Under the pieces are notes generated by a model. That model had not been told where the DNA came from, searched no databases, and saw nothing but the letters and a program-made list of their open reading frames with translations. A stretch of DNA of 64,000 bases, taken from assembly GCF_964204645.1 (NCBI RefSeq), contig NC_134035.1, forward strand, positions 3,548,001 to 3,612,000, written 5' to 3'. Both the position numbers and the translations under genes were made by a program. Shown here piece by piece: positions 1 to 64,000 of the stretch. Source of the DNA: Tubulanus polymorphus (lineage: Eukaryota; Nemertea; Palaeonemertea; Tubulaniformes; Tubulanidae). Position 1 is the stretch's first letter, and every line of letters starts with the position of its first letter.

Positions 1-76
1 AGTCTCCGTTTTAATCATCTGATTTTCCATCTCTTCTTCCAACTGTCGTAGATGTTTTTCATGCTGTTCTTTTTCT
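1..76 (-). CDS. RASEF: RASEF orthologue, coiled-coil exon (partial, runs off the window)
   Basis: Read on the minus strand, a pyrimidine-rich tract ending in CTATAG (acceptor AG at 78-77) opens 25 codons that stay open to the window edge. The codons give EKEQHEKHLRQ followed by LEEEMENQMIKTET. This is a charged heptad-like coiled coil. From memory it lines up with the vertebrate RASEF segment containing LSELEEEMDQRIQAAEHKT, just after the KR that ends the preceding exon. The first base completes the Arg codon begun by the exon at 225-371, so the phase fits. In RASEF this coiled coil lies between the N-terminal EF-hands and the C-terminal Rab-type GTPase and mediates self-association. The rest of the gene, including the GTPase domain, should lie to the left of base 1. 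Related Rab44 or CRACR2A proteins are the main alternative, but the combined match with the next exon favours RASEF. Confidence 0.82.
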
Positions 77-224
77 CTATAGAAAAAAACACAATGATAT
101 CGTCACGAAAAACTAACGCGTACGTGCACTTCAATTTAGGAATATGTTTTTTTTGCATATAGGAAAAAACAACTGTAAAATTTTGCCGTTTTTTGCCGAT
201 TTTGCCGTTTTTGCCATTTTCTAC
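77..224 (-). other. RASEF intron between the two coiled-coil exons
   Basis: A short 148-base intron on the minus strand. It has a donor reading AAAAG|GTAGAA at 225/224 and an acceptor CTATAG at 78-77. It holds a run of T-rich short repeats built on TTTTGCCG at about 180-215, and nothing else is recognisable. Confidence 0.75.
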
Positions 225-371
225 CTTTTGAATGATTGTTCGAGTCGTTCATTTTCGAGTTGGTGTATTCGAATGTCTTTGATGACGTCGAGAATTATCT
301 TCTCGAAGCAAGGAAGTAGTTGAGGGTACTCGGTGTGTATCGACTGGTAGAGCTCTACTACGTGTTCTTGG
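225..371 (-). CDS. RASEF: RASEF orthologue, shared internal exon (start of the coiled-coil region)
   Basis: This 147-base exon has an acceptor TGTCATTTCAG|C and a donor AAAAG|GTAGAA. It translates to one completing base plus 48 codons beginning QEHVVELYQSIHTEYPQLLP and ending ENERLEQSFK, then two bases. It aligns along its whole length with the vertebrate RASEF segment that starts REEQVSTLYQNI and ends LAIAVKR. Shared points include the E-x-V-x-x-LYQ-x-I start, the acidic-aromatic middle and the basic end. The segment sits between the EF-hands and the long coiled coil. Its entry phase (one base, c) fits both upstream donors: the one at 10539 gives Cys and the one at 3761 gives Ser. It is therefore the common exon joined by the two alternative first exons. 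The exon is constitutive by this reasoning; no transcript evidence is available here. Confidence 0.88.
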
Positions 372-373
372 CT
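372..373 (-). other. Common splice acceptor for both RASEF first exons
   Basis: The AG reads on the minus strand within TGTCATTTCAG. The exon starts at 371 with a single base that completes a split codon, as both upstream donors require. Confidence 0.8.
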
Positions 374-3300
374 GAAATGACACATTCATTCGAAAATGTA
401 CGTAGATTTCGTCGAAACATGCAAAAATGACGTATATCTAGTATTAAAAAACGTGGACCCTTATTGCGGCCGAAAAATTATGTCAGTTTTAGTAGTAGAT
501 CTTAATGAGTTCTTATTATATTTTCCTATTCTACAAATACAAAAAACCCCAGAATAAACCTCCGAAACTCTTGAGTTTTTTTTTCTAAATCAAAATACTA
601 ACAGCTCTGGCGATATAGTCATATCCAATATATTCGAATCGGGCATCGTTATGGTTCCTGTATCCCAGCGATCGATAAAAATCTATTTTTCCATATATCA
701 AGAAATTCCGGTTTGTAATATCAATCCTAATAATATCGTTTTAAGCCATATACGTATCTCAGAACTTGTTGATGTCACAAAACCATAGTCGGATATATTT
801 CGTGTACGTATTTCGGTATGGCGCAGACAGTACTGCGTCGAGGCAATCCCTGCAAGACTAATATACGTGTATTTAATTGCGTATATATTCATATACGCCG
901 CGTTGTGCACCGTTTGTTTCGCATAAAAACGTATTTAAATCAAATACCGACTCTCCAATAACGCGCCGTAGGATTATATTCCGAGGTAGTGTTTCATTAG
1001 CAGATTTTATTGATAAGGCGTTATCAGCAATCACAGTCTGGCAACATGCGCGATTCTCCTACAAGTTCTAACTGTTATTCAAAACTGATCTATACCTCGT
1101 AAACCATTTATACAGTCTCTGATATTTCGAATAACCTTATCGTAAATTCAACTAAATTCCTTATTGCAAATTATAAGTTGGTAGATGGAAGGATATAGGG
1201 CGTGCGGGAAGACGCATGTCAATTGTGTAATAATGGAATTGGGGACGAATCTACCGTACATATTTAAACGATAGTAAGGGATTATATCTGGATTGAAGAT
1301 TTTCTACGAACCCAAACTTTTTCAAAATTTTTTATTTTTGTTGGTAAAATGGCGAGACTTTTCACTTAATGATTCCCTACAATAACTCTGCGCTCACGTG
1401 TATACAAATGTTCAACTGTACTGTAGGTCGTATACAATGTCTTTCTTTCATGTACTGTAACACTCGAATTTTTATTCGTATTTAGACCAAGTATTTGTCG
1501 AGTAAAGTGAAGTAAAATTGAATATTTTTACCGGATCGTGCAGTATAATGCTCTGCGTGCGCCTATGCGTATTATGATCGTTTGTCTGTTCTTTTCATTT
1601 CTCGGTCACGCGTAACGGTCAAGGTCGTTTTAAGTTTTCATTAACTCGCTATTGTCGAGTGTGTATTTCGTAAGGAAATTCACATAATCAACGTTTACTT
1701 TTGATCCGCCTTTTTTTGTCCCGATTACATCCGCGACAATCATGGACGATTCCACTCATGGCAAGCGAAGGTCCGCCAGATTCGCTACTAGCTTGTGGGC
1801 TTTGTTTTATGTAAACTTCTTAATTGAAATCGAACCGATTTTTCTTGAAATTCATCGATTTCAATGGAAATCTTTCCAAACACTCAGTAGAAAGGTCTAT
1901 CATAAATATGTTCGGTAACTTAAGATGCGATTATGTATTTAAATTCTAAAGGAACCTTAGAATCTTTATCAAATTTGATCAAAAATGAACTACTTCCCAC
2001 TACGCGAGTAGCTGCGAGGTGTGGCGGGTTATCCGCATCGGAATTAACTAGCGAATTTTACCAGAGAATATCTCTTTTTCCGAGTCGACAACCGCGCATA
2101 TTTCAATTCGATCGAGTCGCCGGTGTATGAAATACCTGCCTGGAAGAAGAAATGACGCTCGGTATAAAACAGGGATATTTTACCAGCGCAAACACGCTGG
2201 CAGCGATAATTTCAGCAGTAACAGCTGGCTTCATTTTCAGCTCCACCCTACACGAGCAAACAAAGCCGGTCCAGGCTGGCTATATACGTTATTATGATTA
2301 TAAGCTTTGCAGCATTATAGCGAGATCTTCGCTTCGAAGCTCGGCCTACGCAAAATCCGGGCAAAACTAACGGTGTCATTTTTATCCATATGCGTCGTCG
2401 ATTGTGTGTCATTTGTTTTTCGTTGAGACGAAGGTTGTTCGTCACGACAATATAAAAACGAGCTTTTGACGACAGTAGAAAAACAACCGTTTTATTCTTA
2501 AATGTAAAATGAGAGACTCGCGAACAAGATTTGTTTAGATTTAAGTTCAGAGTTATGTGTAATATAATCATGACTTATAGATTTTTTTGTTGGTTATAAT
2601 TTCGACTGTTAACCCGCAGCAGCCAAAGGAGTCTACACAAATTTGGCAGCCAAATCCGAATCACCCTTTTAGAATTCCATATACATCTATTATGTAATAT
2701 AAATTTTTATTATCATTATTATTATCATTTTCATTATTGTTATTATTATTAATATTATGATAATGATAATTATTATCATTATTTTCATTATTATTATTAT
2801 TAGCTATTTCGTCATCAAAATTCAATTCTACAAGATACTTTACATGATATCTATAAAAAAAACAAGCATTGGTGACGATTGCCCAATGGAATTGTGATAA
2901 GTAACTGTTTATTTTAACTGTTAGAAACACCTATAATGAAAAAGACGATCAAATCATTTTTGGTCATTTTCGAAACGGACCATTGTGAAAACCTGAATTT
3001 CCTAGTTAATTCATATTTCGTTTTAGTTGTTTGTACTGCTTTGTCGTTATTCTTTAATGTAGGTAGTTTTGCTTTGAAACGACACCGTGACCTAGACTAT
3101 GACGTCACCTGCGACGTCAAACCTGGCCGTTTCCTTAACGAACGCGCCATGTGTTAGCGTCAGTGGTGCGATGAATTAATTTCAACTGTCAAAGAAACAC
3201 CAAATTTAATTACAGTAATAATTCTCATTCTCAAATAGCAAATTGGAAGATCGCGTTTTATTTCATCGTTATTTTCGAATTAGGATTACTAGAAATTTCG

Positions 3301-3758
3301 CCGTGATGTAATATATATTTTTGAAATTGATAAATGATTCATATACGTATTTTGTCGTACGGTTCAGCACGGCACAGTGTATCTAAGAGGACACCTGTTG
3401 CTGCTTTACGTAGCTGAGTCATCACGGCAGATGTACTCGTTGATAATGTATGCTAAATAATTCTACGAAAATGCTAATATTATTTCCAGTTTTTATTCGA
3501 TCAAAACGCGGTTAAATCTAACCCCGCTGTTACACCAGCGGGAGTTGGGTAATCCATTGAAAATACGATACGCCCCGTGATGGGCATCTGCGCTAGCTAA
3601 ACACACGCTTGGAAATAGGCCCACTGCATGATTGATCTGAAATTCCATCCCGGGTCAAAGGCCCTATAAGTATGAAATACCATCAGCAATTCAAGCTCAT
3701 TCATATCATCTCTGAAATTGATAATTTTGAAAATTTTATACCGAACATACAGAGCCAT
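374..3758 (-). other. RASEF intron downstream of alternative exon 1b; no gene seen
   Basis: About 3.4 kb of AT-rich sequence with only short chance ORFs. It holds a low-complexity ATT/ATC stretch at about 2696-2812 and a CRE-like TGACGTCA near 3100-3107. I saw no conserved exon, RNA gene or intact mobile element. For the transcript from the upstream exon at 10539-10984, the intron would run from 10538 down to 372. Confidence 0.6.
2696..2812. repeat. Low-complexity ATT/ATC trinucleotide tract
   Basis: The run is made almost only of ATT, ATC and AAT triplets. The minus strand therefore reads as an apparent Asn-rich ORF, which is an artefact of the repeat. Confidence 0.85.
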
Positions 3759-3760
3759 AC
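3759..3760 (-). other. Proposed splice donor of RASEF exon 1b
   Basis: AATCATAG|GTATGG on the minus strand leaves two bases of a split codon, matching the phase-2 donor at 10538 and the one-base start of the exon at 371. A GT within CTAG|GTTTTT further upstream has the wrong phase. Confidence 0.65.
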
Positions 3761-4893
3761 CTATGATTGAGATATCCGACGTTACACATAACATCCGTGC
3801 AAAAACCTAGTTTATCACATGTCGGCAGTTCAAGGCAGATACTGTGCCGCCTGCGGATCGGGAAGTGTCTGATGATATTCGGTGGGTTGTTTTCGTCTTC
3901 GAACAACGAGTTTATGGACGGTGGGCGGCTACATTTACCCGACGCGCCCCAAGACGCCGACCTCCGCACGGACGGCGGGAAGTGGGGACTATCGTAGAAA
4001 AGACTGTCCGTACTTTTCGTACTATCCGCGGATATTTCTTTCATGTCTTTTAAGTGTATTCGTTTCGATTTCGACGCGCAGCACGGATTTCTAGCCGCCG
4101 ATTCGTCGTCGAGGAGTTGGGGACTTTCCACCAGCGCCGTCAGAGACGACGACCTCGACGACGAAACTTCGGCCAAAGTTTGTTTGAAATCGTTTTCGCT
4201 GATTTTTCCGTCGTTATCGTAATCTAGACGGTCGAATATTTGATCGATGTCCTGACTCGCCCAGTCGGCGCAGAACGCCCGCAAATCTTCGCGCTCGATG
4301 AAACCGCTTCCGTTGACGTCACAAGCGCCGAACAGCGCTCGTTGCTGTTCGGAATCCTTCGCCGCTTCCGCGAACGCCGAAAAGTAGTCGGCCGAATTAG
4401 TCCTCTTTTCGGCGGCATCTTCGCCGATCTTGTCGCGATCTTTCTCCGACTGTTCCGGTGGTTTCGCATGTCCGTCGCCGGTAGAAGCCGCCTCCCGATA
4501 CTCGGCGGCCGCCTCGTCGACTATGGCCAGTAGAGATTTCTCGAAATCCGTTTTGCTGATTCGCCCGTCCTTGTCTTCGTCCAAAGTTTCGAAAATCTCG
4601 TCGATATCGCTCGGTTCGAGTCCGGCGCAAAACCGTCGCATGTCTTCGCGTTCGATGAATCCGCTGCGATTGAAATCGCACGCGTTGAACAGCTTTTCCC
4701 GCTTTTTGGCGTCGGTCGCGGCTTCGGCGAAGATCGTGATATCCCGCGAATCATCGGCGAAGATCGTGACATCTCGGGAATCATCGGCGGCGGCGTCCAG
4801 CTGAGTCGTCGATGTCGTCTGTTTCGGGCTGTTGACTTCTTCAGCCTTTTGAAGACGCTTCCTTTTATCCTTAGTTTCGTCTCCCTTTTTCAT
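3761..4893 (-). CDS. RASEF: RASEF alternative first coding exon (1b) with four EF-hands
   Basis: From the ATG at 4893 the exon encodes 377 residues plus two bases. An in-frame TAA lies about 50 bases upstream and A is at -3. An open frame extends a little further upstream, but only to a TTG, so 4893 is the start. A basic N-terminus and a duplicated decapeptide (about residues 36-55, ADDSRDVTIF then ADDSRDITIF) precede two EF-hand pairs. The Ca-binding loops are at residues 73-84, 105-116, 192-203 and 224-235. All have D at 1, D or N at 3, S or D at 5 and G at 6, but Asp rather than Glu at 12. A Ser-rich tail follows, with a basophilic RRSASWG site. The end is set at a donor AATCATAG|GTATGG, whose phase fits the acceptor at 371. 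The read-through frame would stop soon after, at 3736. Vertebrate RASEF has only one EF pair. The exon is more CpG- and GC-rich than its surroundings. Confidence 0.85.
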
Positions 4894-4956
4894 AATGTAT
4901 TTCAATATCGTCTGCTCACAAAGCGTAACGGACAAAGACTCGCGTTACGGTCACCA

Positions 4957-4968
4957 GGTGACGTCACC
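4957..4968. promoter_or_regulatory. Palindromic cAMP-response-element-like site upstream of RASEF exon 1b
   Basis: GGTGACGTCACC is a perfect 12-base palindrome containing the full CRE octamer TGACGTCA. It lies 64 bases upstream of the ATG at 4893. CREB/ATF bZIP factors bind this octamer. The transcription start is not known, so the site may be promoter or 5' UTR. TGACGTCA also occurs inside dispersed repeats in this window, which lowers the weight of a single hit. Confidence 0.4.
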
Positions 4969-7656
4969 GGAATTCGCCGTCGTCCGAATATCAGACGAGA
5001 CTGGATCAGATAATCGGCACCTTCTCGCGACGTAGAATCCATCGCTGATAATAACTCTACCACCATAACGCTCAGCGGCGATAAAACAATACGACACTTT
5101 CTCGGAAATCCGTCGTAACCGAAGCACATTCGTCGAAAATATATGATGATAATGAAAATAACAATAATGTCGCACGTGCGTCTTGCGTCGTTTTATGTGT
5201 ATATCTCAGTTATAGAGAGATCCGTTTTGATTCGTCGCCTAATGGTAACTATACGCCGTTTAAAACACTGATACTATACGTCCCATAGTCGCGCGCAATG
5301 CTCTATAATGCATTATAATATCATCAGTCGTCGCCTAAACTATTCCTAGGCAAAACAGCTGCTTGGATATATGTATATATGTACATATTAATCATCGCTT
5401 GTGCGCTAGCGCTCTGGATGCTTGAAAAGTTGAAAATCTATAATTATCGCCGTCCATATGTTCAAATGTTATAGTTACGAAACAATGGAATTTGAATAAA
5501 TGCTAAACACGCGCGGGCCAATTATAAGCCTCTTTACGAATCGAACCGCGGTTACGCCACACGATTAAAAGTTGGAAAAACGCGTTTTTGGGATTTGGCA
5601 GCGTTGAATGTATAACCGGAATCTGCGTGCGTAGAATCGGTTTAAGCCCGGCCACACATCACTACAGTGTAGCCTACCCTTACTACTAGCTACTAGCAGC
5701 AGCAGTTCGAACAAAACGTCACAGCTCGCCGATTATCCTGCCACCAGCTGCTGTCTCCCTGTCTGCGCGTCCCTCTCGCTGAATAAGTCTCTAATCGTGA
5801 GGTCGTACAAGTCACGTCAATCGGTCTTTGCGAGTTGCAATCACATAACTCAAAAATCAGAGAGTTTTATGTCGTCGACTCGGCTCGTTTCTTTTTTCGC
5901 ATTATAGTATATCGATAGAATATATGAAATGATCTCGGTCCCACCACCTGCTCCAGCTATGGATACTCTGTTCTACTAGCGCGCACTATAATTAATAGTC
6001 CACTGCGTGCTAAAAAATGTCGATTATCTTATCGCGAATTTTTCGTGTTTGTTTAAATCCCGATATTTGCTTTACTCGCACGATTGAGGTCTGTACTAAG
6101 ATTCGGTTACCGACGACAATGCGTCCGCGGCAATCGAGTATTCCTCGTGGTGCGAGCGTAGAACCGCTTGTATAGTTAGTCGGTCCGGCTCCGGGTCAAT
6201 GTCTCTTGAAATCGAACCCAACTCATCGCAGAAGTGAATATAGATGAAAACCTAACCAAACATCGGGTAGAAAGTTCGACGGTGTTTGGCATTCGAAAGC
6301 CTACGAAAGACCCATTAATTCGTTTGATGGGCAAACGGGTTTTCCGAACGGCAAACTTTCGAACGGCGAAATATCTATGTCCTTTTTGTCTTCGTTGTTC
6401 GTGTTTCTTATGATATCGTATTTCTTATTGTAGTTCTCTTGACATCGACTGGTTTTCGGAGTTGAAATATCGAAACGAAATCATCTTTCATTCTCGCTCC
6501 CAGTGTTGTTATTGTTCCAGCATATGCAGGCCAGCAAGGCTGTAACTGCTATATAAGTATTGAATCATTGTCGATTGGTGAATTTGATGTGCTCACGAAA
6601 ATCAATCGCGTTGAATTCGAAATAAGTTGAATTCTAGTTCAAGTATAAGAAACATTTGTCCCGAGGATACTTAATAAGGCACATCGAGCCTTCCATAGTT
6701 CCCGACATATCAGATACTGTATGCAAATAGGCAGGCAGCGAGAAGTATAATTGTATATTTCAATGATCCGATTAAAATTCGTATCTAAACCGAAATCAAT
6801 AGTTTTAAACTTAAAACGTGTGATGCCCAATTTCAACTATGAATTTCCCAATTCATAGTATAGGTTAACATTATGCTGATAGGAAATATAATCATCAATA
6901 TCATCGTTTCTAACATCATTAGCATATCATTCCTTTCAAATCCTTCGGTGCAATACACAATACACGATGCAACTCGAGCGGCTTATTTTTCAGCTATCGA
7001 TTTTCCCAAGTTTATGGCGAAATGATTACGAAAGACTCTTTGCGTCGACGTCAGCATAAATCGCTGGTTCCACGTAACTATTTTCTTCTTTATTTCCGAC
7101 TTCGATTCAAAATTACGTAATGCTATGATATTCTTCTTCGATACTGTTTAGCTCGAAAGTCGATTTTGACGATGTCGTTAGGCTATGTGACAATACGATT
7201 TGCGTAAGCGTTGACCGCGCTACGTTTTTACGGTCAATAAACCTAGCAATAATAAATTTGCACACGTATCACACAACGCATATAGATATCTATGTACATA
7301 ATGCGTAATTTGAATAAATTTGACGGTTGAAATTAGCATCGATCCGAAATTGCGTAAAGGATCAACGGCAGCTGTTGAAATTGTATTTTTGAAATGCTCA
7401 ATACGTCACTGCGTAGGACGTGCGTGACGTCACCGTTACGAAGTATAACCGCCACCTGGTGCAGGGGTTAGGTGTTCTAGTTACAGTCAGGTAATGAATA
7501 TTCGATTTTCTGAGAATAGGTTGTTTGTAGTTTTTCTCCTTCAAAGAAGACCGGATTCAGAATCTGCCTTACGCATACCCCAATAATTATTTCGTTCAAG
7601 CAGGTTTGACGTCACGATGGCATAAGATATTATCCTATTAAACGAAAGAGAAGCTA
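4969..7656 (-). other. Flank of exon 1b, inside the long RASEF intron; nothing coding
   Basis: AT-rich non-coding DNA. This stretch should contain the promoter of the exon 1b transcript, but I see no clear TATA box or initiator that I can defend. No exon, RNA gene or complete mobile element was recognised. Confidence 0.5.
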
Positions 7657-7804
7657 GTCCGAAAAAGTAACTTTGAGGTAATATACTATTCGATGTTTGA
7701 ATTTTATATATCCTGTTAACATCAGACTTGAGTAAAGTACTGCATTGGCGAACATGACTGTTAGGGTCGAATCCGATATATTAGCTCAAAGTTACTTTTT
7801 GGAC
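7657..7804. mobile_element. MITE-like element with GTCCGAAAA-type inverted ends
   Basis: The element begins GTCCGAAAAAGTAACTTTGA and ends with a near-perfect inverse, TCAAAGTTACTTTTTGGAC. The total is 148 bases with no coding capacity. The termini match those of the elements at 25027, 54321 and 56310, so this is one family of non-autonomous foldback elements. It lies inside the long RASEF intron. Confidence 0.7.
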
Positions 7805-7813
7805 AGTAAAGGT

Positions 7814-7935
7814 CAGGATCCGATTTCATAGACTGGTATCAACTTTAACCTGGGGGTTAACTCAGTTCATTTTCGATTAAGCTAGCCGCCCCTTGGTTTA
7901 AGTTGATACCAGTCTATTATAAAACCGAGTCCTAT
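7814..7935. repeat. Foldback repeat of the 'GGATCC-A-GTTCCA' hairpin family
   Basis: The arms at 7828-7850 and 7895-7917 form an essentially perfect 23-base inverted repeat (ATAGACTGGTATCAAC at its outer end). The loop contains GTTAACTCAGTTCATTTTC. That loop motif recurs in the hairpins near 12840, 31545 and 41160, so these are members of a small hairpin family scattered over the window. Confidence 0.65.
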
Positions 7936-8983
7936 GGTGATCTAAATTTCGCTCATAATCATATAAAATCGTCGATAAATGTTCGTGCTTGTATCATGAA
8001 TTAGTCGAACGATGGAAAAACTGTTAACGACAGCTGCTGCTGATGTGTGTTCGATTAAGAACCCACTTCATAGCGCTGAAAGTAAAGACCTACCTACGCT
8101 TTGTGAAAACATAATCATAGAATCACACGCGTGTAACATACATTCGCGTACATAATGAATATTATCGAATTTTCTAGTTCCAGCTTTACAATAATCGGGA
8201 AGATCTATCAATTAGAAAGATGGATCAGATATAATAATTGCTGAATTTGTTTTTTTCGATTTCAATTTTCCATTATTTTCTTCGCTACGATTTAAGAGAG
8301 TAAAGCAATTCATTGGTCAGGTTAACATTATGCAAATGATAGGAAATATACTATCATTATTTTTACCATCATTGAACATATCATTTTTTCTACTCCTTTG
8401 GTGAAATACAAAACAATGAATTTATTCACGTTCCCGAAAACGTTCGTTTTCAATAGACTTATTTACATAAGTTGAAAATGAGATTTATCATGTGTACGCT
8501 TCTGTGGTTATTCATTTACCCCAACTCTCAACCGGAGATGAACTTATTCGGATCGAATGCGCAATACAATTTCCCATTTCCCCTTGTCGGCACAGCTCTC
8601 GACTACATTCGATCGGAAATACCGAAAACTATTCCGCGAAAGTAATTGTCGACTAAAAAAGGGACATTAAAGGAAACGTATCGATGTGTAAACCTATATT
8701 GAGGTGAAGATCCTATTGAATTGTTCTCCGATATCGATAAACGCTTCGGTGGCGTCGTGTTCGACGACTATTTCAGGTTAAACAAACAGTTGATTTAATG
8801 ATCCATTTCATTATCCGTTCAACACGAACACACGAATACCGATATCTGGTTTGATCAGCTGCTCGATCAGGAAGCACAATCCGACATTCGATATCACGTA
8901 GGCGTATGTCGAAATCATTAAGAAAAATACATAAGTAATTGTTACGTGATATATTCGTTTGAATAAATATATTTGAAGGGTTT

Positions 8984-9445
8984 GGGCTGTCCGTATGAAA
9001 GGTGTCCAACGTCGAAGCGGAGGGGGGTTTGTGAACTTCGGACTTTTGTGAACAAGGGGAACGGGGATGTTGGATTTGGGCATCCTTCTTCGAGGGGAGG
9101 GGTGATCACCAATGGGACAACTTTTATGGATAATAATGTATAGGCTCTATCCGAGTTCTCTTAAGTCAAGTGCTGCATTAAATGAATGACTACTTCAACT
9201 TTCATATGAATGTTTTCAAGATAATGTATGGAATAACAAACTGTGGTCCAGAATGTATAATAGATGATTAAGTGAAAAAACGATTTATTTTGCATAACTG
9301 GATATCCGAAGTCTTAAACTGCTTTTTGTCCGACGGACAAGTGGATGGGGCTAGTGCAATAACAATGTGGACATTCTGTGGACACGGGGAGGGGAGTTGG
9401 TCAAAATCTTGCTGTTTTGTGTGGACGCCTTTTATGGACAGCCCC
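8984..9445. mobile_element. Non-autonomous DNA transposon with GGGCTGTCC ends
   Basis: The left end reads GGGCTGTCCGTATGAAAGG and continues to a GTGTCCAAC. The right end, in inverse, reads GGGGCTGTCCATAAAAGG and continues to GCGTCCACAC. The interior of about 460 bases has G-rich tracts and no transposase ORF. The paired GGGCTGTCC ends followed by a GTCCA motif support a short DNA element moved in trans. I could not define the target-site duplication, and the superfamily is not assigned. Confidence 0.65.
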
Positions 9446-10145
9446 TTGAGATGTCGTTAAGGTCGGGATGGGACAAATCATTTACTGGCGATATTTGTAT
9501 AACCTTCAACTTCTGAATTTCTGTGGTTCTTTCTATCGATAGTTTTCTCACTACGTGCTCTAGGCTTTTAAGGACTCAGAATGGTCACTCGAACGCTCGA
9601 TGAAGTCAAGCCGTCGCATAATCAATAGATTTTTAATAATTAGTTCTGGAAGTATGCCAATTACATTCATTTGTTTGCGCTAAATTCGTACGCACTAGAA
9701 CGACGCGCATACTCCGGAACATAGCCCCGACGAAGCTGACATCCTGAAGACGTATTGCGAAAAACCTCTTATTTAACGTATACGAATTTCTTATTTTCTT
9801 GGGAAAATCAGAAAAAAGTCGTCGTCGTTGGAACCGGTGTTTTTGTTCGATTATTCCGTAATCGTTTTTTTTTCTCGCACGGGATTACGTGACGTAGCGA
9901 ATCGTGCATTCCAAGAAAGTCAGCAGGTGTTCACGCCAGAGTCAATCTGATGAAGTATAGGCACACATTTCAATAATACGTTTACCGGCTATGAATAATA
10001 ATGCGCGAGGGCGAGATAAAACAGACGTTAAAATCAAATAAAATTAATCAAAGTCTCTCATGTGTCGCGGGCGTATGTATTTCGGTGCATTCAGAGAAAT
10101 TGCATTTTTTTTTGTTTCGATATTTTCGTATGATCTACCACACTC

Positions 10146-10432
10146 TACAGGGTCGACGGAAAAATGTCATATAACTAACCGTTGATGTAGCGGAATAAAA
10201 AAATACCATGTTAGGTATCAGTATTGACATGAGAAGGGTACTTTTACATGTAAACACCTAATTATTTTCCTTAAGAACCGCATCGACTTCTCTCACTTCA
10301 AAAGGCTACCATTTGCTTTACTTAACCGATTTAATGATTTCATCTCGAAGATCTTATTTTTCTATGGCACTATACTAATAATTGTCCCAGTCGGTTAGGA
10401 ATATGCTACCGCATTTTCCCGGACACCCTGTA
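10146..10432. mobile_element. MITE-like element with TACAGGGT ends
   Basis: The left terminus TACAGGGTCGACGGAAAAAT faces an inverted right terminus CATTTTCCCGGACACCCTGT. They match over about 16 of 21 positions. The interior of about 245 bases is non-coding. It ends only 107 bases from the splice donor of RASEF exon 1a. A lone TACAGGGTG at about 62797 may be another fragment. Confidence 0.5.
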
Positions 10433-10536
10433 TCGACCGACATCTTTCTTCATATCGGAGATAAATCGATAAATCCATAATAAAATGCTTTTCTTCGTGA
10501 ACTAGAATCAATAGAATGAATGTTGAATATCTACTT

Positions 10537-10538
10537 AC
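10537..10538 (-). other. Splice donor of RASEF exon 1a
   Basis: TTG|GTAAGTAG on the minus strand is a near-consensus U1 site. It leaves two bases (TG) that join the C at 371 to make Cys. Without splicing the frame stops one codon later. Confidence 0.85.
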
Positions 10539-10984
10539 CAAGATAATGCGGCGAGGCCATCTTTGAGACCGTGCACTGCGTATACTGTTTCATCCTCCCG
10601 CAAGGCGTCCAGACTTTCTCGACTATCCAAAGAATCTCTGCTTCCGTTTCTACTCAAGGCCGCCGTCGACATACGCCGCCTTTTGCGGCTAATGTTCAGC
10701 AACGTCTGGCTAATACTCTTAAAACCCTCGGCGAACTCGTTCACGCTGATGCGACCGTCTCCGTCTTGGTCTAGTTCGGAGAACACGTCGGTCAGTTCGT
10801 CCGAAGACAGTTCGGTGCAAATGCTGGCCAGTTCGGCCTGATCGATGAACCCGGAACTGTCCAAATCGCACGCCGAAAACAACTGCGCGATGTACTTCTC
10901 TTCTTTTCCTTCTTCGGCGCTCGAACCTGTCGGAGTTGCCTCCGGTTTTTCGTGATTAGGCGGCATGGCGGCACTTTCAGACAT
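10539..10984 (-). CDS. RASEF: RASEF first coding exon (1a) with one EF-hand pair
   Basis: The ATG at 10984 sits in a good context (CACCATGT) with an in-frame TAA upstream. The exon encodes 148 residues plus two bases. After an unstructured head come two canonical EF-hand loops at residues 40-51 (DLDSSGFIDQAE) and 72-83 (DQDGDGRISVNE). Both have Glu at position 12, as expected for a Ca-binding pair. The flanking helices (AQLFSACD, ASICTELSSDEL, EFAEGFKSI) resemble the N-terminus of vertebrate RASEF (VFAACDANRSG, ALCTEL, EFARGF). A basic RKRRR stretch and a Ser/Arg/Asp-rich repeat (SRDSLDSRESLD) follow and are probably disordered and phosphorylatable. In the family the EF-hands sense calcium, the coiled coil oligomerises and the Rab domain binds GTP. 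Exon phase fits the shared exon at 371. This is the form most like the vertebrate protein. Rab11-FIP3 and CRACR2A also pair EF-hands with coiled coils but match less well. Confidence 0.87.
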
Positions 10985-11721
10985 GGTGCTATCGCATCCG
11001 CCGTTTTCTTACTATCTATTTAGCAGTTTGTTCGAGATAACGTCCTAAACCGCTTGGGCACAGGACGGAAAATGAATTCCGACGTTTATTGACGCTAATC
11101 GCTAATCTACATCCAACGCCTGTTAACCAGCGGTAAGCTGGCGAAAAAGCGTCGATCTCATGGCTAAATTATTATTGAATATTTCTTCGATGAATTGTTA
11201 CCTGAAACAAAAAAAAAAACTAAGATGTTGAAACATAAAATATCATCGATTGATATATGAAGCTTTCGTCGTTTTCGTTAGTTTCATCAATAAAACAATG
11301 ATATAATTCATATCAATTTGAGAACTCATGTCAACCAGAATCCCTCTAAACGCCATTCTAATCACAGTAGGAATCATTTTGGTGACTGTGGTACATATCT
11401 AACCTTATGGTATTAATTTAGATATACACCGTGCCATATTTTCATTCTGTTTTTCAGGATCAAGTTCCATCATATTTCGGTAAAGATTAATTCTTCGAGT
11501 TGAAATCAGTTAATTTTCAATGCCTTATATCTTAAGAGTCGAACATTAGCAGACAGCTAGTGTACTGGATTCCGATGTACACAGCATATCGTCAATGGCT
11601 TTTCTATTTATCATCAATTCCGATCATAGATTAAGAAATGATTATTTTTGCGATTTTTCGCGTTAGGTTTTCAGTCAAGTAACCGTCCGATATCGATAAA
11701 GTGAAACCCACAATAATTTGA

Positions 11722-11820
11722 AAAAAACCAGGAGAGAATCTGACGAGTTATTTTCGAATTCTGAATTTTGAAAATGGCTCGTAGATTTAGTCGAAGCGTC
11801 AGATTCTCTCCTGGTTTTTT
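11722..11820. repeat. Perfect 24-bp inverted repeat (hairpin element)
   Basis: The arms at 11722-11745 and 11797-11820 are exact reverse complements, ending in CCAGGAGAGAATCTGACG. The 51-base spacer contains TTTTGAAAATGGCTCGTAG, the core of the tandem family seen at 45085-45375 and 59890-60150. A diverged copy lacking a clean left arm is at about 15890-15980. Confidence 0.75.
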
Positions 11821-12836
11821 CATCTAATTGTCGGTATTCAACGTTATTCTTCGTGTTACTGCATCGCTGTTCAAAAAAGCGAGGGAGTAAACACCAAAAC
11901 AGAGCAGATTTTTTTTCTACTTTCAGGACCGAAGAACCAATCTAATCGGTACCGATGAAGATTATCCGGACAATCCGACTATAATCCGCCGAACCATAAA
12001 AGACTTCAAATAATTCACGTATATACCGTGTCGTGATTAATTTGAGAGTAATTAGATATATTCGATATCGTCGTCAATACGATAACCGCCATTAACGATG
12101 ATGATTAGATTATCGACAAGCCAACGACATCCAACGTTCAATATACAACGTAATCATAATAACTCACGATTTTTCGTCGACGTGAAATTCTACTTCGAAA
12201 TTGCTGCTCCGCGTTTTTTTTCCCACGCGCTGACCGTTAAGTATATATACACTTACGCTAGGCGATCATCGGCGTCAAACCGTAGTAAATTCCATACGTT
12301 ATTATTATGTCATTTGTAGCGGTTACGGGTTTAATTCCGGATTTGAAAATGAACTGCAGATGTGATGATGTCGTGTATGTATTATGCGAGCGGAGCTATA
12401 GGTCTCCGACGATGACACCTGTTGCTGGCTACATAATTTGCATATGCTAATGAAGTATCTCGCCGCCGGTCGGATATGGCGGAACACGCGCGCACACACA
12501 TAGATATCTGAATATCGAAAGCGATTGATTTTACATCTGTATAATAATGCGCTGGCCCCGGCTGTGTGTACGTAAGCGCGTGCTGAAAATGCGATAGCAA
12601 TATATCGTTTTTTTTTTAAACTCTGGAGGATGATTAGGCTTATAAAAAAAAACGTCCATTTACGGTTCTGTTTCCTAGGCCCGGATCGCAAATGATTTTA
12701 CGACCTGAAATCCTGCGATAAAGTGATGAAATCGATTTGAGGATTTAATCTGTTTTAAGCTAGCTCGTACGGCCGTTTATCGTTTCGGCTCTATTTTCCT
12801 TCTTAAATATTTGAAAATTATTAGATTGGATTCTGA

Positions 12837-12990
12837 GATTTAGGACACGCAGTTGTGAGTTAGAGTTCACTCTGAACTAAGGATCCAATTCCACAGTTGT
12901 GAGTTACAGTTAGCTCTGCGTTGAAATCAGTTCATTTTCATTGCGTAAATTCTGAGTCAATTCTCAACTAGGAAATGGGTCCTGTATCCC
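12837..12990. repeat. Hairpin-family repeat (GTTGTGAGTTA type), two adjacent units
   Basis: CAGTTGTGAGTTAGAGTT and, 50 bases on, CAGTTGTGAGTTACAGTT are followed by CAGTTCATTTTCATTG and the inverse AATTCTCAACTAG. Together they make a degenerate inverted repeat. Related copies lie at about 23690-23757, 31543-31650, 36215-36420, 39370-39430 and 41155-41280. Confidence 0.55.
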
Positions 12991-13804
12991 GGCCGATACA
13001 ACGTTATTACTACCGACAAAAACATGTAATTAATCTGAAGTCAATTTTACTGAAATACGATATATCACGATTATCGTTTATTCAGCGGGTTTGATTTATT
13101 GCGAAAACCTATGTTCACGGTTTTACGGGTTGTTGAAATAAAAAACCGATCAAAAACAACTGTTGGAAAAATTGATCGATTCTGTCGACGGTTCGTTTCA
13201 ATATCCGGGGAAAAAAACCACGTAATTGTAAACTTGAAACTCGAATTTGTAAAACGAGTATGAACTGTAGACGCACTAGCGACTGTTTTATTGCGCGTTA
13301 ATTTGATTCGTTTTGACATTGAAACCGAACAAAAACGCGGAAGTTGTTGCTGCACCGAAAGACTCGGGCAGCTAGAGGTCGGATCAAATTTTTGTGTCGA
13401 TTCGAGGGAGGTGCACACGTTTAAGGGTTATGAATAGTGAAGGCATGTGACTACAGGCGGCACGAGGAGGGAGGAGTGAGGGTGAGGAACGAGGAGTGAG
13501 GAGCTGGAAGTGACCTCACTTGTCTATACTACTTTTATGTACAGACGTCACTTGTATTGTTTATATGCGTCAACTTACTGACCGTCAACCGCTTGCGCTA
13601 GACGGTCAATATGACGTCACGTGAATAACCTCTAGCTCACGCGGGCGACGTCAGAACAGTCTGTTTATCAGTTAGTGTTGGAGACATGCCATAATACATA
13701 ACAACCTGTCATAAGTTCGGGGATATGTCGTCTAAATCTTTCGTTGAGTTTGATTATCGATTTGGCGTCTGGCCACACGGCCTGATATCAATCGAATTGG
13801 AAAC

Positions 13805-14155
13805 TTTAACAAGAAAACCTGAAAGATGACGCCTTGAGAAATAACACACTATATTGCTTAATATCGTCGACAATAATCAATATGAAATATTATGTAATAT
13901 TATACGTAATATTATGGATCAATGAAGTTGTTTTGGATTTGAATATATCGATAATTGAATTGAATTGACCGGTAACCAGTCTAGCCCCGATATATTGATG
14001 ACGTGGTGCGCATCCTCTAAAAATTATCATCAAAATTTATCAATACTAAAATAAGAATTATGAAGTGTATTTAACTACAAAATAGATGCCAAAACTATAA
14101 TGTTGTTATTTTGAAAGGCCAATGAATGGCGTAGTGCACATCGACTTACACGGAA
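13805..14155 (+). repeat. Dispersed repeat family 'GACGTAGTGCACATC', copy 1
   Basis: The repeat contains AAGAAAACCTGAAAGATG, a TAATATTATGGATCAATGAAG segment, then GAATATATCGATAATTG and TTGACCGGTAACCAGTCTAG. It ends with two GACGT(A/G)GTGC(G/A)CATC boxes about 150 bases apart. Copies are at 20225-20445, 29870-30320 and 53046-53365. Reversed copies are at 35080-35275 and 62385-62600. No coding capacity was seen, so the class (SINE, MITE or LINE tail) is unassigned. Confidence 0.7.
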
Positions 14156-14561
14156 GCTCTTGAATAACGCATACTAGGTATTTGTAGACGGTTACAGTTC
14201 GAACATTTCGAAGCGAAGAGATTTTTTAATGACTTTTTTGATTAACGATCGAAATCGAGCTCGTCATCGAAATCGATAATGTAGAACTAACGACAGCGCA
14301 GACGATTCCTGGAAGTCTATTGTCGCGAAACGAGCGGCAGCTGGTCGCTGTAAAAATAACCCGTTTTCACCGCAGACCGCGCCGAGCAGTAATAGGAATT
14401 CATGTTCGGAATTATCAACGATCGTATAGTGGATTTAATATTGAAAAATGTTCATCAATTTAAGTTCGATTTTAATTCCATGTAGTATAAAGGGATTTCT
14501 TGTAGACATGGGATTTGCTTGCTATCAGCTTCTTGTCGGGTATTCGTTCATAGTCGAACCG

Positions 14562-14596
14562 TGGAGTAATCATACTGAGTAACATGATTACTCCAA
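14562..14596. repeat. Short hairpin GGAGTAATCAT...ATGATTACTCC
   Basis: An 11-base perfect inverted repeat with a loop of about 11 bases, followed by AAGGTC. The same hairpin, again followed by AAGGTC, occurs at 34183-34214. The pair is probably the remnant of a palindromic element. Confidence 0.55.
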
Positions 14597-15889
14597 GGTC
14601 GAACCAATGACATTTAACCGAACTCGCTAAATAGTTCGGTCGTAACGAATTTCACAGTGTCGGCCATCCCTTACCAAACTAGGTCCGAACTAAATACAGC
14701 GACCGTGCTCAATTCCGTGGTCGACTATCTCTGGACCATAGTTCCAACTACAGCTCTAACCGACATTCGGTTTCGACATACGAGTTCGCAAATAGTCGAC
14801 TAACTCCGATACCCAGAAGTGGTCCGGTCTAGACAATCGCTTAGGCGACTGCTCGACTTTTTAAACAGTAAACCTTAAGATATTTTGCAAAATAAACTGA
14901 ACAAGTTTTCATTACTCTCCTTTTGTCCGTTTTCTTGAAATTGTTAATTTTATTTGACACAAGTGCATAGGATATAACACATGACACAGGGCATACTAGA
15001 ATGTTCTACTTCATGCAAAGATTTATTATTTGACAATGTCATTTCTGATTATACATACCTGTAAAACTCTATCATCTCGTCCATAATCCATCTTTAATTT
15101 TTGTAATAAAACGTTCGTCCATATTCAGCCATATACGTGCATCGTTTATACATAAAAATGTGACTCGTGTCGACTGTGTATTATTACATACCGGAGCTAT
15201 AGATCTCATAGAACAAAACAACTATACGTGGCATATTTATGATATGGGAAACACGGTTTTCTTTTTCTTCGTCTTTAAAACGTATCGAAATTCCTCGCCG
15301 TACTTATGCATATATACCATGCTCTAATTACCCATATTTTTTATGCTCGCTCGTCGGCTTTATTTCGTTTTCTTTTATGTTGCCATTACTTTGAAAAAAA
15401 TAAGATCTACAAAACTACATTCGTGTGAAGCGTAACCGTTATCGAAGTGTTGAGAAATTCAACGGGCTTCTTCAAACGGTTGTGTGTTTGGCCCTGATGC
15501 GAGCTCCAGTGACGAATCGACGATTGCAAGAAGATAGAGCCCCAAGGAGAGCTTTCCTCAGAAAAAAATTATACCATTGCTGAAAACGTTTTTGATTTTC
15601 GAGTTAACTTTGTGAGATTTTGAATAAAATTAATGTGGAAATCATTTTGTTGTGTGTCACGTTTGTCATTTTCAGTCAAATCTGCGACGAGTGTAAATTA
15701 GAGTCTCTATATTTCTAAGTAATTCTTGCCCAGTCACATGTGTAAAACCATTAAACCAGTTCAATACGATGAAGTGAAGCTGCCGATGACCTGATGCAAT
15801 AAGATACCAAATTAATCACTTAATATATTTTTAAAAAAGTGACATTTATTGCGTAATCATAACTACCATTTTCGGTTCAATTCTAATAC

Positions 15890-15985
15890 AGAATCTATTC
15901 TTTTTTATTTTGAAAATGGCTCATAAAGAATTGAGTCGCAACGTCAGATTCTCCGTATTTTCATTTTATTGTGGGTTTTTTACTT
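15890..15985 (+). repeat. Copy of the 'GAAAATGGCTCAT' repeat
   Basis: TTTTGAAAATGGCTCATAAA, then GAATTGAGTCGCAACGTCAG, then ATTCTCC. It matches both the right half of the hairpin at 11722-11820 and the tandem units at 45085 and 59890. Confidence 0.6.
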
Positions 15986-17720
15986 TATTGATATAAGATA
16001 GTCACTTGTCCACGGAATCTAACAAATCACTTGCGTTGTCCGCTTCGGTCCGTGGAAGGACGGTATTCGTTAAACCAATTCATCGCTCGTCCTGTCGTCG
16101 TGGGTCACTCGGCATTGTTCGGCAAAGAAGAGAAGCCACCATGAATCAATCGCGATTGGTTATAGAAAACGTTTAGAAATCGATGAATGCAACTGTCCCA
16201 TTTACGTCAATCAAATACGTTTAATCTGGGCCATGGCGACCTACGCCATCCCCCGCCGTATACCGCAGTATACGCATACATATGGACATGAATCTAACTT
16301 CAAGACTCGTCTAAAGACACTTCTATTCGGACAGCGCTTACTAGAGGAACGCACCTGAACTGTTTTAATAGGATAAAAACATATTAATCATATCATCATC
16401 ATCATCACGAAGCTAGTCTGAGCTCATTGAAGTTCGGCAGACGCTTCGAAAAACTACAATTAGGACCAATGAACGGAAATGAGCGAGAGAGGGTATAATG
16501 GAAAAGCAATCAAGGTTGGATTTACATTTTATAGAAATTATACTTTAGAAAACGGCCATCACGTGCAGCCGTTTTTTTTCCGCGGCAGCTCTCCATACAT
16601 TACACGGATGTAAGGCGCGGAATGATGTAAGTGAAAACGTATTCTGGTTACGGGTAAGTTTATCATTTTTACTAAATTTTTCTGAAGAATAACCTCTCCG
16701 CGGAGATACACATGTCGAACTAACATGCCCCGTTGTCATTGCGAGTTCTGACTGACGTTTTCGATCCAGCGTCGATTCGTCGCTGACTTTCTGGCGAAAA
16801 CCGTCGAATATGCAATTTCTATCGAACATTAGCCGAAGATACCATCCAAATACCAGCGTTTTTTTAAAGATTAATTTGTGCTAATTTGGTATGGATCGGA
16901 CCACTATTTACTCAATTACACAAGGGATTTAATTAATGATTTTACATTCTTTTTGGCAAATCTTCGAATACCATATATGGGCATACAAATCCATCGAGTA
17001 TGGTGAATCAGTTAGATCATTATATGGTGAACCGTCGAATATGCGTCGAATATGGTCACTCCATCTCACGTGGTTTTCTTCTGTACCCGTCGAATATGGC
17101 GACCTCTTATTTCAGTTTATATGTATTGGCAACTTTTTAGTCATTTTAGGTATTTGCTCGTAAGCTAGAGTTTATCCCTGTATCATCGCCCCTTCATCAT
17201 ACCCAATCGAAGTCATCGTACTTGCTTTTGATTTCGGAAATTGCTTTGTACAGTTACTGCGGACACCCTAACATTTTATAGCGACTGCGAAAAACGACCG
17301 TTTGACAAACGTCTTCAGACTTCTAGCACTAAAATTGCCAATTAGAGACATCATGAAATGTCTTTCGTCGGCAAACATCGCGGTTATCGACGGCGGGGAT
17401 GGTTTATATCAACACTCTTAAGAAGAAAATAAAATACCACCGGGTATTCGTCATCTCAACAGTCATGTATATGTCTAACACTTCATATTCAAGTATATTG
17501 TATATAGAGGATATATTCTTGTCCTCACGCCCGACGATAGTCTCCATTGTAGGTCCGGGATATGTCGTGCCAATGTTCTTAATAATTTCTTATCATAGAT
17601 TTAACTTTTATTTCTATCATCGATTAGTTTGTAATAGGTTATGTACATTATCTATTCGCTACGCGAGAGGCTATTTTACTTGATTGATTAATAGTTTGAT
17701 TGCTTGCTTGGTTGATTCAT

Positions 17721-17898
17721 TTAGCTCAACGCACACGGAGCAACGTTATTCTTCGATGTGTTTCGTTTCGCCGTGTGCGCGTTGAACGTTTTATCGTGTG
17801 CGGGGTTGAAACTTTTACTCCAGACGTTTACGAAAAGCGTGTCGTGTTTTCCTTTCAACGAAAAAAGAACGTTTTCACCATGTGTGCGTCGGGTTGGA
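17721..17898. mobile_element. MITE-like element with CAACGCACACGG ends, diverged copy
   Basis: It opens TTAGCTCAACGCACACGG and closes with the inverted CCATGTGTGCGTCGGGTTGG. The interior has AACGTT-rich sequence like that of the element at 18397-18599. No ORF of note is present. Confidence 0.5.
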
Positions 17899-18396
17899 TC
17901 ACATGTTACCACTTGATACAATAGTTAAAAAACGATTGACTCCGGGAGTTCAATCTTCCGTTCCCTTTTGGGGTTGAATATTTCTTTTTTTTCTCTGTGT
18001 GAAAGTAACAGCGGACATTTCGGTAATACGTGATTGGTTTAACCATCTCCTGTTGTTTTTTTCCTTCCTTCACATCGACAGTCACCTGACGATACGGATC
18101 GCTCAGTGTTGGTCGTCACGATGTGACACGTCGCACGTGGTTGTGAATACAAATCGCTCGTATCGTCTGCCGTTCAGAACCTGGGCTCCGCGGTTGATCA
18201 GTATTCGATTTTCACTTTATTTCACGTCGTAGCGGAATACCCCCGCTCAAACGTGGAGAATATAGAAGATATGAATAACAAAAGGGTTTATTTTCTGACA
18301 GTTTCCGAGTTTTAATTAATAAACTCTATTAGTGGCACAAAATTACCAAATTTGTTTCCTGAAAGTGACGAATTTCTTTTAATCTCTTTTAAATTG

Positions 18397-18599
18397 TTGA
18401 GCCCAACGCACACGGCACCGAAAAACGTCTGTTTCCTCGTGAAATAACGTTTTCGATGTTTTTTTGTCATGCCGTGTGCGGGGGAGGCAAAACAAAAAAC
18501 GCCGAACTGAAAAACGTTTTTGACGAGCAAAGAACGTTTCTGAAAAACGTGTTTTCTGTCTCGGCGAAACAAATATTTTACCGTGTGGGTTGGGCTTAA
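18397..18599. mobile_element. MITE with TTGAGCCCAACGCACACGG terminal inverted repeats
   Basis: The left end TTGAGCCCAACGCACACGG and the inverted right end CCGTGTGGGTTGGGCTTAA agree at 17 of 19 positions. The interior of 165 bases contains many AAAACGTTT blocks. A second, more diverged copy is 500 bases away. The superfamily is not recognised. Confidence 0.65.
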
Positions 18600-18769
18600 C
18601 TGTGTCCGATTGTTGCCGGTGAGATAAATGAAATAACCACCATCAGAAAATAGAAATGGTTACCTTTCTAACGATTCATAATTTTCAATCTTGTGCCAAA
18701 AGAGGGATGGACGACAGTATCAACCGCGCTAGAAGTTTTAGTTTTAGAAATGTTAAAATCTGTCCAAAA

Positions 18770-18832
18770 ATTCGGGACCTGTGGGACCGCCTCAAAATGG
18801 CGCCTGGTAACTGGAAACTTCACAATTTATTA
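18770..18832 (+). repeat. Dispersed repeat 'GGGACCGCC-CAAAATGGCGCC', copy 1
   Basis: GGGACCGCCTCAAAATGGCG, then CCTGGTAACTGGAAACTTC. A second copy is at 44950-45037 and a reversed copy at 49835-49925. The three share more than 35 aligned bases, so they are copies of one dispersed element. Confidence 0.6.
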
Positions 18833-19332
18833 GAAATGAACTCAACAGTCGATATATCTTAGGGTAAGGGTCTAGCTCACAAATATGGCGAAATTTTTGC
18901 TCGTTTTTAATACCATCTTCTTCTTCCACTTTGAAAGTTCCATTCCTTCGTCCTGTCGAAGATTCCAAGAACTATCAGTGTCACCAAACAACCTCTTTTT
19001 AGTTTTTCGGACCTTTTCAATCATTGGTTGTGCGAGGACCTATTGTGACAAGTGCTTCGAAGGCCCCAGTACTTGTTTGAACATATCATTAAGTTGCGCT
19101 GTTGATAACGGGAAATGTATATTTCACCGGGAAAAGTCGTAAAACGACTTTACGACCAGAGCGAGTCACTTTTTATTTGTCGTACGGCAAAACCGAGGTT
19201 TACGCCATGTGAACGAAGGCGCACCTGTGGTAACACCGCCAACCTGGCATGACAGCTGTAGCTGTGTGTAAACCAGTGACGTCACAGCATGACTTATACA
19301 AGTAATATATGAAACTCGATTAATGCGTCTAG

Positions 19333-19563
19333 AATTCTAATTGTCATCTTCGGGAATACTGTATTCCTTGTGTTAGTAGTTTATTCAACGTTTCGACGAT
19401 ATTCTAAAAGTCATCTTCGGGAATACTGTATTCCTTGAGCTAGTAGTTTATTCAACGTTTCGACTATATTCCAAAAGTCATCTTCGGGAATACTGTATTC
19501 CCTCAGCTAGTGTAGTTTATTCAACGTTTCGGCTATATCCTAATAGTCATCGTCGGTGATACT
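19333..19563. repeat. Minisatellite, about 67-bp unit (GGAATACTGTATTCC array)
   Basis: Three units plus a partial one. Each unit has TCATCTTCGGGAATACTG, the palindrome GGAATACTGTATTCC, GTAGTTTATTCAACGTTTCG and a tail of the TATATTCTAA type. This is the interior of the GTCCGAAAA-ended element family without visible termini. Other arrays are at 25045-25440 and 54340-54715. Confidence 0.8.
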
Positions 19564-20224
19564 GAAACTCGAATCATGAGTCGGTTTCGTGTGTGCGGGA
19601 AAATTCTACGAGATGTATTAAGAGAGAGACGAGATGTGAGCCGGTCCCTGTCAGGTTGAAATGCATTATTCATTAAACACGAGCATAATTAATATGCGCT
19701 GCATTTAATAGGTTGTATTAGACAAATTGCACATTTAAACCCCGCACCCGACGTAATTGTTTTAATTGGGCTGATTTATGCAGTGGCTTGCTAGTGGCGC
19801 TGAGTGTATGTTGTGCCAGTCGGCGGCGGGCGGCGGTGCGCACAGCGGCGGCGGCGGCCTACGCTAGTAAGAAACAATTTTCATTCAGTCGAAATGAAGC
19901 CCCGACCAAACGAAAATGAATTATGTTATGCACGTTTGGCGAGAACGTAATTACGGTAATTATTCATCGCGCGCGAATCATGTTCGGACGCTCGGAGCTT
20001 CTTCTTCCACACGAACGTCATACGGATATAGGGCGCGGTACCACGTAAAAACCCGATTCGCTATGGCTGCCTCCAGGCTATCAGCGCACCGCACATACCG
20101 TCCACGCTTACGTGATGGCGAAAGTCGCCCGTGACCTTTTCAAATCAGTTAGCCGTCTGCGCTTGACGGCCAATGTGACGTCAACTGAATACCGGTGACA
20201 ATTGGTGAAACTCTATTCCGTATT

Positions 20225-20445
20225 GTAACGACATATAAAACAAGAAAACTAACTTGTAAGTGTATTGACGCTTTGAACAACAACAAACATATTGATTAAT
20301 ACTGAAAAAAAGATAATATTGATTATATACACATGTAATACCGAGGATCAATAAAATTATTTTAGATTTGAATATATCAATATTGAATTGAATTGACCGG
20401 CAACCAGTCTAACTCCGATGTATGAGATTGATGACGTAGCATTCG
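20225..20445 (+). repeat. Dispersed repeat family 'GACGTAGTGCACATC', copy 2
   Basis: It has AAGAAAACTAACTTGTAAGT, GAGGATCAATAAAATTA, GAATATATCAATATTG and GACCGGCAACCAGTCTAA, ending at GATGACGTAG. It is colinear with the copy at 13805. Confidence 0.65.
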
Positions 20446-22192
20446 TTCAGTCATTCAACACGAACGTTAAATCGCGGCTTTTGAGTCTAAGACCATCCTA
20501 GTTACGTAGCCAATCTGATGAATTATGACCGGTCTTACGATTTTAGACTACTTCGGACATAAATCGCGGGACTTAACCATCGCTTTTAGGTTGTGTAACG
20601 TAAATCCCTTATCGTCACTAATATCAATCATTTGCCGATCGATACGGTGTAGCCAAGTAGACATGTAAACTGTTATCCTTTTGCTTACTTCAGTCACATT
20701 CGATTCATCGTATGACTTTTTTACTGAATAAAGTTTTGAAAACATTCTTAGTAAAAGTACGCGGTTGCAATGGGCCTTTATTCGTTTTATGTGCGCGATC
20801 ATAGTAAACAACAACTTAGGACAGATTTTTTTGTTGATCGGCCGCACGGAAAATTCTTTTTGCGACACCCCTCGAGGTGGAGCATATTATGCCGACGAAT
20901 CACTTATCCAGTGGCACCGTCTGGTGGGCTCAATCCTCTCCATGAGCTCTGTCTAGCGGGACAAATTCAATTCAAATTCAGTTCAATTCAATACAATACA
21001 GTTAATACTTTATTGCTTTCTCGAAACATTACATCAGTTTTCGCACTCCTCGTGGCTGATATTTTATCCGAATATAATAAACCCGGAACAAAAACCTTTG
21101 AACCGTTTGATCTTCGTTGAGGCATTAAATTTCTTTCCTAGTAATTCTATTTTAACCTAGTATATTTCTACATTTTAGTCGTCGAATGAACAATAACCAG
21201 TGTATCCTTTCAGTGATAAATTCTATCATATGAAATTCAATTGTGGGACATTGATATTTCTCCATGTCTACCGCAGCTATAATTATTGGAAATCTTAGTC
21301 CATTTATTAACACCTTGATGGTCTGAAGAGAGCGTTCGAATTTGATTTTAATTTTCAAATAATGATATTCGTTTTTTATCTTTTAAGCTGCTCATCTATG
21401 CTGGTTCTATTAAAACCTATATCAGGTATGTACTTCCAAAACTGTTCTGCGCCACCGTCCTCAGCAAAAGCTGAAATCCATATTCGAGTCAATTTATTTT
21501 TAAAGCTTTTTGTGTAAACTTCAAGAACGGACAATAATTGGTTGCGTATGGATCGTTTAACTTTCCATTCAAAACATTTTTTTCGTACAATATCGTGCAT
21601 ATAGAACTCTATAACTTCTCAAGGCGTCGCAGGATATTTCTTCTAGAAATTGACCTCGTTAGTTTTTGTGTCATCACGTCTAGGACTCATCTTGTTTCTT
21701 ATAACCTTCGCCGTCTCGTACTGTGTATATTTTGCCCTATAAATCTTTATTGGAAGTTTGTACTAGATATCCCCTTCAATAAACAAAACCATCGAATGAT
21801 ACCCGCACAGATGTTCCCAATCTAAAGACAGCTGAACCAAGCATAATGCGACACCGATCGGTTTCGTGCATTCCGACAGCGACTAGAACAAATCGCCTCC
21901 GGCCTCGTGAAGCAACTTCGGTTTAACACCGCTGTTTAGTCAGCAAGACGTTAGTCATGTAAAATTTGTCAACCGCGTGCGGAAATTCGACTAACGTCAA
22001 GCGACCTGCTGCCAATCTTTTATCGGATGCATCTCGTGTTGTTTTAAGTTCGTGCGTAGAACCCTATACGTATTCACCACTCATTTACCCGATGAAGCTA
22101 CTGTTCATCAGTAGCGAAAGTTCATATCTTAAAATGAAACTAGTTAACCTATAAAGTACTGCCTCTCTACGTTTTACTGATTCGTATCCATA

Positions 22193-22272
22193 ATGAGAAT
22201 AATAATAATAATAACTAATAAATGATGATAATAATATTAATAAATAATAATGATAATAAAAGTGATAATATA
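22193..22272. repeat. Low-complexity AAT/ATG tract
   Basis: The run is built of AATAAT, GATAAT and related triplets. Nothing else is present in this stretch. Confidence 0.8.
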
Positions 22273-22349
22273 TTTTCGTACATTTTCGTACAGTGCGGTT
22301 AAACAAGTTTAGAAATCTGTTATCAGATTCGGGAGTGCAAAAATCCGGT

Positions 22350-22446
22350 TCGAAGTTCATTGAAAATGAACCAATTTTGACAACGGACGACCTTCTGCTC
22401 GTCACGCCGTCTGGTGGAAAAGCTGGTTTTGCGGGTTCCCCATTTG
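22350..22446 (+). repeat. Dispersed repeat, inverted partner of 47143-47245
   Basis: GACAACGGACGACCTTCTG, CGTCACGCCGTCTGGTGGAA and GGTTTTGCGGGTTCCCCAT match the reverse complement of 47143-47245 over about 95 bases with few changes. The two copies are 25 kb apart and in opposite orientation. Confidence 0.7.
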
Positions 22447-25026
22447 AATAATATTACGTATGCGAATCTTCTACAGATCGAGTTCGATGGTGGTTGAATT
22501 CAGTAATGCCATAGTAAATAGAAAATATTAAGCCTACGGACAAATATCGTCATTTTTAGGCTAAAAAAATTGATACAAACAAGGTATCATTTTTGTTTAG
22601 CCTTATCTTCAAAACCTAAGAGATAATACTTGAAATTAGACTTTAGAATGCTCCATATGAAATCAAGGACAGATTGTTGCGATGAAAATAGCGAAGCTGT
22701 AAAACGACCAAAAAGGAGAACATAGCTAACAATACTTCAACTGGATAGCGCGGAATCCGCGCGTTTATCCTAATAGGGGCGGCTCCGAGAATATGAAAAT
22801 CACGGCATCTCTATCTAGCTAGGATTTCTAACGCTACGGCCCGAGATGATATTCTTCTTTCACGCGCGCGTCTATCGAATATCAATTACATTTTCAAAAA
22901 GATAAATTGAGAAAAACTCAGACAAGGCGATTAGGTAGAGGCGATCACCGATTCCGTTGTACGACTCTCGTCGATAATTTAAAAATGTCGTCGCCCGGCG
23001 GGTCGTCTATTCGACAGGCTGTGCGTATATACCTATGATAAAGCACCAGTTGACTCGATTTATCATATCTGTCGGTGGTGTTTCGCCCACGGCTAATTAA
23101 AAAGGCGACGACCACCAAGATTCTAGGAGGACAGTGCTGAGATTTCGTTTTCGGCTGTTTTTCACAAACATCCTCGAAACGCTTCGGAACACATTCTAAC
23201 ACTGGCGCGTTTAGGTCGTCTCGTCGAGTGTGGTCAATAGCAATCTCCATACATATTGTTGCTACCGATACCTTTCAATCCCATTTTCCGTTGTCTCGTC
23301 GTGACGCAATTATATACATTACCGGATGGCAGACAATAAAGATGAAAAATAGTCGAAAAACCTTTTAAAATGATCATACTTAAAAGCCTTTTAAAATGAT
23401 GATACTTTTATTATGAAGTGGACTAATAACAATATCGATTACATATACATATATACATACATAAAACCCGGGTTTTTAGTATGGTTAAGTAATTGATGGT
23501 CTTACATTACGTTGAATATTTTTCTATATATTTCCCTTAACCTTTTGTCATTTTGATGTATAGATAACGCGGTAAAGATAGAATATTTGGCTTGAGTATT
23601 GGTATTAATGATATCTAAAAAAAATTCGGTAGTTAAATTCGCTAGATAGATCTTGTCTATTTTTGCGCATCACGTAGAGCTTCCGTCTGCTGGTTCCACA
23701 GTTCCGAGTTAAAATTCATCTCATGGTGAACTCGAACTCATAACTGCGGAACCGGGTTGTGATGTATCAGATGTATTCATGTGGATATTTAGAAACGAAC
23801 ACGTATCCAAGTTGGTCACGCTTATCCTACGCTTAAGACCAATCCTCAGCGATTCGGCCAATACTGACGTATGGTAGCTTCACACCAGGGTAAATAAGTC
23901 TCATTTCCTGATGAAGCTGCTACACATTAGTATTTCATTGTCACCTTGAGTTTGTCAATTTTGAGTTAAGGTAAGATTATTCAACGGCCCTAATATGGCG
24001 AATAGATATTATGTAATATTATATTATTTCTAAGAAATCACGTACATTTGGTAATATCAAGGTAACCGTTATAATATTCTCAATATAGCGCACGTACACG
24101 ATGAATCAGTGTTGTTGAATAATCTTAACTTAACCTTTACTTCATCGACAAACTCGAGTTCGGGATAGTAATGGCAATCCAATCTCGTGAGTGCAGTTTG
24201 GTAAAATAACGATCGAAATTAACGATGAAAAAACACAATGAATTTTTGAGTGGCGGCAAATTGAATATTAAATTTCACAATATGGAGCACGTGCACAATA
24301 AATACGTCTGGGCCGTTGAATAATCGTAACCTTAACCAACTCAAGGTTACAATGATAGTAATGGCAATCATGGGTGCAGTGGAATAGTAACAATCGAAAT
24401 CAAAAAAAGAGAAAAAAAAACCATAATCGCGATATTTTGATTTGGTGCCAAATGAGTAAGTAGTTGTAAGTTCAGTCTCTGAATTGACTGAAAATATGAC
24501 CTAGGAACGCTCCCCCTGTTATACTCCAGATACTTTCATTAATCAGCATCGCTCGTCTTCGTCGATGGAGTTTAATTAATTGGAAATTAACTCGGTCTTC
24601 TAAAGTTCAATCCAGCTCGCAGCAGCGGCTCGTGGTTCCTGTAATTCATTTTATGAATTGCGCATATCATTCGGTCGCGCTGAATCGTGTAATTTCGACA
24701 ACGCGTGGGTGACACCTATGACAGATATGATTTAGCGTCTCGGATTCGACGATAATTTCGTTCGCCATTTCGGCATTCGGTAAATACGAGTGTAATATTG
24801 AAATTATGGGTTTCCGATTACGAAGAGGGAAAAGCGAGAAAACTGCGCTAACGTTTGGAATACAAGTATATATGAACCTTTTCATCGCATTCGATACCTT
24901 TGATTTAACCTTATGAAAAAGAACGATAAAATCGTTAGACACCTCGTTGTTATCGCGATTGATAAAATACTATGGATCCGTGTTGAAGCGATGTGGAGAG
25001 AATTCCATAATAATGACGAAAAAACA

Positions 25027-25440
25027 GTCCGAAAATGTAACTGAAGCTAGTAGTTTATTCAACGTTTCGAATATATTCTAACAGTCATCTTCAGGAATAC
25101 TGTATTCCTTGAGCTAGTGTAGTTTATTCATCATTTCGACCATATTCTAATAGTCATCTTCAGGAATACTGTATTCCTTGAGCTGGTAATTCATTCAACG
25201 TTTCGACTATATTCTAAAAGTCATCTTCAGGAATACTGTATTCCTTGAGCTAGTGTAGTTTATTCATCATTTCGACCATATTCTAATAGTCATCTTCAGG
25301 AATACTGTTTTCCTTGAGCTAGTGTAGTTTATTCAACGTTTCGACTATATTCTAACAGTCATCTTCAGGAATACTGTATTCCTTGAGCTAGTAGTTTAGT
25401 CAACATTTCGACTGTATTCTAATCGTCATCTTCGGGAATA
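25027..25440. mobile_element. GTCCGAAAA-ended element carrying a six-unit minisatellite
   Basis: A left terminus GTCCGAAAATGTAACTGAAG leads into about six units of 65-70 bases. Each unit carries the near-palindrome GGAATACTGTATTCC and a GTTTATTCAACGTTTCGAC-type block. The right inverted end is missing, so the copy is truncated. The units show small internal differences such as CATCATTTCGACC versus CAACGTTTCGACT, alternating along the array. Confidence 0.7.
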
Positions 25441-26185
25441 ATTCTCTCTACACCTTGTTGTATTACACCTTCTCGGAGCCACGGCTGATTTTGATTCTTT
25501 TCGACAGACTGGTGATCGCCGCCGCCTCATAAATTATGTTCCTTCGATATATCTGTCGACGCGAGAAAAAGTCGCTCGTCGATACCTTTCACTCGGCTGG
25601 CGGTGCGCTAAATCACACTCGGACACGGCGACCAGTCTTATCCGCTTATCGACTATCTGTTTACCTGCTGGGACTTGTCATCGATCATGACTTATTTCGT
25701 CTGAAAAATTGCCTTGTCGTTCGTTTTTCGAGGCCATTTGCCCTTTCCGTTCCGCCGTGGTCGCGCGAACTTTTCTGATTTTCTGTATCTAACGCGGGAT
25801 GTGTATTACCTACCGGAGACTCCCTTAGAAGAATTTCTGGTTCGACGATGTCCTGAAAAATAAAAAGGTCCGATTATAATTATTAGAATATCAACCACGC
25901 GCTAGCGATAGATTCTTTATATTTGCTGACGTAAATCGGGCGTCAGGCTTTTTAAAGTTTGCTCACTCCGCGTGATCCATTACGAGGTGGATCTATCAAA
26001 CTTACGGTAGCCTTCTGTTGACTCTATTTCAACCAACTGATTTGAAATCCAACGTAATTCGGTATTGGGTGCGTCGGTTTCTTTTTTTCGTTTTAATTTG
26101 CTCGCTACCATATCGTAATATCGATTTCGAGTACAGCAAGTGCATCAGCGATCTTCAATGGGTTGCGGCAAAACCGATCGTAGAA

Positions 26186-26226
26186 TTAGAGAGAGAGAGA
26201 GAGAGTGAGAGTGAGAGAGAGAGGGA
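26186..26226. repeat. (GA)n microsatellite
   Basis: GAGAGAGA runs interrupted by GTGAG. It explains an apparent ERERESESERE stretch in one reading frame. Confidence 0.85.
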
Positions 26227-27360
26227 AATAGTGAGACATGATACCCGTGCAAGAAAGTCCTTCGGCTTTTCCTATAATGTGTTTGCTAATGATTTCGATG
26301 CATCCAGCGTCCATTAGCGTAAAAATAAACATCAATACGATTAATTATTCAACGCGAAAGTAATTGGGTTGCCAAAAGTCTCAGACATAGAAACGCGCGG
26401 GCATTCGCCGCGGAATTGAATTGGGGACGATACGGATCCCGGCCCCTTGATAACCGCTATAACCGACTGAAAGCAGTGCTTAATTGTCAACCCTGATACA
26501 TCCCACGACCGCTAGTCAATTTTCCAGTAAATCAGCCGCGGCGATAGTTCCTTTGACATCATTTAACGCCCTTTCTTTATGGTATAGAGGAAAGGTGTTG
26601 ATGAATGTAGAAATAACCTATTCATAGAAATGTTTTTTTTCAAGTCAGATCGGACGTTAAAAACTACTTATTTTCCCGCTGTTGGTTCTTTCACTATCAG
26701 TAGACCTCTTTCTCTATGGGCCGGTTCCATATAGTCGGTTCCTAAACTGCGAACATGGTCTTAGATCTTAGACTGGTCTTAAGTTGTTAGCTTGGTTATG
26801 GAGATAAGATGGTCTTAAGATCTGACAACGGAACAATGTTTTTGATATATAAAAGAGGATCCGAAATGTTCGCCATGGCAATTTTGTTAACTACTGACAT
26901 CCAGAAGAATATTTTGAAGTCTTTTAACACGAAACCAATTTTTGTCCAATTAAGAAAGGTATCAATGCTTTTGAATTCATGTCATTCGCCGATATCATTC
27001 AATTCAATTAGATATAGTTTATTTCTCAATTTAAAGTAAATATAATCAGTACAGATATTAAAGTATATTCAATTACGATTATACAGTGACAAGATGGCTT
27101 TGAAGATGCAGCATAAATACAGACATTTACCTTCACCTACCAATCCAGATATACATGTAAACATACGTACATATTCGTATTAACGATTAGATTTCACACC
27201 TGTTTGTCCTATCTATATATTGATAAACCGTATTCGAATTTCTTCGCATTTGAAATTGTTTGCAAGGAATATAAGCTCCATCTATTTAAGAAATATGCAG
27301 GGAGGTAACGTTGCCTTATTTGGCTGTAAAAGTCGGACTCGAAGAAAACAATCATTCGAT

Positions 27361-27600
27361 CGTAGTGTCCCCGGACAAGACACTTATCCTCGCTGCCTCT
27401 TTCCACCCACGAGTAAATGGGTACCTGGTTTGATAGATGACTCCTGATCGGATGTTACTTCTGCCAAGGTAGAGATGACTGACAAATCGTTGGAATTATA
27501 GGCTGGGGGTAAAAATACCAAATTTTAAATGGACAACGCCGTTGAACACACACAATGCACCACAGTGAAAAGGCGCCATATGGTAATTACAATTAATATA
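27361..27600 (+). mobile_element. SINE copy (5'-truncated), same family as 45800-46070
   Basis: GACAAGACACTTATCCTCGC, CCACCCACGAGTAAATGGG, TGATAGATGACTCCTG, GATGTTACTTCTGCCAAGG and AATACCAAATTTTAAATGG match the body and tail of the SINE at 45800 in order. The tRNA-like head is missing here. Confidence 0.65.
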
Positions 27601-27610
27601 TATTGCTATT

Positions 27611-27672
27611 CAGTGGAACCTCGTTACAGCGAACTTCACGGGACCAGAAACGATAGTTCGTTATATCCAGTA
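27611..27672. mobile_element. pogo/Tigger-like terminal fragment
   Basis: CAGTGGAACCTCGTTACAGC followed by GAACTTCACGGGACC and TAGTTCGTTATATCCAG resembles the CAGT-GAACC-TCGTTATA termini of pogo-type elements and the short palindromic MITEs derived from them. Only one end is visible. Confidence 0.5.
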
Positions 27673-28903
27673 TGATATGCATCATCATCATCATCAATAT
27701 CACGGACTTATGGAGGCCTGTTGAGGCCTATTGGTGTCCGGCTCGTTTGGTAATTTACATAAATTTAGGTGATATTTAAAATATTTCTCAATGCTCATAG
27801 TTTGATCTGCACCTAGCCCATCTGTAAGATGGGCGTTAAATGTCCTTTAGATCAGTTAGAATGGTTGCCAAGTATTGTAACATTACATGACTAGTTAAAA
27901 ATATTGATTAATTCTTTTTACTCGGGACGAAAGTCTTTATTTATCATTATCCGACGAACCGTTGTATTCGAGTTCGTTATCACGAGGTTCCACCGGTATT
28001 AATATCGCAACGGAGTCTCGTCCCCATCGCTTTGACGGTGTCGCCCTAATTAAACCATACACTCTGCGGCAAATATCGAAACGAACGTCTAGGGAGCGTC
28101 CAGAAGGACGGCTGTGGGTTGACGTCGTCTTCATTTACTGCACAAACTGAAAACAAATAGCCGACTCTCGTCGGGGCGACGGTGGCAAATATTATTGCCG
28201 TTTATGAGTTTCAACGACATCGCAACCGGTTCGTTACATTACGAAATATCAATATTAATTGGCAGCGACCCCGCCGAGCGTGAACCGCCGTATATTCGAT
28301 ACGTATACGATATTACGTACCACGAAGTCTCTCCGTTCATCAGCAGCGCGCTTTGATTCTTAATCAAGTGCAAATTTACACGATTTTTATCGGTGTGTTT
28401 ATTCCAGTTTATATAACGAATGCCTAACGAATGTTGGCATTTTTAAGACGTGGAAAAATCGACCCGGAACTATATACATTCAACTGAGGCGCCTTCGAGA
28501 TATTTCTCATTAATCGAAGTTTCGAATTTCGACTTTTTTTTCTTTTTATTTAATTCGTTTATATCGAAACTCTCTCGCTCGATTCGATATACGTTTTCTG
28601 AACATACGTTCATTCGCGCGTCGATGTAGGCGTGTGGACATTTTGTCGAGTTTATCCGTCGTCCGCCGTGGTTCGCGCGCCCAACGTACAATAGTGTACT
28701 GTTACAATCATAATCTGGCGCTCAGAAACTGGCCTCGTACGGCTTCCTGGCTGTTTATCGGTGTCGGTTAAAATCAAAATATGCAATTATGCGGCTTCCG
28801 CATTAAGCCGGGAACGAAAACACGGGTTTCTTATTGAAGTCAGACGTTCCATTTCTGTGTGATTTGTTGGATGGCGATTGATATATATATATTTATATGT
28901 TTA

Positions 28904-29060
<157 letters not shown>

Positions 29061-29242
29061 CATATATACCCGGTGTCCATTGCTATTTGCTATTCAGTGT
29101 CTGAAATCGACACTCCTGTGGTCTGGCGTATGTTGCCGCGCTCGGCAATATGGCCGTGACCCATTCCAGAAAAAACCAGGTCATATTTTCTGATTAACGA
29201 GCCCGATTTCGCCTTAATCTTCTCAATTTCTCAACCGAGACA

Positions 29243-29294
29243 GAGGGAGAGAGTGAGAGAGAGGGAGAGAGAGAGAGCGAGAGAGTGAGAGAGC
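29243..29294. repeat. (GA)n microsatellite
   Basis: GAGAGAG run with GAGT and GAGC interruptions. Confidence 0.85.
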
Positions 29295-29869
29295 GGCGTT
29301 TATCTTCTTCTTATTATTGCTCTTCTTTCGAAGAGAATTCATTTGATATTCATGTTTTCCGCTCGTCGACACGCGCCTGATTGTTAAGGCTCGTTCGATC
29401 GGTAAAAATTGCGAATCGAATGCGTCATGCGCGCTGCCGGTGACAGTGTTATATCGTCCCCGTCTTCGCCTAGTCGTTTAAACGGCCGAATTAAAGCGCA
29501 ATTCTCTCCCGACCGAGCCCTGAGTATCAAGGGACAATACGTCGAGGCAGACGAACGCGTTGATTGATTTCGAACAACAATTTTACATCTAATTTTCCGG
29601 CCCGACGGTCCGCCGTGAAATTATAGCGCGCCATGTTCGCGGCGACGGCGGTGGCGGAGGCGATGATTTAAAACTATCATTTATATTCGAAAAGATTATC
29701 ATTGCCTGTGCCGCGTCGTCGTCGTCGTCGTCGTTTCGACACGGCGATGAAAAAGTGTCCGCGACGGCGGCTTTTCGGGAAGCGACGCTCGAAAAACGAC
29801 GAAATCATCGCTCAACGATTCATCAAAGCTTAGGTGATATGGAAATACCGCGCTCAGAGAGAACGAAGC

Positions 29870-30320
29870 TAGAAAACTAACTTGAAAGTTGATCGTCGCC
29901 TTGAAAATGAAACACATGTATTACTGAATATCACCGACCATAAATTATTTCATATTTTCTTCTTCTATGACATCACCAACGCCGCTGCATCACGATGTGA
30001 TGTACAAGGGACCTCAGATTATCGCGGTCTATAGTTAGTTCCTGCAGGAAAGTCATAGTCGAGGAAATTTCATACGAAATTATATAATATCAATGATCAA
30101 TAAAGTTAATTTTGATTTGAATATATCGATTATTGAATTGAATTGACCGGCAACCAGTCTAGCCACGACATATTGATGACGTAGTGCACATCCATCCTCT
30201 CGAAAAGATTTTTAGAATTTATCAAAACTGAAATATATGTCGGAAATATAGGTATTTCCAAAATAAACGCCATAATTGGCAATATTAGTTGTTACTTTGA
30301 ACAATTTTATATAAGTCGTA
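29870..30320 (+). repeat. Dispersed repeat family 'GACGTAGTGCACATC', copy 3
   Basis: GAAAACTAACTTGAAAGTTG, AATGATCAATAAAGTTAAT, GAATATATCGATTATTG, GACCGGCAACCAGTCTAG and GATGACGTAGTGCACATCC appear in the same order as in the copies at 13805 and 53046. Confidence 0.7.
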
Positions 30321-31542
30321 AGGTAACCCAAAGGGCGAAACATGCTTTCACGCTTTTCGTCGGCCTGACCTTAATACGACTATAACGACATAGAATCTAA
30401 TCGACATTCTGCTTAGATACTTTTATACCAATGCGTTTCGTGACTACGATGCGCACGACTACAATATACGTTACATAATTTCCCTTAGAAGAAAAAAAAA
30501 TAAGAACTTTAATGTAATAATATATATACTTCTGGTGTATATCGTGGAAGCCCGCGAGGCGATTAGAAACTCATCGATACGCGTATACACCGTTCGCCCC
30601 GCGCATTTTCAAAACGAACTTGCCATTTTTATTAATTAATATTGCGCAGCTCGACGACAAGAGTCACAGAGTCACATTGAAGGGTGTGCTTGTGATTTTC
30701 TTGCGCGAAATTTCTCGAATCGAACTGTATATCCCCCGGCGGCCGTGCAGCAAATTTAACTAAACAAAAGCGTCGTTGTTCCTGTATTCTTTTTGTCGTT
30801 GATCGTTCAGTAATGGAGAGCCACAAATTTCACCACAATTCAATACGTAGTTGTTTTGTTTACGGCCACACCCATCATAACTGTATGAAGAGATCCCATT
30901 ACCGTCTATTACCGTCTATTATTATATAAGCTTTTTAGCGTTCAAAACTATCGATTCGAAAGTGGATCTGATCGATTTCGAATTGAAAACTGCCGCTATT
31001 TGACATTTGTTAATCGGGTAAAATTACACGAAATTCAGTCGTTGGTTATTGTTTCTTTTTTTGTTGTTCGCATCGATCGCCTTAGAAAAATAATTCGCCG
31101 CTGCCGAAATCGTTATTGATATCCGCATTCAACCCGTGGCACTTTAACAGGTCACGGGCCCTTTTTATATATACAGATTACAAAGATTGAATCCATTAAA
31201 ACAAAACGGGTGTATTTATTGATAGCGAAATATTTTTACACTCTATAAACCCGTAACACGTAGTAACTTAGAACGTTGGTGCGGATAACGGCGACTTTTC
31301 CGGCAATATTCTGTTCAAATTCGCGCAGGGAAGCACCTAGAGCCGCGTAGTTTTGTTAGTCCTAGGTAGACAAGAAATTTTTGGAAAACTTGCGTGTACG
31401 AAATTTGCTAAACGCAGCTGGTCAAAGTTATCGTATATAGGTCTTGTGGCCCTGCGCCTTATCGACGTGACCGCACCATATTTGTTGGTAAATTCAGAAA
31501 GTTATCATACCCGTAGGACCCTCGACGTTTTCGAATACCTTG

Positions 31543-31650
31543 GATCCAGTTCCACATTTGTGAGTTAAGATTTCACTCAGAATCAACTAATTGAAAATGG
31601 GCGAATTTTAACTCTAACTCACAACACCGTGGATGAGCTGGATCTGATAG
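31543..31650. repeat. Foldback repeat (GGATCCAGTTCCAC ... GTGGATGAGCTGGATC)
   Basis: GGATCCAGTTCCACATTTGT and GAGTTAAGATT are mirrored by AACTCTAACTCACAACACCG, ending in GCTGGATCT. It is a well-preserved member of the hairpin family also seen near 7814, 12837 and 41155. Confidence 0.65.
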
Positions 31651-32519
31651 ATATACTATGATGACACTCGCAAGACCTTTTAATAGGTTGGGCATAACAC
31701 GTATTGTTCACATGCCTCATGTACGTCCAATGGCCACATTTTAACTTCTGTTAGCCGCTGGACACGGGCAAATGACGGTCAATATATAACGTCACTCATA
31801 GCGTAATCTTTTCTCAATCTTTGTTTTTCGTGAATTTTTTTGTCTCATACGATACCGTTTTGTAAACGTATTGCTATGACGTTTTAAATTGTAAAATCCT
31901 AATATTGTCAATAATAAAGATTGAATTTGATTCGATTGAATCTAATTGAATCGTCACGTGAATGAGGCCTGTAATGAGGTCTATAGGCAAATGAAAATGT
32001 CAGCGGTTGATCGCTGTATGAATGATTAGCAAGCGCTCGTAGAAACATCAACCGAGTCTTTGACTTTTGACTCATTTTCTTCTTTCATTCGCCGCCTCCG
32101 TCTCACGAGCAGTCGGTGTGTGCACACAGAAGTTACGCCGTTTGACTGACGTCGATGGCCGCGAAATCGCGTATCATTGTAAATTAATGTCACACAGGAA
32201 CGGCAACGAGCTCAATTTTAAATCATCCTGCGAAATACTCGAATAGACAGTTTCGACTTCGCCGTTTATTTCCGACGGCATAGCTCTAGTACATTATTGA
32301 TGCGTACGAGCTTCAGAAAAATAGGCGATATTTATTAGACTCTCTCTCTCAATCTCGATATGGAAAACATGATGATATAGCCTTGCGTAACAGGTCTTGA
32401 TACGAATCAACAAGCACTATCGGCTCGGCTAGATAAAATGTCTCTTAACAGACAATTCCACACTCAACTGATATACAAATTTGTGAAATGTTTAAAACCC
32501 GATGACTATTGGCATAAAA

Positions 32520-32690
32520 CGAGTCTTAAATCCCAAATTATGTACTTCGATTTTAGCAAAATATTCCGTAAATTCGACCGCCGATCGCGCAACTATATAT
32601 GTACTTCGAGATTTCCCATTACAGAATCAAAACCCCTGTTTCGTTCCCGGCAGGTGTGGTGGGTTTGTAAGGGACACTGGGTCGTAAACG
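32520..32690 (+). repeat. Dispersed repeat with shared reading frame, copy 1
   Basis: The plus strand reads FDFSKIFRKFDRRSRNY, then RFPITESKPLFRSRQVWWVC. The segment at 37655-37812 reads FDLSKKFCSFDRRSQNY, then GFPISKSNRRLRSRQVWWVC. The two also share DNA identity, including GCAGGTGTGGTGGGTTTGT and AAGGGACAC. I cannot tell whether this is a relic of a coding element or simply a non-coding repeat whose frame happens to be open. No known domain was recognised. Confidence 0.5.
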
Positions 32691-34182
32691 CCGTATCCTT
32701 TGATTTTCCAATCTTTCGAATGTGTTTATAGCAGTGACTTTAAAATTATAATTCATTTATCATCGAATTATAATTCATTTATCACCGATTGCGCAGGTTA
32801 CCCGGATTAAACCGACCGGGCTGCTAATTCCTGCTATAGTTTCGGTGGTAAGTGTGCGCGGGGGCACTTAGCGCTAAAATCTCGTCTACCAAAACGGGTT
32901 ACGTACGTGTTAAATCAAACAGGCATAATCCGCTAAAAACACCGCGTTAGAGTAGCGCGTTCAACCGAACACTCTGCGCGTCAGTTAAAGATTATTACGG
33001 TCTTGTTTTAAAGCCATTTAAAACGAACGGCGGTCCCGGCGGGAGATCTTCTCACAATCGCAGCCACAGTTAGTCGTCTCGGCGCGTTCATCAATTTCCG
33101 CAGGCTTTCTAATCGTCTCACCGGGCGCGAACGCACCGCGCCGTCTTGTTCACCGCCGTATTTGCCTTGCTTTCAAATTTGTTGTAACAACTTTCTCTTC
33201 CAACGCGTGAATACGTAGATCCCTTTACATTTGCGCGTTTCTGAAAAAAAGTCTGCGGAAAACGTCGCGATAATTAGATTTGTTTGCTTTATTGCTCGCG
33301 TAGGAATCGGAACGATGATTCAGTTGAATTCTAACCATTGACTCTAAAACGTTGTATAGTCAATGATTCTACGAAATGTGAATGTTTCAACGAAAACTGT
33401 TTAATGTTTTTTTCTATGTATATCGATATCATACAATAAAGATTGAAATACGAACTTTGAGAACTTAAAGAGAAAATCTTGTATCGTTAATGACGCATGG
33501 GAACTCATAAGCCCAGGCACGGTTCCAGGGCCAATGCTAGACTGTATTGGAAAACAATTTTCGGCACTTTTGTCAAATAAGGGCAGTTCACAAAAAACGT
33601 TATAGCTGAAACCAATAGCATGTTTGAAACTAATGGGTCTAGCTAGACAATTCTGAAAGGACAGTTTGATAAAATATCATTATAATCCGTCATTTCATGT
33701 CATTTAGAGGTTTTTACAGACGGTTGTGCTGAAAATGCGCCGTCGAAAATTTGTTCGGAGAAATTTCAAAGGACACTTGAAATTTTATAGTCCGTATTGG
33801 GCAAACGGCTGATACGGCCCGGATCCGCCCCTATATTCATGGTGTCCTGATCTGGAATCACGCGCTTTATTGGGAAAGGATCTTTTCAGTCTAGTTAAGG
33901 ATTAACAACATCCTTATATATATATATAACGTTGTTTACATGTACCGTGTTTTTCATCGAACTAAAACCGTTAATATGAAATGCGCAATTTAGCATATTT
34001 TTGCCAGATAGAAATTAGGTGGAGCTTTGATATAATATTCCCCACTAAGAATGAAATTGTTTCCTTGACCAAATATGTTTAGTACAAACTAATAAGTCAT
34101 CTATACGTCAAATATAGAATAAATGCTTTAGCTCAAGGTAATATTTCAGACTATTTCTAATCATAGGGAGGGACTTGTCTTG

Positions 34183-34214
34183 GAGTAATCATTCGACAAT
34201 CGATTACTCCAAGG
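34183..34214. repeat. Short hairpin GGAGTAATCAT...ATTACTCC, copy 2
   Basis: GGAGTAATCATTCGAC faces AATCGATTACTCC, followed by AAGGTC as in the copy at 14562. A weaker relative, GAGTAATCATTCAATAATG, is at about 40554. Confidence 0.5.
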
Positions 34215-35079
34215 TCTTACGTATTAATAGTTGTCGTTTAATCATAATCCGTACTGACGATTCTCAACGATTCGAATCCTAATAAATGCAGTATCTTATG
34301 GAATTCTCGTGCCAACGGCAAAAAGATCAATCGCCTTAAGATCTGCGCTCATCGCCGAGGGCGGCTATTATTTGTTTTTAAGACATGTTTTTGAGACAAA
34401 CACAAACAACACGAATAACGGCTGATCTAAAAGGCGGCGAATTAAGACACCCGGTGCGCGAAGCCGGTATCGCTGAGGCTAACGCGGATGCGTAGTACGT
34501 CACGATCGCGGGAAATCAGCCGGGATACTCAGAGCTCAATGCGATATCCTTCCCGCCGCTGACGATTGACGTGCCGTACACGAATGCGCATTTGTCTTCA
34601 TCATCTACCGCAGTCTCGCTTTCCCCCCTAACCAAAGGATTTTTTAATTCTACCGTTTGATGTCCGCATCTCTGACTATTAGCGCGGCCATTTATTCGCC
34701 GGCTCCGTGTCCTTGCTTAACAACCGTTATAAGTGTCTTATTTACCGAATAGTTCGAATGACGGCAGCTGTAATATCCGCTCGCTCGTCTGGGCGGCGGT
34801 GATATTATGTCTGACGTAACTACGCGCTGTTTAAACCCCAGTTGATACCCATATAGATTCGATCGTACATAGAAATCGAATACAGCGCCTGTAAGGTGCG
34901 TTTATACGGAAACGTTAAGTTCAGTTTAGGTTTCTTTTTCTTTTCGCGCTGTAAAAACCGTTTCAATAATGTTTGTTTGGCCAAAATTTCATCAAGGCCA
35001 ACGTCTTTATTTCGACAGTTTATTTACACGACACACGTTTTGATTGCGCGTCACACAAGTCTTCTTCATTCGGGTTCTG

Positions 35080-35275
35080 TGCGAGTCGATGTGAGCACTA
35101 CGTCATCAATATTGGCGATTCGAATATCAATTACCGAATTGAATTATTCAATTCGAATATCGATTATCGATTACAATTTCGAATTTTGGAGTTTATTGCG
35201 ATATCACATATCATATAACTCATATTTCATTGATGAATTTTAAGGATTATTTCTCAGTGGATGTACACTACGATA
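35080..35275 (-). repeat. Dispersed repeat family 'GACGTAGTGCACATC', reversed copy
   Basis: In reverse complement it carries GTAGTGTACATCC, ATTCATCAATGAAAT and GATGACGTAGTGCTCACATC in the order of the 3' half of the family. It includes AATTGAATAATTCAATTC, a small palindrome private to this copy. Confidence 0.55.
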
Positions 35276-35758
35276 TCGAGCTGGAATGGTCAAGTCTAAA
35301 TATTATTGATCTGGGTCACCACTTCTCAATTTGGCGATACGTCAAAAAAGGCTGGCAATTATTCTATCAATATCTGTCATGTTCGCCGTATTTCGTTTTT
35401 ATGTCTACGAGGTTATTCTTTTTTCTTTCTTTCTTATATAACATATTGTATGAGAGTGTGAACTACTCGTTTAGGGGGAGTTAGCTCTTCTCTTGGGATC
35501 CCATTTCGCAATCTTCGGCCGGACGAAACCCGTACAACCGATCGGCAAACCTCAAACATCGGCGCGTTGCCTCTTTACGTTCGTTCTCTATAACCAACAA
35601 AAGACCGTCTAATTTCAACAACGGCGGAAGTTCATTAATAGATTTTGATCGATCGGCCGTTTAGCCGAGTGCGAATTACGCGCGGTCTTCCGATGATGTT
35701 ACAACAAAATGATGACAAAACGTAGCGTAGTAACATTGATAACGGGAAACAACAGGAA

Positions 35759-35803
35759 CACTCGCACACACTCACACACACACACTCATACACACTCACT
35801 CAT
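35759..35803. repeat. CA-rich microsatellite
   Basis: CACACTCACACACACACACTC-type run with CTC and CAT interruptions. A separate pure GC dinucleotide run is at about 36004-36020. Confidence 0.8.
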
Positions 35804-36650
35804 ACGGTGAATCCTCTCTCGCTACGACTGCTGGAAAATGATTGATGCGCTCAACACGATACACAAAATACTCATCCGTCGTCTATATCAATATTGAGAT
35901 TATCAACGCGAAAGAGTCCCCTCGGGCAGCCGCAAACTCGAGCCGAATTACCATTTTCAGGTCTTCCAATCAAAACGATATGATTCGCGAAACCGTATTT
36001 TGTCCGCGCGCGCGCGCGCTGCACGCCGAATGTGGAAAATTAGAAATTTTGATTTTGCGCCGAGATGGGGGAAGCGTCGCTTAGCCGGTAATCAGACATT
36101 TTAGCAGCGTCTGAAATGGAAAATTAGTGTGCGACGATCAGGCACTGCCGTGTCTGTCTTTCGCAAATGGCAACCGCCGTGTAAACTTACATATATTTTT
36201 CGGAATTAAGCCCCCAACGGATCCAGTTCAATTGAGTGAAGATTTGACAACGAAACTGAACTGATTTTAACTAGCTACACTTCAAAGGCCGTGGTCACGT
36301 CGTAAGGTTAAATGTAAAATAAATATACAGGGTTCGTTTTGGGAATTCTAGGTTCATAAAACAAAAAACAAAACAAACTACCCTGAGTTAACTCCCCGCG
36401 CGAACTGGATCCTGATTTTAAATTCTAAATTCAACAAATACGTCAAACTTTTGCCTTAATTAAAAACATTTTTGCTAAATAGATCAGTGAAATTATGGGC
36501 TTTTGCCTTGTATTCAACTATTAGACATTGATGCGGACGAATAATATGAATAGTAAATAATTTTCATAATTCGATATCCTAATTACTTTATAATATTCAT
36601 ATCTATCATAAGTACAACAAGACGAGTAGTACTATACAGTGTAACGGTAC

Positions 36651-36758
36651 ACGGTAATAATGCCAGAGGTTAAAATGCCATAGGTAATAATGCCAGAAGT
36701 AAAAATGCCAGGGGTAAAAATGCCAGGGTTGTAATAATGCCAGAGGTAAAAATGCCAG
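36651..36758. repeat. Short tandem array, about 16-bp unit (AATGCCAGAGGTAAAA)
   Basis: Seven AATGCCA boxes are spaced 14-18 bases apart with alternating GGTAATA and GGTAAAA linkers. There is no coding potential. Confidence 0.85.
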
Positions 36759-37654
36759 ACGGATATATGCACTATATTTGTTTATTCATATTCAAAATAA
36801 TTTAAAACCGGAATAAATGTCACCTCATCTTATCATATGCGTGTATTAGTTTAACGGTACACGTCTGTTTAAGGTACTTGATCTTTTATCAGTGTCGGAC
36901 TGACCACTGTCTTATCAGTGCCTACAAGAGGACATGTACTCGTTTTTTCACCCATTCTCTCATCTGGAACTATATAAATCTTTTAATCATTTTACTACAT
37001 ATTATAAATAAAAATCCGGATTACCTGGTCGGGGAACTATGAACTCATATCATGTTTGAACTTGGTAAACAAAAAAAAAACTTACATTGTTTCGATCTAT
37101 GGATTACCAGTTATAGTGAAGGAATTAAATTGATTTGTATACTCGATAAAAATACAGCTTTTAGCAAAAGCACAGAAGTTGCTTTGACATTCGAGCGTGG
37201 TGATGGATGATCTAATCGGATCGATAGCATAACACTGCGAGTCACCCGATGACGTACTACGATCAAAATGATGATATTCAAATGAAAAACGCCGGCTTTG
37301 TTTATCGCACGCGATTTTTGGAAGTTGCCTGATGTTGTTTTGCGCGATATACGCTTCGCCTACGCGCGCATCGTTTGATTTGTAAATGTCAAAATTCTAA
37401 TAGTAGTCGGTTCGTTTCGAAAAAACATTCGATCGGTGGGTCGGTTTTTTCGTTTCTGGAGAAAAACCGCCGCCGGCCATTGAAGTATTAACTAACATCC
37501 CTTTAAAATTAAAACTGAACTTAACGTAAAAATGATACATTTTTGTCGAAAGCGAAGTTCGCTGTGTTAGAAGTATTTCAATTTTACCAAGCTTCTATCC
37601 TCGTTGTATATAGTATGTATTCCATACTGCTAAAATTAGAATTAAAGTTTATTC

Positions 37655-37812
37655 CGAATTTCCCAATTATGTGTTTCGATTTGAGCAAAAAATTCTGTAG
37701 TTTCGACCGCCGATCACAAAACTATGATATCTGCATGCTTGGATTTCCGATTTCAAAATCAAACCGCCGGTTACGCTCCCGGCAGGTGTGGTGGGTTTGT
37801 TTGTAAGGGACA
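37655..37812 (+). repeat. Dispersed repeat with shared reading frame, copy 2
   Basis: This is the partner of 32520-32690. The same FDRRS and RSRQVWWVC codons are in frame, and both end shortly after a TTTGT-AAGGGACAC motif. The copy here has an extra TTTG before AAGGGACAC. Confidence 0.5.
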
Positions 37813-39433
37813 CCAAATGAAAAATATATCAAACGAAATCTAACAATTGAACGGGGAAAATTCCTATTTTTAGATCAAAATCTAAGTTTATAATCAAGTT
37901 AAAGGTTATGTGGTTCTTATTGTTGTTGTTTTAGCCAGAAAATTGAAACCGAAGGAAATAGCTACCGGTAATAGATTATTTTGGACAAAAAAATGCCAGG
38001 CCATCAAAGAAGAATGACTAATTTTCTTACATAAATGAACATATTAAGTGTTTATATGACTTAAAAAAACTTTGATAAGAAGGAAAATGTCGATCCGAAC
38101 ACGAAAGACGAAAAACTTCATTACTGGCCTTATTGACTTTGTCCTACACAGTATTCGGTACTGCGGCGATCATTGATTTGACAAAAGTAGCGAACTAACC
38201 ACCTAGAGATGGCAGTTCAATTCAGGGAATCACTGCAAATAATTTTCTGTTTATGATGGTAGTACCAAAAGTATCAATGATAGATATGAGTAAAATAACT
38301 TCGCGAACGCCTTGAGTCAGGCGATGCCATCCCGTACGGGAAGGATACATCTCGGCAACAGAAGCCACCGGTAATTCGCACCGCTGATATCAATGCGATG
38401 ATGTTCATTCCCTCAATATTCATTACACGAAAATCCATTTCTCTTATCAATTGTTTGTCACTAGATTATCGATAATGAATTGAAAAAGACTCCGATTATT
38501 CGTTAAATGTAAAACTATCGCCATTAAAGAAATAGCTTTTTGTGTGTGCGCGGGAGGGAGGAGATAAAGCGATATCGTGATCACTGATAGTTGGCTAGGT
38601 TGGAAATATATATCTGTTCGGAGTGGTTGGTGGAGGTTGCAAATTCTGTAGAAACCAGACTAGATTTATTAGGGAGAGGTCACGTGGTTAAAATTTTTTA
38701 GAGGGAGAGAGTAGTTAAGTTGGGGAACCAGTAGAGAGAAAGGGAGTTCGAATTTTGGCAGCCACCAGTACAGTTGTTTGTAGATCCCATGAGATCACCA
38801 GTATCATCAGTATGTTGTTAGATTATTTTTTGGAGAACTTCATCTAAGAAGCGATCGATCGTCACGTGTGTCTTTAGTAAATATATGCAATTTTAAATTC
38901 CGTCATCAACACGTTCACGTGTACAGTGGAACAGCACTCCTTGTTAATCACGTGTGTTACGAGTCACGTGGCCACCTCGCACTCATTCTAAATTTTCTTC
39001 GAGACTTCCTCAAGGATCCCGTGGGTGAACAATTAGCTAAAACGCTCGGCTAAGATTTCAACCATTGTTTCCCGCAGCCAGACGTCGGTTGTTGTTTCAT
39101 TCCAGTTGTCGACGACGGCTTCGAGTTTGAGTTTCCGTCGCGCTATTCGACGACACAAACCATCCACTTTAAAGGCGGCGTTGACCGGAAGTGTGCGTAC
39201 AAGTCATGTTCTCCGAGACACCGCACTCTCATCACGTGACTAAAATCCACGGTCATCGTGTGTTAGTTACATTTAAAACCGTAAACGATAGATATCTGCA
39301 AAATATGGTTTACAAATGATAAAAGTAGAAATTAAAAAGACATAAATTCATTACCGAAATATTTTAAAACACACCTGGGCCCAGTTCAACGTTGTGAGTC
39401 AGAGCAAACTCTAATTTAAAGTAAGTTCGCAAC

Positions 39434-39825
39434 GTCAGATCATCTATTCACCTACTCAGCCATCAGATACTCTATTCACCTACCCTGCCATCAGATCATC
39501 TATTCTACTATTGTGCCATCAGATCATCTATTCACCTACCCTGCAATCAGATCATCTATTCACCTACCCTGCCATCAGATCATCTATTCTACTATTGTGC
39601 CATCAGATCATCTATTCTACTATTGTGCCATCTGATCATCTATTCACCTACCCTGCCATCAGATCATCTATTCTCCTACCCTGCCATCAGATCATCTATT
39701 CACCTACCCTGCCATCAGATCATCTATTCTACTATTGTGCCATCAGATCATCTATTCACCTACCCTGCCATCATATCATCTATTCTCCTAATCTGCCATC
39801 AGATCATCTATCCTACTATGCGCTA
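39434..39825. repeat. 28-bp minisatellite, about 14 units of two types
   Basis: All units share ATCAGATCATCTATTC. They end either CACCTACCCTGCC (type A) or TACTATTGTGCC (type B), with order approximately A A B A A B B A A A B A A B. Because 28 is not a multiple of three, each frame cycles through all phases, and the array happens to be open in one frame over about 107 codons. That ORF is not a gene. Confidence 0.92.
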
Positions 39826-41154
39826 TTGTACTAGGCCTATCCGTTGAATTTACCAAGTTCCTTTTTCAGAAACAAGGCTTTGTTTCTGTTCTTTTTTGAC
39901 TTTTCAACCATGAAATTTGAGATGAATATCAGGACTATCCCAATCGAAACATCAGTACATTTTTCTACGTTGTTGTTCTGATTGATTCGATTTAGACACA
40001 TCCGCGCGTGATCTATCTATCTGCGTAGGGTGATATGAAAGACATCGCGTATCTTTTAGGATAGTAATCTGACCTTCACGCTGGATTATTTTCGGCTACA
40101 CGATAACAGTATATAAAGTTAGGGCGTTTAGAGTTACATCGTACTCGTCGTTTGCCCCTGACGTTCGCAGTCACGTGCACGTGCCACTTTTGACACGGCC
40201 AGAGATCCTCAACCTCATTAGTCATTCGCGCAAACAATTAGTTTAAGTTGGCGGAACTGTTACGTGCACGTAAAATCAACAGTATACTTGTTATGATACA
40301 TAATTTTTCGTTCCATTGTCTGTTGATTAATAGTCTAGAAAAAAGGAAAAATCTAACGCGGCCTTCAGACGTGAACGAACAAAGGATTATGCCATCCTGT
40401 TATCTTTTGCCTCATATTCGCGATTTGTTTGCGACACTCACAAAGAAGCATTGAGAAATGTGAAATACGCCAGGTCCGTGCCGAGCTTTTGTGGAGCAGT
40501 TCCATTTCATTAAAAAGGGCACTTTTTACCACGAAAAGGGGAACTTTCCTGTTGAGTAATCATTCAATAATGGGTGATTTTTCATATCCATTAGAAAAAC
40601 ACGAGAACTGTATCTAAACTTCGAATAATCCTGACACAAATTTGTTGACACTGACTTTCTGAAGGGCCTTCGAAAATTTACGGGGGAAATATCGGCATCG
40701 ACCTAAATCACGAGGAGGCTTGACTCGATTATAGTTTTTAGAGGGGGGATGAGAAAGGATCTATATTCTCACGCGTTCTAACATGCCGTATTAAAGTATA
40801 CCCGCTGCCGGAGAGTTCAAACGGTTGACGATAGAACAACACCCTGAAACCCTACAAGAAAACATTCACTGTAATGAAACTAATGAAACGACAACTGATA
40901 TGTATTAATATATGTATACATGAAATTGAATCTCGTTTATAGATTCGAGCATTTATCATTTATTCAACGCGTCATTGAGCGTTTGAATATTTCTGACATA
41001 GAATATATCAACACAGGTCTCATACTTCGATATATCTGCATTGCTAAATGATCCGTGGTTCATTTTCCGTCCGAAGCAGAGCGTAAACCGTCTGATTTTT
41101 TTCTAACGTAAAAACCGTTAAAAATGATATTTCTATATACGATGTTAACTATAC

Positions 41155-41400
41155 AGGATCCGGCCCCATACAGTTCTAACATTTGAGTTAAATCATTTGC
41201 AGTTAACTCATTGAAATTGAGCTAATTGTTACTGCCTTTCATTGACAACACTGGGGAACTAGCTCCTGGGCCCAGTTCCATAGTCATGGCTTAGACTTAA
41301 GACCATCCTAGTTCTCTAACCAATCTAACAACTTAAGACCAGTTCTAAAATTTAAGACCATTTTTGGACGTAAGTCTCATCTGAGGAACCAGCCCCTGAG
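41155..41400. repeat. Two adjacent hairpin-family repeats
   Basis: GGATCCGGCCCCATACAG to ACAACACTGGGGAACTAGC forms one degenerate foldback. The next unit runs from GGGCCCAGTTCCATAGTC to GAGGAACCAGCCCCTG and contains CTTAAGACCATCCTAGTT. Similar 'AAGACCATCCTAGTT' sequence is at about 20484-20560, and a related segment is at 26716-26820. Confidence 0.55.
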
Positions 41401-42039
41401 CGGTATTTACGGAAACATTTCCGACTGAATATTATTTATTATTTTGGGATTCTCTGAGATTCTCGCGTTATGTTTTAGTTCCCTTCTTTAACGGTGCGTG
41501 CCGTATATCGAGCGAGCGATGGGAAACGTCGACTTTTGCCCGTTCGTCCTTAACATCTGTATATCAAAGCAGCCCCCCGCTCGCGTTGTTTCTCGGCAAC
41601 TTGCGAACTCAGTCAATGGCCATCGGGGACGATGATCCATCAGTGTCGCGCTGAGAGCTGTATTATAGGGTGCCTGAAGCCGATACGGCTGCATACACAC
41701 ACACCAGAACAAAGCGCACGGTGCGTCATATTAATCAAACGAGAAACAAAATATGGGATAAAGACTGGGGCACTTATCCGAGTTTGAAGAGTGAACGGCC
41801 GGCCCTCTTAAATAATTACAGATAATGGTGACATTAATATGGAGGTCGTGTTTGTGATGTCATATCATCTTAATGTTTGCCCGTCAGTTTGCCCGTCAGC
41901 GATGCAGTATCAACAAAATATGTTGATAGTCGTTCATAGATTTTGGGGATCTTTCATGTACATCTCTGATTTTAACGACCGTCAGTATGGCATCGGTCAC
42001 GGGAAAAAACGATCATTGCTGCAAGACCTTCTGCCATGT

Positions 42040-42230
42040 CTTTGTGGCTTGGTGGATGTGTTCGACGCGCAACCGAGAGGTGGTGGGTTCGAACCCTGGT
42101 TAATCCCTGCTATTCGGTCCGTCGTATGTGGGCACCGGAAATACCTATTTCACCGCACTTTAGGCATTCTGTCACATGGCACATCTTATAGATCCATTTC
42201 AATGGGCTGAAAAAAACTTGATTCCGCCTA
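42040..42230 (+). mobile_element. tRNA-headed SINE-like sequence
   Basis: A candidate A box (TGGCTTGGTGGA) and a good B box (GGGTTCGAACCC) lie about 40 bases apart, as in RNA polymerase III promoters of tRNA-derived SINEs. The flanks do not fold into a tRNA acceptor stem that I can see. The sequence continues about 120 bases to an AAAAAA run. Confidence 0.45.
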
Positions 42231-43940
42231 AACTTCCAAAGTCAATTTGCCATTGTGGCCATTGTCTATGAAAGTAACACTGTACATACGACTTAAGAAC
42301 TTCAGTTCAACCGAGGCCATAATGCTGCCTGTTTTACCTATGCTCAGAGGGTCTAGTTATCGAAGGCCTCCAGGACAGGACCCAAACCGTGTCAGATGTA
42401 TAGTCAGTTAATCCATATCAGCCCCGCCCCACCCCACTCCTTATACAAAATATTAGGGTCCGTCCCTGATACGTTGAAATAAGCCGGTGTACTTTGGCAT
42501 CAAAAACTCGGTACCAGACAAAAATAGATCGACGTTAGTTATTGCTATTTCCAACGAATGTAGGCACTAAACTCCTTCCGCCAGCAGCTCGTGTTCAGCC
42601 GATGATGCGGCGGCAGTTTTAACGCGAAAAAGTGCCGAATGTTTTATTTAACGGCGTCGTGTCTCGGCGAATTAGTTTAGGGGCGGCTCGGATGAAAATC
42701 AACTCAATTTCTTTATTGCTTACACGCGACGAATTATGCCATAAAAGCCGCGTGAATTGCGAGGCCATCAATCAGTGGAACTACTAGTTTGATTAGGCAT
42801 TAAACGATGATAAGCCGACCGACTAGCTGCAATAATATAGCCGAATATCGTTCCCCCGGCGAACGCGCGGTCCCATACCGGACCAGAAGTCGGACTAGAT
42901 ATCTACGCCGTAGCAAATTGAATTATCTATTAGGCAACGCGCGCTCGACGAAGAGCCAATTGATGAAACTGGCGAGTGGAAGTACTCGACGACACATTCA
43001 GTGCACGTGGATGAGTTAAAGTGACACATTTATTACTTATCTCACGATGTCCTGCGCATCGTGCTCGCTCTATCAAATCCTTCAATTGGCATTAGCAGTG
43101 AAGGTTTTTCTGTCTAATTGGACGGACTGCGCATCGTTTTTTTCTGGGTCAAAATCGTCGTCTTCCAGCTGAAATACGCCTCGCACATTTTTGTTCAATA
43201 GCCGAAATGCGCCGCGCATATTTTTGTTCGCTAGAATAGTCCGCCCGTTAGCGCCGGAGATAGCAATTCTCGGTTCGAGATACGGATTCTTTACTTCAGT
43301 CTATACATTGAATATATATAACATTAGAATTCCCGTATCTTTCCTGTGATTCTTATCAATTACAAAAAAAAGATGTACGAATGACCAGTTGCCTATCAGC
43401 ATTTTTGCGACAGAAAATTAAGTCCTTCTCCCGGCGGGCAACATAGCACAAGCCGGTGGCGCCGCCCTCGTGCTTTTAGCCAACCAGCCAATCAACGCGA
43501 AGTAAACACTTCCTTTTCAGTTCCGGAACTCAGGCCTTTCTGATTAATGTCAAATTTGCAATTAATGCAGTGAACAAAAATGCGTGCGCCGGACTACAGC
43601 TCGACGTCGACGATTTTGACCCGGAATTGCGAAATGCGAATTTTCAAGTTGGGACTCGTCCCTCGACGACGTCGGCGTCTCGACATGCTCCATCGTTTCG
43701 AGATATGATGAGAACGCAATCATATATCATTACTTTCGATCATTCATTCCAGTCGCAGAGAAGGGACGACGACTCGCAACGGCAAAATCAAATATGATAA
43801 TGAATTACTCTTGTCAAATATGTCGTGATTCCGATGTAATCAGTCGATGAAAATCGATGGCTAGCAAATTCCGAGACTTTTCAAAGTACAATCGCTCATT
43901 TGAATTTCGCCGTCTGTAGATCGGCGAATATGACAGTTAT

Positions 43941-43944
<4 letters not shown>

Positions 43945-44014
<70 letters not shown>
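43945..44014. repeat. (TA)n microsatellite, about 70 bp
   Basis: Uninterrupted AT dinucleotide run. Apparent Tyr-Ile ORFs across it are artefacts. Confidence 0.95.
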
Positions 44015-44019
<5 letters not shown>

Positions 44020-44949
44020 AACGGACGAGCTTTCGAAGTATTGAAACAAGCGCGCGGGAAAGTTCGTTTATTCCGAGAAACTTTTGCGCGCCCGATAAAC
44101 GCCTGGATATTTATTATTATAGGGTTCGTTTTGCGTTCGTATCGAAGGCAGTGCGCGACGAATTAAACTAGAGAGCCATTCGATCCCGAAATTCGTCGTT
44201 GCAGGCTTTCCTGGCTCATCGTGTTCAAGCCGAAATTGATAACCCGGCTACCCGAGCGATACGTGCGTACAGAATTATCCGCGCGCGTCTGTCATCGTCA
44301 CGCGTTTTGCAACTTGATATTCTCATCGCAAAGAACCCGGACGCCTATATCAGACGTTATTCTACCCTCTTCGAAACGTTTCGACGGGTATAAGATCGGT
44401 TTACGTTCCGGCGGAAAGCACGACGACGAGTGCCTCTTTCAAGTACGAAGTGTCCACTTGTAACCTATAATCTGCGAGCAAACGGGCGTTAGGTGAAGGG
44501 GAGTTTTCATCGCCGGAGTGAGAGTCGAGAAAACGCATTAGCGTTTGGTAAACACAGTCTCCGGTGGTGCTGCAGCGGCGTCGAGTTTTCCACCAGAGTT
44601 CGGTTTCTTGTTCGTTGCGCCTGCCACGCCGTGTAAACGTCTAGATTCTTCGCGATCGGTTTCGTCGTTGTTCTGTAATTCTGTCATGATGAAACTTGCG
44701 ATGAACGTTGAACGACGGGCGAAATACGAAAACTCGAAGAAGATATCTAAAAATTAATAGATATTGCGGTTTCTTTTACGCACGGTTAAGATATGCGGTC
44801 CTTGGTTTCACATCGTCACTGTTCTCAATTGTTGCGTTCAAAAATTCCAAGAATCGCCAGCAAATATCTGCATTTCATTCCTTTAAAATGCTGTATAACT
44901 TAAGTTCATCGAGCGAGGGGCTGCAGAACTATATGATATTCAATCTAAA

Positions 44950-45037
44950 CTTATGTTTCAAAAATGAGCGCAAATCATCGCAACAATGGGGACCTCGAGG
45001 GACCGCCACAAAATGGCGCCTAGAAACTGGAAACTTC
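44950..45037 (+). repeat. Dispersed repeat 'GGGACCGCC-CAAAATGGCGCC', copy 2
   Basis: ATGAGCGCAAATCATCGC, AACAATGGGGACC, GAGGGACCGCCACAAAATGG and CGCCTAGAAACTGGAAACTTC match the reverse complement of 49835-49925 closely and 18770-18832 in part. Confidence 0.65.
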
Positions 45038-45084
45038 TTTATTAATTATAGACGAAATGATAATAGGTTTAAATCGGAATGTTT

Positions 45085-45375
45085 GAAAATGGCTTAAGAA
45101 TCGAGTCTAAACGTCGCGACTCCCTTAGAATTGATCCCAGTTAGTTCTGAAAATGGCTCATATAGAAATGAGTCTAAACGTCACTGCTCTCTTAGTTTTG
45201 GAAATGTCTCATAGAATAGAGTCTAAACGTCACTGCTCTCTTAGTTTTGAAAAAAGGCTTATAGAATTGAATCTTAAATTCACCACTCTCTTAGTTTTGA
45301 AGATGTCTTATAGAATAGAGTCTAAAGGTCACTGCTCTCTTGGTTTTGAAAATGTCTCATAGAATTGAATTCAAA
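45085..45375. repeat. About 50-bp tandem array, GAAAATGGCTCATAGAATTGAG unit
   Basis: About six units, each with a GAAAATG(T/G)CTCATAGAAT core, then GAGTCTAAACGTCACTGCTC and TCTTAGTTTT. A second array of the same unit is at 59890-60150, and single units are at 11772 and 15905. The unit frame is open in places but shows no coding constraint. Confidence 0.85.
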
Positions 45376-45799
45376 CTTCAAACTAACCTCTAAAACTCTA
45401 ATAACTAAACATTATTTTACTTCGCATCGCGGTTTTTTGTTTCTATATTGAACCAGACAAAATGGAATGTCGAAATCAATCGAGTCTATCGTCGACGAGA
45501 CAAATCATGCCGAATTACGCCGCCGAAATTGTAATAGAATTACGCATGACGTCACAGTTGCAGACGATGATACTATGTTATACAGTAACGAGCTTTTAGC
45601 TCAGACGCGTCGTGAGGCCATAGACACGAAACACCGGCTTCAATGCATGTTATTAAATGTTAACGAAGGGAGTAATCATGTATGATAAGATATGATTAAC
45701 CAAACTGAAAATTGTCTTGTAAGGCGTGCTCCGATGCTGATGCTGATGCCGAAGTTCGCAAAATATTTAAGTGCATAAAGTTTATTAACACATCATATC

Positions 45800-46070
45800 G
45801 AGCCTTGTGCGAGCGGTGTTGGGGAGTGGTCGTGGGTTCGAACCCCGTTCATTACCCTAGTGTCACTTATCCTCCATGCCTCTCTTCACCCAGGAGTGAA
45901 CGGGGTCTGATAGATGACTCCTGGGCGCCTAGTAGCTGCTCCGATGTTACTTCTCTCCAGGGAGAGATGACTGATGGTTCAAGTTGTAGGCTTGGGGTAA
46001 TAATACCAATTTCAAATGGAAAGCGTCGTTGAGCAGTGTATCGCAGTGTAAAGAAATTGAATACCTAAAT
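45800..46070 (+). mobile_element. SINE copy with tRNA-like head
   Basis: A candidate A-box region (GCGAGCGGTGTTGGGGAG) and a B box (GGGTTCGAACCCC) are followed by a body with CACTTATCCTCCATGCC, CACCCAGGAGTGAACGGGG, TGATAGATGACTCCTGG and GATGTTACTTCTCTCCAG. The tail is AATACCAATTTCAAATGG. The body matches 27361-27600. Such heads with a conserved body and an AT-rich tail are typical of tRNA-derived SINEs. Confidence 0.7.
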
Positions 46071-47142
46071 TACTGGATATCAAAGGTTTTACAAACTGGT
46101 TATGAAGTTAAAATAAAGAGTCACGTCAACCTGGTGTTGAATTAGTTAATTGTAGAAAGGCTCCTTTACCCGATGAAGCTATACTACGCATTCAGCAGTT
46201 CGAAAGCTAGTTAGCCAATAGAGTTGTTATACACTCCGTACGAAATAGGAAGTACATTATCTCAGATCTACCAGATGGTAGTTTATTAAAGAGACAGACA
46301 TATGTAACCCAGTATGAAAATATATGTCTAAATACATATAGAAACTCAACGGCTTGTTGCGCGCCTCGTGGCAAAATATGTATGTATAGATAATAGATAT
46401 GAATTGCGCTATTTATTAAATTGTCTCCCAAAGCAACCACGAAGTGCATCGAAGTGCCGCATGTTAACGCCTGAATGAAACGTCTAGGCATCTCTGTATC
46501 ATCCGCAGTCCGACGAAAGGAAATAATCTTTTGTTCCACGAGAATGAAAGGGAATATGATTTTCCCTTCGCGCTAGATCTAGACTTTCGATTCGATATTC
46601 GGGGTATGGGTACTTCAGAAATTGGTACTACACCATACATCCATACGACGTATACTATTCTCTATATGATGGGAATACATCGTAGTGAAACGGTGTCCAT
46701 CAGTCCGTGAGATCCAATTGTTTCCGAGAAGCGTTGATGAGAATTTCACGTACAGAACACTCACCTAACCGAGAATTGGGCCGTGTAATTTATCCGCGGG
46801 CCAATATAATGCTATCTTATCCCGGTTGTGATGCTCGTGCGCATATCGCAGGTGGCTAGTAGTACTCGCGTTATAGTACAGTAGACGCGTCACATATCTG
46901 GGTTCGTCGGCGCTTAAATTCATCTTGATTATTATCGCGACGGCAATGATTGGTTCCGAATTAGGACACGGAAAGCCCTGGGTATAATATATCGTCAATT
47001 CGCGCATAGCTAGCTAGCGATAAGTACCGCTGTATACTGTAATTGGCTCTTCCTAACTTCGTTTCCGATTCGCTTTACGCCGGCGATTCCCGTGCATTCG
47101 CCAAAATCCGTCGGTAAAAACTAAACGATTGTATTGTCCGTA

Positions 47143-47245
47143 AAATGGGGAACCCGCAAAACCAGCTATTCCAACAGATGGCGTGACGAACAGTAGGTCT
47201 TCCGTTGTCAAAATCAGTTCATTGTCGCTGAACTTTGAACAAGAT
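47143..47245 (-). repeat. Dispersed repeat, inverted partner of 22350-22446
   Basis: GGGGAACCCGCAAAACCAGC, CAGATGGCGTGACGAACAG and GGTCTTCCGTTGTCAAAAT correspond in reverse to 22350-22446. Confidence 0.7.
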
Positions 47246-47875
47246 TTTTAAACTACTATTACAGCGCCTACCAAAATACACGTCAATACTTTCATTCTTC
47301 TACTCAGATATCGGTTTTGTTTTCATAAACAAGTCATTCATTTTGTAGAGAAAAGTTCGTTCAGATTTAATCGAAAAGTAGAAGAAATCGAACGCGCTCG
47401 ACCAACCATCTACTAGCGAACCTGGCGGATCCTCGCCTGCCATATGCGGAATCCTCGATTGCCACAGGTCACCATTGCCAACATTAATCAAACGCGTAAT
47501 TTTTGTCTTTTAAGTTCGTCCTTGTCGAAACATGGGGTTATCAGTGGGTAAATCTGTGTCAGCTGAAACAGGCGCTCAGCTGTGTGTATGTCTGTATAGG
47601 CCTGTGCGTGATAGCGATGTCTTTGCTAATACGTACGTCTAGTAATTTTGAGGTGACATAAGACGAGCCTTGGGGATGCCATCAAAGCTCAATCGGTTGG
47701 TTTAATTGGATTGCATCTTGTGATATTGCCTATCATGGTGCGGATTTGAAATGAACCGGTATATGCGTGGAAGCTCGCTTGTGTGCGCGCGCGTTCGTTA
47801 TTGTTTTATGACGACGCTCTGATGTACCGCGCGCAAGAAGACAAAATTCACCTCCGGGCTGCAGCGGTGAGAATT

Positions 47876-47936
47876 TAGAGAGAGAGAGAGAGAAAGAGAG
47901 CGATAAAGAGAAACAGAGAAAGAGAATCGAAGAACA
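47876..47936. repeat. (GA)n / GAAA-rich microsatellite
   Basis: GAGAGAGAGAGA followed by GAAAGAGAGCG and AGAGAAACAGAG blocks. It underlies a Ser/Leu-rich minus-strand ORF that is not a gene. Confidence 0.85.
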
Positions 47937-48668
47937 AAGATCAAGAACAACGGTCGAAAACAGTAGAGGATGAAATCAGGCGTTCTATCGCACAGTCGCA
48001 ATGGTATACGATCATTATCGCATATCAGAAAAAGCTTCGAGATCCCGCACTTCTTTCATTTGTTTTGACTTTCATCGTATACATAAGAAATATAACCCGA
48101 CGATTGATCACTGCCTCGGCATCTGAGAAGACATTCAACACTATATTGTGGCGCGCGTTAAAAATTGCGATGCGTATTTTTAAATCTGACGTCTCTAATC
48201 GCCTCCGCGTGCTTTCGGGTTGAATCGAAATTTTCTGCGTTTCGAATAAGAAGTCGTCTCAGTCTCGCATGCGTAAGGACATTGATAATTCCGAGTTCGG
48301 AGAATTGTCACTAATTAGCGTTACGGGACACCGGCAATTGAAATATACTGCCTGTCGCTGTCGTATATACCACGTCGTCGTATTGTACGGCGGTTGATTT
48401 AGATTTAAAGACCTATAAACGGGATGTATTTGCGTCTCGATTCGGTTCTCTTGCGCAACGTCTAAATCGTCTCGAACGTGTGCGAGTGAAGATTTAGCGT
48501 GGCTGCTCGTGACGCGCACAGATTAGCGCCGGATTATCCGTCAACCGTTTCTGACATCTCGCTTACTAATCCTTTTTAACGGCGCGCCATATAGCTTTCG
48601 GATAAATCCGGCTACCGCGTGTACGGTATTTGCAAAAATGAAAGTGGTTCGGTTACTGCGGCAAGGGA

Positions 48669-48930
48669 GTATCCGCCGGGGTCGCTAGTGTACAAAAGGG
48701 CATAAACTACTGTGGTAATTGAGGATATCACTTGTGGCAAGTGAGGATCCCCCAGAGGTCGCTAGTGTGCAATAAGTCATGAACTACTGTGTATATATAG
48801 AGTATTCCACTTGTGGCAAGTGATAATCCACTAGGAGTCGCTGGTGTACAATAGGACATGACGACTGTGGTATTGAGGTTTCCACTTGTAGCAAGTGATA
48901 ATCCAGCAGGTGTCGCTAGCGTGCAGTAGG
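48669..48930. repeat. 70-79 bp tandem array (GTCGCTAGTGTGCAATA unit)
   Basis: There are about three and a half units. Each has GTCGCTAGTGT(A/G)CA, CATGAACTACTGTG, a TCCACTTGTGGCAAGTG box and GATAATCCA. The CACTTG...CAAGTG part is a small palindrome in each unit. The minus strand across it is open for about 99 codons only because of the repeat. Confidence 0.8.
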
Positions 48931-49834
48931 GCCCCTCCGTGATAATGTAAACGAGGACTGAAAATTCTTGGTGGAGATAATTGAAGCTAACTAGGGCGCA
49001 ACAAGATCCATCCATCAGCCCATCCATCCACTCATCCTCGCTAGTGGCGCTATCTGGTGGGATAACGATCTCGTTGATACGGGGATTATCGGAATATTGT
49101 CAGGCGTAAAAGGCCATCGCGGCACTTTTTCGGATTGTCTCTGTCCTCGTCGCGGAGGAATTCATACGAATTCTTGTTGTAAAATATCTAAAAGTTAAGG
49201 CGTAATTCTATTTCGTCCGGCTTAAATAGACCACACGGGGAGAACAGTTTTTAACCTATAACCGATAATAGAAATCACGCTAGTACTTTATATTTTTTGT
49301 TATCTACAAGCGAAAAAGGATCGAGAATTTTTACAATGCCCTAGACCCACGATTTCTGATGTAACGTCACCTTCAAATTCAACCATTTTTCCATTTGAAC
49401 GTCCTCGTATGCGGTGTGTTATGATATATTCCCGAAGCCCGTATTCGAGCGTAAGTTCACAGGTAACGAACCGTTTTTACCTGCAAAATTCTCAGAAAAC
49501 GAAAACTGATACCACCAAGGCGAAGTCGTCAGAAGTAAGACAACTTGGCTTCTCTTCCCAGGAGTCGCATATCCCGCGTTTAAGGTTGAAAGAGTCTGCT
49601 TTCACACAAAAGCGGAGTCAAAAATATTTTTTTTCCAAGTTAACCGTGCTTTATATTTATCGAAATAAAATGTCAGTTGTGGTTTCGGGTGAGGTTTCGG
49701 AGAAACTCGTTCGCTGTTCGTTAATTTGAATCGGTCAAAGAACTTTATATGATAGTTTTGAATGTTAATACCGACATTCATCTGATTTCGTCAAATCCTC
49801 GGGGTCTAATATCTCATTTTTGCCACCGATAAAG

Positions 49835-49925
49835 ACGTTTCCAGTTTCTAGGCGCCATATTGTGACAGTCCCTCGAATTCGCATCATTGTTGCGATGATT
49901 TTCGCTCTTTTATGAAATATACTTG
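49835..49925 (-). repeat. Dispersed repeat 'GGGACCGCC-CAAAATGGCGCC', reversed copy
   Basis: AGTTTCTAGGCGCCATATTG, CAGTCCCTCGAATTCGC and TTGTTGCGATGATTTTCGC are the reverse complement of 44950-45037 with few changes. Confidence 0.65.
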
Positions 49926-52900
49926 TTTTGATTGAATACCAATAAGCTTAGCAGTCGTTCGCTTGAAAAACGTAAATCACAAATCATTTTAAAGGAAATA
50001 ATGAAACGTAGATTCTTGATGGTGATATTTCGAACGCTACAGGTTGAGTGAACCAACGGCCGCATGTTTTAACCAAGCATCAAACCAATCATCGCCTTTT
50101 GAATTATTATTATTATTCTTTATTCACGAATTAAATTACACTAGAAAATTACAACAAGATAATATAATAAAATAATGTAATTCAAGTCGATTCAAGGCCT
50201 TCTTTTGAAGGTCTTGTAACACATTCTCTTTAGAGCATCGTTGATCGTTGAAAAGGCATATTTAAAGGTGCATTAGCGATTCAGGCGTCGCATTTGAACA
50301 TTCGTGGATGGATCAGATGCATTTAACAGCATCTCCAACAGCGCTTTCTCATTGATAATGATATTTATTCACATTGATTTCATAACGTAATTTAAGAAGC
50401 ATTCTATATAAATTAAAGATATATAAATTAGATACATATATAGATATGCTGTAATGTTGTAATGTAGTCGCCCAGGAAGCAGCATGAAGCTTGTAATAAT
50501 GGGTCACCACAGCGTGCAAACCGCTACAACAACACAATCACATATTGATATTAGATTTCGACAAGAATCTTAAAAATGCGTGTTTCAAATCATTTCATTT
50601 TCAATTTCATCGCATACGCGCCGTAAACAACGAACGCATAGCCACGCGACCTCGTGATTTCGGTTAAATTGAACTTTAATTCGAAATCGTCGCTGTGTCG
50701 ACGACGCGCCCGTAAAGCGTCTAGTCTGCGCAAATTGCGCCCGACATTCCAAACGCAGACGCACCTTTGTGTCTGCGCGTTCCGGCATCCGTTTTCGTCG
50801 CCATTCGAATCAAATCTAATTACTTATAAAACGTGCGTCGAATTCGACTCGGTTGTTTTCGTTGAATGAACGCTAATCTAATTAATTAAAAGTACATCGT
50901 TTCGATCGTTCTCGATTAATTTCGATTTTTGCGCGCGCGCACACTTCGAATGGCGCCGGAACACGCACACGCGGCTAGACGAACCTCGTCGAAACAACAA
51001 TAAACCATTTTACAGTTGCTAGCCGCAATTTTGTCGGGGTACTTTTGTCCTGTATTGTTGGGTCATTTTGCCCTCTTTTTCAAAAACTATCCGTCATGCG
51101 TGTTTTATCATCAAACCGTATGAATCTCTAGTTTATGCAAAAATCATTTCTCACATTTGCAACAATGCGACACGAGAGCGATATAAAAATTGGTGGTCAG
51201 TTTTTGCCGCACGCATAAAAATCCAGGGTACTTATATTTATCGCCGAAATCATCAACAACACGCGCGCTCTCTCATAGTACTGTAGTATCTTAATAATCG
51301 GAAATCAATCGTACTCATATGTAAGTATTGAATTATTGAAATTTGTTTTATTCCGTTCACAATGGCAGACAAGCTGAATATCATATCGTGTATTCGGAAA
51401 AAATCTCAGAGAATTTTAGTGGATCATACGGTAGTTTATTTGCAGCCTTTTTTGTCGAAGATGCTATATGGCGGCTTTGGTTGGTTTGATATGTCGGACG
51501 TTTCTCGCGTCACGAAACTTTATACACATATTAAGCTATAGTTTGTTTTGCGATGTATATTGTAACAAATATACGTGATTTCTGTATCATTTCACGTCCC
51601 GAAAGTGGGTCGTATATGCGTTACGACTACGCACAACTTGTACGCCTAAACCACCGATAGATCGGTAACATCAGACACTAAAGTTCAAGGTGAATACAAT
51701 ATTTTGTCTTCGGGAACTTCGGCGGGTATTTTACTCAAAGAAGTTTGTTCGAGTATTGTTAATTCTGAACTGACTTCCAGAACTTACTAACGAGCTTAGA
51801 CGTTGGTTAACTTACCAAGCTTAGTGATTGTTTGATGACTCTTCGCCAACGTGTTATCATTTTCCCGATAAGTTACTTCAGTTTCCAGTTTTCGGACAAA
51901 AAGCCCGTATATGCGAACTCCCGGGGGGTTCGTGGCGCCATTGTACCGCGACGTATTATCGGCGGCGTCTGTCGGATACGTAGCTTTTGAAGTATCACCT
52001 CTCTAGGTATCGTTACTAAAAGCCGAAAGTAACCCGTTTAATGCATTTCGTATTGAAAAAGGTTTACGGTATACCAATGCACCACGGACGACATCGCATT
52101 GATACCTCCAGACGGGGTTCTGTAAATACGCTATTATTATGCGAACATCGGCAAAAATTGAATGGAAATTTCTAAAGTCTTCACGATATCGATCATCGGC
52201 GCAGAACTAGTTTTCCCTTTTTCTTTTCTTATCAAAAAAGTTAGCGTGGATGGGAGAGTATTCGAAAACAAAAGGATCCGAACCGCGACACGGGGGTCTT
52301 GACGATAGAGATCTACCGACGCCATTAGTCGTCTGAATAAATCATCTGGCCTCACCGGTAGAGAGATGCGACAAACAAACGCCGATTGAACTTTCGATCC
52401 CGCGCCCTGAATTTACCTAGCGTGCTAATTTCTCGTTTTAATTATTCATCGCTTTCACTTCGTGTACTCGGAACGACTCGACGGTATAGGTAATATCCGC
52501 GTGCGATAGCCGCGCGTTTAATGGCTCGCTTTATGTGAGATCATTAAAATATCATGGTAATTCTTTGCGGCACGGAACCCGAACAAATTCTGGCTAAATT
52601 GAATGACTGAATAACTGTACAGAGCTGATAAGACGCGCGTCACAAAGAGTCGTTTCGATCCGTATCGGAGATGATCTGATAAAGATAATAATTCGTTATT
52701 CGTTTAAAAGGAGCTTTATATCAAAGCGATCACAAAGCTCTTTACGAAACATGTACTCGTTATCGAAAAAAGAAAAATAGAAAAATAGAATCCATTGAAA
52801 AAGTAAAAATGTGACGTATGATCTAAGCTTTTATCTATTAATGAAGAGGTATCTTTAAGTTTGAATATGCGTTTTGAAAAAATGAATTTCTTTTTCTAAA

Positions 52901-53045
52901 ATTTTTTGAATGTCCATTTTCCCTTTTGAAATCTTTAAACAACGACAAACGCGTGCGTAAATAAAACTTAACGAGCGATTTATCGCATCGAATCATTTAG
53001 AAAAAAAACTCCAACGACCCTCACTTGAAACTTTGATATATATAT

Positions 53046-53365
53046 AAACAGGAAAACTAACTTGAAAGTTTATTGACGCCTTAAAGAAATATCACATAAT
53101 CCACGATAAGTAACAAAACCTTATATAATATTTAGGATCAATTAAGTTAATTTGAATTTGAATATATCGATGAATAATTTGAATTTGAATTGACTGGCAA
53201 CCAGTCTAACCCAATATATTGATGTAGTGCACATCCTCTCAGACAATTATCAAAATCTATCAATTATAGAATACGATTTATGAAATATATTTAATCAATA
53301 AAGTAGATGCAAGAATTCACAATTGTTATTGTCATTTTGAAACGACAATATTGGTGACGTAGATG
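53046..53365 (+). repeat. Dispersed repeat family 'GACGTAGTGCACATC', copy 4
   Basis: GGAAAACTAACTTGAAAGTT, GGATCAATTAAGTTAATTTG, GAATATATCGATGAATAA, GACTGGCAACCAGTCTAA and GATGTAGTGCACATCC are colinear with copies 1 and 3. Confidence 0.7.
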
Positions 53366-54270
53366 ATGTTGGTATAAATGCGGTATAGTGTATGGATGTG
53401 AGTGTGTGGGCGACGGGCCTTTCGGGTATTAAGTTTCTGCCATCTTGACCACTGCCGTCAAACGTTTTACTTTACAATATCTTGTATTTACCCAGGCTAC
53501 TCCCTATTGTAATCCAATTGGGAGATGCAACACCGTTTTCTCCGCTGGTGGCGCTGATGACCAACTCGGTCTTGCAAAAAAACCGGAAGTAGCTTTGCTG
53601 CATTCAAGTCGTCATTGAATCACGACTACAATCGCCTTATAAATTACCACTTCCCTAACAAAGAATTATGCCGACAGAATGTTGTTCAAGAGGTGGACAC
53701 GCGCCGTTCGCATAGGTCAGATTTCATTAGATTCAGAGCTTGGATAAATGTTTTCACGTCGTCAATAAACAAGTTTACGAAGAAACATTCAAAAATTTAC
53801 AGTTCACTAAGGTAATATAAGATATTCGAAAAATTCACCCCATTCATATCGGAAATAAAACTCACAATAATTAGTTCTACGATGACAGGCAATAAATGAA
53901 AGAAGAAATTAAAGAGAAAATGCAAATCGAAAATTGAAATCGCGTCGTTCGATTTTCATAAATCAGCTCATAATGTCCTTTCATTAATGGTAAACGTTTA
54001 ATGCGTTCAGAAACTGTTTGTTTTTCCATCGCAGTTTTCCTTATAAAGAGTGGTTCGTTCGTTCGGTCGTTGTATCGGTGGAGATCGCATTTCGTGCATA
54101 CATCGAGGTCGAGTGGAAATAAACTGGCGTCCTCTCTCTGGAGATGGCGAAGAAATATGGGAAATTAGCGGAACGTCCTCTCGTCTGACTCATTACGTAT
54201 CGATATATTCGCATTAAGGGCTTGGTCATCACCACCAAAGTTCACTATATGTATGTATATATAATTATAG

Positions 54271-54296
54271 AGAGAGAGAGAGAGAGAGAGAGAGAT
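54271..54296. repeat. (GA)n microsatellite
   Basis: Uninterrupted GAGAGA run 25 bases left of a GTCCGAAAA-ended element. Confidence 0.9.
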
Positions 54297-54320
54297 ATCC
54301 CACAAAAGTAACGAAAAAGA

Positions 54321-54750
54321 GTCCGAAAATGTTACTGTAGCTGGACTGTAGCGTTTCGACTTTATTCTAATAGTCATCTTCTAGAACAAAAGTAGATTGA
54401 GTATTCAGTATTCCCGAAGAAGTCTATTAGAATATAGACTATATTCTAATAGTCATCTTCTAGAACACAGTATTCAGTATTCCCGAAGAAGAATATTAGA
54501 ATATAGACTATATTCTAATAGTCATCTTCTAGAACAAAAGTAGATTGAGTATTCAGTATTCCCGAAGAAGACTATTAGAATATAGACTATATTCTAATAA
54601 TAGTCATCTTCAGGAATATTAGAATTCAGTATTCCCGAAGAAGACTATAATCATCTTCAGGAATACAGTATTCAGTATTCCAGAAGATGACTATTAGAAT
54701 ATAGTCGAAACGTCGAATAAACTACTCTAGCTCCGGTGACATTTTCGGAC
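54321..54750. mobile_element. Full-length GTCCGAAAA-ended foldback element with palindromic array
   Basis: The left end GTCCGAAAATGTTACTGTAG faces the inverted right end AGCTCCGGTGACATTTTCGG plus AC. The interior is an array of alternating forward and reverse units: ATTAGAATATAGAC joined to TATATTCTAATAGTCATC, and CAGTATTCCCGAAGAA. It can therefore fold on itself repeatedly. The units are the same as those arrayed at 19333 and 25045 but arranged head to head. The total is 430 bases with no ORF. Confidence 0.75.
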
Positions 54751-56309
54751 TTTCGCTTAAGCGATAATCAGTCGTTCGCTCAAACAACGCGACGAAGACG
54801 ACAGCAACAAAATCGAATTGGCGCAAAAATTAGAACGAAAAATTTAAACGCACACCCGAATGGAGAATGGAATAAAACGCTCAAACCGCCAGAGGGGAAA
54901 TTGTTTGAAGTTGCAGTTAAAGATTAATTTCGTGTCCTGATTTGTAAAACCGATAGCGTATTACCAACCGACGACCCGCGGCCGACATTTTTTTTATAAT
55001 GGATACTACTTCTTGTTTCCGTCGATCGAAACCCGGTGATGCGTAACACCTTTAAAATACTAAGTAGTACTTCGACGATTCTGTAATGAATAAGATACGG
55101 TTTCGTCGATGTATTTTAGCCCCGGAGAATGTTCGAAGTTCGAAAACGTTTGATCCGTATAAGACAAATCGCGACAGCACGAGCTGCTTTAGTTACAGCT
55201 TTCGATCAATCCGCAGATAGCTAAAATTATCATCACGAAAATGATGGCAATTTGCTATGATTATTGTTTCGCTTGTTTATGCAGAGTCAAATCAATTGTG
55301 GGTTACTCCAGTACTTTCGTCAAATTTACATCAACGATTATACAACGAGCAATCTGATTTGTGCCGCAAGTTTTCGCGCGGTAAACCTGCGCATATACCT
55401 GCGCACCCGGTCTAGTGTGGCAGGGTTTCGTGCCGTGGTTGAGTGTAGCGGTGCCATCAGGTTCGAATCCCTACCGCGGGAATATGATACGTCTAAAATG
55501 ACCGATTAGGTATCGAGGAATCGTCCTTTCGTGAAAAACCGAACTTCTTGGTCGACGTTTTGTTTTTCTCTGGCCTGTCCGCGTCGCTCCTTACACGGCA
55601 GTCAGCGCATATAGAGCGGCTTTCAAAGGGATCTGAACATTTCTTACGTCGATGCACAAATTTTTCTTCGCGCTCGCAATACACGGGTCTGTCCAACAAC
55701 GATAGGCGCCGACGTGAACTGCTCGTTGAGATTCAGAAGACGTTTGAATATTTATGACCGCTCTGGGGGGTAGAGCGCGCGGAGAACAGAGCGTACTTGA
55801 CGCCGCGCTCGAGTCGTCGCATTGATCCAGCTGTGTTCGGTAATGTCAAATTGCCAATTCTCAAACGCGACAACTCGATGCTGTCAATTCTATACCGTCT
55901 ACTTATCAATATATTGATCAGTGGCCCTTCGACAGCTACTCGATATTGTACACGGTTTTAACGAGGCGCTTCCACGCGCGTTTGTAAGCGGACAATAATC
56001 GCGATGGCCTCGATAAATCAAATTATCGTCCAAGGCGAACTATATACTCGAAACATTTTAAACCGTGAAATTGGGATTTGTGTACGTGTTGATGGGTCAA
56101 GTTACGATGTTAAATTGGGTTCCATTCAGTGGATGGATTGATACGGAACCATTCTTTCAATACTATATTAGGCCTTTGTATACTAGATCGGGTAGTAGAC
56201 CAGTAGTTGCTCAAAATTTGGCTTCAAAGATAAACATCGATAAAAAACAATATCCGTGTTGTGGCCATACTACGTAGAGCCCCATTGATAACGAAAAACA
56301 CGATATAAA
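54751..56309. other. Gap between two foldback elements; no gene
   Basis: This stretch holds a tRNA-like SINE fragment at 55408-55500 and short ORFs without family resemblance. Nothing else is recognised. Confidence 0.5.
55408..55500 (+). mobile_element. tRNA-headed SINE fragment
   Basis: GGTCTAGTGTGGCAGGGTTT, a candidate A box (TGGTTGAGTG) and a B box (GGTTCGAATCC) followed by CTACCGCGGGA. The copy at 63629-63790 shares GGTCTAGTGTGGCAGGGT and GGTTCGAATCCCT. No intact cloverleaf is visible, so a SINE head is more likely than a tRNA gene. Confidence 0.55.
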
Positions 56310-56411
56310 GTCCGAAAATGATTCCGTGGGCTAGTTCTTCCCGAAGATGACTATTAGAATGTAGTCGAAACGTTGAATAAACTACACTAACTCGAGGACA
56401 CTTTTTCGGAC
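56310..56411. mobile_element. Minimal GTCCGAAAA-ended element (102 bp)
   Basis: It starts GTCCGAAAATGATTCCGTGG and ends CTTTTTCGGAC. Between them is a single minisatellite unit: CGAAGATGACTATTAGAATG, then TAGTCGAAACGTTGAATAAA. It shows what one unit of the arrays at 19333, 25045 and 54340 looks like inside a complete element. Confidence 0.75.
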
Positions 56412-57467
56412 TTATCATTTTTTGGGGATTCGCTGCATAAAGCTTTTTCTGGTTAACGTAAACTTACGAATGTTTGAGCAACTGGCCCCTTAGACTCTAA
56501 AAAGACTTTCCAGTGCGTGGTTCGGTTTATCAAATGATATTTTCTGCGGAGTTTAAACATTTTCTCGCGGGTTTTCCCCCATGCGATGTATGCGAATGAA
56601 AAAAAGAATTCAGTTTTTGTCCGCGGTGTCCGATCATCCCTACGTCATGTCGTCTTTGGGACTCGATTCGGGGGTTGAGGTGCAACGCGTCCTATATTCA
56701 AAAAAGTAGATTGAATATTCTCAATTTTTCCTCATTGCATTCGAATGAAATTATCCACGGTTGCTTGTCCTTGACCTTAGTTATAGCTCGTATTGAGATC
56801 GCGGCGACTTGAAAATGTATTCGTAAAAAGTCAACATACAATACGAAATATTCCCTATTCCTTTTTAGCACATCGGGTCCGTTTCACTGAACTGAACGGT
56901 TTTTGTTTTATAATGTGCTATGACGAAAATTAAAAAGGTGTGATATTATGATTGTATTTGCTATTATGAATCAAGTTAATCTATAAGCATTGCGCACTAT
57001 GGCAACCTTGGCCATAGTCGACGGTAAGCATTGGTTCATGACACACAGAACAATTTTACAGAACCCTGAACTACTAACGAATTCTGTAAAAAGAGCTTCT
57101 GTGTGCGAATATCGATGGACTGGGCATTTAAATTTCGTTCAAAATTTTAAGAGTATTATGTTACTACCGATGATGAGATTTCTAAGTTGTTCTACGTTAC
57201 GTGGCCGACCCTAACCTTTCGAATGAAAGATCCGACTATAGATCGGTGGCTGCAGCGGCGACAAGGTGAAAGATAAAATTGTTGTTTTGTTTTTCGTGTT
57301 TGTAGATATGTACGATACTCAGACGGAAATGACGTAAACGGTTTCGTTGAAAGGAAGTATCCAGCGATACGAAATATCAAACAAGATTAACCGATGCTAA
57401 ATATAGTCGACGCGCGCAATGCCTAAAATGACTGTAGCGAACTGATATAAATATCAGTATAGTTAAC

Positions 57468-57665
57468 AAATAAAAACCCACAGTAGATTTTGTAGAAAAA
57501 GTTTATTTCCTTTCGATGTTAATTCTAAACCTCATCTTCAGAGCAACTAAATCAATTATTTTAGTTCCTCTGGAGATGAGGTTTAGAATTAACCTCGAAG
57601 GTAGAATCGAGTCTATCCTGTTAGGATATAAACTTATTCTACAAATCTACTGTTGGTTTTTATTT
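57468..57665. mobile_element. Long foldback element (about 198 bp) with near-complete hairpin
   Basis: The outer arms AAATAAAAACCCACAGTAGA and, in inverse, ACTGTTGGTTTTTATTT bracket an inner stem. There GTTAATTCTAAACCTCATCT pairs with AGATGAGGTTTAGAATTAAC (exact), around a loop near 57555. Nearly the whole element can fold into one hairpin, apart from about 20 unpaired bases in the right arm. A MITE is the simplest reading. A hairpin RNA source (miRNA or siRNA) is an alternative if transcribed. Confidence 0.7.
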
Positions 57666-60615
57666 TTCAATGCCCAAATGCTTCTGTCTAAAGCCCACGC
57701 TTAAATGTAAGCATATATATATATCAATATCATCAATCGGGTATTGAACTACAAAGGCTTGCAAACAAAATGTGATACTCGTCGACTATACTTTCCCTCG
57801 GTCGAGCAAACACAAAAAACAATGATCTCAAACTGACTGGATTTATTTGTAGATAAAACAAATGCTTTTTATTTTCGTTCTACAAAATATATTTCAACAG
57901 AATGAAACGAATATTGATATCACACTATATTTTTTTTAGATGTTAAGATTTTGTTCTATAACACAATATTTCGATATATTCATATAGTATCACTTATACA
58001 GATATATATATTTATATTTAAACAAAAATATACGATAATTTTTTTTCTGTCTTCAAAACAACCTATACAATACATCCTAATATCACGGGGTTTTTTATTG
58101 CCATTTGCTTCGCAGGCAAGCACCTTGAAGAATAGGTTTTATGATAATCCGAGAGAGCGAAAATTTGCTTGCGATTTTATTTTATTTTTTCGAGAAGGCA
58201 AAAAAATAGAACTAGTTTCGTATTTCACGTGGTATTCATTGTCTTCGTATTCTGGATAATTTCTAGGAATCAGACGTTGAATAAAATACGTAGCATGGAT
58301 TATTTCCTTCCAACCGAAATATTTACATCATTCATAAATTGTATTTACACATAGTTTTAGTTTCAGAATCGGTATTTACAGTAACTCAATAGTGTTAATT
58401 AAACGCGTTCGTAATCGCTGACTCGCGTAACAAGCTGCACTGACATTGTCCAACTATGACCCCGAGACCTTTCGTTCTAAATCTAATAATATCGATAATG
58501 CATATAATTTTGTAATTCGCTTCGTAAGAATAGACTTTCTTTGTCTTTGAATTATCAGGAAGATGCTATTCGAACGCGGGTGCGATTTAGAATGAACTTT
58601 CGTTTCGAAGTCGGGGCGCAGCAAGAATTGTGGGTTGGCTTACGTGAACTGTTTTTGTTCTATTCTCAACTCCGAATAGAATTGTGAAAATTTATGATAT
58701 AACGCGTTTTTGAAGCCGAGTTTAGCTCATATATTCGGTGATATCGGTGCGCGAAATTGCCTGGAATACTGATTTCACTGGTTACCGAAACCACCGTAGC
58801 CACCGTCACCATCGCAGATGAGCTAATACCGCTTCGAAAACACACATCGTCCAGAAAGTATGATTTTCATTGGATTACGTAACGCACACCGTTCTCATAG
58901 CGATAACAGTGAGGTGGTAATGGCTTAAGCCGATAACCCGCGCTGCTGGAGAGAAAAACGGATTTTGCGTCAATGCGTTTTAGTTATTGTTAAGTTCACC
59001 ACCGAACTCCAGAATAGAGTATAAGGTTCAACCCCCAATAAATAGCTTTTTGCCGATTTCATCACTGTTTGAGTTGCGCCGAAACGAGAAACACCGCTTA
59101 GCGAATCGCTATTTCTCAAACCGTTTTTATCTTTATTTATTTCTTTTTGTTTTACTTTTCGTGTTCATTTTGTGCTGTGTGTGCGTTAGGCCTTAGTTTA
59201 GTCACCTCGTCAGGTCGTTCGATTTAGCAGCGATCGTTAACGCCTCAATTTCGTCTACGGTTTCAAGCTCCGTCATAGAACCGGTTCGACTCTGTGACGA
59301 CTGTTTTCCTACTATCAACGTCCTATATATAACCGGAAACCCAATCAGATCCGATAGAAACAGCCGACTTCGATAGAATCGATATCATTGTCGGATGCAG
59401 AATATCGTATTAGTATCGAGATTTTCGCAGCAATTACTAAAATGAGTATATCGTCTTTTCAAACAGGGTTTTCATTTTTATCGTGGAAGCGGCATCAAAA
59501 AGCGATCAGTCAATTTTTGACATCGTTAAAAATAAAGACGTCCGTTCAATTTCCGAAATTAGTTCCGTATTCACGGGCATTTGGTCGTATCGTTTCGTTT
59601 ATAAATTTCGCCGATGATTTTCAAAATCTTCGAGAAAATCGCGAGAGTAGAGTCTGTAATCTAAAATTTCTCAAAGGATGGCATCGGTAATCCCAAGGAT
59701 TTAAGTATATTCTGCGTATTTTATGTGATAGGCTGATCTCTCCCGTAAACCGCAATGGAACGGTGTATAAGAGACACGTGCTAATAATGGGTTGGTAACG
59801 AATTCTGTCAGTTTCTATCGACGAGTGACTGTGTCTACAATTTGAAGAAAAAACCCACGGTTATGAAGAAAAACTGTGGGTGAAGTTTCGACTGGAGCCA
59901 TTTTCAAAATAGCTTTGATAATGGTTCATAGCATTGAGTTGAAATTTCATTACCCTTTAAGTTTCGAAAATGGCTTATAGCATTGATACGAAACATCACT
60001 ACTCTATAAGTTTTGGAAAGAAGCTCAGAGAATTGAGTCTAAAACATTACTATTTATCATAGTTCTGAAAATATGGCTCAAAGAATTGAGTCTGAACGTT
60101 TCTCTTAGTTTTCAAAAAAGGCTCATAGAATCGAGTCTAAACGTAAAAATACTCTTAAAATATTTTCCACAATATTAAAAGCGGTTGATAAAATGGCACT
60201 TGAGTCGAACATCGCTATACTTTCTTCATAATAGTCGGTTTTTTCTTCGATCGTAAATTCGGTTACAATCATTGCGCATCGAATCGAAATAACTAATGCG
60301 GCCCCGAACGCTATTCGCCGGTTAAAAACATATCGTCCGCACGGCCGTCGTTGTCATCCCATGTCGTCGGTGTCCGTCACGCAAATATAATTAAGTAAAA
60401 CGAAACTAAATCCGAACGATTTTTCTTAAATCTTATTTACTTTAATAATAATATATGATAATGAAATAATGATTCAGTCAACGAAACCTGTTTTTTTTCT
60501 AACGCATTTTCCTTCAGATTTTGTTTTACATCTCGGCGATGTTTGTATACACTGTATTGCGCGTAATACATACATATACATACGTGCTGGAGACGAGTCT
60601 CAAATGTTTCTACTC
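57666..60615 (-). other. Downstream flank or intron of the Wamide gene; no exon identified
   Basis: If the donor at 60617 is used, a short final exon (perhaps only 3' UTR) should lie here or beyond. I could not identify one: no minus-strand ORF with Lys-Arg sites is present. A tandem repeat array lies at 59890-60150. The rest is AT-rich and unremarkable. Confidence 0.5.
59890..60150. repeat. About 50-bp tandem array, second locus of the GAAAATGGCTCATAG unit
   Basis: About five units, each GAAAATGGCT(C/T)ATAGCATTGAG-like followed by an AACGT/ACATC-TACTCT segment. The array is more diverged than the one at 45085-45375 but has the same unit and period. It lies 470 bases from the Wamide exon. 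Confidence 0.75.
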
Positions 60616-60617
60616 AC
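60616..60617 (-). other. Splice donor overlapping the stop codon of the Wamide exon
   Basis: AAATG|GTGAGTAG on the minus strand is a strong U1 site. Read through, the same bases encode Gly-Glu-stop (stop at 60612-60610). Spliced or unspliced, all 13 peptides are kept. Confidence 0.7.
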
Positions 60618-61539
60618 CATTTTTGTCAAATAACTTCAGGACATTTTCCGATATAGGTTTATCCAAAGGTCCGGCACTTCTTTTGCCCCAAATATCCAAA
60701 CCCCATTTACGTTTGCCCCACAATCCATTGTTCCATCTACTGATGGTACGTTTTTTGTCACTTCCGCTTCCGTTCGAGTCTCGTTTTCCCCACATGCTCG
60801 TTTTCCACTTCCGCTTATCCGGTTGGCTGTCTTCGACGTTTCGTTTGCCCCACATGCCAGTATTCCACTTCTGCCTTTTACCCCAGAGTTGCATTTTGCC
60901 CCACGCCGCGCCGCGCTTGCCCCACAAGTTCATCGTTTTAAACGCCCTCTTATTATCGAAATCAGAATCGGCTAGTTCGGACGACCGCTTACCCCAAAGG
61001 TCCATGCCGCTTTTGAACGCGCGCTTATCGGAGTCTAGTTCGCTCGATCGCTTGCCCCACATGCCGGTATTCCACTTTCGCTTATCGTTTTCGAAATCGC
61101 GTTTTCCCCACAAGTTCGTTTTCCACTTTCGTTTCGCTTCGTCAATTTCATTACTGCCTTCGACGCTATTTCGTTTGCCCCACATCGACGTTTTCCATTT
61201 TCGTTTATCGGTGGCGTCGGCGGCTCGTTTGCCCCACATGCCCGTTTTCCAGCGACGCTTTTCCATCGCGTCATCGTCGTCGTCCCGTTTTCCCCACATC
61301 GAAGTTTTCCATTTTCGCTTTTCGTCGTCGATGTCTCCAGCGGCCGCGACGTCGCTGCGTTTGCCCCACATGTTCGTCTTCCATTTTCGTTTATCGAGTT
61401 CGCTGAGCGGCACCGCCCCGATTTCCTTGCCGATCGGGCGGTTTAGTTTGTCATCTTCGGTTTCAGTTTTATCACTGGCTATTGAAACGATCACGCACGC
61501 CACGAGAACTCCAACACTCATAAACAACGCTTTCGACAT
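60618..61539 (-). CDS. Wamide (MIP/WWamide-like) neuropeptide precursor, main coding exon
   Basis: The ATG at 61539 (context TTGCCATGT) opens 307 codons plus one base. An apparent earlier start at 61551 is TTG and is not used. Residues 4-21 are a hydrophobic signal peptide, with likely cleavage after Ala21. After a 30-residue acidic leader come 13 peptides, each ending W-G-K-R, the signal for Lys-Arg cleavage and C-terminal amidation. Nine are of the (K/R)W-(K/N)-T-x-(M/L)-W or related W-x4-W form: KWKTSMW three times, KWNTGMW twice (one with an N-terminal Gln that may cyclise), and KWKTNMW, RWKTGMW, KWKTNLW and KWGLDIW once each. The others are TISRWNNGLW, GAAWGKMQLW, AFKSGMDLW and AFKTMNLW. 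Acidic spacers of 7-14 residues with their own KR separate most copies. Closest known relatives are MIP/allatostatin-B and molluscan WWamide (WKEMSVWamide). Members of that group signal through class A GPCRs such as the MIP/sex-peptide receptor. Confidence 0.93.
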
Positions 61540-61567
61540 GGCAACTTCCAATTTTGGCAGCCGAAAT
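61540..61567 (-). other. 5' UTR part of the Wamide exon with upstream splice acceptor
   Basis: TTCATTTTTTCTAG reads on the minus strand directly before 61567 (AG at 61569-61568). It is a good acceptor 28 bases upstream of the ATG, so at least one non-coding 5' exon should lie further right. It was not found within the window. Confidence 0.65.
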
Positions 61568-62384
61568 CTAGAAAAAATGAACGAAAGAAAACATAATTAG
61601 ATATTGTATCGAAGAAGTCGTAGGCCCGTACGATTCACGGTCGGAACCAGGGACGAGTAATAAGGGTCTCGACAATTCAAATTTCCATAGGTAGAGGGGG
61701 GCAATTAATTGAAAAAAGGCATTGTGGGGTTTTACAAGGGTCTTATATAAGACACCTTATCCACTTTTGAATACGTTCGTATTGTGGCTAAGCAGATTTT
61801 CAACAAAACTGCCCCCTTTTTTCCCTTGGAAAGCACCTATTTCTGATGTACGACGACATCGTAACATCGACATAAACGTCTTAGAGTCACTGGGGCAGTC
61901 AAAATTTTTAGGGGGTTTAACAAGGTTGTCATAAAAGACCCCCCGGATACCGTCTTGATGATTCGTATCAATGCGTCAATATATACCATCAGATATTCGA
62001 ACAATGAAATGAAGACAATGGTATTTACGCCATAGATCGAGAGGAGATGCTTAGTGTATGAACGCGTGTGCGCGCGGGTTAGTTCTGGTCTATAATTGAT
62101 GAATAGAAATTACTCTGCGGATTCGTCTAATTGAACTCATAAACTAACAATTTCCTGTGTATGTCTGTGCGGAGCTGTACGATATCCTGTATTGTCGTCG
62201 GTCGTTGTCGCGCTAATTTGAACGTCGTGCGATGTGTACGAACGGCTACCGCTCGACGACGATCATTAGAAAATCCGGTTGCATTTTTAGTCATAGCTAT
62301 ATACACTTTTTGACGCCGTAAAAATCGTTACAATAATTCTTATATACACTGATACCTAGTATGCGATATTCAACGGGTTCTGTT

Positions 62385-62600
62385 TGAGTCGATGTGCACT
62401 ACGTCATCAATATTAGTGTTTCAAAATATCAATTACAATATTGTGAATTTTGGCGTTCATTTTGTATTCAGATATTTTTCATAACTCTGAAATTTTATTT
62501 TTGATAAATCTTAATGACTATTGAAAGGATGTGCACTACGTCATAAATGTATCGGAGCTAGACTGGTTGACGGTCAACTCAATACAATTATCGATAGTAA
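62385..62600 (-). repeat. Dispersed repeat family 'GACGTAGTGCACATC', second reversed copy
   Basis: In reverse complement the copy reads TTGACCGTCAACCAGTCTAG, GACGTAGTGCACATCC, about 130 AT-rich bases, then GATGACGTAGTGCACATCG. It is the clearest view of the two GTGCACATC boxes that bracket the 3' half of the family. Confidence 0.7.
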
Positions 62601-63628
62601 AATTCGGAATTTCTCGTTGAGAGGCCATCTATGGTATATCAAATTTGGCCGAAGGGGAATACCATTCTTGTTACTTAATCGACTCGAAACTGCTACCGAA
62701 ATATTGGAAAATATCGTCTAAAATCGTTTAGATTTTGAGTATTTGACTCAATAGACGGTATAGTAAGCGATGCCAAGGCGTGGCAAGTTGATATACAGGG
62801 TGAAACATCTAGTAAAGTAAGTACCAATTAATAAGCGAAAATTTCTATGAGATTTCAAATCGCGCATTCTAGCTATCGGTAATGGAAAACTTGATATTTG
62901 ATATATTTGAGGTATATACCGCACGATCATTGGCCGTCTAGACACCGAATGCATTACGTAACAAATTGATGCTGATTTCGCGTGACTATTTGATAAACTA
63001 TTTACATACTGACAACAACATCGAATTGTTTATATCTTGTCGCATTCCGCGCCGCTCCGTCGAACGAAGCGCCATAATACGCTTTCTTTCGTTCGTGAAT
63101 AAAACATATCTAAATTAATCGAAATGCTACGAATTGGTTAATACCTGAAATGGCTTTATTACCGGCGAAGCTTTCATTTCGTATTAGCGCAACGTTCGAT
63201 CACCACCCAGCACACGCTATATTTATATATATATATATATATGCAGCGCCGAAAAGGTTTACGGATTTATTTCGATTTAACGGCACATTTCCCATCCACC
63301 TCGGGCTACTTTTTTTCACGCGTGATCTCGCGCAGGCGGAATTTCGCCGGATTAGATTCGCGACACGACCGAAGAGCGAGTTACGTAAAATAACAACGAA
63401 AGGCCGCGCTGAAATTATCATATAGAGTAGAGTATAGGCTTAGATTCTCGACAAAAATTCTATAAAAGAATATGGCTTTGTTTACACCTAGCCTTCTTAT
63501 GTCGGCTACCCTCAGGCACACACCAGGTGCGCGTAGATACATGCGCAGGTTTTCCGCGAAAAACCCGGGCTAGAATGAAACAGGATTTCTGATTGGCTTA
63601 TAATGACATCATCCAAGCTGCGTACTCG

Positions 63629-63790
63629 GTCTAGTGTGGCAGGGTCTCGATGTCAATAGGTTCGAATCCCTGCCGACGGAGGATGGCCTTATCCCGCTGA
63701 GTTACTGAGGTCGCTTGGCCGCGTATGGTTTGTATGGCCGACTATCAGTCACGCCATCTAGTGTCGGAACCGAACTGAATTATCACCGTC
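63629..63790 (+). mobile_element. tRNA-headed SINE copy
   Basis: GGTCTAGTGTGGCAGGGTCT, a B box GGTTCGAATCCCT, then GGATGGCCTTATCCCGCTGA and CGCCATCTAGTGTCGG. It shares its head with 55408-55500. The A box is degenerate here because the segment between the two motifs is shortened, so this copy is probably inactive. Confidence 0.55.
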
Positions 63791-64000
63791 GAAACGGCGT
63801 AAAATGAACGGAAAATGACGTATCCGCGGGGTACATCGTCAGTATCGCATTCCATTTGCTGATAACGTTCAAAATTGAATTCGACTTCATTTCTCGCTCA
63901 CAAACGCAAAAAAAAGCGCATGGGAGAAACTCGAAGAAAAAGTAACGGGGCTATTCGAGCTAAGTAAAGAAAAAAGATGAGGAAGCGAAACAAATTAGGA

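Follow-up and report, generated by a model that had tools for sequence, protein, structure and literature searches.

In the nemertean Tubulanus polymorphus, the minus strand of the 64,000-nt stretch of DNA analysed here (the window) holds, in the model that we consider rather probable, one gene for RASEF (Rab45), a calcium-linked protein of membrane traffic, in which two first coding exons, A and B, exclude each other. Each first exon would bring a start codon and an EF-hand head of its own, and a phase-2 splice would join it to a common coiled-coil/Rab body. This estimate covers the model of exon choice alone; the steps concerning metal and dynein carry a separate one, given further below.

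The identity of the gene, as read from its predicted protein, rests on the Rab domain, because the EF module of exon A taken alone is equally near to CRACR2A: it is 41% identical to human RASEF (2pmy), 40% to CRACR2A and 39% to this genome's own CRACR2A homologue, and 2pmy is not among the best 60 of 343 solved matches listed for A. A complete Rab domain is encoded downstream of the window (Pfam Ras, 3.5e-53); its best solved match is human RASEF (2p5s, 6.1e-69), followed by Rab26 at 1.6e-40. Exons E2-E6 are charged, read in frame and form a coiled-coil-like middle region, presumably resembling the coiled coil of human RASEF, and the predicted C-terminus is KKSCCNM, with a C-terminal cysteine prenylation motif (CCNM). 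Both the A-E2 and the B-E2 joins read in frame through this same body, giving predicted full-length proteins (EF-coiled coil-Rab-CCNM) of 751 aa with head A and 980 aa with head B. The peptide of the shared exon E2 matches the genome only once, which means one RASEF gene and rules out a retrocopy or a second RASEF gene. The initial annotation, which had placed two first coding exons on one RASEF body with the same Rab domain lying beyond the window, thus holds on these points.

Table 1. Features of the RASEF locus. Positions are those of the window; negative positions lie beyond its first letter.
Feature	Position	Strand	Description
Acceptor-like site 5' of A's ATG	11202..11217	-	TTTTTTTTTGTTTCAG, 14.4 bits, first exon base would be 11201
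First coding exon A	10539..10984	-	ATG 10984, 148 codons + 2 nt, phase-2 donor
Putative alternative first coding exon B	3761..4893	-	ATG 4893, 377 codons + 2 nt, phase-2 donor
30-nt tandem repeat in exon B	4724..4789	-	in frame: DDSRDVTIFA / DDSRDITIFA
EF-hand pair B1	4537..4695	-	top match among solved structures: EF-hand of human RASEF (2pmy), E 5.6e-11
EF-hand pair B2	4156..4377	-	stretch that the protein of exon A matches (E 9.7e-11); top match among solved structures: 2pmy (E 4e-10)
Alternative B donor	3962	-	5.0 bits, phase 2, phase fits 371
Alternative B donor	3939	-	7.1 bits, phase 1, join to alternative E2 acceptor 366 is in frame
90-nt end of B	3761..3850	-	8.3-bit acceptor in frame; may serve A transcripts as an internal exon; lacks coding-like codon choice
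Shared exon E2	225..371	-	147 nt, phase 2 at both ends, opens the RASEF body
Shared exon E3	1..76, extends past window to -14	-	coiled-coil-like region
Additional body exons	to about -11148, beyond window		continuation of the RASEF body

Anatomy and coding signal of the two proposed first exons

The anatomy, frames, homology and loop residues of the two exons are direct observations. In exon A, the ATG follows an in-frame stop (TAA at 11011), and the donor TTG/GTAAGT at 10539 scores 8.4 bits; this and all other splice scores come from generic matrices, which were not trained on this genome. The exon encodes one EF-hand pair with loops DLDSSGFIDQAE and DQDGDGRISVNE, both with Glu at position 12 (Glu12), and matches Pfam EF-hand_7 at 5.8e-14, plus two single EF hands. 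By these canonical loops, head A would be the normal RASEF head and should bind Ca2+. The acceptor-like site upstream of its ATG is one of 2 of the 5619 AG sites in the 114-kb region that score so high, and this strength suggests that exon A probably begins at 11201 and is preceded by an untranslated exon.

Exon B lies in an open frame of 402 codons, with an in-frame stop (TAA at 4947) upstream of its ATG. It encodes two EF-hand pairs with loops DFNRSGFIERED, DEDKDGRISKTD, DVNGSGFIERED and DYDNDGKISEND; all four have Asp at position 12 (Asp12) and keep ligand-type residues at positions 1, 3 and 5, plus Gly6. Pfam EF-hand_7 matches it at 2.7e-21, plus four single EF hands, and the linker has 138 residues, 23 of them Ser. 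An AlphaFold2 model of the EF region, run with no alignment, has a mean pLDDT of 55; it displays a helix-loop pattern and four short loop strands and is too poor to use for anything further. The donor TAG/GTATGG at 3761 scores 7.1 bits; of the 6284 GT sites that the 114-kb region contains, 1.7% reach this value. The starts, upstream stops, EF-hands and phase-2 donors of both exons, the coordinates and sequence of A, and the Ser-rich linker of B were all as initially annotated.

The codon choice of B is coding-like across most of its length, the exception being the last 29 codons (3850-3761). The training set consisted of the RASEF exons, exon A included, a set of long open frames having proved unusable; one run was also trained on B before 4136, and its values there are circular. 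With B outside the training, all 17 in-frame 30-codon windows starting from 4857 to 4137 were above the 99% intron null. Without B in training, the segment 3961-3851 scores 0.126, between the 95% null (0.077) and the 99% null (0.192), and the last 29 codons score -0.129 per codon, a value as low as that of 25 of 573 true coding windows, the null median being -0.22. When amino-acid make-up is included in the score, the score is already below the 95% null in three out of four windows with starts from 4002 onward. Because the coding signal fades toward the 3' end of B, the 3761 junction is uncertain, and two other donors are listed in Table 1. Of the span 3761-4893 first proposed, the start, frame and phase-2 donor stand, and the 3' end does not stand with the same certainty.

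Joining the heads to the shared exon

The phase-2 donors of A and B both fit the one-base start of E2 at 371, as had been claimed. The acceptor there is weak (TTTCAG/C, 2.5 bits, reached by 18% of 5619 AG sites). A scan for additional exons of phase 2-2 gave one weak candidate between A and B and one between B and E2, and such exons were set aside.

Transcription of both exons is predicted, and it may be brought about in two ways, as promoter choice and splice choice from one promoter both fit the data. The two separate promoters first suggested are therefore just one of two models. The acceptor-like site at 11201 hints at an untranslated exon 5' of A, so the transcription start of A need not be near 11000. 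A single promoter 5' of both exons, whose untranslated leader would be spliced either to A (at 11201) or to B (at 4911, 5345 or another site), is a sub-case of our main model whose standing overlaps with it, and we regard it as a serious possibility that falls somewhat short of probable. The strength of the 11201 site implies an exon upstream of A, and candidate acceptors precede B at 4911 (4.5 bits), 5345 (6.5 bits) and 5413 (5.9 bits); however, these are mediocre, and a separate start just 5' of B is equally possible.

It is unlikely that B is instead a separate, unspliced gene nested in a RASEF intron, ending at the stop 3738-3736 and encoding a free-standing 385-aa protein with four EF-hands. 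The frame does stay open for 8 codons beyond 3761, and codon choice shows no exon end there, but the strand and order are those expected of a first exon, the EF pairs are of the RASEF type, and a donor of a strength that few GT sites attain lies in the right phase for E2.

Serial use of A and B had been considered barred. For full-length B as an internal exon after A this is correct, as none of the AGs in its leader has the right phase and there is a stop upstream; yet the acceptor at 3850 lets the last 90 nt follow A in frame. Transcripts running from A through 3850-3761 to E2 would encode 781 aa, full B being a 5'-extended start form of that exon, and a like design seems present at -4253..-4491 of the same gene. 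The piece is of phase 2 in and out, but 0.93% of AGs score as high as its acceptor and B has 62 AGs, so that chance alone would give one or more such sites with a probability of about 44% (hand arithmetic), and its codon choice speaks against it as well; we find this reading improbable. That B is a decayed or unused duplicate is very improbable, considering its 402-codon open frame, its retained loop ligand residues and Gly6, a codon choice that looks coding along most of the exon and a dN of 0.37 between B1 and B2 (dS was too large to compute).

Origin of exon B

Exon B, taken as an alternative first exon of RASEF, probably arose locally by duplication. Two sequence features point to this origin. 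First, the best non-self genome matches of exon A are the two EF pairs of B (9.7e-11 and 2.3e-8), followed by a CRACR2A homologue on C1 at 1.9e-6 (39 candidates, all scored). Second, A, B1 and B2 share a linker two residues shorter than that of their relatives: the stretch from where loop 1 ends to the Phe preceding loop 2 is 17 residues long in all three, versus 19 in both human proteins, RASEF and CRACR2A, and in this genome's CRACR2A homologue (counted by eye). Homology between the A and B linkers found no support, a local score of 28 being reached by 93 of 500 shuffles. As the two ancestral loops were duplicated, the four Asp12 residues of B are not four independent events.

That B belongs to a CRACR2A gene was rejected: B1 and B2 are 43% and 41% identical to 2pmy, as against 32% and 28% to 6psd (26-32% over the CRACR2A comparisons), and the genome has its separate CRACR2A homologue on C1, with 79 bits to 6psd. 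The first EF-hand loop of that homologue ends in Asp, and one of its exons appears, by eye, to start at the place equivalent to E2.

Metal preference and a possible dynein link

The initial annotation described B as a four-EF-hand calcium-sensor head. The four EF-hands are there; the calcium sensor is not borne out, as Glu12, the mark of a Ca2+-specific EF sensor, is replaced by Asp12 in all four loops. Asp12 occurs in 4/4 loops of B, versus 1 of the 20 loops fitting the motif that 20 sampled genomic EF regions yielded. Three of these regions (L044, L053 and L056) contributed no such loop, and second loops were often truncated where the match ended; one of the 20 loops ends in Lys and another in Gly, and the count omits degenerate Asp12 loops of L044, L049 and L053. 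Asp12 in place of Glu12 is reported to shift EF loops from Ca2+ toward Mg2+ (PMC2873350, PMC8622359, PMC5983762), and predicted and measured metal binding of EF-hands can diverge greatly (PMC8622359). Because all four loops carry this residue, head B is predicted to be Mg2+-loaded or of low Ca2+ affinity, and is likelier to be indifferent to calcium than to be an enlarged calcium sensor. An Asp12 loop is still able to bind Ca2+.

The predicted protein resembles human and mouse RASEF/Rab45 in its EF-hand pair, coiled-coil-like middle, Rab domain and C-terminal Cys motif, and shares its architecture with CRACR2A/Rab46 (EFCAB4B). Alternative N-termini are known for mouse Rab45, which is described as having a long form and a short, EF-less testis form (PMC8303950); the short form there lacks EF-hands, whereas here the alternative exon would swap in a larger, Asp12 EF-hand head. 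Caldendrin/CaBP1 is one EF-hand gene with differing N-termini from alternative splicing (PMC4110014), and EF1 of CaBP1 has Asp12 and binds Mg2+ (PMC2873350); in contrast to our case, the passages cited describe varying N-termini and no swap of an EF-hand head. In the literature searched, whose coverage leaves out most subscription journals, we found neither a RASEF with four EF-hands nor alternative first exons that encode EF-hands in this gene.

Rab11-FIP3, ninein and KASH5 are encoded by other genes, which are not known to carry a Rab domain. These EF-hand adaptors bind the dynein light intermediate chain LIC1 without Ca2+ (PMC7655957, PMC10071310), and KASH5 and FIP3 bind dynein without calcium (PMC10071310). 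The first loop of FIP3 departs from the canonical form in Asp12 alone. Ninein has several EF-hands in more than a single pair, and the later ones failed to bind LIC1 (PMC7655957), a caution for any two-site idea. The EF pair of CRACR2A, which like those of FIP3 and ninein binds LIC1, does so with Ca2+ only and has one Ca2+ site (PMC7655957); CRACR2A differs from the present case in being another gene, with one Ca2+ site and one EF pair. For Rab46, the review that describes the mouse Rab45 forms calls the dynein interaction Ca2+-independent in one place and Ca2+-regulated in another (PMC8303950).

Since the EF pairs of these relatives bind the light intermediate chain, exon choice would set the dynein grip of the protein. 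The Glu12 loops of head A would give a Ca2+-binding version, and the Asp12 loops of head B would hold one state at any calcium level, so that first-exon choice might equip a vesicle-bound Rab with a Ca2+-binding or a calcium-indifferent, perhaps two-site, grip on dynein. The full reading, in which A is Ca2+-gated, B gives constitutive, Mg2+-held and possibly two-site dynein binding, and a third start at -4253 yields a Rab form that lacks the EF-hands and the coiled coil, is doubtful. Wang and colleagues reportedly found in 2019 that human Rab45-driven dynein motility, unlike that of CRACR2A, is not activated by calcium. Both human Rab45 loops retain their ligands (PMC7655957). This reported non-activation in spite of intact loops disfavours a Ca2+-gated head A and slightly lowers our confidence in the reading of metal swap and dynein binding.

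A natural gene in which one body can carry either a Glu12 head or a doubled head with Asp12 loops amounts to a ready-made swap experiment for the function of the head. If the proposal is true, one gene would supply two motor adaptors, one regulated by calcium and the other blind to it.

Two candidate first coding exons of one RASEF gene

In the 268-Mb genome, whose genes mark it as an animal's and whose contig 11 carries the window, two candidate first exons, A and B, belong to a single RASEF (Rab45) gene. Each opens with an ATG that has an in-frame TAA upstream, and each closes at a good donor after the second base of a codon; the codon left open by either is completed by the single-base start of the shared exon E2, as the initial annotation had it. 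This observation is sound and is more than chance, and alternative first exons are the likeliest reading of the predicted exons A and B, one we consider fairly probable from the sequence. No N occurs within the 114 kb examined.

Features of the RASEF gene (negative coordinates continue the window numbering leftward; rows from E2 to the last exon are an in silico gene model)
Feature	Position	Strand	Detail
Exon A	10984-10539	-	ATG; in-frame TAA at 11011
Exon B	4893-3761	-	ATG; in-frame TAA at 4947
Body exon E2	371-225	-	
Body exon	76 to -14	-	
Body exon	-351 to -446	-	
Body exon	-534 to -799	-	
Body exon	-2490 to -2580	-	
Body exon	-4448 to -4491	-	
Possible extended form	-4253 to -4491	-	ATG at -4253; in-frame TAA at -4232; contig 11 ~3543509-3543747
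Body exon	-5677 to -5810	-	
Body exon	-6704 to -6822	-	
Body exon	-7272 to -7454	-	
Rab exons	-7622 to -9982	-	
Last exon	from -11046	-	protein end KSCCNM

With 50 kb past the window start added to the analysis, the RASEF body was located there, including the Rab domain expected outside the window; its top solved match is human RASEF (2p5s, 6.1e-69), with Rab26 far behind. Spliced in silico, the A form has 751 residues and the B form 980, both without a stop, and the E2 peptide has one match in the whole genome. The open frame of the body exon at -4448 extends upstream to another ATG; with the same donor, this start could give a predicted Rab form of 437 residues that lacks both the EF-hands and the coiled coil, like the EF-less short forms of mouse Rab44, mouse Rab45 and C. 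elegans 4R79.2b described in sections of PMC8303950.

Observed/expected CpG exceeds 1 in 19 of 20 500-bp bins (range 0.77-2.1) across window 2501-12500, which may carry little DNA methylation. At 60503-61597, long open frames overlap on both strands (365 aa +, 328 aa -), and other minus-strand frames hold, by eye, repeated CGAN/CGEN-like units; this may be a repetitive coding exon.

Promoter and splice choice

Two promoters had been taken as the simplest model. The acceptor-like site at 11201 is strong, ranking in the top two of the 5619 AGs across 114 kb, and suggests a putative untranslated exon ahead of A; in that case a single promoter whose transcripts take either A or B as first coding exon is equally simple.

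The end of exon B at 3761 is uncertain. Judged by its synonymous codons, B resembles coding sequence as far as ~3851 (99% level when B is part of the training set; 3961-3851 reaches only the 95% level without B), and its last 29 codons are null-like; with amino-acid make-up weighed, the signal is weaker from 4002, the reading frame still being the best of three. The best phase-2 donor after 3851 is 3761; a join of 3939 to 366 is also in frame and reads through, and 3962 to 371 is compatible by phase. The acceptor at 371, common to the A and B forms, is weak (2.5 bits). Serial use, with A spliced to an acceptor at 3850, through a piece of B and on to E2, is an uncertain alternative: A would gain 30 residues in frame; such an acceptor is not unusual by chance.

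Origin of exon B

The exon A protein has five matches in the whole genome, itself included; the others are led by the two EF-hand pairs of B, B1 and B2 (35% and 36% identity), followed by a separate locus on contig C1 and one weak match beside calmodulin-like EF-hands. The C1 locus (L020, C1:23378000-23381131) is a CRACR2A homologue (79 bits to 6psd), in which one exon appears, by eye, to begin at the E2-equivalent position. EF loop 1 of this separate CRACR2A/EFCAB4 homologue, as in B, ends in Asp. Identity is 54% between B1 and B2 and 36-38% between either of them and A; human RASEF is the first solved match of both B pairs, and exon A is roughly as close to human RASEF (41%) as to CRACR2A (39-40%). 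In A, B1 and B2 the inter-loop linker is two residues shorter than in human RASEF, human CRACR2A and the species' own CRACR2A. The simplest history would be that the RASEF head was copied locally and the copy then duplicated internally. Since dS is 1.4 (A vs B1) and 1.8 (A vs B2), and B1 vs B2 is not computable, the duplication giving B is not recent. A 30-nt tandem repeat in exon B (4724-4789, -; 2.2 copies) encodes DDSRDxTIFA twice.

Predicted metal preference and a proposed dynein mechanism

With EF loop positions numbered 1 to 12, position 12 is Glu in both loops of A and Asp in all four of B, whose other ligand positions are of canonical type. Among 20 regions sampled as every seventh row of the genome's EF-region list, Glu12 occurs in 17 of 20 motif-fitting loops and Asp12 in one; the hypergeometric chance of four Asp12 loops in B is 5e-4, a figure that overstates significance because these loops are duplicates of two. 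Passages of PMC2873350, PMC8622359 and PMC5983762 report that Asp12 lowers Ca2+ binding and favours Mg2+, and part of PMC7655957 says likewise for EF-hand dynein adaptors, naming FIP3 loop 1 as a case. To judge from its loops, B has probably lost calcium specificity and is probably not a stronger calcium sensor; the initial annotation, which overlooked this contrast with A, needs rewording where it calls B a calcium-sensor head.

Human Rab45 dynein motility is reportedly not calcium-activated, which counts against the mechanism proposed below. So do the absence of LIC1 (dynein light intermediate chain) binding by the second EF group of ninein, as stated in part of PMC7655957, and passages of the review PMC8303950 that contradict each other on Rab46 and calcium. 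The same portions of PMC7655957 describe the LIC1 helix as bound by the CRACR2A EF pair only with Ca2+ and by FIP3 and ninein without it, and list Ca2+ ligands in both loops of human Rab45. On the basis of the loop residues and of the reports on Asp12 and LIC1 binding by EF pairs, we propose that A would be a Ca2+-binding head and that B would be indifferent to calcium and offer two potential sites for LIC1, the metal preference and dynein binding of both heads being predicted.
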